A DNA stretch of 64,000 nucleotides. It comes from Wenjunlia tyrosinilytica (lineage in GTDB: Bacteria > Actinomycetota > Actinomycetes > Streptomycetales > Streptomycetaceae). Location of the stretch: NCBI RefSeq assembly GCF_014646055.1, contig NZ_BMMS01000009.1, positions 1-64,000 on the forward strand, in the 5' to 3' direction. The notes beneath the pieces are model-generated. The model did not search any database. It saw only the letters and a program-made list of their open reading frames with translations, and was not told the DNA's origin. Shown here in pieces: positions 1-64,000 of the stretch. Every line of letters starts with the position of its first letter. Position 1 is the stretch's first letter. The position numbers and the translations under genes are program-made.

Positions 1-141
1 CACGCGCTGGACGGGCTCGGTCACACCGACCGGGCAAGGGGCTGCTGGCAGGAAGCGCTCGCCCTCTTCGAGGGGCTGGGCGCTCCCGAGGCCGAGGAAG
101 TACGAGCCCTTCTCGCGGTGGACGGCGCCATTCCCCGCTGA
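1..141 (+). CDS. afsR: AfsR/SARP-family regulator, C-terminal fragment (5' end outside window)
   Basis: The frame is open from base 1 and ends at a TGA at 139-141, giving 46 residues. They read as the last repeats of a TPR domain: a GLGHTDRARGCWQEAL helix followed by LFEGLGAPEAEEVRALL. This spacing is typical of the C-terminal TPR region of AfsR-type SARP regulators. The identification rests mainly on context: a small AfsS-like gene follows, with SARP-type direct repeats between them, and an AfsK-like kinase lies 7 kb away. In Streptomyces coelicolor AfsR is phosphorylated by AfsK and activates afsS. The DNA-binding and NB-ARC domains are outside the window, so a different TPR regulator cannot be excluded. 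Confidence 0.7.
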   Translation, partial: HALDGLGHTDRARGCWQEALALFEGLGAPEAEEVRALLAVDGAIPR

Positions 142-149
142 TCAGCGGG
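134..149. promoter_or_regulatory. Perfect 16-bp palindrome over the afsR stop codon
   Basis: CCCGCTGATCAGCGGG is an uninterrupted palindrome that contains the TGA stop codon of the upstream gene and lies directly before the direct repeats at 151-170. With no loop it is a poor terminator as DNA reads, but it could be a dimeric protein site or fold as a tight hairpin in RNA. Confidence 0.5.
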
Positions 150-150
150 T

Positions 151-170
151 CGTTTATCGCTCGTTTATCG
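151..170 (+). promoter_or_regulatory. SARP/AfsR-type direct-repeat operator upstream of afsS
   Basis: Two identical 9-mers, CGTTTATCG, start at 151 and 162, so they are 11 bp apart (one helical turn). SARP proteins such as AfsR are known to bind direct heptamer repeats with 11-bp periodicity that overlap the -35 region of the target promoter. I see no convincing -10 hexamer; weak candidates lie near 187-198. The afsS start is 240 bp downstream, which implies a long leader if this is its promoter. Confidence 0.65.
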
Positions 171-410
171 GCTGCTGATTGCCTCGATGCAGTGTAGTCG
201 TCACGGATCCGCCGCTGCATCGCTTCGAGACTGCAACCGTTCGGAGCGAGCAGCACTCGGTCAAGGCTCGCGCGGTTACTGTGGCGCGGTCGCCAGAGGC
301 CGCTCGGTGGCTGACGGGGGTAGTCGCCGCGCACGTCTCAGCGGCCGCGACCGCGCAGTGCCGAGGGACCGTGAGCACAGCACGGAAGAACGATCAGGGG
401 AGAGGGAAAC

Positions 411-626
411 ATGAGCACACCGACTCCGGAGACCACCGGCTCGGGGGAGCCGACGGTCACGCCCCAGCCCACGCCCGACAACTGGCACCCCGGCGACGTC
501 AAGCCCGTCGCCCCTGTCGTGGAGCCCGACAACTGGCACCCGGGCGACATCAAGCCCATCATCAAGCCGGACAACTGGCACCCGGGTGAAATCAAGCCCG
601 ACAGCACGGACGCCAACCCGGCGTAG
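411..626 (+). CDS. afsS: AfsS-like small sigma-like repeat protein
   Basis: This is a 71-residue protein preceded by a good ribosome site (GGGGAGAGG, about 6 bases before the ATG). It holds three copies of a PDNWHPG-(D/E)-(V/I)-KP unit at about residues 22, 39 and 52, separated by Val/Pro/Ile spacers, and ends in a short acidic tail. AfsS proteins are short (about 63 residues), Pro/Thr-rich and built of tandem repeats containing a PDN-type core. They lie next to afsR and switch on antibiotic production when AfsR binds their promoter. Size, repeat style, position and the upstream SARP repeats all agree. There are no membrane segments or cysteines. The biochemical role of AfsS is not established. 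Confidence 0.75.
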   Translation: MSTPTPETTGSGEPTVTPQPTPDNWHPGDVKPVAPVVEPDNWHPGDIKPIIKPDNWHPGEIKPDSTDANPA

Positions 627-649
627 GGGCCGGTACCAAGCCGTTGGAC

Positions 650-671
650 GTGTGACTCACCGGAGTCACAC
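650..671 (+). terminator. Hairpin terminator after afsS
   Basis: GTGTGACTC (650-658), loop ACCG and GAGTCACAC (663-671) form a perfect 9-bp stem 23 bases after the afsS stop. No U-tract follows, which is usual in Streptomyces. Confidence 0.7.
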
Positions 672-737
672 ACGGGGGGACCGGGGGAATCGGGGGAAAT
701 CCCTTGGCGTCGGGGGCGCCAGGGGGAATGAGGGAAA

Positions 738-763
738 CCCCTGGCGCTGGGGGGCGCCAGGGG
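738..763. terminator. Strong G+C hairpin between convergent afsS and fadD3-like gene
   Basis: CCCCTGGCGC (738-747) pairs with GCGCCAGGGG (754-763) around a 6-base loop. The 672-830 stretch is full of related G-runs and GGCGCC elements and has no coding potential. It probably stops transcription from both sides. Confidence 0.6.
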
Positions 764-825
764 TCAGCCCTCCAACAGCGGAAAAGCAAGCCGCTGTGCG
801 ACAGGGGCCCGCCCCCGCGAGGGAA

Positions 826-2526
826 TCAGGGGCTCTCGCGGGGCGGGTGGCGGAGGACGGTCGTGGCGGCCGGAGGGGGAACGCCACGGTCGTCCTCCGT
901 TGCCATGTGCGCCGTCCGCGCCCGGGACACCCCCTGCCGCAGCCGGCCCTTCACCACCTTGCCGCTCGCGTTCCGCGGCAGCTCAGCGATGAACTCCACC
1001 TCCCTGGGCACCTTGTAGTTCGCCATCTCCCGCCTCGACCACGCCATCACGTCGTCGCCGGTGAGCACCGCGTCCGGGTTCCGGACCACATACGCCTTGC
1101 CCACCTCCCCCAGCCGCCGGTCCGGGACACCCACCACCGCCGCCTCCCGGATGCCCGGGTGGCGGCACAGGATCTGCTCGATCTCCGCCGGGTAGGCGTT
1201 GAAGCCGCCGACGATGAACATGTCCTTGATCCGGTCGGTGATCCTCAGATTCCCCTCCCCGTCCAGGACCCCGACATCCCCCGTGCGCAGCCACCCCTGC
1301 GCGTCAATGGCCGCCGCCGTCGCCTCGGGGTCCTCGAAGTACCCCCGCATCACGTGGTAGCCGCGCACGAGCACCTCGCCGGGCTCCCCGGCCGGCAGGC
1401 TCCTTCCCCGACCGTCCACGATCCGCACCTCCGTGTCGGGGATCGCCCGCCCCGAGGTCCGCGCGACGGCCTGCGCCGGATCGCCCCTGCGGCACATGGT
1501 CACCGTTCCCGACGCCTCGGTGAGGCCGTAGGCGGTCAGCACGGTGCCGATCCTCAGCTCGGAGCGCAGCCGCTCCACCAGTTCCAGCGGTACGACCGCG
1601 GCCCCGGTGACCACGAGCCGCAGCGCCGACAGGTCGTGCTTGTCCCGCCCCGGGTGGTCGAGGATCGACTGGTGGAGGGTGGGCGGTCCCGGCAGGACGC
1701 TGATCCGCTCGGCGGCCACATTGGCCAGGACCGTGTCCACGTTGAACACCGGCTGCGGGACGATCGTGGCCCCCCGCATGAGCGAGGCGATGATGCCCGC
1801 CTTGTAGCCGAAGGTGTGGAAGAACGGGTTGACGACGAGGTAGCGGTCCCCCTCGGTCAGTCCGGCGAGGTCGCTCCACACCTCGTACACCCGCAGGGTC
1901 TGGGCGTGCGTGATCACCGCGCCCTTGGGGCTGCCGGTCGTCCCGGAGGTGAAGGTGATGTCGGAGGGCGCGTCCCCGTCCACCGCGTCGGCGCGGCGCC
2001 GGACCGCCTCGGCGTCCACGGCCCGCCCTCCGGCGAGGAAGTCCTTCCACGAGCGGAAGTCCTCGGGGGCGTCCCGGGACAGGACGACGACCTCCGCCAA
2101 GTCGGGCAGGCCGGACAGCGGGGCGTTCGCGCTGCCCCGGCCCGCCGCCCGCCGCAGCGAGGCCACGTAGGAGGTGCCCAGGAAGGTGCCCGTCACGAAG
2201 AGGAGGCGGGCCCGGGTCCTGGCGAGGATGTCGGCGGCCTCCGCGCCCTTGAAGCGGGTGTTGACGGGGACGAGCACCCCGCCCGCCGTGACGGCCCCGA
2301 GGGCGGCCGTGATCCACTCAGGGGTGTTGGGCGCCCAGACGGCGACCCGGTCGCCCGGCCGCACCCCGGCCGCGACGGCGGCGGCCGCGGCCCGCTCGAC
2401 CCGTTCACCCAGCTCCCGGTAGGTGATCCGGGTGCGGCCGTCGCACACCGCCTCCCGGTCGGCGTACCGCCGCGCCGCGTACCGCACCAGCCCGGGTATG
2501 GAGCCCCATTGGAGATCGCCGCGCAT
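826..2526 (-). CDS. fadD3: FadD3-like acyl-CoA ligase (AMP-forming)
   Basis: A 566-residue ANL-superfamily adenylate-forming enzyme. The P-loop-like motif TFTSGTTGSPKGA is near residue 200, followed by YGLTEASG, the hinge region RTGDVGVLDGEGNLRITDR, and a C-terminal Lys in PRNASGKVVKG. FadD3 of actinobacteria thioesterifies HIP, the ring C/D remnant of steroids. The downstream pathway genes (ipdABCF, echA20, fadE30, fadA6) in this window make that substrate plausible. The ATG at 2526 has GAGGTGG just upstream; a GTG at 2535 would add three residues. The gene is divergent from the Ltp gene, with two CTGAC-N5-GTCAG palindromes between them. Another medium-chain or steroid acyl-CoA ligase is possible. 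Confidence 0.75.
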   Translation of the reverse strand: MRGDLQWGSIPGLVRYAARRYADREAVCDGRTRITYRELGERVERAAAAAVAAGVRPGDRVAVWAPNTPEWITAALGAVTAGGVLVPVNTRFKGAEAADILARTRARLLFVTGTFLGTSYVASLRRAAGRGSANAPLSGLPDLAEVVVLSRDAPEDFRSWKDFLAGGRAVDAEAVRRRADAVDGDAPSDITFTSGTTGSPKGAVITHAQTLRVYEVWSDLAGLTEGDRYLVVNPFFHTFGYKAGIIASLMRGATIVPQPVFNVDTVLANVAAERISVLPGPPTLHQSILDHPGRDKHDLSALRLVVTGAAVVPLELVERLRSELRIGTVLTAYGLTEASGTVTMCRRGDPAQAVARTSGRAIPDTEVRIVDGRGRSLPAGEPGEVLVRGYHVMRGYFEDPEATAAAIDAQGWLRTGDVGVLDGEGNLRITDRIKDMFIVGGFNAYPAEIEQILCRHPGIREAAVVGVPDRRLGEVGKAYVVRNPDAVLTGDDVMAWSRREMANYKVPREVEFIAELPRNASGKVVKGRLRQGVSRARTAHMATEDDRGVPPPAATTVLRHPPRESP

Positions 2527-2546
2527 CGGATCCACCTCACCACTAG

Positions 2547-2561
2547 CTGACTATCCGTCAG
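2547..2561. promoter_or_regulatory. CTGAC-N5-GTCAG operator, site 1
   Basis: CTGAC-TATCC-GTCAG, both arms perfect. It lies 21 bp upstream of the fadD3-like start and shares the divergent promoter region with site 2. Confidence 0.75.
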
Positions 2562-2573
2562 ATTATCGGTAGC

Positions 2574-2588
2574 CTGACGCCCTGTCAG
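2574..2588. promoter_or_regulatory. CTGAC-N5-GTCAG operator, site 2
   Basis: CTGAC-GCCCT-GTCAG, both arms perfect, centred 27 bp from site 1 and about 43 bp before the Ltp start on the plus strand. Confidence 0.75.
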
Positions 2589-2631
2589 CACGACTGCCTA
2601 CTGCCGTCACGGGCGAGCGGAGGTGCGGGCC

Positions 2632-3795
2632 GTGCCCGTCAAGGACGTATGCGCGATCAAGGATGTGTGCGCCATCGCGGGGATAGGACAGACCCGGTTC
2701 TCCAGGAGCCTCGACGAACCCGAGAAGGCCCTCGCCTGCCGGGCGGTCCTCGCCGCCCTCGACGACGCCGGGATCGATCCCTCCGAAGTGGACGCCTTCG
2801 CCTCGTACACGATGGAGGAGACCGACGAGGTCGAGGTCGCCAAGGCGATCGGCGCGGGCGATGTGACGTTCTTCAGCAAGGTCGGCTACGGCGGGGGCGG
2901 CTCGTGCGCCACCGTCGCCCATCTCGTCGCCGCGGTGGCGACCGGGCAGGCCTCGGTCGGGGTCGCCTGGCGGTCGAGGAAGCGGGGTTCGGGCATCCGC
3001 CCGTGGACCAGCACCGCCGTCCAACTGCCCACCCCCGCCCAGTGGACACGCCCCTTCGGCCTGCTGCGGCCCGCCGACGAGATCGGGATGCTCGCCCGCC
3101 GCTACATGCACGAGTACGGCGCCACTCGCGACCACCTGTTCAATGTGGCCCTCGCCTGCCGCAACCGCGCCAACCAGAACCCCGACGCGATGATGTACGA
3201 GCGCCCGCTGACCCGCGAGATGTACATGACGGCACGCTGGATCTGCGAGCCGCTGTGCCTGTTCGACAACTGCCTGGAGACCGACGGCGCCCTGGCCTGC
3301 GTCGTGGTCCCGGCCGAGCGCGCCCGCGACTGCCGCCACAAGCCCGTGTACATCCATTGCGTCGCCCAGGGCCTGCCGGCCCAGCACCACGGGATGGTCA
3401 ACTACTGGAACGACGACCCGCTGACCGGCCCCGCCTGGACCGCCGCCCGCCATCTGTGGAAGAACGCCGACTTCGGGCCGCAGGAGGTCGATGTGGCCCA
3501 GATCTATGACGCGTTCACCCCGCTGATCCCCCTGTCACTGGAGGGATACGGCTTCTGCGGACGCGGAGAGGGCGCGGCGTTCACCGAGGGCGGGGCGCTG
3601 GAGATCGGCGGACGGCTGCCGATCAACACCGGCGGCGGCGGGCTCTCCGAGGCGTATGTGCACGGCTTCAACCTGATCACCGAGGGCGTCAAGCAATTGC
3701 GCGGCACCTCCACCGCCCAGGTCCCGGACGCCGCCACCTGTCTGGTCACGGCGGGCGAGGGCGTCCCGACCTCCGCCCTGCTGCTGAGGAGTTGA
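2632..3795 (+). CDS. Thiolase-fold lipid-transfer protein / aldolase (Ltp), first copy
   Basis: A 387-residue member of the nondecarboxylating thiolase-like (SCP-x/Ltp) family. It has the thiolase fold ends (AGIGQTRFS; IYDAFTPLI; NTGGGGLSEAY) but no DxQCGS-type nucleophilic cysteine, so it is unlikely to be a true thiolase. In mycobacteria and Thermomonospora, Ltp2 is a retro-aldolase that cleaves steroid side-chain beta-hydroxyacyl-CoAs with a DUF35 partner, and a DUF35 gene follows here after two bases. GTG at 2632 is preferred because GGAGG lies 8 bases upstream. The N-terminus holds an 18-bp tandem duplication (2641-2676) that repeats KDVCAI. It is first in an operon with DUF35 and enoyl-CoA hydratase genes, behind operator site 2. 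Confidence 0.8.
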   Translation: MPVKDVCAIKDVCAIAGIGQTRFSRSLDEPEKALACRAVLAALDDAGIDPSEVDAFASYTMEETDEVEVAKAIGAGDVTFFSKVGYGGGGSCATVAHLVAAVATGQASVGVAWRSRKRGSGIRPWTSTAVQLPTPAQWTRPFGLLRPADEIGMLARRYMHEYGATRDHLFNVALACRNRANQNPDAMMYERPLTREMYMTARWICEPLCLFDNCLETDGALACVVVPAERARDCRHKPVYIHCVAQGLPAQHHGMVNYWNDDPLTGPAWTAARHLWKNADFGPQEVDVAQIYDAFTPLIPLSLEGYGFCGRGEGAAFTEGGALEIGGRLPINTGGGGLSEAYVHGFNLITEGVKQLRGTSTAQVPDAATCLVTAGEGVPTSALLLRS

Positions 3796-3797
3796 CG

Positions 3798-4271
3798 ATG
3801 ACGGCTGCCTCCACCGCACCTGCCTCCACCACACCAGGGGGGATGCTCCTGCCGTGGGCCGACGCCGACGGGGCGCCCTTCTGGGAGTACGCCGGGCGGC
3901 ACGAGTTGCGGATGCAGGGCTGCTCGGCCTGCGGACGGCTGCGCTTCCCGCCCCGGCCGTGCTGTCCGCACTGCCACTCGTTCGACGGCGAGTGGACGCT
4001 GATGAGCGGGCGCGGGCGCATCTGGTCCTATGTCTTCCCCCATCCTCCGCTCCTGCCCGCCTATGCCCGGCTGGCCCCGTACAACGCCGTCGTCGTCGAG
4101 CTTGCGGAGGATCCTCGGCTGCGGCTCGTGGGCAATGTCGTGGCCATCGCCGACGGGCCGCTCAACGGGGTCCCGGCCGACCGCTTCCGCATCGGTGCCC
4201 CCGTGCGGGTGTGCTTCCACGACATGGCCGAGGGCGTCACCGTCCCCCGCTGGCTGCTGGAGGACCGGTGA
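3798..4271 (+). CDS. DUF35 OB-fold zinc-ribbon protein, partner of the first Ltp
   Basis: A 157-residue protein with a zinc ribbon near residues 43-63 (CSACGRLRFPPR, then CCPHCH) followed by an OB-fold (GRIWSYVFPHPPLLP and later GAPVRVCFHDM). DUF35 proteins bind acyl-CoA or act as obligate partners of thiolase-fold enzymes; the DUF35 domain of ChsH2 pairs with Ltp2 in sterol side-chain degradation. The start is two bases after the Ltp stop and has GAGGAG six bases upstream inside the Ltp 3' end, indicating translational coupling. An Ala/Thr/Pro-rich stretch of about 15 residues precedes the domain. Confidence 0.8.
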   Translation: MTAASTAPASTTPGGMLLPWADADGAPFWEYAGRHELRMQGCSACGRLRFPPRPCCPHCHSFDGEWTLMSGRGRIWSYVFPHPPLLPAYARLAPYNAVVVELAEDPRLRLVGNVVAIADGPLNGVPADRFRIGAPVRVCFHDMAEGVTVPRWLLEDR

Positions 4272-5044
4272 GCGCGTACAGCACCCTGCTCCACGAGGTG
4301 AAGGACGGCGTCGCGACCGTCACTCTCAACCGGCCCGAGCGCCACAACGCCTTCGACCTCACCATGGTCGACGAGGTCAACGGCCTGTGGCGGGCGCTGC
4401 GCTACGACGACGATGTGCGGGTGGTCGTGCTGACCGGCGCCGGGGACCGGGCGTTCTGCACCGGCATCGACCGCTCGGTCGAAGTGCCCCAGCCCAGCTC
4501 GCCCTTCATGGTCGAGGACCCGGCGCTCCGCCTCGGACCGAAGAGCGCCGATCTGTGGAAGCCGGTGATCGCGGCGGTCAACGGGATGGCGTGCGGAGGC
4601 GCGTTCTACCTGCTCGGCGAGTGCGAGTTCATCATCGCCGCCGAGCACGCGACCTTCTTCGACCCGCACACCACCTACGGCATGGTCAATGCCTTCGAGG
4701 CGGTGCACCTGGCCCAGCGCATGCCGCTGGGCGAGGTGATGCGGCTGGCCCTGCTCGGCACGGCGGAGCGCATGAGCGCGCGCCGGGCGTACGAGAACGG
4801 ACTGGTCTCCGAGGTCGTCCCGGCGCAGGAGTTGCCCGGCGCCGCCGCCAGGTCGGCGTCGGTCATCGCCGGATATCCCCCGGAAGCGGTGCAGGGGACG
4901 GTCCGCGCGGTGTGGGCGGCACGGGAGATGACGCGGTCGCAGGCACTGGCCACGGCGCCGCATCTGGTGCGGCTGGGCAATCTGCCCGCCGACCGCCAGG
5001 AGGGGCTGTTCGCGTCGCGCTCGCGGGAGTTCCGCATCCGCTGA
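4268..5044 (+). CDS. Enoyl-CoA hydratase/isomerase family protein
   Basis: A 258-residue crotonase-fold enzyme starting at a GTG that overlaps the DUF35 stop (GTGA). The first oxyanion-hole segment reads RAFCTGIDRS and the second NGMACGGAFYL. The catalytic Glu positions of classical hydratases are not obvious: the usual PE-x3-G stretch reads FFDPHTTYGM. The reaction may therefore differ from simple hydration. It is third in the Ltp-DUF35 operon and presumably supplies the beta-hydroxyacyl-CoA that the aldolase cleaves, but this is inferred from position only. Confidence 0.75.
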   Translation: MSAYSTLLHEVKDGVATVTLNRPERHNAFDLTMVDEVNGLWRALRYDDDVRVVVLTGAGDRAFCTGIDRSVEVPQPSSPFMVEDPALRLGPKSADLWKPVIAAVNGMACGGAFYLLGECEFIIAAEHATFFDPHTTYGMVNAFEAVHLAQRMPLGEVMRLALLGTAERMSARRAYENGLVSEVVPAQELPGAAARSASVIAGYPPEAVQGTVRAVWAAREMTRSQALATAPHLVRLGNLPADRQEGLFASRSREFRIR

Positions 5045-5196
5045 GACCGCCGGGAACGGGCGCTTGAGGGCGCCGGTCAGCCGGGTGGGAACACACGAGA
5101 ACGTCGACTACCCCCCGCGTTGTTCCCGCCACACTGTGATTGCGCCCACCGAGAAAACCTCTTCCGCCCCGGCCGCCGTTTGGGCAGGCTTCGCGC

Positions 5197-6213
5197 ATGA
5201 GGCTTCTGGTGATGGGCGGCACGGTCTTCCTGGGCCGGCACATGGTCGAGGCGGCGCTGGCGCGCGGCTGGGACGTGACGGCGTTCAACCGCGGTGTGAC
5301 CGGCACCGACGTGCCCGGCGCCGAGAGCGTCCGGGGCGACCGCGAGAGCGCCGGCGACCTGGCCCGGCTGGCCGGACTCGGGCCGTGGGACGCCGTGGTG
5401 GACGTCTGCGGGTACGTCCCGCGCGTGGTCGGCGAGTCCGTGCGGGCCCTGTCCCCGGCGGCCGGCACCTACGCCTTCGTCTCCAGCGTCTCCGCCTACG
5501 CCTTCCGGAAGGCCTCCTCGGTCGACGAGCACTCACCGAGGCTGGACTGCCCCGCGGACGCGGGTCCCGAGGACGGGAACTACGGCGAGTTGAAGGCGGG
5601 CTGCGAGCGGGCGGTCGAGGAGGGGTTCGAGGGCACCGCGCTGATCATCAACCCCGGACTGATCGTGGGCCCGCACGAGAACGTCGGGCGCATCCCGTAC
5701 TGGCTGCGCAGGGCCGCCCGCGGCGGGCCGTTCATCGCGCCCGGCCACCCGGACCGCTCGATGCAGCTCATCGACGCCCGCGACATCGCCGAGTTCACCA
5801 TGAACGGGATCGAGAAGGGCTACGAGGGCCGCTACTTCACCACCGGCATCCACGGGAATGTCACCTGGGGCGAGCTCATCTCCACCTGCGTGGAGGCCAC
5901 CGGGTCCGACGCCGAACCCGTCTGGATCGACGACGACTTCCTGCTCGACCACGAGGTGGGGGTCTGGGACGAGCTTCCGCTGTGGGCGCCCGCACGGCCG
6001 GACTTCGCCGGGGTGTGGCTGACCTCCTCCGGCAAGGCGCTGGAGGCGGGCCTGTCCTGCCGGGCCGTCGAGGACTCGATACGCGACACCTGGACCTGGC
6101 TCGGGAGCGGCGACGTCCCGGACCTTCTCCCCAGCTACCGCGAACGGCCCCGGGTGGGCATCGCCGAGGAGAAGGAACGGGACATCATCACGGCCTGGCG
6201 CAACCGCCGGTAG
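5197..6213 (+). CDS. NAD(P)-dependent epimerase/dehydratase family protein
   Basis: A 338-residue extended short-chain dehydrogenase. The Rossmann motif GGTVFLGRHM is at residues 7-16, and a Ser/Tyr-rich segment (FVSSVSAYAF) lies near residue 95 in place of the usual YxxxK block. The family covers nucleotide-sugar epimerases and isoflavone-reductase-like enzymes, and the sequence does not say which substrate is used. It lies 150 bp after the hydratase gene with no palindrome in between, so regulon membership is uncertain. An upstream in-frame extension (to 5140) lacks a ribosome site. Confidence 0.65.
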   Translation: MRLLVMGGTVFLGRHMVEAALARGWDVTAFNRGVTGTDVPGAESVRGDRESAGDLARLAGLGPWDAVVDVCGYVPRVVGESVRALSPAAGTYAFVSSVSAYAFRKASSVDEHSPRLDCPADAGPEDGNYGELKAGCERAVEEGFEGTALIINPGLIVGPHENVGRIPYWLRRAARGGPFIAPGHPDRSMQLIDARDIAEFTMNGIEKGYEGRYFTTGIHGNVTWGELISTCVEATGSDAEPVWIDDDFLLDHEVGVWDELPLWAPARPDFAGVWLTSSGKALEAGLSCRAVEDSIRDTWTWLGSGDVPDLLPSYRERPRVGIAEEKERDIITAWRNRR

Positions 6214-6249
6214 GCGGCCGGTCCGGGCCGCGGGCCCCGCGGGGCGTGG

Positions 6250-6277
6250 GCCCCGCAGGTCGTGGGCGCTGCGGGGC
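6250..6277 (+). terminator. Possible terminator after the epimerase gene
   Basis: GCCCCGCA (6250-6257) pairs with TGCGGGGC (6270-6277). The surrounding 6214-6300 stretch contains several overlapping GGGGCGTG/GCCCCGC elements, so alternative pairings exist. Confidence 0.4.
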
Positions 6278-6416
6278 GTGGGGCGGGACGCCGTCCGTCC
6301 CCCGCGGGTGCTCCGGGCCGGTGCTGGACGGGTTCCAGCGGCCTCCTGTGGCGTATGCCCCGCCTGGGGCGTAGCGTCGGCAGCAGGGGAGACCGCGGAA
6401 CGTGAGGATCCCCGCG

Positions 6417-6959
6417 ATGCGCAACATCGTCGGCGCCGTAATCGCCCTCCTCGGAGCCGCAGCCGCCGTCCTGAGCCCCTTCCGTGCCGGGTACGACGGC
6501 CGCCACGGCTCGGACCTGCGTGTGCAGGATCTGTTCAACGGCATCACGATGGTGGACGCCGACCTGCTGGCGTCGGTCTTCCTGCCGATGGCGTTCGCCG
6601 CGTTCGTCGCCGTCATCGGGGTGGTGCTGCGCTCACGCGTCCTGGTCGCGCTCAGCGGGCTCCTGGTCCTGCTGATGGTGGCGCTGTGGCTGACCCGCCA
6701 GGCGGACACCCCGCAGGCGCTGCACAGCGATCTGGTGGGCGAGGGGATGGTGCTCGCCTTCGGCGGCGGGTTGCTCCTGCTGATCGGGGCGGTCGTCATG
6801 AACGGGCGGCGCCGCAGACGGGCGCGGCACCGCGCCGGGCAGGTGTACCCGCCCGAACCCCCGGCCGGAGGGCACGGGGACGGCCGGCCGCCCGAGGACA
6901 CCGAGCCCGGCGGGCATCTGGACACCCCGCAGGCGTGGCGCCCGGGCGACACCAGCTGA
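6417..6959 (+). CDS. Small membrane protein with four predicted transmembrane segments
   Basis: A protein of 180 residues from the ATG at 6417 (185 from a GTG at 6402). Four hydrophobic stretches are visible: NIVGAVIALLGAAAAVL, LLASVFLPMAFAAFVAVIG, VLVALSGLLVLLMVALWL and MVLAFGGGLLLLIGAVVM. A basic patch (GRRRRRARHR) and a 40-residue Pro/Gly-rich tail follow. The tail is therefore probably cytoplasmic. I do not recognise the family. The gene converges on afsK. Confidence 0.6.
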   Translation: MRNIVGAVIALLGAAAAVLSPFRAGYDGRHGSDLRVQDLFNGITMVDADLLASVFLPMAFAAFVAVIGVVLRSRVLVALSGLLVLLMVALWLTRQADTPQALHSDLVGEGMVLAFGGGLLLLIGAVVMNGRRRRRARHRAGQVYPPEPPAGGHGDGRPPEDTEPGGHLDTPQAWRPGDTS

Positions 6960-7063
6960 GACAGCACAGCCCGAGGCATGTTCCGGGCGCCGCCCGGCAG
7001 GCCGCGTGACGGACCGGCGCCGCCTGTCCGGCGCTGCGAACCCGACCGCGGGAGCGCCTTGCG

Positions 7064-9361
7064 CTAGCGGGCCGCCGCCGCGCGCCCGCCGGCCCCCGTT
7101 CCCTTGACCGCGTCCAGCGCGTAGACGCATCGGTCCTTGCTGCACGCGTACACGACACCGTCGGCGACCACCGGCGAGCCGGTGATCTCTCCGCCGGTCT
7201 CCAGCTTCCAGCGCAGCTGCCCTCCGGCCGCGTCCACCGTGTACAGGCAGTGGTCCCTGGAACCGAAGTGGACTCTGCCCTCCGCCACCACCGGGGCACC
7301 CACCACCTCGCCCTGGGCGGCGAAGCGCCAGCGTGGGGTGCCAGTGACCGCGTCGAGTGTGTACAGGGCGTTCCCGCTGCCCAGGTGGACCGTGCCCGAG
7401 GCCACCACCACGGGCTCGTTGCCCTGGCGGCTCTCGGTGGCGACCCGCCAGCGGTCGCGGCCGTTGGCGGGGTCGAGGGCGTAGACGGTGCCCAGGTAGT
7501 CGACGGTGTAGACGCCTCCGCCGGAGACGCCGGGACCCGGGACGAAGGTGGGCCGGGTGAACATCACCGCGGGCGCGTCGAACCGCCACCGCTCCCGGCC
7601 GTCGGACGCGTTGAGAGCGAACACCCTGGTGCCCGCGGTCAGGTACACCGTGCCGTCGGCCTCGACCGGGCGGGCCGGAGAGTCCTCGCCGACCGGGAAG
7701 GTCCACCGCTCCCGGCCCGTGTGGGCGTCCACGCAGTGCAGCCGCCCGCCGCCGAACCAGTAGACCGCGCCCGCGGCGGCCAGCGGCCCCGAGTCGGGCG
7801 ATTCGAAGTCCGTCTGCGCTCCCGACTGCTGCCACCGCAGATCGCCGGTCGCGGCGTCACGCACCTGGACACCGCCGCCGCGCACCCCGGTCACCACCGA
7901 GCCGGAGTCCACCTGGAGCGAGTAGACCCACCCGTCCGGCGTGGCCCGCCAGCGGTCGCTGCCGTCGTCGGCGTCGAGCGCGTACAGGCTGGGGCCGTCC
8001 GAGGCGTAGAGCCGCCCCTCGGAGACGGCCATGGTCCAGGCGACGTCGCGGGTGCGGAACTCCCGCCGCCCGGTGGCCACGTCCAGCGCGTGCACCTCGA
8101 AGGAGGACACGTACAGACGGCCCCGGGAGACGATCGGGGTGCCGTAGACGTCGTTGGACATCCGGAAGCGCCACGGGCGCCAGCGCGAGGGCGCGGCGTC
8201 GCCGTTGCGGGCGCGGGCCGAGGGGACGCCCGCCGGGGCCGGAGCCCCCGCCTTGGGGCTGCCGCCCCGGCGCACCCAGTCGGTACCCGCGGCGGGCGCG
8301 GCCGAGCGGTCGTGGCCGGAGGTGGCCCGGGGGCCCGGGCCTATGGCCACCTTGGAACCGGGCAGCCGAACCGGCCCGCCGTGCCCTCGGGTCGCATCGG
8401 GCTCGTTGTCGGGCGGCGGGGGCGGCGGCGCCACGACGGGTTGCGCGGCGGCCTGCTGGAGAGCGGCGGCCCGGCGGCCGCGGCGGGACTCGATCAGCGT
8501 CAGCGCCCGCTCGGGCAGCCACGCCGACGCCTCGCTCTCGTCGTCGCCCGTGGAGAACAGATGGGGGGCGAGCTGCTGCTGAAGGTCCGCGGGGGACGGC
8601 CGGTTCTCCGGCTGCATCTTCAGACAGGACTCGACCAGCGGGCGCAGGTCCCCAGGCAGCCCGGTCAGGTCCGGACCCTCCCGCAGCAGCATGAAGACCG
8701 TCTCGACCGGGTTGGCCCCGTGGTAGGGAGCGTGGCCGGTCGCGGCGAAGACCAGGGTGGAGCCGAGCGAGAAGACATCGCTGGCGCCGGTGACACTGCG
8801 GCTGTCGCGGGCCTGCTCGGGAGACATGTAGGCGGGGGTGCCCACGGCCACGTTGGTCATGGTCAGGCGGGTGTTGGACACACCGCTGGCGATACCGAAG
8901 TCGATGACCCGGGGGCCGTCCTCGACGACCAGGACATTGGAGGGCTTCATGTCGCGGTGGACCAGCCCGGCACCGTGGATGGACTGCAGGGCCTCGGCGA
9001 TGCCCGCGGCGAGCCAGCGCACGGCCTGCACCGGCAGCGGGCCGCACTTGTCCACTATCTCCTCGAGGGAGGGCGCGGGAACGTACGCGGTGGCCAGCCA
9101 CGGCACCGCGGCGCGCGGGTCGGCGTCCACGACGGCCGCCGTGTAGAAGCCGCTGACCGCCCGGGCCGCCTCCACCTCACGGGTGAAGCGGACCCGGAAG
9201 AGCTGGTCCTCCGCGAGCTCCGCCCGCACCGTCTTGATGGCCACGCGCCGCCCCGAGGCCGAGCGCGCGAGATAGACCAGCCCCATGCCGCCGGCGCCGA
9301 GACGGCCCAGCACCTCGAAAGGGCCGATCCGTCTCGGGTCGTGCTGCGTCAGCTGCTCCAC
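7064..9361 (-). CDS. afsK: AfsK-like serine/threonine protein kinase with PQQ-type beta-propeller
   Basis: About 765 residues. The N-terminal Hanks-type kinase has [11 protein letters not shown] (residues 22-32), VAIK (Lys43), HRDMKPSN (135-142) and DFG (154-156). The activation-loop Thr167 in [12 protein letters not shown] lines up with the Thr168 autophosphorylation site reported for S. coelicolor AfsK. After a Pro-rich linker come about seven PQQ/PKD-like propeller repeats, such as [14 protein letters not shown] and [16 protein letters not shown] see no transmembrane helix. AfsK phosphorylates AfsR, which activates afsS; both are near base 1 here. GTG at 9361 is chosen because it gives the AfsK-like start [10 protein letters not shown] and has GGGGAGG upstream; an ATG at 9430 would add 23 residues. 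Confidence 0.88.
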
Positions 9362-9518
9362 TGGTAGTGCCACCTCCCCGTCGGGTCCCCCGTGCAGCGT
9401 CTCACCGCCTACCCATTGGGGGTACGGCATTGATTCTTCCTGTCCGGGGTGCCGGTTGCGAACCCAGGGGGCGTTTTCGCCGTGTCGGCGTCGTTCCGGG
9501 CGAATGCGGCGGACCGGC

Positions 9519-10634
9519 TCAGCGCGGTGGGCAGGCCGGGGCCGGGGCCGGTCCCAGCAGGTCCGCGGCGACGGCTGCGCGGTGGTGGCCCGCGTCGCCC
9601 CACGCGGCCGACAGCGTCCAGGAGCGGCGCATCAGGCGGGCGAGGCCGTGCTCCTCGGTGTAGCCGATCGCGCCGTGGACCTGCAGGCAGGAGCGGGCGG
9701 CCCGCTCGGCGGCGTCCGAGGCGAAGACCTTGGCCATGGAGGCGTCCCTGGCCCACGAGGGGAGGCCCCGGTCGAACGAATGAGCGGCTCGCAGCACCAC
9801 CGGCCGGGCGAACTCGATCGCCATGAGCACATCCGCCAGGTGGTGCTTGACCGCCTGGAAGGAGCCGACGGGGCGGCCGAACTGCTCACGGGCGCCGGTG
9901 TGCGCCACGGCCAGCTCGAGCATGCGCAGGGCGGCTCCGAGGAGCTCGGCGGCGGCCCCGAGCGCCGCGAGGAGGGCCGCGCGCTCCACCGCCGGTCCGC
10001 ACGCGGGGGCGAGCGGCGCGCGGCCGCTCGGCAGCTCGATCCTGGCCGGAGGGCGGCCGGGGTCCACCCCCGGAACGGGGACCGCGTGGCCGCTTTCGAG
10101 CGCGTACAGCTCGCCGCCCTGCCCCACGAGGACCAGATCCGCCTCCGCCCCGCCCACGGCGAAGGGCTCCGGCGGCAGCACCAACGCCAGGCGGGCCTCG
10201 CCCGCGGCGAAGCGGGGCAGCCAGTGGGCGGCCTGCGGTGAGTCGGGGGCGGCGTCGGCGAGGAGCCGGGCGGCGACCGTGTTCTCGAGCAGGGGCTCGG
10301 GCAGGCAGGCCCGGCCGGTCTCCTCCAGCACCGCGACCAGCTCCTCGGCGCCGAGGCCGAGCCCTCCGTACCGCTCGGGGACCGTGAGGGCGGGGGCGCC
10401 GACGTCGGCCAGCGCCCGCCAGGGCCCATCGGCGGCGCCGGGCTCGCCCGCCCCGGGCCCGTCGGCGGCGCCGGGCTCGCCTTCCCATGACTTACCGGTC
10501 CATGACTTGCCCGCCCATGACTTGCCCGCCCATGACTTGCCGGCCCATGACTTGCCGGCGGCGCCCGGCCCGGCGAGCAGGTCGCGCACGGTCCGCCGGA
10601 ACTCCTCCTGCTCGGGCGTGGGTGCGAATCTCAT
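9519..10634 (-). CDS. Acyl-CoA dehydrogenase, FadE31/FadE30-partner type, with internal repeat expansion
   Basis: A 371-residue acyl-CoA dehydrogenase with an N-terminal helical domain, the middle part [18 protein letters not shown] and the C-terminal block [20 protein letters not shown], then [15 protein letters not shown]. Residues about 27-75 are replaced by repeats: five copies of a GKSW-(A/T/E)-G pentapeptide, then two copies of [11 protein letters not shown]. This insertion falls in a surface loop of the N-terminal domain and is encoded by perfect 15-bp and 33-bp repeats. It overlaps the next upstream gene by ATGA, typical of the paired alpha2-beta2 dehydrogenases of steroid degradation. 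The exact paralogue (fadE31, 32 or 33) cannot be assigned by eye. Confidence 0.75.
10428..10482. repeat. 33-bp tandem repeat inside acyl-CoA dehydrogenase gene
   Basis: Two near-identical copies carrying TCGGCGGCGCCGGGCTCGCC, in frame, encode [11 protein letters not shown] twice. They sit next to the 15-bp repeat array. Confidence 0.7.
10485..10559. repeat. Five copies of a 15-bp minisatellite in frame
   Basis: CCATGACTT recurs at 10485, 10500, 10515, 10530 and 10545, exactly 15 bp apart. On the minus strand each unit encodes a GKSW-(A/T/E)-type pentapeptide of the dehydrogenase. Copies differ only at a few third positions. Confidence 0.9.
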
Positions 10635-11791
10635 GGTCGAGGCTCCCTGGGCAGGCCGAGCAGGCGCTCCGCGATCACATTGCGCTGGATCTCATTGGTC
10701 CCCGCGTAGATCGGGCCCGCGAGGGCGAAGACATAGCCGTCGAGCCAGGGGCCGGGCAGGTGGGCGTGGGGGCCGAGCAGGCGCAGCGCGGTGGTGTGCA
10801 GGTCGAGGTCGAGCTCGGACCAGAACACCTTGTTGAGGCTGGACTCGGCGCCGGTCGTCCCGCCGTCCTCGAGCCCGGTGACGGCCCGGAAGGTGTAGAG
10901 CCGGTACGCCTCGGCCCGCATCCACGCGTCCACCACGGCGTCGCGGTGGTCGTGCGGCCGACCGCCGCCGGGAACGGTTCCTTCGCACACGCCCTGGTAG
11001 AGGCCGAGCAGGCGGTCGGCGGCGGCGAGGAACCGGCCGGGTGAGCGGAGGCTGAGCCCGCGTTCGCTGCCGGTGGTGGACATCGCCACCGCCCAGCCCT
11101 GCCCCACCGCCCCCACGACGTCCTCGTCGGGCACGAACACCTCGTCGAGGAACACCTCGGCGAACCCCGTCCCCCCGCCGAGCTGCCGAATCGGCCGGAC
11201 GGTCATCCCCGGCGCCGCGAGATCGACCATGAAGTAGGTCAGCCCGTGATGCCGCCGCGCCCGCGGATCGGTGCGGAACAGACCGAACATGCGGTCCCCG
11301 AACGCGGCCCGGGTGCTCCAGGTCTTCTGCCCGGAAAGCAACCACCCGCCGTCGGCGCGCTCCGCGCGCGAGCGCAGTGCGGCCAGGTCGGATCCGGCTT
11401 CAGGTTCCGACCAGCCCTGCACCCACACCTGCTCGCCCGAGGCCATGGGGGGCAGGACGCGGCGGCGCTGTTCGGGGGTGCCGTACTCGAAGACGGTGGG
11501 GGCGAAGAGGAAGATGCCGTTCTGGGTCACCCGGGCAGGGGCATCCGCGCGGTGGTACTCCTCCTCGAAGATCAGCCACTCGGTGAGGGAGGCCCCGCGC
11601 CCCCCGTACTCCTCGGGCCAGCTCACCACCGCCCACCCGGCCTCGTGGAGCCCGCGCTCCCACTCCCGGTGCCGGGCGAAGCCCTCGGCGGTGTCCATGG
11701 AGGGAAGCGGTTCCGGGGGCACATGGGCCGCGAGCCAGGCCCGTATCTCGTCGCGGAAGCGCCGTTCGGACGCGCTGTAGGCCAGGTCCAT
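10631..11791 (-). CDS. fadE30: FadE30-like acyl-CoA dehydrogenase
   Basis: A full-length acyl-CoA dehydrogenase of 386 residues. It has SWPEEYGGRGASLTEW, the FAD/substrate motif VQGWSEPEAGSDLAALRS (about 125-142), the sheet-domain stretch GQKTWSTRAAFGDRMF, and the C-terminal YAGTNEIQRNVIAERLLGLPR. In mycobacteria FadE30 introduces the first double bond into the propionate side chain of HIP-CoA. It is first in a two-gene operon with the repeat-containing dehydrogenase. The operator at 11806 begins 15 bp upstream of its ATG, leaving almost no room for a leader, so the mRNA may be leaderless. FadE28-34 type paralogues remain possible. Confidence 0.72.
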   Translation of the reverse strand: MDLAYSASERRFRDEIRAWLAAHVPPEPLPSMDTAEGFARHREWERGLHEAGWAVVSWPEEYGGRGASLTEWLIFEEEYHRADAPARVTQNGIFLFAPTVFEYGTPEQRRRVLPPMASGEQVWVQGWSEPEAGSDLAALRSRAERADGGWLLSGQKTWSTRAAFGDRMFGLFRTDPRARRHHGLTYFMVDLAAPGMTVRPIRQLGGGTGFAEVFLDEVFVPDEDVVGAVGQGWAVAMSTTGSERGLSLRSPGRFLAAADRLLGLYQGVCEGTVPGGGRPHDHRDAVVDAWMRAEAYRLYTFRAVTGLEDGGTTGAESSLNKVFWSELDLDLHTTALRLLGPHAHLPGPWLDGYVFALAGPIYAGTNEIQRNVIAERLLGLPREPRP

Positions 11792-11805
11792 GGAGTCACC
11801 CTAAA

Positions 11806-11820
11806 CTGACACTGCGTCAG
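11806..11820. promoter_or_regulatory. CTGAC-N5-GTCAG operator, site 3
   Basis: CTGAC-ACTGC-GTCAG, perfect arms, in the divergent region between fadE30 (minus) and fadA6 (plus). Confidence 0.75.
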
Positions 11821-11895
11821 ATTGAATGGCCGGGTGCACACTGAAGACGCACACCTACTTGCCGGTAACGCGGAAACGAGGGGCAGGAACCCACC

Positions 11896-13047
11896 ATGGG
11901 CGAGGCGTACATCGTCGAAGCGGTACGCACCCCGGTCGGCCGCCGCAAGGGCTCCCTTGCGGCCGTCCACCCGGCCGACCTGGGCGCGCACGTGCTGACC
12001 GCCCTCGTCGAGCGCTGCGGGGTCGACCCGGGCGCCGTCGAGGACGTCGTCTTCGGCTGTCTGGACACCATCGGCGGCCAGGCCGGGGACATCGCCCGCA
12101 CGTGCTGGCTCGCCGCCGGGCTCCCCGAGCACGTCCCCGGCGTCACCCTCGACCGCCAGTGCGGCTCGTCGCAGCAGGCCGTGCACTTCGCGGCGCAGGG
12201 CGTGCTGAGCGGCACCCAGGACCTCGTCGTGGCCGGCGGCGTGCAGAACATGACACGGATCCCCATCGCCGCCGCCATGGCCGCGGGCCAGGAGTACGGC
12301 TTCGAGGACCCCTACTCGGGCTCCGTCGGCTGGCGCAAGCGCTACGGCGACCAGCCGGTGAGCCAGTACCACGGGGCCGAGCTGATCGCCCGGCACTGGG
12401 ACATCGGCCGGGAGGACATGGAGCGGTTCGCCCTGGCCAGCCACCGGAAGGCGCTGCACGCGATCGACAGCGGCTGGTTCGACAAGGAGATCGCTCCCCT
12501 GCCCGAGCTGGCCGTGGACGAGGGACCGCGCCGGGACACCACGCTGGAGAAGATGGCCGGGCTGAAGACGCTGGCCCCGGGCGGGCGGCTGACCGCGGCC
12601 CTGTCCTCGCAGATCTCGGACGGCGCCTCGGCGATGCTGATCGCCTCCGAGCGAGCCGTGGCCGAGCACGGGCTGACCCCGCGCGCCCGGATCCACCACA
12701 TGAGCGTGCGCGGCTCCGACCCGATCATGATGCTGACCGCGCCCATCCCCGCCACGGAGCACGCGCTGGCGAGGACCGGGATGTCGATCGGCGACTTCGA
12801 CGCCATCGAGATCAACGAGGCGTTCGCCTGCGTGGTCCTGGCCTGGCTGAAGGAGACCGGCGCGGACCCGGCGAAGGTCAACCCCTGCGGGGGCGCCATC
12901 GCCCTGGGCCACCCTCTCGGCGCCACCGGCACCAAGCTGATGACCACGCTGCTGCACCAGCTGGAGCGCACGGGCGGCCGCTGGGGCCTGCAGACGATGT
13001 GCGAGGGCGGCGGCCAGGCGAATGTGACGATCATCGAGCGGCTGTGA
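11896..13047 (+). CDS. fadA6: FadA6-like acetyl-CoA C-acyltransferase (thiolase)
   Basis: A canonical 383-residue thiolase. Nucleophilic Cys89 is in DRQCGSSQQAVHF, the His motif is NPCGGAIALGHPLGATGTK near residue 340, and the second Cys is in TMCEGGGQANV. FadA6 of mycobacteria carries out the final thiolysis after ring C opening in the HIP pathway. The neighbouring fadE30, ipdABC and echA20 genes support that role, although other beta-ketoacyl-CoA thiolases share the same motifs. Its ribosome site (GAGGGGCAGGAA) is visible. It is transcribed alone from operator site 3 and ends at a perfect hairpin. Confidence 0.8.
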   Translation: MGEAYIVEAVRTPVGRRKGSLAAVHPADLGAHVLTALVERCGVDPGAVEDVVFGCLDTIGGQAGDIARTCWLAAGLPEHVPGVTLDRQCGSSQQAVHFAAQGVLSGTQDLVVAGGVQNMTRIPIAAAMAAGQEYGFEDPYSGSVGWRKRYGDQPVSQYHGAELIARHWDIGREDMERFALASHRKALHAIDSGWFDKEIAPLPELAVDEGPRRDTTLEKMAGLKTLAPGGRLTAALSSQISDGASAMLIASERAVAEHGLTPRARIHHMSVRGSDPIMMLTAPIPATEHALARTGMSIGDFDAIEINEAFACVVLAWLKETGADPAKVNPCGGAIALGHPLGATGTKLMTTLLHQLERTGGRWGLQTMCEGGGQANVTIIERL

Positions 13048-13059
13048 CCGCACACGACT

Positions 13060-13093
13060 CCACCGGCCCCGGGGGTGCGCCCGGGGCCGGTGG
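13060..13093. terminator. Terminator between convergent fadA6 and VOC gene
   Basis: CCACCGGCCCCGGG (13060-13073), loop GGTGCG, CCCGGGGCCGGTGG (13080-13093): a perfect 14-bp stem placed 12 bases after the fadA6 stop. Confidence 0.85.
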
Positions 13094-13151
13094 TCAGCCA
13101 TCGGCGCTGCCCGCCGGCAGGTCCGGTTCCGGCGACCGGCAGGCGCGGCCA

Positions 13152-13940
13152 CTACATCGGCGGTTCGCCCTCGGTCGTGCTGGGGTCGATCACCGCGAAC
13201 ACGGCGCCCTGCTGGTCGCCGACGACCGCCATCCGGCCGAACGGCGTGGTGCGCGCGGCGGTGCGCACCTGGCCGCCGAGCTTGCGGACCTTGTCCACGG
13301 CGTCGTCGCAGTCGTCGACCGCGAAGTAGACGAGGGCGTGCGACGGCACCTCGGCCGGGATGGTCTCGTCCATCTTGTAGCGGCCTGCCACGGGCTTGCC
13401 GCCGGCCTCCAGGACGAGGTAGTCGAACTCCTTGCCCTCACCGATCTGCCGCGTCTGGAGCGGGTAGACGGCCGGGTAGAACGAGTCGACGCCCCCGGTC
13501 TCCCGGACCATGAACTCGACCCAGGCGAACGATCCCGGCTCGCCGATCTTCTGGAAGCCCTTGTGGGTCCCGGCCTCCCAGACACCGAAGACCACACCGC
13601 CGGGATCCTGCGCGATCAGCATCTTGCCGAACTCGCCGACCTCCATGGGGCCCATCATCACCTGGCCGCCGTTGACCGTGATCTTCTCGGCCGTGGCGGA
13701 GACGTCGGGCGAGGCCAGGTAGACGGTCCAGGCGGGAGGGGTGCCCTCCATACCCGGCATGGTCGGGGAGACCCCCGCGACGTTCTTGCCGTCCGAGAAC
13801 GCCTGCGTGTAATTGCCGTACTCGGGCGAGCCCGCCTCGAAGGTCCAGCCGAGGAGTTCGCCGTAGAAGCGCTTGCCCGCTTCCAGATCGGGGAACATCG
13901 CGTCCACCCAACAGGGTGCGCCTTCAGGGAAGTCGGCCAT
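13152..13940 (-). CDS. VOC-family (glyoxalase/dioxygenase fold) protein with two modules
   Basis: A 262-residue protein with two tandem VOC half-domains. The first starts CWVDAMFPDLEAGKRFYGEL and ends MLIAQDPGGVVFGVWE; the second starts FAWVEFMVRETGG and ends MAVVGDQQGAVFAVIDP. Two-module proteins of this type (the hydroxylase or resistance-like '27-kDa antigen' group) are abundant in Streptomyces and usually uncharacterised. Typical metal ligands are not clearly conserved. No palindrome precedes it, and it sits between fadA6 and ipdC as a separate unit. A link to steroid breakdown is not shown. Confidence 0.65.
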   Translation of the reverse strand: MADFPEGAPCWVDAMFPDLEAGKRFYGELLGWTFEAGSPEYGNYTQAFSDGKNVAGVSPTMPGMEGTPPAWTVYLASPDVSATAEKITVNGGQVMMGPMEVGEFGKMLIAQDPGGVVFGVWEAGTHKGFQKIGEPGSFAWVEFMVRETGGVDSFYPAVYPLQTRQIGEGKEFDYLVLEAGGKPVAGRYKMDETIPAEVPSHALVYFAVDDCDDAVDKVRKLGGQVRTAARTTPFGRMAVVGDQQGAVFAVIDPSTTEGEPPM

Positions 13941-14029
13941 GGTCCGCTTCTTCCTGCTTGAGGGGATGTCTTGTTTCGCACGCTAGTGGCAGATCGGGCA
14001 TCCCGCTCGGAGAGGATTCGAACATATGG

Positions 14030-15097
14030 TCAATTCTTCGATGCCGCCAGGCCCTCCAGCACCCCCTCCGCCTCGGCGACGATCCGGGCCAGCAGCTCCG
14101 CGCACGACGGCATGTCCTCGATCACTCCGGTGACCTGCCCCGACGCCATCACCCCCAGGTCCGCGCGGCCGTCGACCATGGCGGCGCGCAGCAGCATCGG
14201 CGTATTCGCCGCCATGAGCACTTGCGGCCAGGTGAGTGAACGCGTGCGCCGCATCGCCCGTCCCTCGCGCAGCATCGCCCGCAGCGGCGTCCCCGACAGG
14301 CGGGCGAAGCGCAGTGCGTTGCGGACCGCCCTCGGGTAGCGGGCGAGGGCGCCACCGCGCTCCAGCGAGGAGACGAAAGGGGTGGCCAGGACCCGGTGGG
14401 CGACGCCGTCCACCTCGCGCGTCACGACCGTTCCGGTGACCTCCGCCGCCAGGTAGCGCTCCCGCACGGCCGGGGGCACCGGGGAGTCGCTGGTCAGCAG
14501 GAAGCGGGTGCCCATGGCGATCCCGTCCGCCCCGTACGCCAGCGCCGCCACCAGCCCGCGGCCGTCGAAGAACCCCCCGGCGGCGACCACGCACACCCCG
14601 CTGCCGCGCAGGGCGTCCACCACCTGCGGCAGCAGGAGCGTCGTCGGCACCGCCCCCGTGTGGCCGCCGCCTTCCCCGCCCTGCACCACGACCGCGTCCA
14701 CCCCCCAGGCGGCCACCTTCTCGGCGTGGCGCCTGGCGCCTACGGAGGGCATCACGAGCATGCCGTGGCCATGGGCGCGCTCGGTGAGCTCCCTGGTGGG
14801 CGCCTGGGCGAACGAGGCCACACGGACGCCCTCGCGCGCCATCAGGTCGATGCGGCGGGCGGCGTCGGGTGCGTCGGCGCGCACATTGACGCCGAACGGG
14901 CGATCGGTGGCCGCCCGCACCTCGGCGACGGCGCGGACCAGTTCCTCGTACGACAGCGTCGCCGACGCCAGGATGCCCAGCCCCCCGGCCTCGGCGGTGG
15001 CGGCGACCAGGGCCGGAAGGGCGACGTAGCCCATCCCGGTCTGGACGACGGGATGCTCGACGCCGGCCAGCCGGGTCAGCGCGGTCTCGATGCTCAT
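14030..15097 (-). CDS. ipdC: IpdC-like flavin-dependent reductase (nitronate monooxygenase/2-NPD fold)
   Basis: A 355-residue TIM-barrel flavoprotein with PVVQTGMGYVALPALVAATA at the start, QGGEGGGHTGAVPTTLLLP around residue 180, VVAAGGFFDGRGLVAALAYG and GIAMGTRFLLTSDS for FMN phosphate binding. IpdC (Rv3553 family) acts in the HIP pathway on the ring C/D acyl-CoA after IpdF. It is last in the operon echA20-ipdA-ipdB-ipdC, with the ATG four bases after the ipdB stop, which supports the name over a generic nitronate monooxygenase. A longer reading frame to 15202 overlaps ipdB and is rejected. Confidence 0.85.
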   Translation of the reverse strand: MSIETALTRLAGVEHPVVQTGMGYVALPALVAATAEAGGLGILASATLSYEELVRAVAEVRAATDRPFGVNVRADAPDAARRIDLMAREGVRVASFAQAPTRELTERAHGHGMLVMPSVGARRHAEKVAAWGVDAVVVQGGEGGGHTGAVPTTLLLPQVVDALRGSGVCVVAAGGFFDGRGLVAALAYGADGIAMGTRFLLTSDSPVPPAVRERYLAAEVTGTVVTREVDGVAHRVLATPFVSSLERGGALARYPRAVRNALRFARLSGTPLRAMLREGRAMRRTRSLTWPQVLMAANTPMLLRAAMVDGRADLGVMASGQVTGVIEDMPSCAELLARIVAEAEGVLEGLAASKN

Positions 15098-15101
15098 GCG
15101 C

Positions 15102-15893
15102 TCATCCCCCCGGCACCTCCGCCTCGCGGGCCCCGGCAGGGTCGAGGACGTCGCGCAGGATGCGCAGCGCCTCCGGGTCCGGTGCGGGGGTGGTGGGCAC
15201 ATCGCCGGGAACGGTGAGCTCGAAGCCCGTCGCCTCCACCACCTGGTCGACGGTCACACCGGGGTGGACGGAGGCCAGACGCATCCGGGGCACGCCACCG
15301 CCGCAGCCCACGCCGCCGCAGCCCCCACCGCCGTCCCCTGCCATGGGCCCGGCAGGCGCGAAGTCCAGCACGGCGAGATCGGTTACGACCCGGCGGATCT
15401 CGTGGAAGCGGGCCGCGTACCCCGCGGACGCCGCCCGGTCGTAGCCGATGCCGCAGACCAGGTCCACCCGCGGGGTCAGCACCCGGGGCGCGTGCCGGGG
15501 GATCCAGTAGCTGGTGGTGTGGTTGACGGTGTTGCCCGGCGCTCCCCGGGCGCCCAGCAACTGCCGCTTGGGGCGCTCCCAGGGGCCGATGCAGGAGATA
15601 TTTGCGTTGCCGTGGGCGTCGATCTGGACCGGGCCCATCATCACGTGGCGGCGACCGGAGGCGAGCAGGTCGAGGACCGCCCGGTACGGCAGCCAGCCCT
15701 CGACGGCCTGCTCGGCGTCGACCAGGTAGGCCTGCCCGTCACTGATCACCAGGTCGGGCTCGAACGTGGCCCTGGCCAGCCGCGCCCCGAGGGACGGCAC
15801 CAGGCCCCCCATGGCACCGGCCAGGATCTCCCCGTCCCCCCGGAACGCCTCGGCGCAGGCGGCCACACACACCTCGGCACGGGTCGCGGTCAC
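15102..15893 (-). CDS. ipdB: IpdB-like CoA-transferase-fold beta subunit (COCHEA-CoA hydrolase)
   Basis: A 263-residue beta subunit of the class I CoA-transferase fold, with GGLVPSLGARLARATFEPDLVIS and ASGRRHVMMGPVQIDAHGNAN. Heteromeric IpdAB is a hydrolase that opens ring C of the steroid nucleus rather than a CoA transferase. The GTG start at 15893 overlaps the ipdA stop (GTGA). A Gly/Cys-rich insertion (GDGGGGCGGVGCGGG, about residues 190-205) encoded by repeats is not expected in the family. The order ipdA-ipdB-ipdC matches the mycobacterial KstR2 regulon. Confidence 0.85.
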   Translation of the reverse strand: MTATRAEVCVAACAEAFRGDGEILAGAMGGLVPSLGARLARATFEPDLVISDGQAYLVDAEQAVEGWLPYRAVLDLLASGRRHVMMGPVQIDAHGNANISCIGPWERPKRQLLGARGAPGNTVNHTTSYWIPRHAPRVLTPRVDLVCGIGYDRAASAGYAARFHEIRRVVTDLAVLDFAPAGPMAGDGGGGCGGVGCGGGVPRMRLASVHPGVTVDQVVEATGFELTVPGDVPTTPAPDPEALRILRDVLDPAGAREAEVPGG

Positions 15894-16702
15894 CGTGGCT
15901 CCGCCTCTCGGGACGCCAGGAAAGTTTCCACAGGCTGTGGATCGCGCACGTAGGCGGCCAGGTACTCGAGATCGCGGCCGTAGTCGGGGCGGCACTCGGT
16001 GAAGTGCGCTCCCCCGGGGGCCTCGACCACGCCATGCGTCATGTACCGGTGGATGACGAGCGCGTGCACGCATCCAGCCTGTTTGAGCAGCTCCCCGGTC
16101 GGCACGATCCGCTCGGTGGAGACATAGGCGCGGTCGGCCGCCTGGCAGAACAGGTCGTCGAAGAACTGGTCGGGGCCGGTGAGGGCGGCGTTCCCGGCGG
16201 CGTCGGCGAGGTTGGTGTGCACCAGCGCCGCGTCCAGCCGCAGCGGCTTGGCCGCCACCACCTCGTCACCGCTGCCGTAGGGGTCGGCGACAGTCCTCAG
16301 GGAGGGGTTGATCCGCAGGATGTCCGAGCCGATCCCGGCACGCACGGGCATGAACGGCAGCCGTAGCGCGGCGGCCCGCAGCCCGGCCAGGAACATCCCC
16401 TCGTCGAGTTCGACCGCCTCGACCGTCCCGGACTCGCGGGCCGCCCGGAAGTGCGGCTCCAGGGGGTGGTCGTCGAGGGAGACGAAGCCGTGGACGACCC
16501 TCCTGGCCTGCCCGGACGCGCACAGCAGGCCGACGTCGGGGCCACCGTAGGAGACGACGGTCAGATCCTTCAGCGACGAGCGCAGGACGGCCCGGACCAG
16601 TGCCATCGGCTTGCGCCGCAGCCCCCAGCCGCCGATCCCCACGGTCATCCCGTCCTCGAGGCGGGCGACCACCTCGTCGGCGGTCATCGTCTTGTCAGCC
16701 AC
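15890..16702 (-). CDS. ipdA: IpdA-like CoA-transferase-fold alpha subunit
   Basis: A 270-residue alpha subunit: MTADEVVARLEDGMTVGIGG near the N-terminus, VELDEGMFLAGLRAAALRLPF around residue 105 (containing the acidic residue that lines the active site in the family), and DAALVHTNLADAAGNA. It pairs with IpdB to hydrolyse the ring C ketone of COCHEA-CoA. GTG at 16702 overlaps the 3' end of echA20, and GGAGGGGG lies 7 bases upstream within echA20, so the two are translationally coupled. An Arg/Gly-rich upstream extension is just the opposite reading of the echA20 tail. Confidence 0.85.
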   Translation of the reverse strand: MADKTMTADEVVARLEDGMTVGIGGWGLRRKPMALVRAVLRSSLKDLTVVSYGGPDVGLLCASGQARRVVHGFVSLDDHPLEPHFRAARESGTVEAVELDEGMFLAGLRAAALRLPFMPVRAGIGSDILRINPSLRTVADPYGSGDEVVAAKPLRLDAALVHTNLADAAGNAALTGPDQFFDDLFCQAADRAYVSTERIVPTGELLKQAGCVHALVIHRYMTHGVVEAPGGAHFTECRPDYGRDLEYLAAYVRDPQPVETFLASREAEPR

Positions 16703-17585
16703 AGCCGTCCCCCTCCAGCGCGGCCCCGGCCGTCGGCCCCTCGGCATGCCCGGCACGGTCCGCCCCAGCCGACTCCGCCCCAGCCGGGCCCGTCCCCGTC
16801 GGCCCCGTCCACGCCGACCCCGTCCGCGTCGGCCCCGTCCCCGCCGACCGGTCCAGGAAGGCGTCACGCAGCCGGTCCGAGACCCCGGTCAGATTGAGCT
16901 GGAAGGTGAACCCCTGCTCGTAGCGGTAGCTGCGTTTGACGTCCACCGGGTCGATCCCGTTCAGTGAGCGCTTCGCCGCCCGGAGCACCGCCGGATCCTT
17001 GGCGGCGATGCGCTCGGCGACCTCCAGGGCCGTGTCACGCAGCTTGTCCCGGTCGACGACGGCGAGCACGGAGCCGTAACCGTGCAGTTCGGCGGCCGTG
17101 GCACCGGCCGCCGTGTACACCATGTGCCGCATCCGCTGCTGGGGAACGAGCCGGGCGAGGTGGGTGGCCGCCCCGAGGGCTCCCCGGTCCACCTCGGGCA
17201 GGGCGAACCAGGCGTCGTGGGAGGCGAGGACCAGGTCCGCGTTGCCCACGAGGCCGATACCCCCGCCGACGCAGAAGCCCTGGACCGCGGCGATCACCGG
17301 CACCGGGCAGTCGTAGACGGCGGCGAAGGCGGCGGCGCAGCCCTCGTTCGCCCCGACGAGGGCGTCGAAGCCGGGTGTCGTCTGCATCTCCTTGATGTCC
17401 ACCCCGGCGCAGAAGCCGCGGCCCTCGGCGCGCAGGACGACGGCCCGGGTCCGCTCGTCGGCTCCTGCCCCGCTCAGCCGCTCGGCGAGGTCGAACCATC
17501 CGCCGACGTCGAGCGCGTTGACCGGCGGGGCGTCGAGCACCACCTCCACGACGCCCGAGTCGAGGCGTTCCTGGCGTATGCCCAT
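16695..17585 (-). CDS. echA20: EchA20-like crotonase-family ring D hydrolase with repetitive tail
   Basis: A 296-residue crotonase with GRGFCAGVDIKEMQTTPGF, oxyanion loop FCVGGGIGLVGNADLVLAS and ALPEVDRGALGAATHLARLV. EchA20 hydrolyses ring D of the HIP-derived CoA thioester. The residues after about 250 do not belong to the fold: roughly 45 residues of Gly/Thr/Pro/Ala repeats (TGPTRTGSAWTGPTGTGP and onwards) encoded by imperfect 15-bp repeats. Start at 17585 has GGGAGG 7 bases upstream. First gene of the ipdABC operon, under operator site 4. Confidence 0.85.
   Translation of the reverse strand: MGIRQERLDSGVVEVVLDAPPVNALDVGGWFDLAERLSGAGADERTRAVVLRAEGRGFCAGVDIKEMQTTPGFDALVGANEGCAAAFAAVYDCPVPVIAAVQGFCVGGGIGLVGNADLVLASHDAWFALPEVDRGALGAATHLARLVPQQRMRHMVYTAAGATAAELHGYGSVLAVVDRDKLRDTALEVAERIAAKDPAVLRAAKRSLNGIDPVDVKRSYRYEQGFTFQLNLTGVSDRLRDAFLDRSAGTGPTRTGSAWTGPTGTGPAGAESAGADRAGHAEGPTAGAALEGDGCG
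16760..16855. repeat. Imperfect 15-bp repeats in the echA20 3' end
   Basis: Units resembling GGCCCCGTCCACGCC and GACCCCGTCCGCGTC follow each other in frame and encode the Gly/Thr/Pro/Ala tail of EchA20. Confidence 0.75.
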
Positions 17586-17606
17586 CGTCCGCCCTCCCAT
17601 TAGCAT

Positions 17607-17621
17607 CTGACACACCGTCAG
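17607..17621. promoter_or_regulatory. CTGAC-N5-GTCAG operator, site 4
   Basis: CTGAC-ACACC-GTCAG, perfect arms, in the 60-bp divergent space between echA20 (minus) and the SDR gene (plus); 24 bp from the latter's ATG. Confidence 0.8.
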
Positions 17622-17645
17622 CAAACGAGAGTACTAGGAGCGCGC

Positions 17646-18428
17646 ATGGATCTGAACGGACAGGTGGCGCTCGTGACCGGCGGTGGACGCGGTATCGGCC
17701 GGGGTATCACCGAGCGGCTGCTCGCCGCCGGCGCCGAGGTCGTGGTGTGCGGGCGCAACCACCCCGGGGAGCCGCCGTCCGCCGACGGCCGTGCGGCCGT
17801 CTTCCACCGCACGGACGTACGCGACCCCGAGCAGGTCCGGGATCTCGTCTCCTACGTCGAACGATCATTCGGGCGGCTCGATCTGCTGGTGAACAACGCC
17901 GGCGGCTCGCCCCGCGCCGACGCCGCCACCGCCTCCCCCCGCTTCTCCCGGGCCGTCCTCGATCTGAACCTCCTCGGCCCGCTGCACTGCGCCCAGGCGG
18001 CCTACGCGGTGATGCGGCGCCAGCCGGAGGGCGGATCGATCGTCAACATCGGCAGCGTCAGCGGTACCCGCCCCTCTCCCGGGACCGCCGTCTACGGGGC
18101 CGCGAAGGCGGGCCTGGCCTCACTGACCCGCTCCCTGGCGGCGGAGTGGGCCCCGCGGGTCAGGGTCAACTGCCTCGTCGTCGGATTGGTCCTGACGGAC
18201 CAGTCCCACGACCATTACGGGGACGCGGCCGCGCAGGCCGGGATCGGCGCGGCCATTCCGCTGGGACGGCTGGCCTCGGTGGACGAAATCGCAGGTCCCG
18301 TGCTGTTCCTGGCATCTCATGACGCACGGTATGTAACCGGGGCAGAACTCGCTGTTCACGGAGGCGGCGAACGTCCTACCCATTTGCAGGCCACCGAATC
18401 GCGCCCTGATCACCCCTCGGTAAACTGA
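17646..18428 (+). CDS. Short-chain dehydrogenase, Rv3549c-like
   Basis: A classical 260-residue SDR: TGGGRGIGRG (residues 11-20), NNAGGSPRA (about 83-91), catalytic Ser in NIGSVSG, and YGAAK (about 150) with the Tyr-Lys pair. The C-terminal motif GAELAVHGGGE resembles the steroid-cluster SDR Rv3549c of M. tuberculosis, which is in the KstR2 regulon and of unsettled function. It probably oxidises or reduces a hydroxyacyl-CoA intermediate. It is transcribed with the TetR gene, which begins four bases after its stop. Confidence 0.8.
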   Translation: MDLNGQVALVTGGGRGIGRGITERLLAAGAEVVVCGRNHPGEPPSADGRAAVFHRTDVRDPEQVRDLVSYVERSFGRLDLLVNNAGGSPRADAATASPRFSRAVLDLNLLGPLHCAQAAYAVMRRQPEGGSIVNIGSVSGTRPSPGTAVYGAAKAGLASLTRSLAAEWAPRVRVNCLVVGLVLTDQSHDHYGDAAAQAGIGAAIPLGRLASVDEIAGPVLFLASHDARYVTGAELAVHGGGERPTHLQATESRPDHPSVN

Positions 18429-18439
18429 CGGCATGACAG
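18425..18439. promoter_or_regulatory. Degenerate CTGAC-N5-GTCAG site over the TetR start codon
   Basis: CTGAC-GGCAT-GACAG matches nine of ten arm bases and contains both the SDR stop codon and the TetR ATG. It may be an autoregulatory site or a coincidence of coding sequence. Confidence 0.4.
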
Positions 18440-19080
18440 GACAAGTTCGCACCGTCGACGGCCGGGTGGCCGGGCGGCGGGGGCAGGCGACGCGGCAGAA
18501 GCTGCTGGACTGCCTCCGCGAAATGCTCGCGACCTCGGCCTACCGGGACGTCAAGGTGATTGACGTGGCCCGGATGGCGGGAACCTCCCCCGCAACGTTC
18601 TACCAGTACTTCCCCGACGTAGAGGGCGCTGTCCTCGAGATCGCCGAGGAGATGGCCAAGGAGGGGGCGAGCCTGACCGGCCTTGTCGCCGGGCGGTCGT
18701 GGGCCGGCAAGGCCGGCTGGACGACCGCTCAGGAGCTGGTCGAGGGCTTCCTCTCCTTCTGGCGCAAGCACGAGGCGATCCTTCGCGTCGTGGACCTCGG
18801 AGCCGCGGAAGGGGACAAACGGTTCTACAAGATCCGGATGAAGGTCCTCAATCCGGTGACCAACTCGCTCACCGACTCCATCAAGGATCTCCAGGCCAAG
18901 GGCCGGGTGGACAAGGACGTCAATCCGGCGGCCGTGGCGGGTTCGCTCGTCGCCATGCTGGCGGCGGTCGCGTCCCACCAGAAGGGGTTCCAGTCCTGGG
19001 GCGTCAAGCAGGCCGAGCTCCGGCCGAATCTGGCGCTGCTGGCCCATCTCGGCGTCACGGGCAAGAAGCCCACGAAGTAG
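18433..19080 (+). CDS. TetR-family regulator, candidate controller of the catabolic regulon
   Basis: A 215-residue protein. The helix-turn-helix spans about residues 20-66 with VIDVARMAGTSPATFYQYF as recognition region, and an all-helical ligand domain follows. This is the only TetR-type gene in the window. It lies in the middle of the catabolic genes, behind an SDR, in a position comparable to kstR2 of mycobacteria. Its sequence does not resemble KstR2 or KstR as I know them, and the palindrome repeated at neighbouring promoters differs from their operators. A CoA thioester would be the expected inducer by analogy. It ends at a bulged hairpin. Confidence 0.8.
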   Translation: MTGQVRTVDGRVAGRRGQATRQKLLDCLREMLATSAYRDVKVIDVARMAGTSPATFYQYFPDVEGAVLEIAEEMAKEGASLTGLVAGRSWAGKAGWTTAQELVEGFLSFWRKHEAILRVVDLGAAEGDKRFYKIRMKVLNPVTNSLTDSIKDLQAKGRVDKDVNPAAVAGSLVAMLAAVASHQKGFQSWGVKQAELRPNLALLAHLGVTGKKPTK

Positions 19081-19110
19081 CGCCTGCCGCTGTCCTGCCT
19101 GTCGTTTCGT

Positions 19111-19159
19111 CACGGGCGCCGACCGGTCCTCGGGGGAGGTTGCCGGACCGGCGCCCGTG
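19111..19159 (+). terminator. Hairpin terminator after the TetR gene
   Basis: CACGGGCG and CCGGTCC on the left (within 19111-19129, with a 4-base bulge) pair with GGACCGGCGCCCGTG at 19145-19159. Confidence 0.65.
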
Positions 19160-19286
19160 CCGCTTCACGGAGCCGGAACAGCGGTGCGGGGCGGGCCGCG
19201 GGGCCGAGCCGCGCGCTGCCCGCTCGCGGCTGCCCTCGCGCGTGAGCCCTCGCACGGCACGCGAGCCGACCTGCCCTCGGCCGTTG

Positions 19287-19799
19287 TCAGCCCCTGGGTG
19301 TGAGCCGGAACAGCCGGATCTGCCGGTCGGCCTTCTTCTCGTACTCCACGGCCGGCGGCCAGGTCTTCACCAGCTTCGCCCAGGCGTCCTGGCGTGCCTG
19401 CCCCTGGAGGAGCTCGCTGCGGCAGGCGATGTCGCGGCCCCGGTAGTGGACCGCGTTGACGGGCGCGTCCGGGTGCGCGACGAGGTTGGCGCTCCAGTCG
19501 GGGTGGCCCGACCGGCCGAAGTTGCTCCCCATCAGGAGGAACGAGCCGTCCTTCTCCGGCACGCACAGCAGCGGCGTCTTCCGGGTCCGCCCGCTCTTGG
19601 CGCCCTTCGAGGTGAGCATGAGCGTCACGGGCAGGAGCGGCCCGGTGATCATGACCCGCCCCCCGGTCAGGCGGTGCACGATCCGGTCCGCCACCGGGAA
19701 GACATGCGGAGCCACCTTCACGAACGCGTCAGCGTTCGCCACCCTGTGCAACAACGGTCGCCCCATCGCCGTCACCGCGTCCGCCAGCCGCGAGATCAC
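19287..19799 (-). CDS. Deazaflavin (F420)-dependent nitroreductase-family protein
   Basis: A 170-residue protein of the split-barrel Ddn/nitroreductase family: LTSKGAKSGRTRKTPLLCVP, the GSNFGRSGHPDWSANLVAHP block that binds F420 in this family, and a C-terminal RQIRLFRLTPRG. Such enzymes use reduced F420 to reduce enones, quinones or nitro groups; the physiological substrate here is unknown. The start overlaps the upstream dehydrogenase stop (ATGA), so both are expressed from operator site 5. An enone reductase would fit a steroid pathway, but this is inference. Confidence 0.75.
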   Translation of the reverse strand: MISRLADAVTAMGRPLLHRVANADAFVKVAPHVFPVADRIVHRLTGGRVMITGPLLPVTLMLTSKGAKSGRTRKTPLLCVPEKDGSFLLMGSNFGRSGHPDWSANLVAHPDAPVNAVHYRGRDIACRSELLQGQARQDAWAKLVKTWPPAVEYEKKADRQIRLFRLTPRG

Positions 19800-21061
19800 C
19801 CGATCGCCTCCATCTCGGTCCGTTCACCCCGCTCGCCCAGTTCACCCCGCTCGGACCCTTCAGCCCGTTCGCCCCGTTCGCCCCGCTCGCCCCGCCGGAA
19901 CACCCCCGCCCGCTCCGCCGCCGTCGCCCGCAGCTGATGGACGGGGCCGAACAGCAGTTCGTCCGCCGCCGCCCGCTTGAAGTACAGGTGCGCGTCGTGC
20001 TCCCACGTGAAGCCGACCCCGCCGTGCAGCTGGATGCCTTCCCCCGCCGCGGCCCGCGAAGCCTCCAGCGCCTGAGCGAGCGCCAGCGGCCCCGCCGTCC
20101 GCAGCTCCTCCGGCTCCTCCCCCGCCGCCCAGGCGGCGTAGTACGCGGCGGAACGGGCGGCCTGCACCCGCACATACAGATCGGCGAGCCGGTGCTTGAC
20201 CGCCTGGAACGAGCCCACCGGCCGGCCGAACTGCTCCCTCACCCGCACATACGCCACCGTGTTGGCCAGCGCCCGGTCCGCGGCCCCGACCGCCTCCGCC
20301 GCCAGCGCCGCCGCCGCAGCGTCACCCGTTCGGCGCAGCGCCTCCGCGACGTCCGCGCCGTCGTGCCCGAGCAGTACCGCGGGCACTTCGCGCAGTTCCA
20401 CCCGTGCCTGCGCCCTGGTCTCGTCCAGCGTGGCCGACCGCACCCTCGACAGGCCCTCGGCGGCGCCGTCGACGAGGAAGAGCAGTGTCCGCCCGCGGGT
20501 GTAGCCGCCGGTGTGCGCGGCCACCACCAGCAGGCCCGCCCGGTGCCCGTCGAGCACCTGGTCCACCTGGCCGTAGAGCAGCCAGCCGTCCCCCTCCCGC
20601 CTCGCCTGCACCCCTCCGGCGCGGCCTCCACCCGCCTCGCACCCGCCGGGGACCAGGCCGAGTGCCGCGCCCGGAGCACCCGGCAGGGCGAGGGCCGCGG
20701 TGAGCTCGCCCGAGGCGAGGCGGGGCAGGATCCCGTTCCGCTGGTGGTCGCCACCGAGGGCCGCGACCACCGGGGCGGCCAGGAGGGCCGTGGCCAGCAG
20801 CGGCGAGGGCAGCAGCGCCCGCCCGGTCTCCTCGCAGGCCAGCGCCAGCTCCGTCATGGAGCAGCCGACCCCGCCGTACTCCGTCGGCAGGGCGAGCCCG
20901 GGCAGTCCCATCGCCCCGGCGAGCCGCTCCCACAGCCCCTCGTCGTAACCGGCGTCGGTCCGCACCGCGGCCTTGACCTCTCCCGGTCCGCAGCGCTTGG
21001 TGAGCAAGTCCCGCAGGGCCCGCCGGATCCCGTCCTGCTCCGCGGTGAATTCGGCATCCAT
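19796..21061 (-). CDS. Acyl-CoA dehydrogenase with charged repeat tail
   Basis: A 421-residue dehydrogenase: [40 protein letters not shown] and LHGGVGFTWEHDAHLYFKRA. This is the pattern of the smaller or beta-like FadE subunits of steroid clusters. The last 35 residues are a run of RGE/ERG triplets (RRGERGERGERAEG and onwards) encoded by 9-bp repeats, unlike any dehydrogenase tail. ATG at 21061 has GGGGAGGGG about 8 bases upstream. It probably forms a heteromer with a partner encoded elsewhere in the locus, since no second FadE gene adjoins it. Confidence 0.75.
   Translation of the reverse strand: MDAEFTAEQDGIRRALRDLLTKRCGPGEVKAAVRTDAGYDEGLWERLAGAMGLPGLALPTEYGGVGCSMTELALACEETGRALLPSPLLATALLAAPVVAALGGDHQRNGILPRLASGELTAALALPGAPGAALGLVPGGCEAGGGRAGGVQARREGDGWLLYGQVDQVLDGHRAGLLVVAAHTGGYTRGRTLLFLVDGAAEGLSRVRSATLDETRAQARVELREVPAVLLGHDGADVAEALRRTGDAAAAALAAEAVGAADRALANTVAYVRVREQFGRPVGSFQAVKHRLADLYVRVQAARSAAYYAAWAAGEEPEELRTAGPLALAQALEASRAAAGEGIQLHGGVGFTWEHDAHLYFKRAAADELLFGPVHQLRATAAERAGVFRRGERGERGERAEGSERGELGERGERTEMEAIG
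19815..19905. repeat. 9-bp repeats at the 3' end of an acyl-CoA dehydrogenase gene
   Basis: Runs of CCCCGCTCG/CCCCGTTCG units recur every 9 bp and encode the Arg-Gly-Glu tail. Confidence 0.75.
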
Positions 21062-21088
21062 GGGCGGGGCCCCTCCCCTGCGGCAGAT

Positions 21089-21103
21089 CTGACGGTCCGT
21101 CAT
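21089..21103. promoter_or_regulatory. CTGAC-N5-GTCAT operator, site 5 (one mismatch)
   Basis: CTGAC-GGTCC-GTCAT, one mismatch in the right arm, 28 bp upstream of the dehydrogenase start on the minus strand. Confidence 0.65.
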
Positions 21104-21262
21104 CTTAGCCGCTCCGGGGCGATGCGCCCATGGAGCCGAACGCGCCGCGACCCTCCCCCTCCCCCTTCCCCGGCCCCTCCCCCGGCCCCGGCCCCGGAGC
21201 ACTCCGCCCCGCGGCTCATCCCCGACGCGGGCGGCGCCGACGGCAGCGACCCGACAGCTGAT

Positions 21263-21277
21263 CTGATGTACCGTCAG
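21263..21277. promoter_or_regulatory. CTGAT-N5-GTCAG operator, site 6 (one mismatch)
   Basis: CTGAT-GTACC-GTCAG ends four bases before the ATG of the second Ltp gene, occupying the place where a ribosome site would be. Confidence 0.65.
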
Positions 21278-21281
21278 AAAC

Positions 21282-22439
21282 ATGGTTGACTCCGGACGTG
21301 AGGTGGCCGTGGTGGGCGTCGCGCTCGCCGACTGCGGACGGGTGGACGACAGCACGCCCTACGCGCTGCACGCCCAGGCCGCCCGCCGGGCGCTCGCGGA
21401 CTCCGGGCTGCCGCGCGAAGCCGTCGACGGCTTCGCCTCAGCGGGACTGGGCACGCTCGCTCCCGTCGAGGTCGCCGAGTACCTGGGGCTGCGTCCGTCC
21501 TGGACCGACTCCACCTCGGTCGGCGGCGCGACCTGGGAGGTCATGGCCGCGCACGCCGCGGACGCGATAGCGGCCGGGCACGCCAACGCCGTCCTGCTCG
21601 TCTACGGCTCCACCGCCCGGGCCGACATCAGGGCCGGTCGCCGCACGGCGAACCTCTCCTTCGGCGCACGGGGCCCCCTCCAGTTCGAAGTCCCCCACGG
21701 CCACACGCTCGTGGCCAAGTACGCGATGGCCGCCCGCCGCCACATGCACGAGTACGGCACCACGCTGGAACAGCTCGCCGAGGTCGCCGTCCAGGCGCGT
21801 GCCAACGCCGCCCGCAACCCCGAGGCGATGTACCGCGCCCCCATCACCGTGGACGACGTGCTCGGCGGGCCGATGATCGCCGACCCGTTCACCAAGCTGC
21901 ACTGCTGTATCCGCTCCGACGGCGGCTGCGCGGTCCTACTGGCGGCCCGCGAATACGTGGCCGACTGCGCGAAGCCTCCCGTGTGGGTGCTGGGCACGGG
22001 CGAGAGCCTTTCCCACACCACCATGTCGCAGTGGGAGGACTTCACCGTCTCCCCGGCGGCCGTCTCCGGGCGGCTGGCCTTCGAGCGGGCGGGGGTGCGC
22101 CCCGCCGACATCGACATCGCCGAGATCTACGACGCCTTCACCTATATGACGTTGGTGACGCTGGAGGATCTGGGCTTCTGCGCGAAGGGCGAGGGCGGGG
22201 CCTTCATCGGGAAGGGGCGCCTGCGCCACGACGGGGGGCTTCCCACCAACACCGACGGCGGCGGGCTGTCCGCCTGCCACCCCGGAATGCGGGGGCTGTT
22301 CCTGCTGGTCGAGGCGGTGCGCCAACTGCGCGGCGAGGCCGGCCCGCACCAGGTCCCCGGCTCCCCCCGGCTGGCCGTCGCATCGGCGACGGGGGGCTGG
22401 TTCTGCTCCGCGGCGACAGTGGTCCTCGGACGCGGATAG
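21282..22439 (+). CDS. Thiolase-fold lipid-transfer protein / aldolase (Ltp), second copy
   Basis: A 385-residue Ltp/SCP-x-like protein paralogous to the one at 2632. Shared motifs include ARRHMHEYGTT, the IYDAFTYMT segment near residue 285, FCAKGEGGAFI and NTDGGGLSACH. The canonical thiolase Cys is absent from the DRQCGS position. It is probably a retro-aldolase that needs a DUF35 partner; the second DUF35 gene (26067-26480) carries the same operator and is the best candidate. No ribosome site is visible: the operator abuts the ATG. It is followed by a strong hairpin. Confidence 0.78.
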   Translation: MVDSGREVAVVGVALADCGRVDDSTPYALHAQAARRALADSGLPREAVDGFASAGLGTLAPVEVAEYLGLRPSWTDSTSVGGATWEVMAAHAADAIAAGHANAVLLVYGSTARADIRAGRRTANLSFGARGPLQFEVPHGHTLVAKYAMAARRHMHEYGTTLEQLAEVAVQARANAARNPEAMYRAPITVDDVLGGPMIADPFTKLHCCIRSDGGCAVLLAAREYVADCAKPPVWVLGTGESLSHTTMSQWEDFTVSPAAVSGRLAFERAGVRPADIDIAEIYDAFTYMTLVTLEDLGFCAKGEGGAFIGKGRLRHDGGLPTNTDGGGLSACHPGMRGLFLLVEAVRQLRGEAGPHQVPGSPRLAVASATGGWFCSAATVVLGRG

Positions 22440-22539
22440 CGGCGGCGCGTCTCGGTCTGGCCGGTTTGTGGTGCACACCGGGTGACAGCCTGGCCACCGT
22501 TTGCCAGGGTGCGCTGAAGACCACTGAACGGTGAAGCAG

Positions 22540-22586
22540 GGGCCGCCGGGCCCCGGGGACGCACAGGCCCCGGGACCCGGCGGCCC
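22540..22586 (+). terminator. 19-bp hairpin between Ltp and lectin-like gene
   Basis: The 19-base arm at 22540-22558 (GGGCCGCCGGG then CCCCGGGG) pairs with 22568-22586 with a single mismatch and a 9-base loop. It ends 34 bases before the ATG of the next gene, so it is either the Ltp terminator or part of that gene's leader. Confidence 0.75.
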
Positions 22587-22620
22587 TCCCCCGTCTGCCC
22601 TCGCCCTGTCAGGAGGCACC

Positions 22621-23646
22621 ATGCTCAGCCACTACCCCTCCGCCATCACCGTCGCCCGCGGCCGGGACGGCGTCCTCGAGGTGTTCGCCAGAGGATCCGA
22701 CGCGCATCTGTACCACGGACGCCAGAACGGACCGGACGGCGACTGGCCCGACCGGCTGTCCGCGGTGGGCGGAAATCTATTGTCCAATGTCACGGTATGC
22801 CCCCTCGTCGACGGCCTCCTGGAGGTATTCGCCCGAGGCATCAACGGGACCATCTGGCATGCCCGGCAGACAGAACCGGGCGGCGGCTGGACCCGTTGGG
22901 CCACCCTCGGCGGACCGATGACGGTGAGTCCACCGGTGGCCGTGCGCAATGCCGCCGAAGGCCTGGAGGTCTTCGTCATCGGCGAGTTCGCGTCTCTGTA
23001 CCACTTCTGGCAGCGCGAACCGCACTCCAAGTGGTCCACCTGGGCCCGGTTGGACGGAACGCTGATCGGTGCTCCGGCCGTCGCACGGAATCGTTTCGGC
23101 CAGTTGGAAGTCGCCGCCCGGCGATGGGACGGCGCGCTGGTGCACGTCTCACAACGGGAGGCAGTCACCGGAGCGTGGGCCCCGTGGTCGACGCTGGAGT
23201 GCCGGATCAGCAGCGCTCCGACCGTCGCCACCAACGCCGACGGCGGGGTCGAAATCCTTGCCAGGGGCACCGACGGTGACCTTGTCTACGCGCGGCGACC
23301 TGGGGAGGCGGCACCCTGGACGACGGGCTCCATCGGGGGTTCGGTCGTGGGCACCCCGGCCGTGGCGCACCACGGCGACGGGCGGCTGGAGGTCTTCGCC
23401 CGCGGCACGGACGGGCGGGTCCACCACCTCGCCCAGAGCGAACCGGGCGGCGACTGGCAGAAGGAGTGGGCGACGCTCGATCTGCACGCCATCAGCGACC
23501 CCGCGGTCAACCGCGGCGCGGACGGCAGGCTCGAGGTCTTCGCCCAGGGGCCGGACGGGATGCTGCGCCACACCCGCCAGAGCGCGCCGGGATCCGACGA
23601 CTACACCGGGCCCGTGCGCATCAAGGGCGTGCTCGATCCGCTGTGA
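22621..23646 (+). CDS. Seven-bladed PLL/tectonin-like beta-propeller (lectin-like)
   Basis: A 341-residue protein of seven repeats of about 48 residues, each with a core like LEVFARGTDGRVHHLAQ followed by a Trp-rich strand (GGGWTRWATLGG). Seven such units match the propeller lectins related to Photorhabdus PLL, which bind fucose or O-methylated glycans. No signal peptide is visible, so secretion by a standard route is unclear. The AGGAGG ribosome site is 5 bases before the ATG. It sits alone between the Ltp gene and a two-component system. Confidence 0.75.
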   Translation: MLSHYPSAITVARGRDGVLEVFARGSDAHLYHGRQNGPDGDWPDRLSAVGGNLLSNVTVCPLVDGLLEVFARGINGTIWHARQTEPGGGWTRWATLGGPMTVSPPVAVRNAAEGLEVFVIGEFASLYHFWQREPHSKWSTWARLDGTLIGAPAVARNRFGQLEVAARRWDGALVHVSQREAVTGAWAPWSTLECRISSAPTVATNADGGVEILARGTDGDLVYARRPGEAAPWTTGSIGGSVVGTPAVAHHGDGRLEVFARGTDGRVHHLAQSEPGGDWQKEWATLDLHAISDPAVNRGADGRLEVFAQGPDGMLRHTRQSAPGSDDYTGPVRIKGVLDPL

Positions 23647-23666
23647 GGGCGATGGGGGCACGCCGT

Positions 23667-23702
23667 CAGGACCGTTGGGGCCGTCAGGACCGTTGGGGCC
23701 GG
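23667..23702. repeat. 18-bp tandem duplication at the 3' end of the response regulator gene
   Basis: CGTCAGGACCGTTGGGGC occurs twice in succession, covering the stop codon and last codons of the minus-strand response regulator. Confidence 0.75.
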
Positions 23703-24379
23703 TCCTCGGCGAGCCCCGCCTCGTGGGCGAGCAGGGCGATCTGGACCCGGTTGTTCATGTCGAGCTTGGCCAGGATGCGTGAGACATGCGTTTTCACCGT
23801 GGCCACGCTCATGTACAGGTCCGAGGCGATCTCGGCGTTGGACCGCCCCTGCCCCACGGCGAAGGCGACTTCGCGCTCGCGCTCGTTGAGCCGTTCCATC
23901 CGCGCCCACGCCCTGGTGGCCCGCTCGGCGCGGCCCGGGTCGGCGACATGGGCGATGAGCTGGCCGGTCACGGCCGGCGACAGGACGGGCTCGCCACTGG
24001 CCACCTTCCGCACGGCCGAGACGATGTCGGCGGGGAGGGTGTCCTTGAGCAGGAACCCCGCGGCTCCTGCCCGCAGCGCCCGAAGCACGTGTTCGTCGGC
24101 GTTGAACGTGGTCAGCACCAGCACCTCCGGCGAGCGTTCGCGCCCGCGCAGCCGCTCCGTGGCCGTCAGGCCGTCCACGGTCGGCATGCGGATGTCCATG
24201 AGCACGACGTCGGGGGCGAGCCGGTCCACCAGGGGAAGCACCTCGGCGCCGTCCGACGCCTCCCCGACCACGAGGATGTCCGGGGTGCCGCCCAGCAGCA
24301 ACTGCAGCCCGGTGCGCACGAGGGGATCGTCGTCCACGAGCAGGACACGGACGGGCGGCTGGGACTGCGAGGCGGTCAT
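23684..24379 (-). CDS. NarL/LuxR-family response regulator
   Basis: A 231-residue regulator. The receiver domain (VRVLLVDDDPLVRTGL, phosphoacceptor Asp in VVLMDIRMPTVDG near residue 59, Lys in GFLLKDTLP) is followed by a LuxR-type helix-turn-helix (LNEREREVAFAVGQGRSNAEI, VKTHVSRILAKL). The ATG at 24379 overlaps the TGA of the kinase gene (ATGA). Target genes are unknown. Confidence 0.9.
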   Translation of the reverse strand: MTASQSQPPVRVLLVDDDPLVRTGLQLLLGGTPDILVVGEASDGAEVLPLVDRLAPDVVLMDIRMPTVDGLTATERLRGRERSPEVLVLTTFNADEHVLRALRAGAAGFLLKDTLPADIVSAVRKVASGEPVLSPAVTGQLIAHVADPGRAERATRAWARMERLNEREREVAFAVGQGRSNAEIASDLYMSVATVKTHVSRILAKLDMNNRVQIALLAHEAGLAEDRPQRS

Positions 24380-25671
24380 GCGGGCCACGGTAGCCAGGCG
24401 AAGAGGCGGAAGTCACCGGAGGCGGTGCGGCCGTGCTCCAGCCGTCCCCCGGCCAGGGCGGCCCGCTCGGACAGCCCGATGAGGCCCCGGCCCGCGCCGG
24501 GGATCTGCGCGGAAGCGGGGCCGGGCGCGTTGTCCGCGACCGCACCGGCGTGGGAGACGGGACCGGCACCGGAGGCGGCGGCACTGGCTGCGCGCGCGAG
24601 GGAAGCGGTCCTGGGAACGGCCACCGGGTTGCGCACCTCGACGGTCAGCCCGTCACCGGGGCGGCCCGCCACCGTCACCGCCGCCTCCGCGCCACGCCCG
24701 TGCTTGCGTACGTTGGTCAGCCCCTCCTGCGCTATCCGGTAGGCGGTCCGGCCGGCGGCCGACGGCACGGCCCCGGGATCGTCCACCCGCTCCTCCAGCG
24801 CCACCCGCATTCCGGCCTGGCGGGACTCCTCGACAAGCCTCGGCAGGTCGGCCAGCGTGGGCTGCGGGCGGTCGCCGTCCTCCGAGGGACCGGCGCCCCC
24901 GTCCGGCGCGCGCAGCACCCCGATGACCTCCCGCAGATCCTGTAGCGCCTGGTGCGCACTGCTGCGGATGACCCCCGCCGCCCGTGCCACCTCCTCGGGG
25001 GAGGCGTCCGGGCGGTACTCCAGAGCCCCCGCGTGCAGGCTCAGCAGCGACAGGCGGTGCGCGAGCACGTCATGCATCTCACGGGCGATGCGCTCCCGGG
25101 CCAACCGCTGCGCCCCTTCCGCCCTCAGCGCCGCCTCGGTCTCGGCATTGCGGGCCCGCTCCCGCAGGGAGAGCAGGAGTTGTCTGCGCGAGCGCACATA
25201 CATGCCCCATCCGGTGACGGCGAGATAGAGGCCGAGGCTCATGAGCACCTCGCCGAGGTAGGTCAGGCCCCGGTCGTGCCGCATCACGATGTAGGGGCCG
25301 GCGGCGGCGAGGTTGAACGCGCCCACGGCGGCGACCACCCGCAGCGGGCGGTGGACGGCGACGGTGAAGATCGCCACCGCCGTCGCCCCCTGGACGAGCA
25401 GGGAGAACGCCGACAGCACGGAGACCGCCAGTGCGACACCCACCGGCCGGCGGCGGCGCAGCAACAGCAGGACGCAGCCCAGGGCGCCGGCGAGCTGGTC
25501 GGCGACGAGCATGGGGTGCGGCACGGAGGGGTCGCGGGTGGCCTCCGGGTTGCTCAGCACCGCGAAGGCGGCCGCGAGGACCAGGCAGGTGATGTCCACG
25601 GCCCAGTCACGTCCGGTGCGCCGGGAGCCCCCGGCCCGGATCCGCGCGTACCAGTTCCGCGAGCCGCCCAT
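24376..25671 (-). CDS. Membrane histidine kinase, HisKA_3 (NarX/DesK-like)
   Basis: A 431-residue sensor kinase with four or five hydrophobic segments in the first 165 residues, the dimerisation and phosphoacceptor motif REMHDVLAHRLSLLSLHAG near residue 210, and a C-terminal ATPase domain (RIAQEGLTNVRKHG; GRGLIGLSERAALAGG). The HATPase carries a 30-residue Ala/Ser/Pro-rich insertion (ARAASAAASGAGPVSHAG). It is paired with the response regulator in one operon. The signal cannot be read from the sequence. Confidence 0.88.
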   Translation of the reverse strand: MGGSRNWYARIRAGGSRRTGRDWAVDITCLVLAAAFAVLSNPEATRDPSVPHPMLVADQLAGALGCVLLLLRRRRPVGVALAVSVLSAFSLLVQGATAVAIFTVAVHRPLRVVAAVGAFNLAAAGPYIVMRHDRGLTYLGEVLMSLGLYLAVTGWGMYVRSRRQLLLSLRERARNAETEAALRAEGAQRLARERIAREMHDVLAHRLSLLSLHAGALEYRPDASPEEVARAAGVIRSSAHQALQDLREVIGVLRAPDGGAGPSEDGDRPQPTLADLPRLVEESRQAGMRVALEERVDDPGAVPSAAGRTAYRIAQEGLTNVRKHGRGAEAAVTVAGRPGDGLTVEVRNPVAVPRTASLARAASAAASGAGPVSHAGAVADNAPGPASAQIPGAGRGLIGLSERAALAGGRLEHGRTASGDFRLFAWLPWPA

Positions 25672-25850
25672 GTCCGTTGAATGTACTGAGGGGCCGACCG
25701 GCGGGCACAGGGTTTGCCGCCCGAAGCGACCAAAGTCGCGCGACCGGATACCTTCGGCGTCTCCGTTCCCCCGAACGCCGTTCCTCGGTCGGTGCGGTGC
25801 GCCCTCATGGGCGAGGCGCGGCCGCGCGGGGCGGGCCTAGCGTCGTCGCC

Positions 25851-26054
25851 ATGAAGAAGTTCCTCGAGACTGCCGGGCTGGCCCTCCTGCTGCAGGGGGT
25901 GGGCGGGATCGTCCACCACCGCCTCGGATGGTTCCGTTTCTGGGTGGTCCTGCCCCGGCTGGGCTTCCTCGACGGCTACGAGATCTTCGCCGGCGTCGTC
26001 CTGGCCGTGCTCGGGGTGGCGGTGATCATCGCCTCGGACTCCGTGAAGGCGTGA
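25851..26054 (+). CDS. Small two-helix membrane protein
   Basis: A 67-residue protein with two hydrophobic segments (TAGLALLLQGVGGIVHH and EIFAGVVLAVLGVAVIIA) and a short aromatic loop between them. It is divergent from the histidine kinase gene. I do not recognise a family, but small proteins of this kind are common in Streptomyces. It converges on the DUF35 gene with only 12 bases between. Confidence 0.6.
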   Translation: MKKFLETAGLALLLQGVGGIVHHRLGWFRFWVVLPRLGFLDGYEIFAGVVLAVLGVAVIIASDSVKA

Positions 26055-26066
26055 GGCCCCTGACGA

Positions 26067-26480
26067 TCACTCCTGCGCGGCGAGGGTGAAGACGGGAACG
26101 GCGAGGTCGCCCGCATCCTGGCGGAAGGTGAGTCGCAGCGCCGCGCCGACCCGTAGCCGCTCCTGTGCGCAGCCGACGATCTCGGTCATCATGCGCGGGC
26201 CCTCGGCCAGATCCACCACGGCCGCGATGTAGGGAACCCGGTCGCCGAACGGCGGAAGGTCGTTCCTGTGGACGGCGGACCAGGTGTAGAGGACGGCCCG
26301 GCCGCTCGCCCGCTCCCACACCACGTCCTCGCTCCAGCAGCGCGGACAGAACTCCCGGGGGTAGTGGTGGGCCCGGCCGCAGGCGCCGCAGCGGCGGATC
26401 AGCAGACGGCCCTCCTTCGCCGCCTCCCAGTAAGGGCGGGTGAAGGGGTCGATTTCAGGCAGCGCGAACGTATCTGACAT
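26067..26480 (-). CDS. DUF35 OB-fold zinc-ribbon protein, second copy
   Basis: A 137-residue protein. The N-terminal helix PFTRPYWEAAKEGRLLIRRC leads into a zinc ribbon (CGACGRAHHYPREFCPRC) and an OB-fold (GRAVLYTWSAVH; GAALRLTFRQD). It is the probable partner of the second Ltp at 21282, which lacks an adjacent DUF35 gene. The ATG lies inside the operator palindrome (26474-26488) and no ribosome site is present, suggesting a leaderless mRNA. A weak TTGCGC-N18-TCAACT promoter would place the start of transcription at the ATG. Confidence 0.8.
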   Translation of the reverse strand: MSDTFALPEIDPFTRPYWEAAKEGRLLIRRCGACGRAHHYPREFCPRCWSEDVVWERASGRAVLYTWSAVHRNDLPPFGDRVPYIAAVVDLAEGPRMMTEIVGCAQERLRVGAALRLTFRQDAGDLAVPVFTLAAQE

Positions 26481-26488
26481 AGAGTCAG
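26474..26488. promoter_or_regulatory. CTGAC-N5-GTCAG operator, site 7
   Basis: CTGAC-ATAGA-GTCAG, perfect arms, overlapping the start codon of the DUF35 gene (CAT at 26478-26480 on this strand). Confidence 0.75.
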
Positions 26489-26720
26489 TTGACGCGATCG
26501 GCAGCCTGCCGCGCAAGGGCGCGGCATCCTGGAGTGGTAGAAAGCACGTTCCCATGGGTAACCGTCCAATAGCGATGCGCGCCCCGACCTCTCGACAGGC
26601 GGGCCGGCCGGCCTCTCCCCCTCCACCGACCGGCCCGCCGCTCTCACCTGCGCGTTCAGCGTTCCGCAGCCGAGGGAAACCGTGTTGCCGGGTCCGGACG
26701 TCCGGTGCTGAGGTGGACGG

Positions 26721-27494
26721 ATGGACAGGGATACGGTGCTGGCGGCATTCGACCAGGAAATGCGGCGGGACGCACGGGCCGACGGGCCGGGGGCGCGGAT
26801 CGAGCGCGTCGGCGCCGTGGTGCGCCAGGTCGGCGGTGAGCGCGGCTGGAACGGCGTGGTCTGGTCCGACCTCGACGAGGCCACGGCGGACGCGGCGATC
26901 GAGGCGCAGGTGCGGCACTTCGGCTCGGCGGGGCTCGAGTTCGAGTGGAAGCTCTACGCCCATGACCACCCGGACGACCTCGGGGAGCGCCTGACCGCGG
27001 CGGGGTTCACCCCCGAGCCCACGGAGACGCTGATGGTCGCGGCGGTCCAGGACCTGCCCACCGAGGTCGACCTCCCCGAGGGTGTCCATCTGCGCACCGT
27101 GACCGACGCGGCGGATGTGGACCTCGTGGCTGACGTGCACGAGCAGGCGTTCGGCACGGACGCCTCCCGTCTGAGGCACCGCCTGGTGGCCCAGCTCACC
27201 CACGCCCCCGACACCCTCCGCGCGGTCCTCGCGATGGCGGGCGAGGTCCCGGTGTGCTCGGCCCGCATGGAGTTCCACCCCGGTACCCGATTCGCGAGCC
27301 TGTGGGGCGGCGGCACCACGAAGGAGTGGCGCGGCCGCGGCATCTACCGAGCCCTGGTCGCCCACCGCACCCGCATCGCCGCCACCCACGGCTACCCCTA
27401 CCTCCAGGTGGACGCCTCCGACGAAAGCCGCCCCATCCTCCAGCGCCTGGGCTTCACCCCGCTGACCACCACGACTCCGTACATCCACCTGTAG
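26721..27494 (+). CDS. GNAT-family N-acetyltransferase
   Basis: A 257-residue protein. The acetyl-CoA binding segment is TTKEWRGRGIYRALVAHR near residues 205-222, followed by YLQVDASDESRPILQRLGF, which is characteristic of GNAT folds. The N-terminal 110 residues look like a degenerate second GNAT half. The substrate is unknown. It is divergent from the DUF35 gene and converges on ugd with a gap of five bases. No operator is obviously assignable to it. Confidence 0.75.
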   Translation: MDRDTVLAAFDQEMRRDARADGPGARIERVGAVVRQVGGERGWNGVVWSDLDEATADAAIEAQVRHFGSAGLEFEWKLYAHDHPDDLGERLTAAGFTPEPTETLMVAAVQDLPTEVDLPEGVHLRTVTDAADVDLVADVHEQAFGTDASRLRHRLVAQLTHAPDTLRAVLAMAGEVPVCSARMEFHPGTRFASLWGGGTTKEWRGRGIYRALVAHRTRIAATHGYPYLQVDASDESRPILQRLGFTPLTTTTPYIHL

Positions 27495-27499
27495 CGGCA

Positions 27500-28819
27500 T
27501 CACGGGCGGCCGAGAACACGGACGGTCCAGCCGGCCTCGCGCCAGCGGTCCGGGTCGAGGGTGCCCCGGCCGTCGATGACCTTCGCCGTCCTGACACAGG
27601 TGGCAAGCCTTCCCGGATCGATGTCGTCGAACTGGGGCCATTCGGTGAGGTGGAGCAGGAGATCGGCGTCCGCGGCAGCGGCGACCGGGTCCTCGACGTA
27701 GTCGAGTTCGGGGTGGGCCTTGCGGGCGTTGTCGAGCGCCTCGGGGTCGGTGACGGTCACCCTGGCCCCGAGTTTGTGCAGCTTCTGGGCAACGGCGAGA
27801 GCGGGCGAGTCGCGGACGTCGTCGGTCCCGGGCTTGAAGGCGGCGCCCCAGATGGTGATGCGCTTGCTCTTGGGACTTCCACCGCACTGTTCACGGGCGA
27901 GGTCGGCCATGCGCTCGCGCCGCCGGGTGTTGATCGCGTCGACCTCACGCAGGAAGGTCAGAGCCTGGTCCGCGCCGAGTTCTCCGGCGCAAGCCATGAA
28001 ACCGCGGATGTCCTTGGGCAGGCAGCCGCCGCCGAACCCGAGACCTGGCCCCAGCCCGCGCCGGCCGATGCGCGTGTCATGGCCGAGAGCCTCGGCGAGC
28101 TGATGGACGTCGGCGCCGGAGGCCTCGCAGACCTCCGCCATCGCGTTGATGAACGAGATCTTGGTCGCCAGGAAGGCATTCGCGGACGACTTGACGAGCT
28201 CGGCGGTGGCCCAGTCGGTGACGATGGTCGGGGTCCCCGCTTCGATGATCTCCCCGAAGCACTGCCGCAGCATCTTCTCGGCCCATGTGTGATGGGCGTT
28301 GAAGCCGAGAACGATCCGGTCCGGATGAAGGGTGTCATCAACGGCGAACGACTCACGCAAGAACTCCGGGTTCCAGGCGAGCTCGATCTCCTCGCCCACC
28401 GGTGCGAGGTCACGCAGGAGCTCGGCGACGCGGGGGGCGGTGCCGACAGGGACGGTGGACTTCACCACGACCACGGCCGGCGCCGTCAGGTGGGGCGCCA
28501 ATTGGCGTACGGCGGTGAAGAGCTGCGTAAGGTCGTACGCGTTGTCCCCGGCGTTCTGCGGGGTGCCGACCCCGATGAAGTGCAGGTCACCGAAGGCGGC
28601 GGCTTCCGCGTAGGAGGCGGTGAACCGCAATCGGTCGCTCTCGGTGTGCTTGACCAGCAGGGCGTCGAGGCCGCGCTCGAAGAACGGTGCCTCGCCGGAG
28701 TTGAGGGTGGCGACTTTGTCCATGTCGGCGTCCACGCCCAGGACTTCGTGGCCGAGTTCGGCCATGCAGGCGGCATGGGTGGCGCCGAGGTAGCCGCAGC
28801 CGATGACGGTGAGCCTCAA
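27500..28819 (-). CDS. ugd: UDP-glucose/GDP-mannose 6-dehydrogenase family protein
   Basis: A 439-residue enzyme with the NAD site VIGCGYLGATHAACMAELGH at the N-terminus, the catalytic Cys in GFGGGCLPKDIRG (about residue 260), Glu in WNPEFLRE and the C-terminal domain starting KRITIWGAAFKPGTDD. The family oxidises UDP-glucose to UDP-glucuronate in two NAD-dependent steps. It is last of three genes with a Nudix hydrolase and an asparagine-synthetase-like enzyme, 16 bases after the Nudix stop. Which sugar nucleotide is used is not certain. Confidence 0.88.
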   Translation of the reverse strand: MRLTVIGCGYLGATHAACMAELGHEVLGVDADMDKVATLNSGEAPFFERGLDALLVKHTESDRLRFTASYAEAAAFGDLHFIGVGTPQNAGDNAYDLTQLFTAVRQLAPHLTAPAVVVVKSTVPVGTAPRVAELLRDLAPVGEEIELAWNPEFLRESFAVDDTLHPDRIVLGFNAHHTWAEKMLRQCFGEIIEAGTPTIVTDWATAELVKSSANAFLATKISFINAMAEVCEASGADVHQLAEALGHDTRIGRRGLGPGLGFGGGCLPKDIRGFMACAGELGADQALTFLREVDAINTRRRERMADLAREQCGGSPKSKRITIWGAAFKPGTDDVRDSPALAVAQKLHKLGARVTVTDPEALDNARKAHPELDYVEDPVAAAADADLLLHLTEWPQFDDIDPGRLATCVRTAKVIDGRGTLDPDRWREAGWTVRVLGRP

Positions 28820-28835
28820 GGGCTTCTTTCCCTTC

Positions 28836-29312
28836 CTATTGGGCCGCCGCCGGACGCCCCCTCGTTCTGGAAGGTCGGTCGGGCCGTTCGGCCAGAAAAC
28901 GGTTGATCCCGTCCCTTATGAACGGCGGGATGGTGAGGATGTCGAGGTCTGCCGGGGCGACGAACTGGAGCTTGACGCCCTCGGACAGCGGCAGCCCGGT
29001 CTCGTCGCCGTCCCACGTCCCCGCGAAGAAGGTGATGCGCTGGCCGGAGCCATGGGCGTCGTGAATCTCGAAGAGCTCGACCAGGTCCGGAACTGTGAGA
29101 CCGGCTTCCTCATCGAGTTCCCGGACGATCGCGTCGGCCACGGACTCGTCGCCGTCCGCTCCGCCTCCCAACAGGCTCCAGTGGGCGGGCCACGCGATGG
29201 AGTCCGTGTCGTCGCGCAGGTGCAGGAGGAGTTCGCCCCGCCGATTGGCGATGACAGCGACAGCACCGCGGGCGGTGAACGGCTTCTCGGCAGTGGCGGT
29301 GTCGGAGTGCAT
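28836..29312 (-). CDS. Nudix hydrolase
   Basis: A 158-residue protein with a clear Nudix box GGGADGDESVADAIVREL-DEEAG (residues about 49-71) in the expected Gx5Ex7REUxEExGU pattern. The upstream strands are AVAVIANRRGELLLHLRDD. Such enzymes cleave nucleoside diphosphates linked to another group, including nucleotide sugars, which fits the adjacent ugd gene. The last 20 residues are Arg/Pro-rich. The gene lies between the synthetase and ugd in one operon. Confidence 0.85.
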   Translation of the reverse strand: MHSDTATAEKPFTARGAVAVIANRRGELLLHLRDDTDSIAWPAHWSLLGGGADGDESVADAIVRELDEEAGLTVPDLVELFEIHDAHGSGQRITFFAGTWDGDETGLPLSEGVKLQFVAPADLDILTIPPFIRDGINRFLAERPDRPSRTRGRPAAAQ

Positions 29313-29340
29313 CCCGACACCGTAATGACGCAGACGATGG

Positions 29341-31107
29341 TCACGCTGCCGCCCTGACCGTCCAGTCCGAAATGCAGGCGGCTGTCATGAGGGCCTGCAT
29401 CCGGGTGCGGTCGAACCGCCCGCCCGGATCGAGCCCTCTCTCGATCAATGGCCGCCAGCCGGATGGGGCTTCGGTGAGAGCGGCATGGATCCGTGCGTCG
29501 GCCCACGCCCGGAGCGGGCCGTTGAGCCAAGCCGGAACCGGGCTGGCGAATCCGAGCTTGTCGCGGCTCCCCCAGACCGCGCTCGGCAGGCCGAGAGTCC
29601 TGGCGGTGTCCCGCAGGATCCGTTTCCCCGCGACCGGATCCGCGATCTTGTACCGGACGGGCAGCCGGTAGGACAGCTCCACCAGCTCGCGTGCCAGGTA
29701 GGGGGATCGCCGCTCCAAGGCGAAGGCGGAGGCAAGCTTGTCGCTGGTCATCACCAGCGGCCTCCAGGCCGTCGCCAGATCTGCCAGCGTCAACCCCCGC
29801 GCCAGGTCCCCACACGCCCGATCGATCGAGTCCGCGACGAGGTCCCGGATCCGCCCGTCGATATCGGGGCCACGTAGGACGAGCCGGGCGACCGCCTCCG
29901 CGGGATCGAGTTCCCGGCCGGCGGTGTGCATGAGCTTCGCAGCCAGCGGCCGATAGGCATCCAGACCCGCGTTCAGCACCACGTCCGGGCCGAAGAGGGC
30001 CAGAGCGTGACGGACGTAGCCCATCAGGAATTCGTCCGGCCCGAGCCCGCCGACCACGACCTTGATACCCAGGTGCGAGACCTTCCGATAGGCCATGTAC
30101 TCGGAGAAGGTCGAGGCGTTGCCCATCGGGTAGTCCAGAGCCGAGGCCATGTGCGGCAGGGCACTGACGAAGTCGGCGCTGTCCGGCTCGACCATCACCA
30201 GTTCGGCGCCGATGTCCCGGGCGACGATTGCGGCGCTCCTCGACTCGTCGTGCCGGTCCTCGCCCGGATATCTGACCGTCACGCACACCGGCGGACGCGT
30301 CAGGTGGGCCAGCAGACCGGAGTCGAGCCCGCCGGAGAGCAGCAGAGCGAAGTCACCCGCCGGAACTCTCAGTGGGACCTGCTCGGCAAGCACCGATGCG
30401 TACCTCGCGAGTGCTTCCCGGTAGTCGCCGTCGAACGGCTGCCGGTCCTCCAGCCGCCACCAGGTCTGCTGGTCGAGGGAGCCGGTGGCGACGTCGAAAG
30501 TCAGCAGGGTGGCGGGGGCGAGCAGTTGGACGCCCTGGAATGGAGTGTCGACGCCGACCGGAGTCTCCACCGCAACCATCTCCGGCCTCAGGACCAATGG
30601 GGCGGCGCCGTAGCCGGTCAGCGTGGAGACCTCGGAGGCGAAAGCCAGCCGACCGCCGTCCAGGCGCCAGTAGAGCGGCTTCTCACCGAGACGGTCACGA
30701 GCCAGGAACAGCCTGCCGACCTCCGGATCGTAGACCGCGAGAGCGAACATGCCGTCCAGCCCGTCCAAGCAGGAGGGCCCGATCTTCACCCAGGCCCGCA
30801 GGAGGAAGTGCGCGTCCGTCTCCCGGGCGGCGAGCGGGATGCCCCAGGCGACGGCCTGCCTGCGGAAGTTGTAGATCTCGCCGTTGAACGCCAGCAGTAA
30901 CCCGGTCTCCTGGTCGAGGTAGGGGCCGGGCGTTGCCGACGGGTCGACGATCAACAACGTATTCATCGCCAGCACCGCGCGCCCGTCGCCCGATGCGGCG
31001 TGCCTCGTGCCGTCCGGTCCGCGGTGTGACTGCGAGCGGCCCATCGCGCCAACCGTCGCTTCATGCCGGGAGGCGTCGCCTCCGGCCAGGCCTGCGACTC
31101 CGCACAT
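29341..31107 (-). CDS. Asparagine synthase (glutamine-hydrolysing)-like protein with a TTA codon
   Basis: A 588-residue class II amidotransferase. The ATG at 31107 puts Cys2 (MCGVAGLAGG) at the N-terminus as the glutaminase nucleophile, with HRGPDGTRH and AFNGEIYNFR behind it. The synthetase domain has the PP-loop LLLSGGLDSGLLAHL near residue 245 and later GGLGPDEFLMGY. Proteins of this family make asparagine or amidate natural products and glycans. Codon 70 (30898-30900 on this strand) is TTA, which in Streptomyces makes translation depend on bldA tRNA. It is first in the operon with Nudix and ugd. Confidence 0.85.
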   Translation of the reverse strand: MCGVAGLAGGDASRHEATVGAMGRSQSHRGPDGTRHAASGDGRAVLAMNTLLIVDPSATPGPYLDQETGLLLAFNGEIYNFRRQAVAWGIPLAARETDAHFLLRAWVKIGPSCLDGLDGMFALAVYDPEVGRLFLARDRLGEKPLYWRLDGGRLAFASEVSTLTGYGAAPLVLRPEMVAVETPVGVDTPFQGVQLLAPATLLTFDVATGSLDQQTWWRLEDRQPFDGDYREALARYASVLAEQVPLRVPAGDFALLLSGGLDSGLLAHLTRPPVCVTVRYPGEDRHDESRSAAIVARDIGAELVMVEPDSADFVSALPHMASALDYPMGNASTFSEYMAYRKVSHLGIKVVVGGLGPDEFLMGYVRHALALFGPDVVLNAGLDAYRPLAAKLMHTAGRELDPAEAVARLVLRGPDIDGRIRDLVADSIDRACGDLARGLTLADLATAWRPLVMTSDKLASAFALERRSPYLARELVELSYRLPVRYKIADPVAGKRILRDTARTLGLPSAVWGSRDKLGFASPVPAWLNGPLRAWADARIHAALTEAPSGWRPLIERGLDPGGRFDRTRMQALMTAACISDWTVRAAA

Positions 31108-31355
31108 CTGGTTCACCCCCGAGCGTGTTGCATGACTTGGCGGCTACCACTGGAGGAGGCGCACTCCGTTCCGGCAATGGCCGCGGCCCTTCATCACAGC
31201 GTGGTCGGGGATCGCGGGGGAGGGCTCACAGGGGGGCTCACAACTCGCGCGGCACTCACGGCGAGCCCGGTAGGCAATACCCTCGGTGACACCGAGCGCG
31301 CCAAGCGGCGACTGTTCGACGGGACTCGCGCGCGAGAGGAAGCGGAGGAGGCATT

Positions 31356-32747
31356 GTGGCTGCGACGATCCGTCGAACCCGTCCCCCGAATACGGACCTT
31401 GCCCGGCTCATCGAGGCATCGGGCGCGAGCCACAAGTCCCTGGCTCTGCGGGTCAACCAGCTCGCCCGTGCCTCCGGGATCGAGACGGACTACTCGCACA
31501 CTTCCGTGGCGAACTGGGCCCGGCGCGGCATGACGCCGAAATGGCCCATCCCGAAGCTCTTGGCTCAAGCCATCGCCGAGCGGCTGGGACGGCCCGTTCG
31601 GCTCGAGGAGATCGGTATGGGCGAGGCGGAGGCACCTGATGCGAATGTGGGGTTGGATTTTCCGCGAGACCCCACCGATGCCATTCGCACCGCCACTTCG
31701 TTCTGGAGCTCCGTGAACCGCCGCGACTTCCTGGCCGGATCCGGCTTCGCCGCGTCCGCGTTCACCGTCCCCGTCACTCGTTGGCTCGTCTCCCCCGCCG
31801 ACGACACCGCGGATCACGCCGGCGGCAGGCGGGTCGGCCGCGCCGACCTGGACGAACTGCGCGAGGCAGCCGACGACGCCCGCCGTTGGGACTCGAGGTA
31901 CGGGGGTGGCAACTGGAAGGCCGGATCGGTCACCACCTGCCTTCGGGAAAGGGCGACGCCACTGCTGCGGGGCTCCTTCTCGGACGACGTCGGCCGGGAT
32001 CTGTTCAGCGTGACCGCCGAGCTGTCCAGGCTGGCCGGCTGGACAGCCTTCGACGTCGGCGAGCACGAGGTCGCGCAGCGGCACTTCATCCAAGCCCTCC
32101 GCCTCGCCCGCGCCGGCGCGGATGTGCAACTCGGCTGCTACGTCCTGACCACCATGGCCATGCAGTCACTCCTTCGCGGTTTCACGAACGAGGCGGTCGA
32201 CATGGCTCAGGGCGCCTTCGAGCGCGCGAAGCACAACGCGGTGCCCAAAGTGCTGGCGTTCGCCAAGCTGATCGAGGCGCGCGCTCATGCCCGTGGGGGC
32301 GACCCCCGTTCGGCCTCACGGGCACTGGCGGGGTCGGAGGATCTCCTCGCCCGGGCGAACGAGCGCAGCGGTGACGAGCCCGTGTGGATCGACTTCTACG
32401 ACCATGCCCGCCTGTCGGCGGATGCCACCGAGGTCTTCCGCGACTTGAAGGACCCCAGAGCGGTGCTCGCCTGGAACCGGCAGGCCGCCGCGATGCCGCC
32501 CGGGGTGTTCACCCGCTCCGTCGGCATGCGCCTGGCCATCGTCGGGACCGCTCACCTCCAGGCCCGCGACCTCGACCGCGGCCTCGAACTCGGCAACCGC
32601 TCAGTCGACATCCTCGCCCGCGTCGAGTCGATCCGCGCCCTGGACTACGTACGCGAGTTCAACGACGCCCTGGCCCCATGGCGGCGCGAACCGGCCGTAC
32701 GCGAGTTCGTCCACCGGACCCGCAGGGAACTGGGCGTCGCCGCCTGA
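31356..32747 (+). CDS. NsdA-like helix-turn-helix/TPR regulator
   Basis: A 463-residue protein. The N-terminal 75 residues (LARLIEASGASHKSLALRVN, then SVANWARRGMTPKWPIPKLL) resemble an XRE-like DNA-binding domain. The C-terminal 300 residues are helical TPR-type repeats (GEHEVAQRHFIQALRLAR, FTNEAVDMAQGAFERAKHN). Streptomyces has many such proteins, including the developmental regulator NsdA. An internal twin-arginine-like stretch (NRRDFLAGSGFAASAFTV, about residues 123-140) is odd for a cytoplasmic regulator. It is divergent from the synthetase-Nudix-ugd operon, so it may control it. Confidence 0.75.
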   Translation: MAATIRRTRPPNTDLARLIEASGASHKSLALRVNQLARASGIETDYSHTSVANWARRGMTPKWPIPKLLAQAIAERLGRPVRLEEIGMGEAEAPDANVGLDFPRDPTDAIRTATSFWSSVNRRDFLAGSGFAASAFTVPVTRWLVSPADDTADHAGGRRVGRADLDELREAADDARRWDSRYGGGNWKAGSVTTCLRERATPLLRGSFSDDVGRDLFSVTAELSRLAGWTAFDVGEHEVAQRHFIQALRLARAGADVQLGCYVLTTMAMQSLLRGFTNEAVDMAQGAFERAKHNAVPKVLAFAKLIEARAHARGGDPRSASRALAGSEDLLARANERSGDEPVWIDFYDHARLSADATEVFRDLKDPRAVLAWNRQAAAMPPGVFTRSVGMRLAIVGTAHLQARDLDRGLELGNRSVDILARVESIRALDYVREFNDALAPWRREPAVREFVHRTRRELGVAA

Positions 32748-32756
32748 CCGAAGACG

Positions 32757-32778
32757 CCCGGCCACCCGGGCGGCCGGG
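32757..32778 (+). terminator. Hairpin after the NsdA-like gene
   Basis: CCCGGCC (32757-32763) pairs with GGCCGGG (32772-32778) around an 8-base loop, 9 bases after the stop codon. Confidence 0.5.
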
Positions 32779-32901
32779 GCGCGTGGGTATCGGGGGCGCT
32801 CAGCCGGGTACTACTGAGTGGTAGGTCCGAGGCGTGGGTCGCATGCCGCAGAGCCGCCCGTTGCGTCAGCGTTCGTGTCGGACGGGGCTCGCGGGGACTT
32901 C

Positions 32902-32916
32902 CTGACGGTGTGTCAG
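32902..32916. promoter_or_regulatory. CTGAC-N5-GTCAG operator, site 8
   Basis: CTGAC-GGTGT-GTCAG, perfect arms, distal member of a pair upstream of the acyl-CoA synthetase. Confidence 0.75.
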
Positions 32917-32925
32917 CTAGGTAAT

Positions 32926-32940
32926 CTGACAGTACGTCAG
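32926..32940. promoter_or_regulatory. CTGAC-N5-GTCAG operator, site 9
   Basis: CTGAC-AGTAC-GTCAG, perfect arms, centred 24 bp from site 8 and about 30 bp before the synthetase start. Confidence 0.8.
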
Positions 32941-32963
32941 TTCTGGCCGGCGAGCAGGAGCGG

Positions 32964-35189
32964 GTGACGACCATGCTTCAGTCGACGCGAGGCACGCGCG
33001 CCACGGGGACCCTCCACGCCTATGCCGTCTCGTGCGGTCAGCGCCCCGGGCCGACCGCCCAGGGGTTGCCCGATCTCGACGTCAGCGGCAGACCCCTGCA
33101 CGCGCCCGCGCCCGATCTGGAGCGGCTCTTCCACCCCCGGACCGTCGCCGTCGTGGGCGCCTCCGATGCCGAGGGGCGGCCCAATACCGGTATCACCCGG
33201 CAGTTGCTGGGCTGGGCGGAACGGGTCGGGGCAAGGCTCTTCCCCGTCAACCCCGGCCGCCGGAAGGTGGACGGACTGCGCTGCTATCCGTCCATCGCGG
33301 ATGTACCGGACCCCGTCGATCTCGCCGTCCTGCTCGTCGCCGACCCGCTGCCCGTGATCGAGCAGTTGGGCGAGGCCAAGGTGCGGTTCGCCGTCGCGTT
33401 CGCCTCCGGCTTCGCCGAGACCGGGCCGGAGGGGGCGGCGGCGCAGGAGCGGCTGGCCGAGATCGTCTCCCGCTCGGGGCTGCGCCTGATGGGGCCCAAC
33501 ACCAACCTCAATGCCTTCGAACGGTTCCGGGACGACCTCGACGGCCCCGCCATCGCCCTGATCACCCAGAGCGGGCACCAGGGACGGCCCGTCTTCGCCA
33601 TGCAGGATCTGGGTGTGCGGCTCAGCCACTGGGCCCCCACCGGCAACGAGGCCGACCTGGAGGCCGCCGACTTCATCCACTGGTTCGCCGAGCACCCCGA
33701 GGTCGGCGTCATCGCCGCCTATGTCGAAGGGCTCAAGGACGGCCGCAGCTTCACCCTCGCCGCCGACCACGCCGCCCGCCGCAAGGTGCCGATCGTGATG
33801 GTCAAGGTCGGCCGCACGGAGGCCGGAGCGCGCACCGTGGCCTCGCACACCGGCAAGCTCACCGGCGCCGACGACGTGGTGGGCGCGGCCCTCAGGCAGT
33901 TCGGTGTGGTGCGCGTCGAAGGGCTCGACGAGCTCCAGGACACCGCGGCGCTGCTCGCGCGCGCCAAGCCCCCTCGGGCGGAGGGTGTCGCCGTCTACTC
34001 CATCTCCGGCGGCACGGGCGCGCACTTCGCCGACCTCGCCGGCGCCGCGGGGCTGCCCCTGCCCCGGCTCGACGAGGCCAAGCAGGCCGAACTGCACCAG
34101 TGGATCCCGCCGTACCTGAGCGTCGCCAACCCCATCGACAACGGCGGCCACCCGGTGGGCGACTGGCGCGGCCGCAAGATCCTCGACGCGATCCTCGACG
34201 ACCCCTCGATCGGCGTCCTGATCTGTCCCATCACCGGCCCCTTCCCGCCCATGAGCGACAAGCTCGCCCAGGACCTGGTCGACGCCGCCGAGTCGACGGA
34301 CAAGCTGATCTGCGTCGTCTGGGGCTCGCCGGTCGGCACGGAGAACGCCTACCGGACCACCCTGCTGGGCTCCTCCCGCGTGGCCACCTTCCGCACGTCT
34401 CGCAACTGCGTCACCGCCGTCAAGGCGTACCTGGACCACCACCGCTTCGTCGCCGACTACCGCAGTCCCTTCCCGGATGTTCCGCGCACCCTGTCCCCCT
34501 CCGCGCTCAAGGCGCGCCCGCTGCTGCGCCCCGCCGAGCGGCTGAGCGAGCACGCCGCCAAGCAGTTGCTGCGGGCCTACGGCATCCGGGTGCCGCGCGA
34601 GCAGTTGGTGACGAGCGCGGCGGCGGCCGTGCGTGCGGCGGCACTTGTGGGGTACCCGGTCGTGATGAAGGCCAGCGCCCCGCAACTGGGCCACAAGACC
34701 GAGCTGGGCCTGGTCCGCGTCGGGCTCACCTCCGCGAGCCAGGTCCGGGACACCTACCGGGAGTTGACCGACACCGCCGCCTACCACGGGGTGGGGCGGC
34801 TGGACGGCGTCCTGGTCTGCCAGATGGTGGAGCCGGGTGTGGAGATGGTGGTGGGCCTCTCACACGACGAGCTGTTCGGCCCCACGGTCACCGTCGGACT
34901 CGGCGGGGTCCTCGTGGAAGTGCTCGGTGACGCCTCCGTGCGGGTGCCTCCGTTCCACGCGCGGGATGTCCACACGATGCTGCGGGAACTGCGCGGCTAC
35001 CCACTGCTGGAGGGGGTCAGGGGCGCCCCGCCGGCCGATCTCGAGGCGCTGGTGGAGGTGGTCCTGCGCGTGCAGCGGATGGCGCTGGAGCTGGGCGACG
35101 AGATCGCGGAGCTCGACATCAACCCGCTGATGGTGCTGCCGCGAGGACAGGGTGCGGTGGCCCTGGACGCCCTCGCGGTGTGCCGGTGA
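32964..35189 (+). CDS. ADP-forming acyl-CoA synthetase (acetate-CoA ligase family), fused alpha-beta
   Basis: A 741-residue NDP-forming acyl-CoA synthetase. The N-terminal CoA-binding Rossmann domain (FHPRTVAVVGASDAEGRPN), a ligase-like domain (LITQSGHQGRPVFAMQDLG; SISGGTGAHFADLAGAAG) and a C-terminal ATP-grasp domain (YPVVMKASAPQLGHKTELG; IAELDINPLMVLP) are in the usual fused order. Family members couple thioester formation to ATP or GTP. Placement behind twin operators in a steroid cluster suggests a steroid-derived or short-chain acid as substrate. The GTG at 32964 is close to AGGAG; an ATG at 32973 would remove three residues. It overlaps the next gene by GTGA. Confidence 0.82.
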   Translation: MTTMLQSTRGTRATGTLHAYAVSCGQRPGPTAQGLPDLDVSGRPLHAPAPDLERLFHPRTVAVVGASDAEGRPNTGITRQLLGWAERVGARLFPVNPGRRKVDGLRCYPSIADVPDPVDLAVLLVADPLPVIEQLGEAKVRFAVAFASGFAETGPEGAAAQERLAEIVSRSGLRLMGPNTNLNAFERFRDDLDGPAIALITQSGHQGRPVFAMQDLGVRLSHWAPTGNEADLEAADFIHWFAEHPEVGVIAAYVEGLKDGRSFTLAADHAARRKVPIVMVKVGRTEAGARTVASHTGKLTGADDVVGAALRQFGVVRVEGLDELQDTAALLARAKPPRAEGVAVYSISGGTGAHFADLAGAAGLPLPRLDEAKQAELHQWIPPYLSVANPIDNGGHPVGDWRGRKILDAILDDPSIGVLICPITGPFPPMSDKLAQDLVDAAESTDKLICVVWGSPVGTENAYRTTLLGSSRVATFRTSRNCVTAVKAYLDHHRFVADYRSPFPDVPRTLSPSALKARPLLRPAERLSEHAAKQLLRAYGIRVPREQLVTSAAAAVRAAALVGYPVVMKASAPQLGHKTELGLVRVGLTSASQVRDTYRELTDTAAYHGVGRLDGVLVCQMVEPGVEMVVGLSHDELFGPTVTVGLGGVLVEVLGDASVRVPPFHARDVHTMLRELRGYPLLEGVRGAPPADLEALVEVVLRVQRMALELGDEIAELDINPLMVLPRGQGAVALDALAVCR

Positions 35190-36025
35190 GCGGCCACGGC
35201 CCGGTCGGCGGGACGGGGGCGGACGCCCGGCCACGACCCGAGCCCGAGGTGCTGCACCGCCTCGAGGACGCCGTCTCCTGGATCACGCTCAACCGCCCCC
35301 ACGCACTCAACGCCCTCACCCACGACCAGCGCGAGCGGGTCATCGAACTGCTGGGCACCGCCAGTGCGGACCCCGGCGTCAGAGCCGTCGTGATCACCGC
35401 CACCGGCAAGGGCTTCTGCGCGGGAGCCGATCTCAAGGGGAGCGCCCCCAGCACCGATCCGGTGCCCGGCGACATCTCCCGCATGCTCCGGCTGGGAGTG
35501 CAGCGGCTCATCGCCGCCGTCATGGACTGCGAGAAGCCGGTGCTGGCCGCCGTCAACGGCACCGCCGCGGGGATCGGCGCCCATGTCGCGTTCGCCTGCG
35601 ATCTGGTCGTGGCGGCCCAACGGGCGCGATTCATCGAGGTGTTCGTCCGCCGCGGCCTCGTCCCTGACGGCGGAGGCGCCTTCCTGCTGCCGAGGCTCGT
35701 CGGCCCGCAGCGCGCCAAGGAACTGCTCTTCTTCGGCGACGACCTCAAGGCCGCCGACGCCCAGCGCCTCGGCCTGGTCAACGCGGTGGTTCCCGACGAC
35801 GAACTGGAGGAGACCGCACGGCGTTGGGCGGGGCGGCTCGCGGCCGGTCCCACCCGGGCGCTCGCCCTCACCAAGCGCCTGGTGAACGACTCCCTGTGCG
35901 TGGACCGAGCCACCGCCTTCGCCGCCGAGGCCGCGGCCCAGGAGATCAACATGGGCACGGCCGACGCCCGGGAGGGCATCCGCAGTTTCACCGAACGCCG
36001 CCCGCCGCACTACACCGGTCGCTGA
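35186..36025 (+). CDS. Enoyl-CoA hydratase/isomerase family protein
   Basis: A 279-residue crotonase: WITLNRPHALNALTHDQRE, GKGFCAGADLKGS (oxyanion hole 1), NGTAAGIGAHVAFACDLVVA (oxyanion hole 2) and FVRRGLVPDGGGAFLLPRLVG. The last segment has Asp where classical hydratases have the second Glu, a pattern seen in many actinobacterial steroid and acyl-CoA isomerases. GTG at 35186 overlaps the synthetase stop. Its position in an operon with an acyl-CoA synthetase suggests it acts on the product of that enzyme. Confidence 0.8.
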   Translation: MSGHGPVGGTGADARPRPEPEVLHRLEDAVSWITLNRPHALNALTHDQRERVIELLGTASADPGVRAVVITATGKGFCAGADLKGSAPSTDPVPGDISRMLRLGVQRLIAAVMDCEKPVLAAVNGTAAGIGAHVAFACDLVVAAQRARFIEVFVRRGLVPDGGGAFLLPRLVGPQRAKELLFFGDDLKAADAQRLGLVNAVVPDDELEETARRWAGRLAAGPTRALALTKRLVNDSLCVDRATAFAAEAAAQEINMGTADAREGIRSFTERRPPHYTGR

Positions 36026-36062
36026 CACTGGATCCGTTCCGCAGTGAAGGAGAGCACCCCGT

Positions 36063-36674
36063 ATGGGACACGAAGGCATGGCGGCCGCCGCCGTCCGCTA
36101 TCTGCGCTCGGCGGGGGTCCCGCCGCCGGACGAGCCCGCCGCGGCCGCGCCGCCGACGCTGCTGAGGACGGTGTGCCCGAGCGAGCGGACGCCCCTCGAC
36201 CCGGCTGAATTCCGGCGCGTGATGGGCCACTTCCCCACCGGGGTGGCGGTCGTCACCGCCCCGGCCGCCGAAGGGGAGTCCGGACCCGCGGGCTTCGCCT
36301 GCCAGTCGTTCTCCTCGCTCTCCCTCCAACCCCCGCTGGTCTCCTTCCAGGTGGCCAGGACCTCGGCCACCTGGCCGCGCATCGCCCGCTCCGGGGTGTT
36401 CTGCGCCAACGTCCTCTCCTCCCGCCAGGGGGAGCTCTGCCGGGCGTTCGCGGTCAGCGGCGCCGACAAGTTCGCCGGGGTGGACTGGGACCCCGCCGCC
36501 GTCACCGGCTCACCGCGCCTGCGAGGATGCCTGGCGTGGGTGGACTGCACCATCCAGGCGGTGCACACCGGGGGCGACCACCTCATCGTCGTGGGCCGGG
36601 TCGAGGACCTCGACGCGGCGGGCGGTGACCCCCTGCTCTACTTCCGGGGAAGCTTCCACCTTTTCGACCGATAG
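36063..36674 (+). CDS. Flavin reductase family protein (HsaB/HpaC-like)
   Basis: A 203-residue protein. The flavin reductase domain begins near residue 47 (EFRRVMGHFPTGVAVVTA) and contains ACQSFSSLSLQPPLVSFQVA, VNVLSSRQ-like ANVLSSRQGELCRAFA and GGDHLIVVGRVEDL. HsaB-type reductases supply reduced flavin to a separate oxygenase in steroid ring A/B degradation. No oxygenase component is present in this window, so its partner must be elsewhere. The first 45 residues (Ala/Pro-rich) are an extension. It is third in the operon under sites 8 and 9. Confidence 0.8.
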   Translation: MGHEGMAAAAVRYLRSAGVPPPDEPAAAAPPTLLRTVCPSERTPLDPAEFRRVMGHFPTGVAVVTAPAAEGESGPAGFACQSFSSLSLQPPLVSFQVARTSATWPRIARSGVFCANVLSSRQGELCRAFAVSGADKFAGVDWDPAAVTGSPRLRGCLAWVDCTIQAVHTGGDHLIVVGRVEDLDAAGGDPLLYFRGSFHLFDR

Positions 36675-36818
36675 GAAAAAGGGAAGTCATATGGCGCATA
36701 ATCCCCTTCCGCTTGTGAAGAGGACGCGGTGCGATAGCGACGGCCTCCCTACCGCCGTCGTACCGGATCGTCGGATGGACGCACTGGGTTGACATCGCCA
36801 ACTGGAAGGCCCCGCCGG

Positions 36819-37742
36819 ATGCCTGCGTTCTCCCCTGGTCCGCACCACCGCACGTCCCCCCGCTCTCCCGCGCCGTCCGTCGTCGGGACGCACTCGCCGC
36901 ACGACGGCGCCGACACCGTGCTCGTGCCCGGCGGCCCGTTCGTCGCCGGGTCCTCGGGAGCGGCCGAGCACACCGACGACCCCTTCGGCACCCGGGAGAC
37001 CGACAACCCCCAGCGGATCGCCGAGGTCACGTCGTTCCGCATCGACCGGACCGCCGTGACCAACGAGCGCTACGCCCGCTTCCTCTCCGCCTGCGAGCAT
37101 GTCCAGGACCGCCCGAGCCCCTTCTGCCACCCCGACGAGCCCGAGGGCAAGGACCACATACCCGCGCACTGGCTGGACCCGCGGTTCAACCAGCCCTCGC
37201 ATCCCGTGGTCGGGGTCGACTGGTACGACGCCTGGGCCTTCTCCCGCTGGGCCGACGGGCGGCTGCCGTCCGAGGACGAGTGGGAGAAGGCGGCCCGCGG
37301 CGAGGACGCCCGCAAATTCCCCTGGGGCAACCACTGGAATCCGGCGATGGCGCAGAGCGTCCTGAGCGCCTTCGGCCGCGACGCGCTGCGGGACCGGCTC
37401 GATCTGGAGCGGCTGCTCGCGCAGACCTCGCCGACGTGGCCGCCGCGCCCGGTGGTCCCCGCCGACTCCATGCCGCAGGGGGCCAGTCCCTACGGCGTGC
37501 TCAACATGGCGGGAAACGTCTGGGAGTTCACCCGCACCAACTTCTACACACGGCGGGACATGAGGCCCGCGTTCAAGTCCCGACGCTCGTCACTGGCGCA
37601 CCTGCCCGAGGCGTTCCCCGCGATCAGGGGTGGCACCTGGACCTCACCCTCGGTGTGCCTGACCACCTACTACCGGGGCCGTGAACTGCTGACCGCGCGC
37701 AGCAACACGGCCGGTTTCCGCTGCGTCTACGACGCCGCCTGA
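36819..37742 (+). CDS. FGE-sulfatase-fold (SUMF1-like) protein lacking the cysteine pair
   Basis: A 307-residue protein of the formylglycine-generating-enzyme fold: VLVPGGPFVAGSSG near residue 30, FRIDRTAVTNERYARFLSAC, VVGVDWYDAWAFSRWADGRL, LPSEDEWEKAARG and NMAGNVWEFTRTNF. True FGEs have two cysteines in RGGSYLCHxSYCNRYR; here the segment reads RGGTWTSPSVCLTTYYRG with one displaced Cys, so formylglycine synthesis is unlikely. The protein may use the fold for another oxidation or for binding. ATG at 36819 has GGAAGG 9 bases upstream; a TTG at 36789 would add ten residues. Confidence 0.72.
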   Translation: MPAFSPGPHHRTSPRSPAPSVVGTHSPHDGADTVLVPGGPFVAGSSGAAEHTDDPFGTRETDNPQRIAEVTSFRIDRTAVTNERYARFLSACEHVQDRPSPFCHPDEPEGKDHIPAHWLDPRFNQPSHPVVGVDWYDAWAFSRWADGRLPSEDEWEKAARGEDARKFPWGNHWNPAMAQSVLSAFGRDALRDRLDLERLLAQTSPTWPPRPVVPADSMPQGASPYGVLNMAGNVWEFTRTNFYTRRDMRPAFKSRRSSLAHLPEAFPAIRGGTWTSPSVCLTTYYRGRELLTARSNTAGFRCVYDAA

Positions 37743-37808
37743 GAACGCCCGCCGGTCAGCGAGGGCTTGACGAGCCGCTTCACCAGCGGGCCCGTGAGAG
37801 CGGGCACG

Positions 37809-38822
37809 TCATGAGACGGCCCGGAAGTCGGCGGGGCCGGCGGCCGGCCGGAAGGTACGGCGGTAGACCATCGGGGAGACCCCGATCACGGCGTGCAGAT
37901 GCTGGCGCAGGGAGGCCGCCGTCCCGAAGCCCGTCCGGTGGGCGATCAGGTCCACCGTCAGGTCGCTGGACTCCAGCAGCCGCCGGGCCTGCTCGACCCG
38001 CTGCCGGGTGAGCCACTGGCCGGGGCTCACCCCCACCTCGTCGCGGAAGCGCCGGGTGAACGTGCGCACGCTCATCCCCGCGTGCGAGGCCAGTTCGGTC
38101 AGCGGCAGCGGCTGGTCGAGCCGCTCCATCGCCCACGCCCGGGTGGGCCCCGTGGTGGCCGCGGTCGGCGGGGGCAGCGGCCGCTCGATGTACTGGGCCT
38201 GGCCGCCGTCGCGCCATGGCGGGACCACGCACTGGCGGGCGATGCGGTTGGCCACGTCCGTCCCGTGGTCGCGGCGCACGATGTGCAGGCACAGGTCGAG
38301 CCCCGAACCCACCCCGGCCGAGGTCAGCACATCCCCGTCGTCCACGAACAGCACCTCGGGGTCGACCTTGACCTTGGGGTAGGTCCGCTGGAAATGGTCG
38401 GTGTGCTGCCAGTGGGTGGTCGCCGGGCGGCCGTCGAGCAGTCCCGCGGCGGCCAGGAAGTAGGAGCCGGTGCAGATCGACACCATGCGGGTGCCTGGCC
38501 GGATGTGTTCGAACGCCTCGGCCATCGCGTCGGACAGCCTGCCCTCGGTGCACTCCGGGCCCTGGTCGTGCGTGGCCGGGATGATCACCGTGTCGGCGGT
38601 GGCCAGGGTCTGCGGGCCCCGCTCCACGACGATCGGGAAGTCCATGTCCGTCTCGACCAGGCCGGGCACGGCGGCGCAGGTCACCACGTCGTAGAGGGGG
38701 TCACGGCTGCCGCCGAAACGGCAGCCGAAGATCCGCGAGGGGATACCGAGTTCGAACGGGATGACGCCCTTGATCACCAGCACGGCCACCCGGTGCCTGC
38801 CGGTCACTCCATCGCTGCGCAT
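37809..38822 (-). CDS. GlxA-family AraC-type regulator with DJ-1/PfpI domain
   Basis: A 337-residue protein. The N-terminal DJ-1/PfpI domain (VAVLVIKGVIPFELGIPSRI; nucleophile-elbow-like SICTGSYFLAAAGLLDG near residue 120) is followed by a two-HTH AraC domain (ELASHAGMSVRTFTRRFRDE; DLIAHRTGFGTAASLRQHL). Such regulators often sit divergent to the transporter they control, as here with the MFS gene. The longer reading frame upstream of 38822 lies over that transporter and is rejected. Confidence 0.87.
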   Translation of the reverse strand: MRSDGVTGRHRVAVLVIKGVIPFELGIPSRIFGCRFGGSRDPLYDVVTCAAVPGLVETDMDFPIVVERGPQTLATADTVIIPATHDQGPECTEGRLSDAMAEAFEHIRPGTRMVSICTGSYFLAAAGLLDGRPATTHWQHTDHFQRTYPKVKVDPEVLFVDDGDVLTSAGVGSGLDLCLHIVRRDHGTDVANRIARQCVVPPWRDGGQAQYIERPLPPPTAATTGPTRAWAMERLDQPLPLTELASHAGMSVRTFTRRFRDEVGVSPGQWLTRQRVEQARRLLESSDLTVDLIAHRTGFGTAASLRQHLHAVIGVSPMVYRRTFRPAAGPADFRAVS

Positions 38823-38892
38823 GGCCCGATCCTTGCATATCTCGGCCATCAGGCCACTCGTTACCGGCCCAGCGCTCGCCCAGGATGGGCGC

Positions 38893-40296
38893 GTGACCGA
38901 GACGACCGCCCTCACCACGCCGGCCGATGCTGCCGCCTCTCCCCGTCCGCCCCGGATCCACCGAGCCTGGTGGGTCGCCGCGGTCTCCTTCGTCGCGCTC
39001 GTCGGCGCGGCCGGCTTCCGTGCCACACCGAGCGTGTTCATCGACCCGTTGCACCACGAGTTCGGCTGGTCGCACGGAACGATCTCGGCGGCCGTCTCGG
39101 TCAATCTCGTTCTGTACGGGCTGACCTCGCCGTTCGCCGCCGCCCTCATGGAGCGGTTCGGTATGCGGCGGGTCGTCGCCTCGGCGCTGGCGCTGGTCGC
39201 GGCGGGCAGCGGGCTCACCGTCTTCATGGGGGCGAGCTGGCAGCTCATCCTGTGCTGGGGCGTGCTCGTGGGGCTGGGGACCGGCTCGATGGCGCTGGCG
39301 TTCGTGGCCACGGTGACCAGCCGCTGGTTCGTCAAGCGCCGGGGGCTCGTGACCGGCATCCTCACGGCGGGCGGCGCCGCGGGGCAACTGGTCTTCCTGC
39401 CCCTCCTGGCCGTGATCGCCGACCACCGCGGCTGGCGGACGGCGGCGCTCACCGTCTGCCTGGCGGCGCTGGCCGTGGTGCCGCTGGTGCTGTGGCTGCT
39501 GCGGGACCGCCCGGAGGACGTCGGGACAACGGCCTACGGAGCCGAGCCGGCGATACCCGTGGTGGCCGCGCCCACCGACGTGCCCGCGACGGCACCCGCT
39601 CAAGCACCCGCGAAGTCACCCGCTCAAGCACCCGCAAAGTCACCCGCGCAGGCACCCGCCGTCAGGGGCGGCGCCGCCGGGCGGGCCCTGGGCGCCTTGT
39701 TCGGCGCGGCCCGCACCAAGGCGTTCTGGCTGCTCGCCGGCACCTTCGCCATCTGCGGCGCCACCACCAACGGCCTGGTCGGCACCCACTTCGTCCCGGC
39801 CGCGCACGACCACCTCATGCCGACGACGACGGCCGCGAGCCTGCTGGCCGTGGTCGGCGTCTTCGACCTGATCGGCACCATCGCCTCGGGCTGGTTCACC
39901 GACCGCTTCGACTCGCGCAGGCTGCTGGGCGTCTACTACGCCCTGCGCGGGGTGTCCCTGCTGTTCCTGCCGGTGCTCTTCGCCGAAGGCGTGCACCCCC
40001 CGATGCTGTTCTTCATCGTCTTCTACGGCCTCGACTGGGTCGCCACCGTCCCGCCGACCGTCGCGCTGTGCCGTGAGCACTTCGGGGACGACGGCCCCAT
40101 CGTCTTCGGCTGGGTGCTCGCCTCCCACCAGGTGGGCGCCGGCCTGGTCGCCTTCCTCGCCGGTTTCGCCCGCGACAGGCTCGGCGACTACGACGCCGCC
40201 TGGTACAGCGCGGGAGCGCTGTGCGCGGTCGCGGCCGTGATGTCCCTGGTCATCCGCCGCCGCACCACGGCCACCGCGGTGCCGGTCCCGGCCTAG
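38893..40296 (+). CDS. MFS transporter
   Basis: A 467-residue membrane protein with about 12 hydrophobic segments in two halves. The first half has ALMERFGMRRVVASALALVA, the MFS loop 2-3 type motif, and the second half has ASGWFTDRFDSRRLLG. A central cytoplasmic linker (about residues 225-262) is a repeat of PAQAPAKS units. The similarity is to the monocarboxylate/oxalate-type carriers, but the substrate is unknown. It is divergent from the GlxA-type regulator with 70 bp between starts. Confidence 0.82.
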   Translation: MTETTALTTPADAAASPRPPRIHRAWWVAAVSFVALVGAAGFRATPSVFIDPLHHEFGWSHGTISAAVSVNLVLYGLTSPFAAALMERFGMRRVVASALALVAAGSGLTVFMGASWQLILCWGVLVGLGTGSMALAFVATVTSRWFVKRRGLVTGILTAGGAAGQLVFLPLLAVIADHRGWRTAALTVCLAALAVVPLVLWLLRDRPEDVGTTAYGAEPAIPVVAAPTDVPATAPAQAPAKSPAQAPAKSPAQAPAVRGGAAGRALGALFGAARTKAFWLLAGTFAICGATTNGLVGTHFVPAAHDHLMPTTTAASLLAVVGVFDLIGTIASGWFTDRFDSRRLLGVYYALRGVSLLFLPVLFAEGVHPPMLFFIVFYGLDWVATVPPTVALCREHFGDDGPIVFGWVLASHQVGAGLVAFLAGFARDRLGDYDAAWYSAGALCAVAAVMSLVIRRRTTATAVPVPA

Positions 40297-40323
40297 AGAC
40301 CTCGCGGCCCGCAGACCTCCCCG

Positions 40324-41391
40324 TCAGAAGGTCAGCACCCCCCGGGCCACCCTCCCGTGGTGCGCGTCGTCGGCGGCCTTCGCGAAGTCCTCGACCGGAT
40401 AGGTCGCCGTCACCAGCTCGTCTAGCTTCAGCACGCCTTCCCGGTACAGGTCGGCGTACAGGGCGATGTCGTGCTGGGGGCGGGAGGAACCGTAGCGGCA
40501 GCCGAGGATGGACTTGTCGAGGTACATCGAGGAGACCAGGAACGACGCCTCCGCGTCCGCCGGCGGCACACCGAGCAGCACCGCCTGCCCACCCCGGTCG
40601 AGCAGGTCGACCGCCTGGCGGATCAGCGCGGTGCTGCCCACGCACTCGAAGGTGTGGTCGGCGCCGGTGGGCAGGATCTGCCGGACGGCGGCCACCGTGT
40701 CGGGGACCTCGGCGGCGTTGACGAAGTGGGTGGCGCCGAACTCCCGGGCGGGGGCCTCCTTCGCCGGGTTGGTGTCCACGGCCACGATCCGCAGCGCTCC
40801 ACCGATCCGGGCGCCCTGGATCACATTGAGGCCGATGCCCCCGGTGCCGATCACCACCACCGAGTCGCCCCGGCCGACCCGGGCGCGGTTGAGCGCGGCG
40901 CCCACACCGGTCAGGACACCGCAGCCGATCAGCGCGGCCGAGGTGAACGGGACGGCGTCGGGGATCCGCACCGCCTGGACGGCCTTGACCACCGTCCGTT
41001 CGGCGAAGACCGACGCCGAGGCGAAGGTGAAAAGCGGCTGCCCGCCCCGGCTGAACGGTTGCCCCGGCCGCCCGATCGCCCGTCGGCACATCGTCGGACG
41101 CCCCCGGTCGCACTGCGAGCAGGTACCGCAGCTGGCCAGGGTGGACAGCGCCACATGGTCACCGGGGCGGACATGGCTCACACCGGGCCCCACCGCCTCG
41201 ACCACACCCGCGCCCTCGTGCCCGAGCACCACCGGCACGGGGAACGGGATGGTGCCGTCCACGACGGACAGATCGCTGTGGCACAGGCCGGCTGCCGCTA
41301 TCGCCACCAGGACCTCGCCGGGTCCCGGACCGCGTACCTCCAGGTCGTCCACCACCCTGGCCCGCCCGCCGTCGAAGACCACACCTCGCAT
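40324..41391 (-). CDS. Zinc-dependent alcohol dehydrogenase (MDR family)
   Basis: A 355-residue medium-chain dehydrogenase. Catalytic zinc ligands lie in GLCHSDLSVVDG and GHEGAGVVEAVG, structural zinc in CGTCSQCDRGRPTMC (about residues 90-104), and the NAD site is VVVIGTGGIGLNVIQGARI. The ATG overlaps the ALDH stop (ATGA), so the pair could oxidise an alcohol to an acid in two steps. They follow ipdF after 71 bp and are probably read through from the operator at 45808. Confidence 0.85.
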   Translation of the reverse strand: MRGVVFDGGRARVVDDLEVRGPGPGEVLVAIAAAGLCHSDLSVVDGTIPFPVPVVLGHEGAGVVEAVGPGVSHVRPGDHVALSTLASCGTCSQCDRGRPTMCRRAIGRPGQPFSRGGQPLFTFASASVFAERTVVKAVQAVRIPDAVPFTSAALIGCGVLTGVGAALNRARVGRGDSVVVIGTGGIGLNVIQGARIGGALRIVAVDTNPAKEAPAREFGATHFVNAAEVPDTVAAVRQILPTGADHTFECVGSTALIRQAVDLLDRGGQAVLLGVPPADAEASFLVSSMYLDKSILGCRYGSSRPQHDIALYADLYREGVLKLDELVTATYPVEDFAKAADDAHHGRVARGVLTF

Positions 41392-42839
41392 CACCACACC
41401 ACCGCCTGGAGTTCGCTGTACGCGTGCAGTCCGAACGAGCCCCCGTCCCGCCCCACCCCGCTGTCCTTGAACCCGCCGAACGGGGTCTCGGGGTGGCGCT
41501 GCACGGTGTTGATGCCGACATTGCCGCTGCGCAGCCGGGCGGCCAGCCGCCAGGCCCGGCCCGTGTCGGCCGAGAAGACGTAGTCGTGGAGGCCGTAGGC
41601 GGTGCCGTTGGCAATCGCAACGGCCTCGTCCTCGTCCTCGAACGGCATGGCGACGACCACCGGCCCGAAGATCTCCTCCTGGGCGACGGTCGCGCCGGGG
41701 GCCGCGTCGGCGACGAGCGTGGGCGCGACGTAGAAGCCCGGCTTGAGGTCGGGCCGGGTCCCACCGGTCACGATCCTCGCGCCCTGCTCGCGGGCGCCCG
41801 CGATGTACGCCTCGACGCGGTCGCGCTGCGCCGCGCTGATCAAGGGTCCGACGACCGTGCCGGAGCGCAGCGGGTCGCCGATCTCGAGCGCGGCGGCGTA
41901 GCGGCGCAGCCCTTCTACGACATCGGCGTAGACGCTTCGGTGGGCAAGGACACGAGTCGGAGCGGTACAGATCTGGCCGGAGTGGAACGCCCATGTGGAG
42001 CCCGCGCTCGCCACCGCGGTCCGCACATCGGCGTCCTCCAGGACGATCGCGGCGCCCTTGCCGCCGAGTTCGAGCAGGAGCCGTTTCATGGTCCGGCCGC
42101 CCGCCTCCGCGATCCTCTTGCCGACCGCGGTGGAGCCGGTGAAGCTGATCATGTCGACGCCCGCGGAGGCGACGAGCGCCTCGCCCGCGGCCGGTCCCGA
42201 GCCCGTGACCACGTTGAACACCCCGTCGGGCAGCCCCGCCTCCTGGAGGATCTCACCGAGCAGGAGGCACGAGAGGGGGTCCTGCGGGGCGGGTTTGGCG
42301 ACGACCGTGTTGCCCATGGCGAGCGCGGGGGCGATCTTCCCGGCGAGGTTGACGACGGGGAAGTTGTAGGACGTGATGCAGCCGACCACACCGACCGGGC
42401 GGCGGAGCGCGGCGGCGCCGATCAGGCCGCCGGGCGCGAGCGGGCCGGACCGCGCCGGCTGCGGCGGCAGCGGTATCGAGTCCGGCTCCAGTGCTCCCCG
42501 TGCGTACCGGCGGAACCTGTCAACAGCGGTTGGAAGCTGCATCGTCGACGTCACGCGGATGGTGGCACCGGTCTCGGCCTGGAGAAGGGGGGCGACTCCG
42601 GAGGCCCGTTCGCTCAGCAGGTCCGCGGTGCGGTCAAGGATCGCCGCCCGCTCGCGTGTGTCGGAGCGAGACCATGTCTCGTACGCGCGGCGGGCGGCGA
42701 GGACCGCCTCCTCCACCTCGGCCGGTGATGCCTCGGGGGCGTGGCCGACGACCTCCTCCGTCGCCGGGTTGACGACCGGGTAGCGGCCGGCCGGGGGTTC
42801 ACGCCACCGGCCGTCGATCCAGAGCCCGTGGTTCTCCAT
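41391..42839 (-). CDS. Aldehyde dehydrogenase family protein
   Basis: A 482-residue NAD(P)-dependent aldehyde dehydrogenase. NAD-binding FTGSTAVGKRI (about 225), general base Glu in LLLELGGKGAAIVLED, nucleophilic Cys in FHSGQICTAPTRV (about 285) and the C-terminal EIFGPVVVAMPFEDEDEA are all present. It is likely paired with the downstream zinc alcohol dehydrogenase. A role in side-chain oxidation of a steroid alcohol to an acid is possible but only inferred. Confidence 0.87.
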   Translation of the reverse strand: MENHGLWIDGRWREPPAGRYPVVNPATEEVVGHAPEASPAEVEEAVLAARRAYETWSRSDTRERAAILDRTADLLSERASGVAPLLQAETGATIRVTSTMQLPTAVDRFRRYARGALEPDSIPLPPQPARSGPLAPGGLIGAAALRRPVGVVGCITSYNFPVVNLAGKIAPALAMGNTVVAKPAPQDPLSCLLLGEILQEAGLPDGVFNVVTGSGPAAGEALVASAGVDMISFTGSTAVGKRIAEAGGRTMKRLLLELGGKGAAIVLEDADVRTAVASAGSTWAFHSGQICTAPTRVLAHRSVYADVVEGLRRYAAALEIGDPLRSGTVVGPLISAAQRDRVEAYIAGAREQGARIVTGGTRPDLKPGFYVAPTLVADAAPGATVAQEEIFGPVVVAMPFEDEDEAVAIANGTAYGLHDYVFSADTGRAWRLAARLRSGNVGINTVQRHPETPFGGFKDSGVGRDGGSFGLHAYSELQAVVW

Positions 42840-42910
42840 GACGCCTGCCTTCCGGTCCGAAGGTGCCCGCCCAGGGGTGCGGGTGCGAAGGTGCTCGGTT
42901 CAGGGGTGCT

Positions 42911-43696
42911 CTACGGGTGCTGGGAGGAGACCGCGACGACCTCGCCGGTCATGTAGGAGCTGTAGCCGCAGGCGAGGAAGACGATCACGTTGGCCACCTC
43001 CCACGGCTCGGCGGGGCGGCCGAACGCCTCGCGGGAGGCCAGCTCGGCCAGCAGTTCGTCACTGGTGACCCGGGCGAGGTTGGTGTGCATGGCGAGCGAG
43101 GGGGCCACCGCGTTGACCCGCACGCCGAACGGGGCGGCCTCGACGGCGGCGCAGCGCGTCAGCGCCATGACCCCGGCCTTGGCGGCGGCGTAGTGGGCCT
43201 GCCCTGCCTGCGCCCGCCAGCCGAGCACCGAGGCGTTGTTGACGATCACGCCGGTGCCGCGGGGCCGCATATGGCGCAGGGCGGCCCGGGTGCAGCGGAA
43301 GGTGCCGTTCAGCGTCACGTCGAGGACGGTGTGCCACTGCTCGTCGGTCATCTCGGCCAGGTGAGCGGTGCCGCCGAGACCGGCGTTGTTGACCAGGACG
43401 TCGAGGCCGCCGAGTTCAGCGGTGACCTCGGCGAACAGATGCCGTACCTGGTCCTCGTCGGTGACGTCGCAGGGGACGGCGACGGGCCGCTTGCCCATCA
43501 TCCGCTCCAGCTCGCCCGCCGCCTGCCCGAGACGCCGCTCGTGCCGGTCGCTGATGGCGACCACCGCGCCCTCCTCGGCGCAGCGCCTGGCGGTGGCGAA
43601 GCCGATACCGCTGCCCGCGGCGGCGGTGACCAGCACGGTCCGCCCGGCGAGCAGGCCGTGGGGCGGCTCGTGGTCGGGGCGTGTCCGCCCGCTCAC
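42911..43696 (-). CDS. ipdF: IpdF-like short-chain dehydrogenase
   Basis: A 261-residue SDR. It has the unusual cofactor motif VTAAAGSGIGFATARRC, NNAGLGGTAHL, NNASVLGWRAQAGQAHYAAAK with the catalytic Ser/Tyr/Lys, and the C-terminus SYMTGEVVAVSSQHP. These match IpdF (Rv3559c) of mycobacteria, which oxidises the 5-hydroxyl of the HIP-derived CoA thioester. The ATG overlaps the stop of the upstream acyl-CoA dehydrogenase gene (ATGA). It belongs to the operon starting at 45787 under site 10. Confidence 0.85.
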   Translation of the reverse strand: MSGRTRPDHEPPHGLLAGRTVLVTAAAGSGIGFATARRCAEEGAVVAISDRHERRLGQAAGELERMMGKRPVAVPCDVTDEDQVRHLFAEVTAELGGLDVLVNNAGLGGTAHLAEMTDEQWHTVLDVTLNGTFRCTRAALRHMRPRGTGVIVNNASVLGWRAQAGQAHYAAAKAGVMALTRCAAVEAAPFGVRVNAVAPSLAMHTNLARVTSDELLAELASREAFGRPAEPWEVANVIVFLACGYSSYMTGEVVAVSSQHP

Positions 43697-44871
43697 CGCG
43701 GCTCCCTGGGCAGGCCCAGGACGCGTTCGGCGATGATGGTGCGCTGGATCTCGTCCGAGCCGCCGTAGATGGTGTCCGCGCGGCTGAACAGGAACTGCCG
43801 CTGATCGGTGTCGAGTTCGTAGGGCAGTGCCCGGCCGACGGTGGCCTGCGCGCCGCGTACGGCCATGGCGAGTTCACCGAGACGCTGGTGCCAGCCGCCC
43901 CACAGCAGTTTCGCGGTGCTGGCAGCGCCCGGGTCCGCGGTACCCAGGGTCCGCAGGGCGTTGCACCGCATCACCTTCAGCTCCGCCCAGGCGCGCACGA
44001 CACGCTCGCGCAGCACGGGATCGTCCAGCGCCCCGCTGGCGCAGGCGAGTCGCACCACCCGGTCCAGCTCCCTGACGAAGCCGATCTGCTGGCCGAGGGT
44101 GGCCGCGCCCCGTTCGAAGGCCAGCAGTGACATGGCGACCTTCCAGCCCTCGCCCTCCTGCCCGACGCGGGCCTCGGCCCTGGCGCCGTCGAAGAACACC
44201 TCGTTGAACTCGGCCGTCCCCGTCAGCTGCCGGATCGGCCTGACCTCCACACCGGGCTGGTCCATGGGCACCAGCAGGAAGGACAGGCCGCGGTGGCGGT
44301 GGGAGCCGGGGGTGGTGCGGGCGAGGACGAAGCACCAGTCGGCCTCGTGGGCGAGCGAGGTCCACACCTTCTGCCCGGTGACGACGTACCGGGGCTCGCC
44401 CCCGGCGCCGTCACCGTCGCGGGCGGCGATCGTGCGCAGCGAGGCGAGATCGGAGCCGGCGCCGGGCTCGCTGTAGCCCTGGCACCACAGTTCCCGCCCG
44501 CGCGCGATGGGCGGCAGGAAGCGCTCGCGCTGCTCGGGGGTGCCATGGGCGACGAGGGTGGGGGCGAGGAGGTTCTCGCCGATGTGGCCGACGCGGGCCG
44601 GGGCGGCGGCGCGGGCGTACTCCTCGTTGAAGACGACCTGCTGGGTCAGCGGCACCCGGCGGTTGCCGTAGGACCCGTCCCAGGACAGGCCGATCCAGCC
44701 CGCCGCGCCCAACTCGCGCTCCCACTCCAGCCGTTCGCCCACACCGATGTGCCCGGTGCCGGGGCCGCCGAGCCCGCGCAGATGGGCGAACCGGCCGGTC
44801 AGTCGCTCCCGGAGCCATTGCGCGACCTCGGCGCGGAACGCCTCGTCCTCGGGCCCGAAACGGAAGTCCAT
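43693..44871 (-). CDS. Acyl-CoA dehydrogenase (steroid-cluster FadE type)
   Basis: A full-length 392-residue dehydrogenase: LSWDGSYGNRRVPLTQQVVF, the flavin/substrate motif CQGYSEPGAGSDLASLRT (about 130-147), VTGQKVWTSLAHEADWC and the C-terminal YGGSDEIQRTIIAERVLGLPR. It lies between the Rv3548c-like SDR and ipdF, a neighbourhood that resembles mycobacterial fadE genes of the KstR2 regulon. A partner subunit may be one of the other FadE proteins in the locus. Exact orthology was not determined. Confidence 0.8.
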   Translation of the reverse strand: MDFRFGPEDEAFRAEVAQWLRERLTGRFAHLRGLGGPGTGHIGVGERLEWERELGAAGWIGLSWDGSYGNRRVPLTQQVVFNEEYARAAAPARVGHIGENLLAPTLVAHGTPEQRERFLPPIARGRELWCQGYSEPGAGSDLASLRTIAARDGDGAGGEPRYVVTGQKVWTSLAHEADWCFVLARTTPGSHRHRGLSFLLVPMDQPGVEVRPIRQLTGTAEFNEVFFDGARAEARVGQEGEGWKVAMSLLAFERGAATLGQQIGFVRELDRVVRLACASGALDDPVLRERVVRAWAELKVMRCNALRTLGTADPGAASTAKLLWGGWHQRLGELAMAVRGAQATVGRALPYELDTDQRQFLFSRADTIYGGSDEIQRTIIAERVLGLPREPR

Positions 44872-44881
44872 CGCTCGCCCC

Positions 44882-45787
44882 CTAGGCGTTGGGCCGCTGG
44901 CCGTCGGCCGCCGCCTCGGCCATCGCCTCGAGCCGCTCCAGCATGGGCATGGGGTCGGTGCCGACGGTTCCGGGCAGGAAGGCCGCGATCTTCTCGGGGG
45001 TCCAGCCGCCGTCGGCGTACCCGGCGCGCAGTTCACGCGGCTGGGCCCATACGGCGATCTTCGGCCCGGCGACCGTGTAGACCTGCCCGGTGATCCGGCG
45101 TGCCGCGTCGGAGAGCAGGTAGACGACGAGGGCGGCGACGTCCTCGGGCTCGCCGATCTCGGTGAGCTCCATCGGCACATTGGCGGACATACGGGTACGG
45201 GCCACGGGGGCGACGCAGTTGGCGGTGACCCCGTACTTGTGCAGGCCGAGGGCCGCGCTGCGCACCAGCGAGATGATGCCGCCCTTGGCGGCGCTGTAGT
45301 TGGCCTGGCTGACGCTGCCCTGGTGATTGCCGCTGGTGAAGCCGATGAGGGTGCCGCCGCCCTGCTTGCGCATGAGGGCCGAGGCCGCACGGAAGACCGT
45401 GAACGTCCCCTTGAGATGGGTGGCGATGACCGGGTCCCACTCCTGCTCGGTCATGTTGAACAGCATCCGCTCGCGCAGGATGCCGGCCACGCACACGACG
45501 CCGTCGATCCGCCCGAAGGTCTCGACGGCGGTGCGGACGATGCGCTCCCCGCCCTCCATCGAGGAGACGTCGTCGGCGACGGCGACGGCCTCGCCGCCCG
45601 CGGCCCCGATCTCCTTGACGACGGCCGCGGCGATCTCACTGGTGGGTTCGCTGCCGTCGACGCCGACCCCGTAGTCGTTGACGACGACCCTCGCGCCGTG
45701 CGCGGCGGCGGCGAGCGCGACGGCCCGTCCGATGCCGCGGCCCGCGCCGGTCACCGCGATGGCCTTTCCCTGGAGGAAGCCGCTCAC
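44882..45787 (-). CDS. Short-chain dehydrogenase, Rv3548c-like
   Basis: A 301-residue SDR, longer than the classical form: TGAGRGIGRAVALAAAAHGA, NDYGVGVDGSEPTSEIA, a catalytic Ser in GFTSGNHQGSVSQ, YSAAKGG, and a 60-residue C-terminal extension (PKIAVWAQPRELRAGYADGG). Length and extension match Rv3548c of the mycobacterial KstR2 regulon. It starts at a GTG 20 bp from operator site 10 and leads an operon with fadE, ipdF and probably ALDH and ADH. Confidence 0.8.
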   Translation of the reverse strand: MSGFLQGKAIAVTGAGRGIGRAVALAAAAHGARVVVNDYGVGVDGSEPTSEIAAAVVKEIGAAGGEAVAVADDVSSMEGGERIVRTAVETFGRIDGVVCVAGILRERMLFNMTEQEWDPVIATHLKGTFTVFRAASALMRKQGGGTLIGFTSGNHQGSVSQANYSAAKGGIISLVRSAALGLHKYGVTANCVAPVARTRMSANVPMELTEIGEPEDVAALVVYLLSDAARRITGQVYTVAGPKIAVWAQPRELRAGYADGGWTPEKIAAFLPGTVGTDPMPMLERLEAMAEAAADGQRPNA

Positions 45788-45807
45788 GCCTTCACCTTCC
45801 CGCGTTT

Positions 45808-45822
45808 CTGACGGACCGTTAG
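45808..45822. promoter_or_regulatory. CTGAC-N5-GTTAG operator, site 10 (one mismatch)
   Basis: CTGAC-GGACC-GTTAG, in the 63-bp divergent region between the SDR (minus) and the cyclase-family gene (plus). Confidence 0.65.
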
Positions 45823-45850
45823 ATTCTAGGAACGCAGAAGGGATAACGCC

Positions 45851-46777
45851 ATGCCGCTGCCGCAGCAGTTCCACGACATCGCCGAGCGGGTCAACAACTG
45901 GGGGCGCTGGGGCCCCGAGGACGAGATCGGCACGCTGAACCTGATCACCGACGAGACCGTGCGGGCCGCCGCCGCGTGCGTGAGGACCGGCCGCCGCTTC
46001 CAACTGGCGCTCCCGCTGTGCCAGGACGGGGTGCAGACCGGAGTCGTTCCGGGCCGGGTCAATCCCCTGCACACGATGGTCGCGCTCAACCTCGAGATGT
46101 TCGGGCCGGACACGGTGGCCACCAGCGACGACGTCGTGACCATGGGCCTTCAGGCCGCCACCCACTGGGACGGGCTGGCGCACGTCTCGCACTCCGGCCG
46201 CCTCTACAACGGCCGCCCGGCCGACTCGGTGACCGCCCACGAGGGAGCGCGCTTCAGCGGAGTGGAGAAGGCGACCCGCGTCCTCTCCCGAGGGGTACTG
46301 CTGGACACGGCCCGGGCCGCGGGCGTCGAACGGCTGCCCGGTGACAAGGCGGTGGGCCCCGAGGAACTGTCGGCGGCCGAGGAGTTGGCGGGAACGAGGG
46401 TGCGGGCCGGGGACATCGTCCTGGTCCGCACCGGCCAGATTCAGGTCCTCCTCGCCGGGGACAAGCACGGCTACGCCCATCCGTCACCGGGCCTTTCGGT
46501 GCGCGCGCCCGAGTGGTTCCACGCCAGGGACGTGGCCGCGGTCGCCAATGACACCCTGACCTTCGAGATCTTCCCGCCCGAGATGGACGACCTGTGGATG
46601 CCGGTGCACGCCCTGCACCTCGTGGAGATGGGCATGCTCCAGGGACAGAACTGGAATCTGGAGGAACTGGCACTGGCCTGCGCCGACGACGGGGTCTACG
46701 AGTTCCTGCTGGCCGCGAACCCGGAGCCGTTCACCGGGGGGAGCGGAAGCCCGGTGGCGCCGGTGGCGGTCAAATAG
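45851..46777 (+). CDS. Cyclase-family metal hydrolase (kynurenine-formamidase-like fold)
   Basis: A 308-residue protein of the 'putative cyclase' family. The metal-site signature reads QAATHWDGLAHVSHSGRLYN near residues 99-118, in place of the classical HxGTHxDxPxH, and a second conserved block is GDIVLVRTGQ. Family members hydrolyse amides or lactones with a divalent metal. Sharing an operator with the Rv3548c-like SDR suggests a hydrolytic step on a steroid intermediate, which is inference only. It is followed by a repeat-rich non-coding stretch. Confidence 0.75.
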   Translation: MPLPQQFHDIAERVNNWGRWGPEDEIGTLNLITDETVRAAAACVRTGRRFQLALPLCQDGVQTGVVPGRVNPLHTMVALNLEMFGPDTVATSDDVVTMGLQAATHWDGLAHVSHSGRLYNGRPADSVTAHEGARFSGVEKATRVLSRGVLLDTARAAGVERLPGDKAVGPEELSAAEELAGTRVRAGDIVLVRTGQIQVLLAGDKHGYAHPSPGLSVRAPEWFHARDVAAVANDTLTFEIFPPEMDDLWMPVHALHLVEMGMLQGQNWNLEELALACADDGVYEFLLAANPEPFTGGSGSPVAPVAVK

Positions 46778-47160
46778 GCACCACCCGTGAGCGGCCATGC
46801 GAACATGGGAACAGTGCGGCCACGCGAGCGCCTGGCAGTGCGGCCACAGAACACGGGACAGGGCGGCCGCGCGAACAGGGGACAGGGCGGCCGCGCGAGG
46901 GCTGATGCCGGGTGGCGGGGAGCCGTGCACACCTCGAGCGCGGTACGGCACTCCACCACCCGGCTCCGGCGAGCTGCCCCGACCTTTGGACATCAAAGGC
47001 GCTGCGCCGTGCCGCGACCCGCACTCGCCGAGGACTTGGTTCTGCCACCCCTCGACGTCCCCTCGCAACGAACCGCTCAACCCCAGGGTGAACAGCCGCA
47101 CACGTCACGTCAACGGGCGTCCCGCAGACGGCCCGTTATGTACAGGAAAGCGACGGTCGG
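46778..47160. other. 383-bp non-coding stretch with tandem repeats
   Basis: The first 130 bases carry repeats of GGCCACGCGAG and GGCGGCCGCGCGA units; the rest shows no convincing gene, operator or terminator. It separates the convergent cyclase and ATPase genes. Frames across it lack ribosome sites and Streptomyces codon bias. Confidence 0.6.
46855..46902. repeat. Two copies of a roughly 24-bp repeat
   Basis: GGGACAGGGCGGCCGCGCGA occurs twice in succession, with related half-copies upstream from about 46814. Confidence 0.7.
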
Positions 47161-47652
47161 TCAGAGGCTCCAGGTGGCCGTGACCCTGCTGTCCAGCCCG
47201 GCGGCGCTGTTGATGAACGCGGGCGCGCCTGCCGCGAACGCCGCGGCGGTGCGGTCCACCTCGCACCAGATGCGCTTGCCGGCGCCGTCCGGATGCCAGC
47301 CCCAGCGGTCCGCCAGGCCGTCCACCAACTCCAGGCCGCGCCCGCCCGTCTCGTCCCGCTCGGCATGACGCGGCCTCGGCGGGCAGCCGCTCGCGTCGCA
47401 GACCTCGACCCGCACGGTGCCCTCCGGGCAGCCGGAGGGGGCATCGCCGAACAGCAGGCGCAGGACAGCCGGACAGCCGGTGTGCACAACGGCGTTGGTG
47501 ACCAGCTCGGAGATGATCAGGACCAGGGTCTCGGTGAACGGCTCATCGGGTCCGACCCCCGATCCCGCCAGGCGCGAACGCGCCCAGCGCCTCGCGCGGC
47601 CGACCTCGGCCGGGTCGGGTTCCACCGTCAACTGCTCCTGAAGAACCTGCAC
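47161..47652 (-). CDS. Anti-sigma-type ATP-binding protein (RsbW-like HATPase)
   Basis: A 163-residue HATPase_c_2 protein: ETLVLIISELVTNAVVHTG (the N box) near residue 50 and RGLELVDGLADRWGWHPDG (the G box). Streptomyces has dozens of such kinases, some acting as anti-sigma or anti-anti-sigma switches. It has no adjacent sigma or STAS gene here. The GTG at 47652 has only a weak ribosome site; an in-frame TTG nine codons on has AGGAG upstream and may be the true start. Confidence 0.8.
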   Translation of the reverse strand: MQVLQEQLTVEPDPAEVGRARRWARSRLAGSGVGPDEPFTETLVLIISELVTNAVVHTGCPAVLRLLFGDAPSGCPEGTVRVEVCDASGCPPRPRHAERDETGGRGLELVDGLADRWGWHPDGAGKRIWCEVDRTAAAFAAGAPAFINSAAGLDSRVTATWSL

Positions 47653-48077
47653 CGCTCACACCACCCGAACCTGCGGACACACAGCCCCACGCTTTCGCAG
47701 CGCTACCGAGAGTGACTCGCGCGGATCCAAGGATGATTGACGGACAGTCACCCCGACAAGCGCTTCGGGCCCATTCCGACGCGAAAGGCCGCGCGTGCCG
47801 CACACTGTGCGGCGCTCCTCGTCGAGCAGCATCGACCGGCAGCCCGCGTCCGCGGCACCACCGGGATGTTCATGCAGCCGAGCCCTTCGCACCCGATGGA
47901 GCGTACCGGCAATCGAGGCCACATCCAGCCCGTGACGAGTCACGCTACGGACACAACCGGATATCGGCGACCGATCATCGATTGGCGGGCCATTGGTGAC
48001 CGTCCGCAGCGGCCCACTGATCGATGTTGACTACATCCAGCCAACGGACAGTGACATCGACGCAACGAACATCGAAC

Positions 48078-48092
48078 TTGGTCCAAACCATT
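48078..48092. promoter_or_regulatory. DasR-type (dre-like) operator 1 of the chitinase
   Basis: TGGTCCAAACCA at 48079-48090 is close to the DasR responsive element and to the 12-bp repeats of Streptomyces chitinase promoters. It ends just before the -35 hexamer. Confidence 0.7.
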
Positions 48093-48120
48093 GACCAGTT
48101 TGGTCTAGTCCAACTACCGT
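48091..48120 (+). promoter_or_regulatory. Chitinase promoter
   Basis: TTGACC (48091-48096) and TACCGT (48115-48120) are 18 bp apart. The second DasR-type repeat lies between them, so bound repressor would block RNA polymerase. Confidence 0.6.
48101..48112. promoter_or_regulatory. DasR-type (dre-like) operator 2 of the chitinase
   Basis: TGGTCTAGTCCA differs by one base from the chitinase repeat TGGTCTAGACCA and lies between -35 and -10. Confidence 0.75.
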
Positions 48121-48185
48121 GACCGGGATTTCAGCCCCATCTCCTGACGCGGCGTCTCCTGCCGCCCCGCCCCCCAAGGAGAACG

Positions 48186-49475
<1,290 letters not shown>

Positions 49476-49506
49476 CCCTCACGGTCCCGGGGGCGCACAC
49501 CAGCCC

Positions 49507-50442
49507 TTACCGCCGCAGCGCGGCCGCGAGCGTCTCCTCGTTCGCGGCCGCGTCGGCGTACTGGGTGGCGTGCACCCAGGCCCGTTTGAGGAACAGATGC
49601 ACATCGGCCTCCCAGGTGAAACCCGTGCCGCCGTGGACCTGGAGGCAGTCGCGGGCGTTGCGCACGGCCGCCTCGTCGGCCAGGAGCTTGGCGGTGGCCG
49701 TGTCCACGGCGTCCCCGGTGACGGAGGCCGCGTAGACGGCGACCCTGGCGACCTCGGCCCGCCCCAGCATGTCGGCGCACAGGTGCTTGACCGCCTGGAA
49801 GGAGCCGATGGGCCGCCCGAACTGCTCGCGTTCACGGGCGTGGGCGACGGCCGACTCCAGAGTCCGCAGCGCGATACCGAGTTGGAGGGCCGCCGTCAGC
49901 AGGGCCCCTTGCCGCCGAAGCGTCCGCACGTCGGTGTCCAGGACTGCGAGGGATTCCATGGTGTGCGGCCCGCCCCGCACCCGGTACAGCGGGGTCAGCG
50001 GGTCGAGGCAGGGTTCGGGGACTGGGTCGAACGCCGCCGGGTCCGCCCGCCGTACCCGTTTCCCGTCGAGCACCAGCACCGCCTGCGCGTCCGCCAAGTG
50101 CTCTGCGAGCAGGGGCCTTCGGGTGGTGTCCACCACGGCGACCACGGCCTCGTCCAGGAGTCCGGCGGCGAGATGGGTGGCCACCAGCGGCCCCGGCAGC
50201 AGCGCCCGCCCGGCTTCCTCGAACACCAGGACCGCCTCCGGCAGCCCCAGTCCGGCGCCGCCCTCCGGCTCCGCAAGACGCATGGAGAACATCCCGGCCC
50301 CGGCGAGCTCCGCCCACAGCCCCCGGTCCAGGTCCTTCGCCTCGACCGCGGCCCTCAGCCGCTCACGTCCGAAGCGCCCGGCCAGCAGCTCGCGCGCACC
50401 GGCTCTCAGGGCCTGTTGCTCCTCGGTCAGCCGGAAGTCCAC
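49507..50442 (-). CDS. Short acyl-CoA dehydrogenase subunit
   Basis: A 311-residue protein, shorter than typical dehydrogenases (about 380). It has MRLAEPEGGAGLGLPEAVLV, the conserved [20 protein letters not shown] and VHGGTGFTWEADVHLFLKRA. The middle beta-domain is reduced to about 70 residues, as in the smaller subunits of the alpha2-beta2 steroid acyl-CoA dehydrogenases. It follows a full-length dehydrogenase gene in the same operon, its likely partner. The operator pair at 53720-53799 lies at the head of the operon. Confidence 0.8.
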   Translation of the reverse strand: MDFRLTEEQQALRAGARELLAGRFGRERLRAAVEAKDLDRGLWAELAGAGMFSMRLAEPEGGAGLGLPEAVLVFEEAGRALLPGPLVATHLAAGLLDEAVVAVVDTTRRPLLAEHLADAQAVLVLDGKRVRRADPAAFDPVPEPCLDPLTPLYRVRGGPHTMESLAVLDTDVRTLRRQGALLTAALQLGIALRTLESAVAHAREREQFGRPIGSFQAVKHLCADMLGRAEVARVAVYAASVTGDAVDTATAKLLADEAAVRNARDCLQVHGGTGFTWEADVHLFLKRAWVHATQYADAAANEETLAAALRR

Positions 50443-50469
50443 GCCCGGCCCCCTTCCTCGCCGTGCGTC

Positions 50470-51618
50470 TCACGGTCCTTTCGGCAGGCCGAGCAGCCGC
50501 TCGGCCACGATATTGCGCTGGATCTGCGAGGTACCGGCCGCGATCGTGTAGGAGAGCGAGGACAGCCGCTCATGCGTCCAGCGGTGCGCCGCCGAGAGCG
50601 AGCCGCGGCCCAGCACCTCGGCGGCGGCGTCGAACAGCTCCTGCCGGGCGTGCGAGTAGCGGAGTTTGAAGACCGAGCCGCCGAGTCCCGGCGAACCGTC
50701 GCCCGCGTGGGAGACATTCCACGCGATCAGCGACCACAGTGCCGAGAACTCGGCGGCCAGGCGGCCCAGCCGGCGCCTGACCACCGGATCGTCCCAGGCG
50801 CCGTTGGAGCGGGCCTGCGCCGCGACCTCGCCCAGAGTCCTGCGGCATGCCACCACCTCACCGGCGAAGGCGGTGCCGCGCTCGAACGACAGCGTCACCA
50901 TGGTCACCCGCCACCCGTCGTTCTCCGCGCCGAGCCGGTTGGCGACCGGCACCCGCACCTCGTCGAGGAACACCTGCGCGAACTCCGTCGATCCGGCCAG
51001 GGTGCGCAGCGGCCGCACGGTGACACCCGGGGCGTCCATGGGCATCGCGAGCCAGGTGATGCCCCGGTGCCCGGGCGCCTCGGGGTCGGTGCGCACCAGC
51101 AGTTCGCACCAGTCGGCCACCTCGGCGTGGGAGGTCCACAGCTTGCTGCCGGTGACCACATAGGTGTCGCCTTCGCGGACCGCCCTGGTGCGCAGGGAGG
51201 CGAGGTCCGAGCCCGCCTGCGGTTCGCTGAAGCCCTGGCACCACACCTGCTCGCCGCGCAGGATCGGCGGCAGCCAGCGCCGGCGCTGCTCGGCCGTGCC
51301 CTCGGCGGCGATCGTGGGGCCGGCGTGCAGGAGCCCGACGAAGTTGGCACCGACGTAGGGCGCTCCCGCCTTCTCCGTCTCCTCGAGGTGGATCAGGTGC
51401 TCGGCGGGTCCCGCCCCACGCCCGCCCACCTCCTTCGGCCAGTGGATGCCCGCGTATCCGGCGTCGTGGAGCATGCGCTGCCAGGCGCAGTCGTAGGCGC
51501 GCCGGCCGGGCCAGTCGCCGGGGTCGGGAGCGGGCGGCAGTTGGGGCAGGACATGGGCGAGCCACCGCCGCAGTTCGGCGCGGAACGCCTCCTCGGCCGG
51601 GGTCCGGCTCAGGTCCAT
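50470..51618 (-). CDS. Full-length acyl-CoA dehydrogenase subunit
   Basis: A 382-residue dehydrogenase with HWPKEVGGRGAGPAEHLIHL, CQGFSEPQAGSDLASLRTRA (about 125-144), VTGSKLWTSHAEVADWCELL and the C-terminal IAAGTSQIQRNIVAERLLGL. It probably forms a heteromer with the short subunit immediately downstream. Start and SDR stop share one base (TGATG). A side-chain dehydrogenation step is the likely role by analogy to FadE26-29 type pairs. Confidence 0.82.
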   Translation of the reverse strand: MDLSRTPAEEAFRAELRRWLAHVLPQLPPAPDPGDWPGRRAYDCAWQRMLHDAGYAGIHWPKEVGGRGAGPAEHLIHLEETEKAGAPYVGANFVGLLHAGPTIAAEGTAEQRRRWLPPILRGEQVWCQGFSEPQAGSDLASLRTRAVREGDTYVVTGSKLWTSHAEVADWCELLVRTDPEAPGHRGITWLAMPMDAPGVTVRPLRTLAGSTEFAQVFLDEVRVPVANRLGAENDGWRVTMVTLSFERGTAFAGEVVACRRTLGEVAAQARSNGAWDDPVVRRRLGRLAAEFSALWSLIAWNVSHAGDGSPGLGGSVFKLRYSHARQELFDAAAEVLGRGSLSAAHRWTHERLSSLSYTIAAGTSQIQRNIVAERLLGLPKGP

Positions 51619-52505
51619 CACCGTTCTCCCGCCGGGCTCGATCCATACGGCGGTTCGGGGACCGGTGCCTCGGCCAGCAACGTCGCCACGACCGGCCCCA
51701 GTTCCTCGGGCGCCCAGCGCCTTCCCGCGTCGGCGTGCGGGCCGTGCCGCCATCCGGTGGCCACCGAGATCCTTCCGCCCTCGACCTCGAAGACCCGTCC
51801 GGTGACCTCGCGGGCCTCGGGGCTCGCGAGCCAGACGACCAACGGGCTCACATTGCCGGGGTGGTAGTGGTCGAAGCCGGTGGCGGGCGCGGCGACCGTG
51901 CCGGGCATGGCCTGCTCGGTCATCCGGGTGCGCGCCGCCGGGGCGATGGCGTTGACCGTCACTCCGTAGCGGGCCATCTCCACCGCGGCGACCTGGGTGA
52001 GCGCGGTGATCCCGGCCTTCGCCGCAGCGTAGTTGCCCTGCCCGACGCTGCCCAGCAGCCCCGCCCCGGAACCGGTGTTGACCACCCGGGCGTCCACGCG
52101 CTCCCCCGCCTTGGCGCGGGCGCGCCAGTGGGCGGCGGCGTGCCGGAGCGTGGCGAAGTGGCCCTTGAGGTGGACCCGCACGACCGCGTCCCAGTCGTCC
52201 TCCTCCATGGACACGAGCATGCGGTCGCGCAGGATTCCGGCGTTGTTGACCAGGACGTCGAGCCGGCCGAAGGCCTCCACGGCCGCGTCGACCACGGCCT
52301 TGGCGCCCGCCCATGTACCGATGTCGTCTGCCGAGGCGGCCGCCTGCCCGCCCGTGTCCCTGATCTCGGTGACGACGTCGCAGGCGGCGTCCCCGAGATC
52401 GTTGACGACCACCTTCGCGCCCGCGCGGGCGAAGGCGAGGGCGTGCTCGCGCCCGATTCCCCGCCCGGCGCCGGTGATCGCGACGACTCGCCCCTCAGCG
52501 GTCAA
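51618..52505 (-). CDS. Short-chain dehydrogenase, Hsd4A-like
   Basis: A 295-residue SDR with TGAGRGIGREHALAFARAGA, VVNDLGDA, NNAGILRDRM, a catalytic Ser in NTGSGAGLLGS and YAAAKAG (about residue 165), plus a 45-residue C-terminal extension. The motif set resembles the dehydrogenase half of multifunctional beta-oxidation enzymes and mycobacterial Hsd4A, which oxidises side-chain 3-hydroxyacyl-CoAs and 17-hydroxysteroids. It starts at a TTG that overlaps the amidohydrolase stop by eleven bases; no better start is visible. Confidence 0.8.
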   Translation of the reverse strand: MTAEGRVVAITGAGRGIGREHALAFARAGAKVVVNDLGDAACDVVTEIRDTGGQAAASADDIGTWAGAKAVVDAAVEAFGRLDVLVNNAGILRDRMLVSMEEDDWDAVVRVHLKGHFATLRHAAAHWRARAKAGERVDARVVNTGSGAGLLGSVGQGNYAAAKAGITALTQVAAVEMARYGVTVNAIAPAARTRMTEQAMPGTVAAPATGFDHYHPGNVSPLVVWLASPEAREVTGRVFEVEGGRISVATGWRHGPHADAGRRWAPEELGPVVATLLAEAPVPEPPYGSSPAGER

Positions 52506-53688
52506 GGTCGAGTCCCAGCATCCGGATGGCGTTGCCGCGCATCAGCTTGTGGACCGTCTCGTCGTCGAGCCCCTTCATGTGCTCCTCGGCGACCTGCTTG
52601 GTGTGCGGGAAGGTCGAGTCGACGTGCGGGTAGTCGGTCTCGAAGGTGGCGTTGTCCGCGCCGATCACATCCAGCGAGGCGACTCCGTGCCGGTCGCGGA
52701 AGAAACAGCAGAAGATCTGCCGGTAGTAGTAGCTCGACGGCGGCTCGGGAACGATGTCCTTGACCCCGCCCCAGGCCCGGTGCTCCTCCCACACGTCGTC
52801 CGCGCGCTCCAGGGCGTACGGGATCCAGCCCATCTGGCCCTCGCTGTAGGCCAGCTTCAGACGGGGGAAGCGCACCAGCACTCCGGAGAAGAGGAAGTCC
52901 ATCATCGACGCCATGGCGTTGTTGAAGCTGAGCGACGCCTGCACGGCGGGCGGTGCGTCGGGGGAGGCCGCGGGCATCTGCGAGGACGAGCCGATGTGCA
53001 TGTTCACCACCGTCCCGGTCTCCTGGCAGGCGGCGAAGAACGGGTCCCAGTAGCCGGAATGGATGGACGGCAGCCCCAGGTACGTCGGGATCTCGCTGAA
53101 GGTGACCGCGCGCACGCCCCTGGCCGCGTTGCGCTCGATCTCGGCGACCGCGAGGCCGACGTCCCACAGCGGGATCAGGCACAGCGGGATGAGCCGGCCG
53201 CCGGAGTCGCCGCACCACTCCTCGACCATCCAGTCGTTGTAGGCGCGCACGCAGGCCAGCGCCACCTCCTTGTCGCGCGCCTCCGCGAAGGTCTGCCCGC
53301 AGAAACGGGGGAAGGTGGGGAAGCACAGCGAGGCCTCGACATGGTTGAGGTCCATGTCGTCCAGGCGCGCCTTGGGGTCCCAGCAGCCGCGCCGCATCTG
53401 CTCGCGGGTGATGCCCTCGAGGGTCATCTCGTCGCGGTCGAAGCCGACGGCGGCGATGTTGCGCTTGTACGGGGACTTGAGGTCCTCGTAGATCCACCAG
53501 TCGGTCGGCGGGCCGTCGGGGTCCATGGTGATCTGGTACTTGCCGCCGATGTAGGCGAGTTCGCCTATTCCGGCGGTGATCGCCCTCGGGCCCCGGTCGT
53601 GGTACTTCGCCGGGAGCCATCGCTCGAAGAGGTGGGCGGGCTCGATGACGTGGTCGTCGACACTGATGATCTTCGGCAGCTCGCTCAT
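52495..53688 (-). CDS. Amidohydrolase-family (amidohydrolase 2) protein
   Basis: A 397-residue metal-dependent hydrolase or decarboxylase fold. The start IISVDDHVIEPAHLFERW carries the DxH-like metal motif, further conserved parts are GTVVNMHIGSSSQMP and LAYSEGQMGWIPY, and the C-terminal part has ETDYPHVDSTFPHTK. The family includes ACMSD-type decarboxylases and hydrolases, and the exact reaction is unknown. It heads an operon with an SDR and two dehydrogenases behind operator site 11, so a ring or lactone hydrolysis in the same pathway is plausible. Confidence 0.8.
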   Translation of the reverse strand: MSELPKIISVDDHVIEPAHLFERWLPAKYHDRGPRAITAGIGELAYIGGKYQITMDPDGPPTDWWIYEDLKSPYKRNIAAVGFDRDEMTLEGITREQMRRGCWDPKARLDDMDLNHVEASLCFPTFPRFCGQTFAEARDKEVALACVRAYNDWMVEEWCGDSGGRLIPLCLIPLWDVGLAVAEIERNAARGVRAVTFSEIPTYLGLPSIHSGYWDPFFAACQETGTVVNMHIGSSSQMPAASPDAPPAVQASLSFNNAMASMMDFLFSGVLVRFPRLKLAYSEGQMGWIPYALERADDVWEEHRAWGGVKDIVPEPPSSYYYRQIFCCFFRDRHGVASLDVIGADNATFETDYPHVDSTFPHTKQVAEEHMKGLDDETVHKLMRGNAIRMLGLDLDR

Positions 53689-53719
53689 CGACGCCTCCGG
53701 GAACCGGCTCTGATGGAAT

Positions 53720-53734
53720 CTGATGGTCCGTCAG
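53720..53734. promoter_or_regulatory. CTGAT-N5-GTCAG operator, site 11 (one mismatch)
   Basis: CTGAT-GGTCC-GTCAG, 32 bp upstream of the amidohydrolase start. Confidence 0.7.
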
Positions 53735-53784
53735 TTCTTGTGTTCAGAGGCTATCCCCGGCGCCCGATCCGGGCAATGCTTGCA

Positions 53785-53799
53785 CTGACGGACCGTCAG
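53785..53799. promoter_or_regulatory. CTGAC-N5-GTCAG operator, site 12
   Basis: CTGAC-GGACC-GTCAG, perfect arms, 38 bp upstream of the CoA ligase start on the plus strand. Confidence 0.8.
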
Positions 53800-53836
53800 G
53801 ATTCGCTGCCGGGGAGTGGCGAGAAGGGGGCAGGCG

Positions 53837-55354
53837 ATGGACACGGGTTCTCCGGCCGGGGCACGGACCCTGTGGGAGCTGGTGGCACGGCGAGCGGCAC
53901 TCAGCCCCGACGCGCCCATGCTGCTGGACGAGCGCGACCGGCGACTGACCTTCGGGGGGTTCGCGGCGGCGGCGGAGCGTGTCGCGGCCGGGCTGCACGG
54001 CCTCGGCGTCGGCGCCGGAAGCCGCGTCACCTGGCAACTGCCCACCCGTGTCGAGACCGTGGTCGTATCCGCCGCGCTGGCCCGCCTGGGCGCGGTGCAG
54101 AACCCCGTCATCCCCGTCCACCGCGACCGCGAGGTCGGCTTCGCCCTGCGGCAGACCGACGCGGAGTTCTATCTCTCCCCCGGTGACTGGCGCGGCTTCG
54201 ACTTCACCGCGATGGCCCGTCGCCTGGAGGCGCCTCGGGTGCTCGAGGCCTACACCGCGCTGCCCGAGGGCGACCCCTCCTCGCTCCCCCCGCCGCCGGA
54301 GGCGGCCGAGGGCGGGCAGGTCCGGTGGATCTACTACACCTCCGGAACCACCTCCGACCCCAAGGGCGTCCTGCACACCGACCGCAGCCTCATCGCGGGC
54401 GGCACATGCCTCGCCTCCGCCCTCGGCCTCGGCGCCGACGACATCGGCTCGATCGCCTTCCCCTACGCCCACATCGGCGGACCCGACTACTTGGTCACGC
54501 TCCTGCTGCACGGCTTTCCGTCCCTGCTGATCGAACGGTTCGCCCTGCCGGACGCGCTCGACGCCTACCGGCGCCACGGGGTGACGACCGCGGGCGGCAG
54601 CACCGCGTTCTACTCGGCGTTCCTGGCCGAACAGCGCAAGCTGCCGGAAGGGACGAGGCTCCTTCCCTCCCTGCGCCTGCTCGCCGGAGGCGGCGCCCCC
54701 AAGCCGCCCGAGCTGTACCACGAGGTCGTCCATGAGCTCGGATGCGCGCTCGCCCACGGCTACGGCATGACCGAGGCTCCGATGATCACCATGGGCTCGC
54801 CCCACGACACCGTCGAGCAGCTCGCACACACCGAGGGCCGTCCCCCCGCCGCGATGGAGATCAGGATCGTGGACGGCGAAATACGGCTGAGGGGCCCGGC
54901 CGTCTGCCAGGGGTACACCGATCCGGCGCTGACGGCCGAGGCATTCGACGACGAGGGGTTCTTCCGCACGGGCGATCTGGGGCATCTGCGGCCGGACGGG
55001 CATCTGGTGCTCACCGGGCGGCTGAAGGACGTGATCATCCGCAAGGGCGAGAACATCTCGGCGAAGGAGATCGAGGAACTGCTCTACCGGCATGCGCGCA
55101 TCGGCGACGCGGCCGTGATCGGTCTGCCGGACCCGGCGCGGGGGGAGCGGGTGTGCGCGGTGGTGGAACAGCCCGAGGGGGCACCCGCGCTGACCCTGGC
55201 CGAGATCGTCGAGTACCTCGAGGGGGCCGGGCTCATGCGGCAGAAGATCCCCGAGCAGCTCGAGATCGTCGAGGCGCTGCCGCGCAATGAGACGCTGCGC
55301 AAGGTGCTCAAGCACAAACTCCGCGAGCGCTTCGCCGGCCGGCCGTGGCCGTGA
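53837..55354 (+). CDS. AMP-forming acyl-CoA ligase (FadD type)
   Basis: A 505-residue adenylate-forming enzyme with YYTSGTTSDPKGVLHTDR near residue 168, HGYGMTEAPMITMG, the hinge RTGDLGHLRPDGHLVLTGR, KDVIIRKGENISAKEIEELL and PRNETLRKVLKHKL with a likely catalytic Lys. It resembles cyclohexanecarboxylate/steroid side-chain ligases rather than the fadD3-like protein at the other end of the locus. The ATG at 53837 follows a G-rich ribosome site; a GTG at 53816 is less likely. Divergent from the amidohydrolase operon with operators 11 and 12 between. Confidence 0.85.
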   Translation: MDTGSPAGARTLWELVARRAALSPDAPMLLDERDRRLTFGGFAAAAERVAAGLHGLGVGAGSRVTWQLPTRVETVVVSAALARLGAVQNPVIPVHRDREVGFALRQTDAEFYLSPGDWRGFDFTAMARRLEAPRVLEAYTALPEGDPSSLPPPPEAAEGGQVRWIYYTSGTTSDPKGVLHTDRSLIAGGTCLASALGLGADDIGSIAFPYAHIGGPDYLVTLLLHGFPSLLIERFALPDALDAYRRHGVTTAGGSTAFYSAFLAEQRKLPEGTRLLPSLRLLAGGGAPKPPELYHEVVHELGCALAHGYGMTEAPMITMGSPHDTVEQLAHTEGRPPAAMEIRIVDGEIRLRGPAVCQGYTDPALTAEAFDDEGFFRTGDLGHLRPDGHLVLTGRLKDVIIRKGENISAKEIEELLYRHARIGDAAVIGLPDPARGERVCAVVEQPEGAPALTLAEIVEYLEGAGLMRQKIPEQLEIVEALPRNETLRKVLKHKLRERFAGRPWP

Positions 55355-55373
55355 GGCGCGGCGTGAAGGTCCG

Positions 55374-55742
55374 TCAGGCGAGGAGGTCGACCGGCTCGGC
55401 CTCGTCGTCGACGGCGGTCTCCAGCTCGCGGTAGATGTCGAACAGGCTGCGCACCCCGAGGGCCGCGAAGACCCGGTTGACGTGGGCCCCTTCCTCCGGC
55501 ATGACCAGCCTCAGCCCGCCGTTGCACGACCGCATCAGCCTGCGCGACGCGATGAGCACGCCTATGCCGCTGGAGTCGCAGAACTTCACCTGGGAAAGGT
55601 CGAGCACGACGCGCCGCCGGCCGTCCGCAACGGCTGCGTGCACGCGCTGGCGTACAGCGGGAGAGGACACGAGGTCCATCTCCCCTTCGACCTGGAACAC
55701 CGTCCAGCCGCGCCGCTCGCCATCGGTCACTGTCAGCGTCAC
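55374..55742 (-). CDS. Anti-sigma factor antagonist (STAS domain)
   Basis: A 122-residue STAS protein: VFQVEGEMDLVSSPAVRQRV and LDLSQVKFCDSSGIGVLIAS, with the phosphorylatable Ser in DSSG near residue 58, then RVFAALGVRSLFDIY. Such proteins bind anti-sigma kinases when unphosphorylated. GTG at 55742 gives the usual length and has GAAGGAG nine bases upstream; an upstream TTG would add 26 unrelated residues. It is divergent from a sigma factor gene, a likely functional neighbour. Confidence 0.85.
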   Translation of the reverse strand: MTLTVTDGERRGWTVFQVEGEMDLVSSPAVRQRVHAAVADGRRRVVLDLSQVKFCDSSGIGVLIASRRLMRSCNGGLRLVMPEEGAHVNRVFAALGVRSLFDIYRELETAVDDEAEPVDLLA

Positions 55743-56009
55743 GCGGTCGATCTCCTTCGTCCGGCAGGTTTCACTGTCGCCTTCCCCCGATCCGGGCGGG
55801 TGCACACAGATTTTCCGCAACCGGAAGCGACCTTACGCTGTGCCGAGCGCGGGTAACAGAGTGCCTACTGTCCGATTACCGCAAAGGAGCGTGCGCCGAC
55901 GGGCCGCGCCGATACATTCGACCAAGAACCTCAGCACATCGCAGCATTCGAGCACTGCTGACACGCACAGCGCACTGGAGGAACGGCACACCTCGGCAGA
56001 GCAGGAACG

Positions 56010-56558
56010 GTGGCATCCATGGCAAGCCCAGCACCGCTTCGTTGGGACCGGCAGATGCAGCAGCGCCTCGCCCGGGGCGAGGAGTCCGCGCTCGGTGAGC
56101 TGTACGACCGGTTCGCCTCACTGGTGCACCACCTCGCCAATAAGATCATGGACGATCCCGAGGCCGCGGAGCAGATCACCCGAGAGGTCTTCGGCTACAT
56201 CTGGGAGAACCCGGACGCCTTCGACGCCAAGCACGGCTCGCTGCGGTCCTGGGTGGCCGCGCTCACCCACCGGCAGGCGGTGAACCGGTTGCGGCAGGTG
56301 GCCCATGGCGCGACCCGTGACCGGGAGGCGGTGGAGGCGAAGGTGCACGCGGCCTCGACCGCCGCGCGCGCCGACTACATCGTCTCCTCCATGCCGTATC
56401 CGCTGCGGCAGGCGCTCGACCTCGCCTACAAGGGAAAACGCAACTACCGGCAGGCCGCCGCCGAGCTCGGGGTCTCCGAGGACGAGGCCCGCCGCAGGCT
56501 CCGGCTGGGGCTCCAACTGCTGTCCACGGCCGCGGACGACCCCGAAAGGCAGCTGTGA
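56010..56558 (+). CDS. ECF-like RNA polymerase sigma factor
   Basis: A 182-residue protein with a region 2 (ALGELYDRFASLVHHLANKI; EVFGYIWENPDAFD; GSLRSWVAALTHRQAVNRLR) and a shorter region 4 (LDLAYKGKRNYRQAAAELGV). This matches extracytoplasmic-function sigma factors. GTG at 56010 or ATG at 56019 could start it. It overlaps the zinc-finger gene by GTGA, so it is probably controlled by that protein. Confidence 0.85.
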   Translation: MASMASPAPLRWDRQMQQRLARGEESALGELYDRFASLVHHLANKIMDDPEAAEQITREVFGYIWENPDAFDAKHGSLRSWVAALTHRQAVNRLRQVAHGATRDREAVEAKVHAASTAARADYIVSSMPYPLRQALDLAYKGKRNYRQAAAELGVSEDEARRRLRLGLQLLSTAADDPERQL

Positions 56559-57802
56559 CGCCCCGCCCCGGTCCCTTCCCCGGGGACGACGAGCCTCCCG
56601 AACAGGTGGGAGCGCGAGAGCCCGGGGAGTACCGCATCCCCCGACCGCGGGCGAGCTCCCACGGCTCGCGGGGCACCCGGGGATCGCTCGGCTCCGTCGC
56701 CGGTTTCGGCCCGCACGCCGCGGACCACCGCGCTCTGCGCTCCCTGCTCGGTGCCTGGGCGCTGCACGCCTGCTCGACCGAGGAGGCCGACTCCGTCGAC
56801 CGGCACCTTCCGCACTGCACCGCCTGCCGCGACGAGGCCGAGCGGCTGCGCGACGCCGTGCGCTGGCTCTCCCCCGACGACCCGCTCGACCTCGACCCCC
56901 TGCTGCGGGCCCGGGTGCTCGAGGTCTGCCTCGGACGACGGCCGCCGCGGGTGCCCGTCCCCGACTGGGCCGCCCCCTACACCGCGGAGTCGGCCAGGCT
57001 GGACGCGCTCCTCGGCTCGCTCGGCGACGAGGAGTGGGACACCGCGGTGGGGCTCGTGTGGCTGGGCGGCGCCCGCGGATTCAGCGTCTCCGGCGTGCTC
57101 GGCCACCTCGCGGCGGTCGACGGTCTGGTGGCGTCGGTGCTCGGGCTGGCCGACCCTCTCGGCGAGGGCGCTCCCCGTGAGACCGTGGCGCGCACCGACG
57201 CGTTCGCCCGGCAGCACGCGGACCGCACACACGAGGAGGTACGAACCCTCTGGCGCCGCCAGACGCACTCGATCGTGCGAACGGCGGCCTTCGCGGGATC
57301 CGGTGCGAGCCGGCTGAGCGTGAACTACGGCGAGTTCGCCCTGCCCATGCGCGAGGCGTTCCTCGACCGCGCCTTCGAGTGCTGGATCCACGCCGACGAC
57401 ATCGCGAAGGCGATCGACTACCCCTACGACGCTCCCGCGCCCGAACACCTCAAGCAGATGATCGACGCCACCGCGAGCCTGCTGCCGGTGGCCGTCGCCG
57501 GGCGGCGCAGGCAGGGACTGGCCGCGTCACGGGCGAAGCTGGTCGAGGCCGGGGCGCCCGGCCGTTCCATCCGGCTGGAGATCGAGGGGCCGGGCGGCGG
57601 TGACTACTACGTACCGCTGGACTCCCCCGCCGCCCTCGCGACGGCGGAGGAGAGCGTGGCGCACATCGCGCTCGACGCGGTGGAGTTCTGCCAGCTCACG
57701 GCAGGGCACCGGGATCCGGAGGCCATAGCGGCGGGAGTGGACGGCGACCGGGACGCGGTGCGGGACGTCCTCTACGCGGCGGCGTCGCTGTCCCGCCTGT
57801 AG
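56555..57802 (+). CDS. Zinc-finger anti-sigma-like protein fused to a maleylpyruvate-isomerase-type domain
   Basis: A 415-residue protein. After a Pro/Arg-rich start, residues about 50-90 form an anti-sigma zinc finger (LLGAWALHACSTEEADSVDRH then LPHCTACRDE, the HxxxCxxC motif). From about 140 onward it resembles the mycothiol-dependent maleylpyruvate isomerase fold (FSVSGVLGHLAAVDGLVASV; AFECWIHADDIAKAIDYPYD). The stop/start overlap with the sigma gene supports an anti-sigma role. Mycothiol or another thiol could be the sensed signal through the C-terminal domain, which is inference. Confidence 0.78.
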   Translation: MTPRPGPFPGDDEPPEQVGAREPGEYRIPRPRASSHGSRGTRGSLGSVAGFGPHAADHRALRSLLGAWALHACSTEEADSVDRHLPHCTACRDEAERLRDAVRWLSPDDPLDLDPLLRARVLEVCLGRRPPRVPVPDWAAPYTAESARLDALLGSLGDEEWDTAVGLVWLGGARGFSVSGVLGHLAAVDGLVASVLGLADPLGEGAPRETVARTDAFARQHADRTHEEVRTLWRRQTHSIVRTAAFAGSGASRLSVNYGEFALPMREAFLDRAFECWIHADDIAKAIDYPYDAPAPEHLKQMIDATASLLPVAVAGRRRQGLAASRAKLVEAGAPGRSIRLEIEGPGGGDYYVPLDSPAALATAEESVAHIALDAVEFCQLTAGHRDPEAIAAGVDGDRDAVRDVLYAAASLSRL

Positions 57803-57900
57803 TCGTTTGTCCCGTAGCCGCTGTCCCGTAGCCGTTTGTCCCGTTGTCGTTTGTCCCGTAGCCGCCGTCCCGTAGCCGCCGTCCTGTAGCCGTCGGACAG
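57803..57900. repeat. Tandem repeats of about 15 bp between convergent genes
   Basis: GTCCCGTAGCCG recurs about five times with GTCGTTT or CCGCC spacers between the zinc-finger gene and purU. Confidence 0.8.
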
Positions 57901-57923
57901 GGCGCGGGCGGGCGCGGGGCGCC

Positions 57924-58805
57924 TCAGGCGAAGACGACGGTCCTGGTCCCGTTCAGCAGCACCCGGTGCTCGCTGTGCCACTTCACCGCGCGGGCCAGCG
58001 CCTGGCACTCCACGTCCCGGCCGACCGCGACGAGCTGCTCGGGGGTGACCCCGTGCCCGACCCGCTCGACCTCCTGCTCGATGATCGGCCCCTCGTCCAG
58101 CTCGGCCGTCACGTAGTGGGCGGTGGCACCGATCAGCTTCACCCCGCGGGCGTGTGCCTGGTGGTAGGGCTTGGCGCCCTTGAAGCTCGGCAGGAACGAG
58201 TGGTGGATATTGATGATCCGCCCCGACAGCGCCCGGCACAGGTCGTCGGAGAGCACCTGCATGTAACGGGCGAGGACGACGAGCTCCACGCCCTCGTTCT
58301 CCACCAGCTTCAGCAGCTGCGCCTCGGCCTCCGCCTTGTTCGCCTTGGTGACCGGGATGTGGTGGAACGGCACGTTGTAGCTCGCCACCAGGTCCTGGAA
58401 GTCGAGGTGGTTGGAGACGACGGCGGCGATCTCGACGGGCAGCGCGCCGATGCTCGTACGGAAGAGCAGGTCGTTCAGGCAGTGCCCGAACTTGCTGACC
58501 ATGAGGACGACCCGCATCTTCCGGTCCGCCTCGTGCAGCTGCCAGTCCATGCGGAACGAGTCGGCGACGGCCGTGAAGCTGGCCCGCAGCTTCTCCAGGG
58601 TGGCCGGATGCTCGGCCGAGAAGTGCACCCGCATGAAGAACAGACCCGTGTCGTGGTCCTTGAACTGCTGGCTGTCCTCGATGTTGCAGCCGGTCATGAA
58701 CAGGTAGCTGGACACGGCGTGCACGATGCCCTGCTTGTCCGGGCAGGACAGGGTGAGCACGAACTGCTCGGGCTGTGTCTGCGCCTGCGGCTGCGCCTCG
58801 GTCAC
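57924..58805 (-). CDS. purU: Formyltetrahydrofolate deformylase
   Basis: A 293-residue enzyme. The N-terminal ACT domain (FVLTLSCPDKQGIVHAVSSY) is followed by a formyltransferase-like hydrolase domain with MVSKFGHCLNDLLFR, the catalytic Asn-His in INIHHSFLPSFKGAKPYHQA and Asp in YVTAELDEGPIIEQEV. It releases formate and tetrahydrofolate from 10-formyl-THF, balancing one-carbon pools. GTG at 58805 is chosen because the reading frame beyond it has no homologous sequence. Confidence 0.93.
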   Translation of the reverse strand: MTEAQPQAQTQPEQFVLTLSCPDKQGIVHAVSSYLFMTGCNIEDSQQFKDHDTGLFFMRVHFSAEHPATLEKLRASFTAVADSFRMDWQLHEADRKMRVVLMVSKFGHCLNDLLFRTSIGALPVEIAAVVSNHLDFQDLVASYNVPFHHIPVTKANKAEAEAQLLKLVENEGVELVVLARYMQVLSDDLCRALSGRIINIHHSFLPSFKGAKPYHQAHARGVKLIGATAHYVTAELDEGPIIEQEVERVGHGVTPEQLVAVGRDVECQALARAVKWHSEHRVLLNGTRTVVFA

Positions 58806-58980
58806 CTGGTGTCCCTTTCGCGTTCCTCGTGGATCTCTAAGCGTCCCATACCGGGTGCGTACACCGGGTCGCGTCTCGCTCGGCGAGACCCGCCCCGGAC
58901 GGGACGGCCCGGCGCGGCACCGCCGAGACGGCTGGGAACGCGCCCGGACGGGACGCTCCGGCCCCGCCCCGGCGGACCGC

Positions 58981-59427
58981 TCAGGCCGACCTGGTGATGA
59001 TCTTGAGCACGTCCAGGGAGCGCGGGGGCACGTCCGGGTCCTCGCCGTCCGCCGTCGCCAGCCGGACATGGGCCTCGCGCGCCGCCCGCACCGCCTCGGG
59101 CCAGGCGTGGTGGTCGAAGTACGCCTGCGCCGGAGCGTCGGCGCCGACCTGGTGGAGGATGCGCAGCACCCTCAGCACGGCCACATCGACGAGCGCCGCC
59201 TCCTGGGCGTCGCGGAAGATCGTCCCGACGTACTTGTCCGCCGACCAGCTGTCCAGCCAGGTGTCCTCGACCAGGCGGTACACGGCGTCGGTGACGTCGC
59301 CGTAGCCGGGACGGCCTTCCAGCCAGCAGGCATGCTGGAACTCGGGGTCGCTGAGCATGTGCAGCGCGGAACGCACATTGCTGCGCCAGCGCCACCAGGG
59401 CATGTCGTTGAGCGGCATACCGGCCAT
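58981..59427 (-). CDS. SCO4402-family conserved hypothetical protein
   Basis: A 148-residue protein starting MAGMPLNDMPWWRWRSN, followed by DVTDAVYRLVEDTWLDSWSA and KYVGTIFRDAQEAALVDVAV. The sequence matches the conserved Streptomyces family named after SCO4402, of unknown function. It has no signal peptide or membrane segment and is rich in Trp and acidic residues. Its place next to purU agrees with the S. coelicolor neighbourhood as I recall it. An upstream extension to 59514 is unlikely. Confidence 0.8.
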   Translation of the reverse strand: MAGMPLNDMPWWRWRSNVRSALHMLSDPEFQHACWLEGRPGYGDVTDAVYRLVEDTWLDSWSADKYVGTIFRDAQEAALVDVAVLRVLRILHQVGADAPAQAYFDHHAWPEAVRAAREAHVRLATADGEDPDVPPRSLDVLKIITRSA

Positions 59428-59587
59428 GGTGGATGAGCGGGTGCCCCGTCGGGAAGAGTTCTCCGTAGCTCGCACGAGGGTCGATCGTACGTTCTCTACG
59501 CACGGCTGCCGCAATTCACCTCCGCGTCACCTTCCGTTGTCATTCGGTGACGTCGGCGTTCGGGATGTAGGGGAAGCATGGGAGAAC

Positions 59588-61030
59588 GTGACCGCCGCGA
59601 ACCGGGAAGCCCGGATTACCTCCGTACCCACCGTTCCGCCAGGCACGTCCTCTGGCCGATGCCGCCCCGCTCAACGCTCACGCATACGCTTTCCCGGCCT
59701 GCGGATTCCGGCCATACCCGTTCCCGGCCTCCGCATTCCGGGCATTCCTGCGGGCAGCATCCGCCTTCCCGGTTCCCGTGTGCGCAAAGCCCTCGCGGCG
59801 GTCGGGGTGGCCGGATTGGCCGGGGCCCTCATCGCCGGGACCGCCGGCTGCGGTGCCCTGCCGGGCACCGGGGCCTCGAGCGACCCGATCGTCCTCATGA
59901 CATGGGCCCCGCAGGGGACCAAGGGCACCAATATGGCCGGAATGCCCGCCATCGCCCAGGTCTTCGCCAAGGAGGTCAACGCCCGCGGCGGCATCAACGG
60001 CCGCAAGCTGAAGATCATCACCTGCAACGAGGGAAATGACTCCCACAAGGCCGCCGACTGCGCCAACGAGGCCGTCGAGGCCAAGGCCGCGGCGGTGGTC
60101 GGCTCCTACAGCCAGTTCGGCAGCAGCTTCATGCCCCTGCTGGAGACAGCGGGCATCCCGTACGTCGGCGGCTACGGCATCACGACCGACGAGTTCAGCA
60201 GCGCCCTGTCCTACCCCGTCAACGGCGGCACCCCGGCCCTCCTCGCGGGCAACGGCCGCCAGCTCGCCGACTACGGCTGCGACACCGTCTCCCTGATCCG
60301 CCCCGACACCGCCGCAGGCGACCTGATGCCGCTCTTCCTCGACGGCGGCCTGCACGCGGGCAGGCGCCCCCGCGCCGTCGACATCAAGGCCCTGGACGAC
60401 GCCACCGACTACACCCCCGAGGCCCGGCACTCCGTCGGCAGCGATCTGCGCGGCCACTGCGTGACCGCCGCGCTCGGCGACCGCACCAGCACCTTCTTCG
60501 ACTCCTACCGCCGCCTCGAACCCCGCCACACCAAGCTCAGTTCGGTGCTCGGCAGCATCCGCCAGTCCCTCGTGGACGCCACCGGCGGTGCCTCCGGTCC
60601 GCTCGAAGGCGTCTATGTGACGGGCTGGTACCCGCCCGCGGCCGACCCGCGGTGGGACCCGATGAAGGAGGCGGTGCGCGAGTACGGGTTCAGCGACCAG
60701 CGCATCGACACCGCCGACCCGGGCGCGCAGACCACCTGGGTCGCGTACACCGCCTTCGAGGAGATCGCCCGCACGATCCAGGGCGAGGCCATCGACTCGG
60801 ACACCGTGCGCCAGGCGCTCGACAACCGCAAGGGCATCTCCACCGGCGGCCTGACTCCCCCGTTGAGCTGGCGCTTCGAGGACATGCTCCCGCTGCGCGA
60901 CCACTCCCGGATCGTGAACACCGCCGTGACCTACCAGGTGGTCAAGGAAGGCCGCCTGGTCGCCCTGCGCAAGGGCTTCGTGGACGTGCACAAGCTCCTG
61001 GAGGTCGACGTGGAGGACGCGACGGGCTGA
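59588..61030 (+). CDS. ABC-type branched-chain amino-acid-like solute-binding lipoprotein
   Basis: A type 1 periplasmic-binding-fold protein (VLMTWAPQGTKGTNMAGMPA; NARGGINGRKLKIITCNEG; ADCANEAVEAKAAAVVGSY). A signal peptide with lipobox (VRKALAAVGVAGLAGALIAG, then TAGC) begins at a GTG at 59780. The start is uncertain: the GTG at 59588 adds 64 residues including two copies of an FPGLRIPAIP-type repeat, and its ribosome site is weak. No permease or ATPase gene is adjacent, so the ligand and partner are unknown. If 59780 is the real start, the protein is 416 residues. Confidence 0.75.
   Translation: MTAANREARITSVPTVPPGTSSGRCRPAQRSRIRFPGLRIPAIPVPGLRIPGIPAGSIRLPGSRVRKALAAVGVAGLAGALIAGTAGCGALPGTGASSDPIVLMTWAPQGTKGTNMAGMPAIAQVFAKEVNARGGINGRKLKIITCNEGNDSHKAADCANEAVEAKAAAVVGSYSQFGSSFMPLLETAGIPYVGGYGITTDEFSSALSYPVNGGTPALLAGNGRQLADYGCDTVSLIRPDTAAGDLMPLFLDGGLHAGRRPRAVDIKALDDATDYTPEARHSVGSDLRGHCVTAALGDRTSTFFDSYRRLEPRHTKLSSVLGSIRQSLVDATGGASGPLEGVYVTGWYPPAADPRWDPMKEAVREYGFSDQRIDTADPGAQTTWVAYTAFEEIARTIQGEAIDSDTVRQALDNRKGISTGGLTPPLSWRFEDMLPLRDHSRIVNTAVTYQVVKEGRLVALRKGFVDVHKLLEVDVEDATG
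59690..59760. repeat. Direct repeat before the lipoprotein signal peptide
   Basis: TTCCCGGCCTGCGGATTCCG and TTCCCGGCCTCCGCATTCCG recur 30 bp apart, in frame with the following gene. Confidence 0.65.
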
Positions 61031-61048
61031 GCGTCGCCGCAGACGACC

Positions 61049-61095
61049 GGACCCCCGTGGGCCGACCCGTTTCCGGGTCCGGCCCACGGGGGTCC
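61049..61095. terminator. Very strong bidirectional terminator
   Basis: A 21-base arm (61049-61069) starting GGACCCCCGTGGGCC pairs with 61074-61095 with one bulged C and a TTTC loop. It lies between the convergent lipoprotein and proline-rich genes. Confidence 0.9.
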
Positions 61096-61198
61096 GTCAG
61101 TAGCCGGGGGGCTGTGGCCGCGTGGGCAGTGGCCGCGTCGGCTGCGTGGTCCTTGGGACCGGCGTTCACGCCTTCCGGCGGCAGGTCCCGCGGCCTCT

Positions 61199-62869
61199 TC
61201 AGAGATCGGTCCTGGTGCGCTGGGGAAGCCCGTACCTCTTGGCGATCCCGTTCCACAGGTCCGCGGCGCGCTGCTTGGCCTGGGAGGCGTTGCCGCTGGC
61301 GCGGTCGCCCTCATGGCGGTGCAGGGTGACCCTGGCACGGCCCTTGCGGCAGCCGTGCTTCCTGTCCACCTGGTCGGCCCAGGAGGCGTAGTGGTTGTCG
61401 GCGGAGGCCGAGGACGCCCAGCCCTTGTTCAGAGCGGAGGTGAGCTCCGCGTGGTTCGGCAGCTTGGACAGGTCCAGCTCGGAGAGCTTGGAGACCAGGT
61501 CGTTGCGCTGGGCGGCGGCGTCGCGCAGGTTCCGGGCGGCGTCCCGCAGGTCGTCGCAGCGCCTGATGTCGTTGACCGCGGAGATGACCGTCGAACGGCT
61601 CTGGTTGCTGTCCTTCAGCAGGGCGTTGAGGTCTTCGGCCTGCGCCTTGACCGGGTCCTTGGCGTCGCGCTTCGGCGCGGTCGAGGAGGAGCCGGCGTTC
61701 TGCTTGGCGTCGTCGGGCCGGCTGTCGCCGTCACCGCCGGAGCTGAACGCCGCCGCGGCGCCGAGGCCGACCGCGACGCAGCCGACGACCACGAGGCTGA
61801 CGAGGACGGCGGGCGGCAGGCGGCGGCCGCCGCGCGAGGGGCCGGAAGCCGCCCTGCGCGAGCGGGGCGGGGGCGGCGGACCCGGGGGCACCGGGTCGGC
61901 CACGGGCGGTGCGGGCTGGTACTGCGGCGTGGGCACGGGGGCCCGGTGCTGCGGCTGCGGCTGCGGCTGCGCGTGCGCCTGCGGGGCCGGCGGGTAGCCG
62001 GGAGCCGGCGCCGGCGCGGGGGTGTCGGCGGTGACGGGCGGCAGGACCCTCGTCTCGTCCGCCGAGCCGTCCTCCTCCTCGCCCGGGGTCACATAGGAGG
62101 GCTCCTCGCCGTAGGCGCCGGAGGGCAGCCCCGGCCGGATGGTGAACGGGGAGCCGCCGGCGGGCTCGTTCGCCTGGGAGCGCTGCTGTTGTGTCTGCGG
62201 CTGCTGGCGGTGCGAGCGCGGCGCCGAGGGTCTCGACGGGCGCGGCGAGGGATTGGCGCTGACCTCGGGGGGCGCCGTCGGGATCGGCGGAACCGGCGGG
62301 AACGACTGGGGTATCTGCGGTATCTGCCGGGTCTCGTCCGCGGCTCCGTCGGGGAACCCGCCCGGGTGGGCACCGGTGTCCGGGTAGCCGCTGGTGCCCG
62401 GGTGTCCCGCGCCGGGGTGGCCGGTCGGGTGGCCGCCGATCGGGTGGCTGTCGGCCGAGTGGCCGCCGGACGGTTGTCCGCCGACCGGCGAACTGCCGTC
62501 CGAGTACGGAGCGATGAGCTGCGTTTCGTCGGCGGAGCCGGGATCCGGCTCCGGGGCCGTGCCCTGCGGCGCGCCCCACGCCTGCCCCTGCCACGGCTCC
62601 GCCTGCTGCCACTCCCCGAACCCGCCCTGGGGCGCCGGGGGCTGCTGGACATGCGGCGGCTGCGGCTGCTGGACGTGCGGCTGGACCTGCGGCTGGGCAT
62701 ACGGCGGCTGGGCCGACGGGTAGTGCGGCTGCTGGTAGTGCTGCGCCGCCTGCTGGGGCTGACCCGGCGGCTCGGGACGGAAAAGATCGTCCAGTGTCAG
62801 CTCGTCAGGGTCCACACGGCGGTGCCCTCCGGGGCCCCCCGTCTCGTTTCCCCGTCCGCTGTTCGTCAC
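61199..62869 (-). CDS. Proline/glutamine-rich single-pass membrane protein
   Basis: A 556-residue protein. The first 330 residues are a cytoplasmic, low-complexity Pro/Gln/His-rich region (QPHVQQPQPPHVQQPPAP) with DET-(Q/R) motifs spaced along it. A single transmembrane helix (LPPAVLVSLVVVGCVAVGLG) follows. The extracytoplasmic 190 residues are helical (AQAEDLNALLKDSNQSRSTV, DDLRDAARNLRDAAAQRND). The function is unknown. The GTG start at 62869 is supported by MTNSGRG-type beginnings of similar Streptomyces proteins. Confidence 0.75.
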   Translation of the reverse strand: MTNSGRGNETGGPGGHRRVDPDELTLDDLFRPEPPGQPQQAAQHYQQPHYPSAQPPYAQPQVQPHVQQPQPPHVQQPPAPQGGFGEWQQAEPWQGQAWGAPQGTAPEPDPGSADETQLIAPYSDGSSPVGGQPSGGHSADSHPIGGHPTGHPGAGHPGTSGYPDTGAHPGGFPDGAADETRQIPQIPQSFPPVPPIPTAPPEVSANPSPRPSRPSAPRSHRQQPQTQQQRSQANEPAGGSPFTIRPGLPSGAYGEEPSYVTPGEEEDGSADETRVLPPVTADTPAPAPAPGYPPAPQAHAQPQPQPQHRAPVPTPQYQPAPPVADPVPPGPPPPPRSRRAASGPSRGGRRLPPAVLVSLVVVGCVAVGLGAAAAFSSGGDGDSRPDDAKQNAGSSSTAPKRDAKDPVKAQAEDLNALLKDSNQSRSTVISAVNDIRRCDDLRDAARNLRDAAAQRNDLVSKLSELDLSKLPNHAELTSALNKGWASSASADNHYASWADQVDRKHGCRKGRARVTLHRHEGDRASGNASQAKQRAADLWNGIAKRYGLPQRTRTDL

Positions 62870-63259
62870 CGGAACTCCTGCCTCGGTACCTGGACCCTAC
62901 GGAATCGTCGGCTCACGCTACCCGCTCCCGTCCACGCTCGACCACGCACCCGAAAGCAGGTGCGAGGCCCACGCGGTGTGAGCCGAATCGAATCGTCCAA
63001 CTACCCCGTCAGAAGTCCCCTATGCCACGTGGCCGCCGTCACATTCACAATCGGCCATACCGGCTGGAGCCCATGGGTAAGCATCACTGGTTACGCATGA
63101 GTAGTGCGCTGGTGAGCGGTCCTGCCGACCGGTGACCAGCGACCGCCGACACCCACCCGACGCCGGCGGCCCCTGTTTCGGACGGTTTTCGCACAGCCGC
63201 GCGGGGCGGCCGTCGGACGACCGCGGACGGCCGTCACGCCGTTCAGGAACCCGTCATGT
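62870..63259. other. 390-bp intergenic stretch between two minus-strand genes
   Basis: It should contain the promoter of the proline-rich protein gene and holds the terminator of the TPR gene (63207-63233). I see no gene or repeat array here. Confidence 0.6.
63207..63233 (-). terminator. Hairpin after the TPR regulator gene
   Basis: CGGCCGTC (63207-63214) pairs with GACGGCCG (63226-63233); loop of 11 bases, 26 bases beyond the stop codon on the minus strand. Confidence 0.6.
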
Positions 63260-64000
63260 TCAAGCGGCCATCTCCTCCTCGACCAGCCGGGCACTGAAGT
63301 CCCGCACCACGGACTCCTCGCGGAACGGCTCCAACCGCCGCCGGAAGTCGTCGAGATACTCGGCGCCCCGGTTGGAGCGCAGCCCGGCCAGCAGCCCGAC
63401 CGCCCGCTCCGCCGTGGAGCACGCCTCCTCCACCTCGCGCTGCTGGACCTGCGCCGTGGCAAGCAGCAGGAGATCGACCGCGCGCCTGCGCACCCGTTTC
63501 TCCGGGTGGGCGTCCAACGCCTCCTGCGCGTAGCGCTGCGCGGGACCCGGCTGCTCCAGATCGCGGTGGCAGTGGGCCAACTCGTCCGCCAGATAGGCGT
63601 GGTCGAAGTGCGCGATCCAGTCCGGGTCGTCGTCCGGGCGGCTGCGCTCCATCGCGTCCAGCGCCCTCGCGGTCGCCAACTGGCAGGCCCTGGAGTCCCC
63701 GAGCTGGGCGTGCCCGCGGGCCTCGGCGGCGAAGAACATCGCCAGCGTCGTCGGCGTGACCTGTCCTCGCGCGCCCTCCTGGGCCGCCCTCGCCAGCTGG
63801 GCGATCTCCCTGGGACTGCCCAACTGCGCCGCGAGATGGCTCATCCCGGCCGCCAGGACATACCCGCCGTAAGCACGGTCGCCCGCCGCCTGAGCCATCC
63901 TCAGCGCCTGGATGTAGTAGCGCTGGGCCAGTCCGGGCTGCCCGGTGTCCACGGCCATGTACCCGGCCAGCTCGGTCAACCGGGCGACGGCGCTGAACAG
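63260..64000 (-). CDS. NsdA-like TPR regulator, C-terminal part (5' end outside window)
   Basis: The frame is open to the window edge and continues upstream beyond it (LFSAVARLTELAGYMAVDTG). About 247 residues of TPR-type helical repeats are visible (QPGLAQRYYIQALRMAQAAG; RACQLATARALDAMERSRPD; PGPAQRYAQEALDAHPEKRV), ending in FRRRLEPFREESVVRDFSAR. The arrangement closely parallels the C-terminal half of the regulator at 31356. NsdA of S. coelicolor, a repressor of development and antibiotic production, belongs to this family. Confidence 0.7.
   Translation of the reverse strand: MFSAVARLTELAGYMAVDTGQPGLAQRYYIQALRMAQAAGDRAYGGYVLAAGMSHLAAQLGSPREIAQLARAAQEGARGQVTPTTLAMFFAAEARGHAQLGDSRACQLATARALDAMERSRPDDDPDWIAHFDHAYLADELAHCHRDLEQPGPAQRYAQEALDAHPEKRVRRRAVDLLLLATAQVQQREVEEACSTAERAVGLLAGLRSNRGAEYLDDFRRRLEPFREESVVRDFSARLVEEEMAA

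Follow-up and report, generated by a model that had tools for sequence, protein, structure and literature searches.

A PF19352 TetR-family protein and a CTGAC-N5-GTCAG operator predicted to take the place of KstR2 in one lineage of actinomycete HIP gene clusters

Our analysis indicates that a TetR-family protein of the Pfam family PF19352 (TetR_C_38) probably acts as a repressor at ANCTGACGNNNCGTCAGNT, controls an acyl-CoA/steroid regulon that includes the HIP genes and does the job of KstR2 in the lineage studied here. The protein, most likely as a homodimer, would bind ANCTGACGNNNCGTCAGNT at promoters for acyl-CoA and steroid catabolism. These would include the start codon of its own gene as well as two divergent promoters, echA20/SDR and fadE/fadA6. 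Accumulation of an acyl-CoA thioester of the pathway would then cause the repressor to leave the DNA and the regulon to open. The same arrangement would hold in a lineage of HIP clusters found across several actinomycete families. A TetR switch for HIP catabolism is of a known kind; the new elements, as predicted from sequence, are a regulator of another family and another operator.

The window, by which we mean the whole 64-kb stretch of the Wenjunlia tyrosinilytica genome that was analysed, holds by homology a HIP (steroid C/D-ring) gene cluster, with echA20, ipdA, ipdB, ipdC and fadA6 homologues together (Table 1). Profile matches were strong for echA20 (PRK07938, 405 bits) and fadA6 (PRK07801, 697 bits), and the ipdA, ipdB and ipdC homologues are 45-61% identical to the mycobacterial cluster genes. 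The SDR gene at 17646 was also considered as ipdF. This label was ruled out, as mycobacterial homology and Table 1 of PMC5380842 identify it as the Rv3549c type and the ipdF homologue lies at 42911. An in-frame tandem repeat, (KSWAG)n, was observed at window positions 10480-10560, inside ORF 9519-10634 (minus strand), which encodes an acyl-CoA dehydrogenase.

Table 1. Genes and predicted operators in the window (positions are those of the window)
Feature	Position	Strand	Remarks
Predicted operator pair, 2547-2561 and 2574-2588	2547..2588		Between fadD and ltp-like thiolase; pair kept in Streptomyces
Two acyl-CoA dehydrogenase genes, fadE type	9519..11791	-	Transcribed away from fadA6, with the 11806 operator in between
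Predicted operator CTGACACTGCGTCAG	11806..11820		Divergent promoter fadE / fadA6
fadA6-type thiolase (PRK07801)	11896..13047	+	
HIP core operon: echA20 16695-17585, ipdA 15890-16702, ipdB 15102-15893, ipdC 14030-15097	14030..17585	-	
Predicted operator CTGACACACCGTCAG	17607..17621		60-bp divergent promoter echA20 / Rv3549c-type SDR
SDR oxidoreductase, Rv3549c type (PRK07856)	17646..18428	+	Directly upstream of the regulator
Predicted autoregulatory operator CTGACGGCATGACAG, one mismatch	18425..18439		Spans SDR stop codon and regulator ATG
TetR-family regulator, 215 aa	18433..19080	+	PF19352 (TetR_C_38), recognition helix region AGTSPATFYQYF
Two one-mismatch sites, 21089-21103 and 21263-21277	21089..21277		Between fadE and thiolase genes; kept in Streptomyces
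Predicted operator	26474..26488		Start of DUF35 (OB-fold) gene
Two predicted operators, 32902-32916 and 32926-32940	32902..32940		Upstream of acyl-CoA synthetase (ADP-forming type) / enoyl-CoA hydratase operon; kept in Streptomyces
ipdF homologue 42911-43696 and fadE30 homologue 43693-44871	42911..44871	-	
One-mismatch site	45808..45822		Between SDR gene and cyclase-like gene
One-mismatch site 53720-53734 and exact site 53785-53799	53720..53799		Between amidohydrolase operon and fadD; kept in Streptomyces

The regulator was picked out in an earlier sequence-only reading as a TetR protein seated in the HIP cluster as kstR2 is in mycobacteria. It does lie inside the cluster, with echA20-ipdA-ipdB-ipdC and fadA6 nearby, but the slot is a different one. 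Mycobacterial kstR2 stands between fadA6 and ipdF, with ipdF and fadE30 as neighbours (PMC5380842 Table 1), whereas the window regulator adjoins the Rv3549c-type SDR gene, from whose stop its start is separated by 4 bp.

By its domain matches, the product of 18433-19080 is a TetR protein and a full-length member of PF19352. It matches TetR_C_38 with 244.4 bits over domain positions 1-135 of 135 (Pfam cut-off 23.9) and TetR_N with 25.9 bits (cut-off 24), and the recognition-helix segment is strongly conserved in an alignment of the PF19352 family. In the literature searched we found no paper on PF19352 or TetR_C_38, with no operator, regulon or role described there, and no paper describing a CTGAC-N5-GTCAG operator. 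The predicted structure is all-helical and its Foldseek matches are TetR proteins (single-sequence prediction, mean pLDDT 70). Among characterized TetR proteins, EthR regulates the monooxygenase ethA, which belongs to another pathway, while the FadR proteins repress acyl-CoA catabolism and release DNA upon binding acyl-CoA. EthR of M. tuberculosis (PDB 1t56, 5nz0) is the nearest solved fold to the model (TM ~0.67, 16-17% identity, pLDDT 70) and the best profile match for the family (42 bits, in the N-terminal part only); the identity is very low, and the likeness is one of fold only, taken from a single-sequence model. The acyl-CoA-responsive FadR proteins of Thermus and Bacillus (3anp, 3whb) are among the structural neighbours after EthR, a likeness that comes from the model (mean pLDDT 70) and not from a shown sequence-family relation. 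Such resemblance in fold, to EthR and then to FadR, is loosely consistent with acyl-CoA sensing. The repressor role and an acyl-CoA as inducer are what TetR biology and the gene content would suggest.

Comparison with KstR2 (Rv3557c; PF17932; PDB 4W1U, 4W97) separated the two regulators. Both are TetR regulators within a HIP cluster, and both systems have a palindrome in the divergent echA20/SDR promoter (PMC3068626, PMC5380842), the KstR2 regulon covering echA20-ipdABC, fadA6 and fadE genes in the same reports, as the predicted regulon of the window system does. We built a KstR2 profile, A1, from 15 aligned TetR proteins of other HIP clusters and validated it on the solved KstR2 chains 4W1U and 4W97, which score 330 bits. 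The window protein scores 13.6 bits against A1, and none of the KstR2 structures is found with a profile built on its own family. Two KstR2 proteins checked against Pfam both belong to PF17932 (TetR_C_24), for which the window protein has no match. In a tree of TetR proteins the PF19352 group (100/99) stands apart from the KstR2 group (92/97), so that the clustering with KstR2 that would have spoken against the sequence-only reading was not found, and its view that both the helix-turn-helix and the ligand domain are unlike those of KstR2 is borne out. The KstR2 ligand-domain motif YRFIRDTxW (PMC13176608) is absent from the PF19352 family alignment, the window protein included; HIP-CoA recognition, if any, would therefore use other residues. 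A profile search of the W. tyrosinilytica genome (8.49 Mb, 99.95% complete) gave a best match of 102.6 bits as against 250-342 for KstR2 orthologues, and we conclude that this genome has no KstR2 orthologue.

The operators differ as well, AnCAAGnnCTTGnT for KstR2 and CTGAC-N5-GTCAG for the window system. The window contains no exact copy of AnCAAGnnCTTGnT and seven one-mismatch matches, none of them in HIP promoters and none at the echA20 promoter. We considered whether the window regulator could nonetheless be a KstR2 orthologue that diverged together with its operator. The pathway cluster and the TetR superfamily are the same, and the KstR2 operator does vary by lineage, being GCAAGNNCTTGC in mycobacteria and ACAAACGTTTGG in Streptomyces. 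However, besides the differences in C-terminal family, clade and profile score given above, Streptomyces genomes carry both proteins, KstR2 in the HIP cluster and PF19352 at a separate locus. Their coexistence at different loci marks them as paralogous lineages rather than one diverging orthologue, and we regard the diverged-orthologue explanation as highly improbable.

The distribution of the two regulators divides HIP clusters into two kinds. Across the class, echA20 was above cut-off in 26 of 118 genomes. Six of the 26 had no high-scoring KstR2 (G000, G011, G013, G036, G070 and G109), and these are exactly the six in which PF19352 lies no more than about 2 kb from echA20. Within Streptomycetaceae, PF19352 is present in 160 of 160 genomes and echA20 or HIP genes in 69, the two being linked in members of six genera. 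PF19352 is thus an old core gene of the family and not a newcomer. A tree of EchA20, IpdA, IpdB and IpdC drawn from 41 clusters has a single branch (95/93) that parts the 17 PF19352-linked clusters from all the others. The association is accordingly one deep event rather than many independent ones. Judged by this tree, the PF19352-linked HIP clusters are one lineage spread over several actinomycete families. The genus of the window is represented by one further genome (locus L125, G118:C52), which has no echA20 and carries a fadA6-like thiolase (81%) beside a kinase gene adjoining the regulator; this thiolase is possibly a remnant of the HIP block.

The two kinds of cluster also differ in the promoter of echA20. 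Mycobacterial KstR2 binds between the Rv3549c-type SDR gene and echA20, a gap of 60 bp in M. smegmatis (PMC3068626). We compared this promoter in 43 HIP clusters, 17 linked to PF19352 and 26 others, where "other" means not PF19352-linked and includes one cluster (L122) with no clear KstR2 nearby. CTGAC-N5-GTCAG was present in 17 of 17 linked clusters, as an exact copy in 13 and with one mismatch in 4, and in none of the 26 others, of which 21 had KstR2-type sites resembling GCAAGNNCTTGC or ACAAACGTTTGG. The PF19352-linked loci yielded no kstR2 gene. The Streptomyces-type KstR2 clusters (L099-L104, L120-L126) carry at echA20 a ACAAACGTTTGG-type palindrome, which is a variant form of the KstR2 operator seen in mycobacteria.

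This pattern, together with the placing of the linked HIP enzymes on one side of a branch, supports the regulator replacement suggested in the sequence-only reading as far as the same pathway goes with another transcription factor and another predicted operator. The part that called the transcription factor new did not hold, given its presence throughout Streptomycetaceae. The swap may have gone in either direction, with KstR2 replaced or with KstR2 itself the newcomer. The same data bear on the possibility that PF19352 is a bystander, that is, a core regulator in Streptomycetaceae that serves other acyl-CoA genes and whose neighbouring HIP genes are otherwise controlled or constitutive. The gene is more widespread than the HIP genes, and its locus in Streptomyces lacks them, as this explanation would have it; the palindrome at the echA20 promoter of every linked cluster (families f1, f12 and f14) and of no other, and its occurrence at fadE/fadA6 in many linked clusters, make it unlikely.

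We counted 8 exact copies of CTGAC-N5-GTCAG in the window and 43 in the whole genome (8.49 Mb), where a reversed-pattern control occurs 3 times and about 12 exact sites are expected from the density in genomes without the regulator. All 8 window sites lie at gene starts, as against about 7% of random positions (p=4e-10), and so do 23 of the 43 genomic sites, as against 10% (p=3e-12). Elsewhere, promoter placement was seen for 18 of 20 sites in Streptomyces regulator loci and for 28 of 32 in related HIP loci. The recurrence of the palindrome noted in the sequence-only reading is upheld by these numbers. The predicted regulon, with 43 exact sites of which about 23 are in promoters, is also much wider than that of KstR2 with its three motifs. 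Palindromes with two mismatches numbered 33 in the window, with no excess over shuffles (40 +/- 6); since this is the chance level, only exact and one-mismatch promoter sites are counted as evidence. The fuller consensus of the promoter sites is ANCTGACGNNNCGTCAGNT, in which the outer A and T, 74% conserved, lay outside the search pattern.

Site abundance across genomes tracks PF19352. With family f13 dropped, the 14 genomes with at least 15 sites all have PF19352, and no genome without it reaches that number. Genomes G022, G031, G089 and G011 have few sites despite having PF19352. Family f13 (G012, G035, G053, G069 and G085; L209-L238) was observed to carry 232-473 exact palindromes per genome, with 2-7 for the control, and a divergent PF19352 protein with an identical recognition helix. 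In the one genome sampled (G012) these palindromes were not promoter-enriched (5 of 30 sampled sites, 12% at random), and several of them, hairpin-like, are found where convergent genes end. Family f13 was dropped as support for the regulator-operator pairing on this ground; its palindromes are abundant yet not promoter-located, which means that the same sequence can arise for other reasons.

We infer that the PF19352 protein itself is the palindrome binder. The site at its start codon would fit just as well if another co-conserved transcription factor bound CTGAC-N5-GTCAG and the TetR gene were one of its targets. We give this little credence, as site abundance follows the presence of the regulator and, in three families, PF19352 is the conserved regulator adjoining the sites of the HIP loci. 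Moreover, TetR proteins typically have palindromic operators of 15-19 bp that overlap the start of their own gene, and CTGACGGCATGACAG is likewise found at the regulator's start in the Streptomyces relatives.

Predicted operators also lie well beyond the HIP genes. A Streptomyces genome has an island of about 80 kb that is for the most part syntenic with the window, and the two have site-bearing promoters in common, among them the fadD/ltp pair, the acyl-CoA synthetase pair and the amidohydrolase/fadD promoter. The synteny and the shared promoters lead us to predict that a conserved acyl-CoA island is under the control of PF19352. The fadE-fadE-fadA6, ipdC-ipdB-ipdA-echA20-SDR and ipdF genes are absent from the syntenic Streptomyces island. 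The HIP genes of the window's lineage sit embedded in the island and have operators of like kind; they may have been inserted in this lineage or lost in Streptomyces.

Further sites lie outside the window. They precede a chsH2-chsH1-ltp2-like operon (ltp2: PRK07855, 650 bits), a PRK07798-type ligase (712 bits), which we take to be of the fadD19 type, and DUF35/thiolase, acyl-CoA dehydrogenase and F420-type oxidoreductase genes. At locus L076 (G000:C8:194863-204877, site at 5001) the palindrome stands 4 bp upstream of the start predicted for the chsH2-chsH1-ltp2-like sterol side-chain operon. Placement of this kind hints at PF19352 control of sterol side-chain genes, which mycobacteria put under a separate repressor, KstR. 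That PF19352 is a master regulator, one switch for several stages of steroid degradation, is conceivable, though we would not bet on it; if so, a single regulator and inducer would do the work that is divided between KstR and KstR2.

Control of HIP catabolism in actinobacteria is ascribed to KstR2, and the HIP genes are of importance both for studies of tuberculosis virulence and for industrial steroid production. With the findings reported here, a whole lineage of HIP clusters gains a different predicted switch and operator, and a core Streptomycetaceae regulator family, for which the literature searched describes no role, gains a predicted role and an address on the DNA. A pairwise comparison also becomes possible, with two unrelated repressors at the same promoter of the same pathway, in which one may ask whether both sense the same CoA intermediate.
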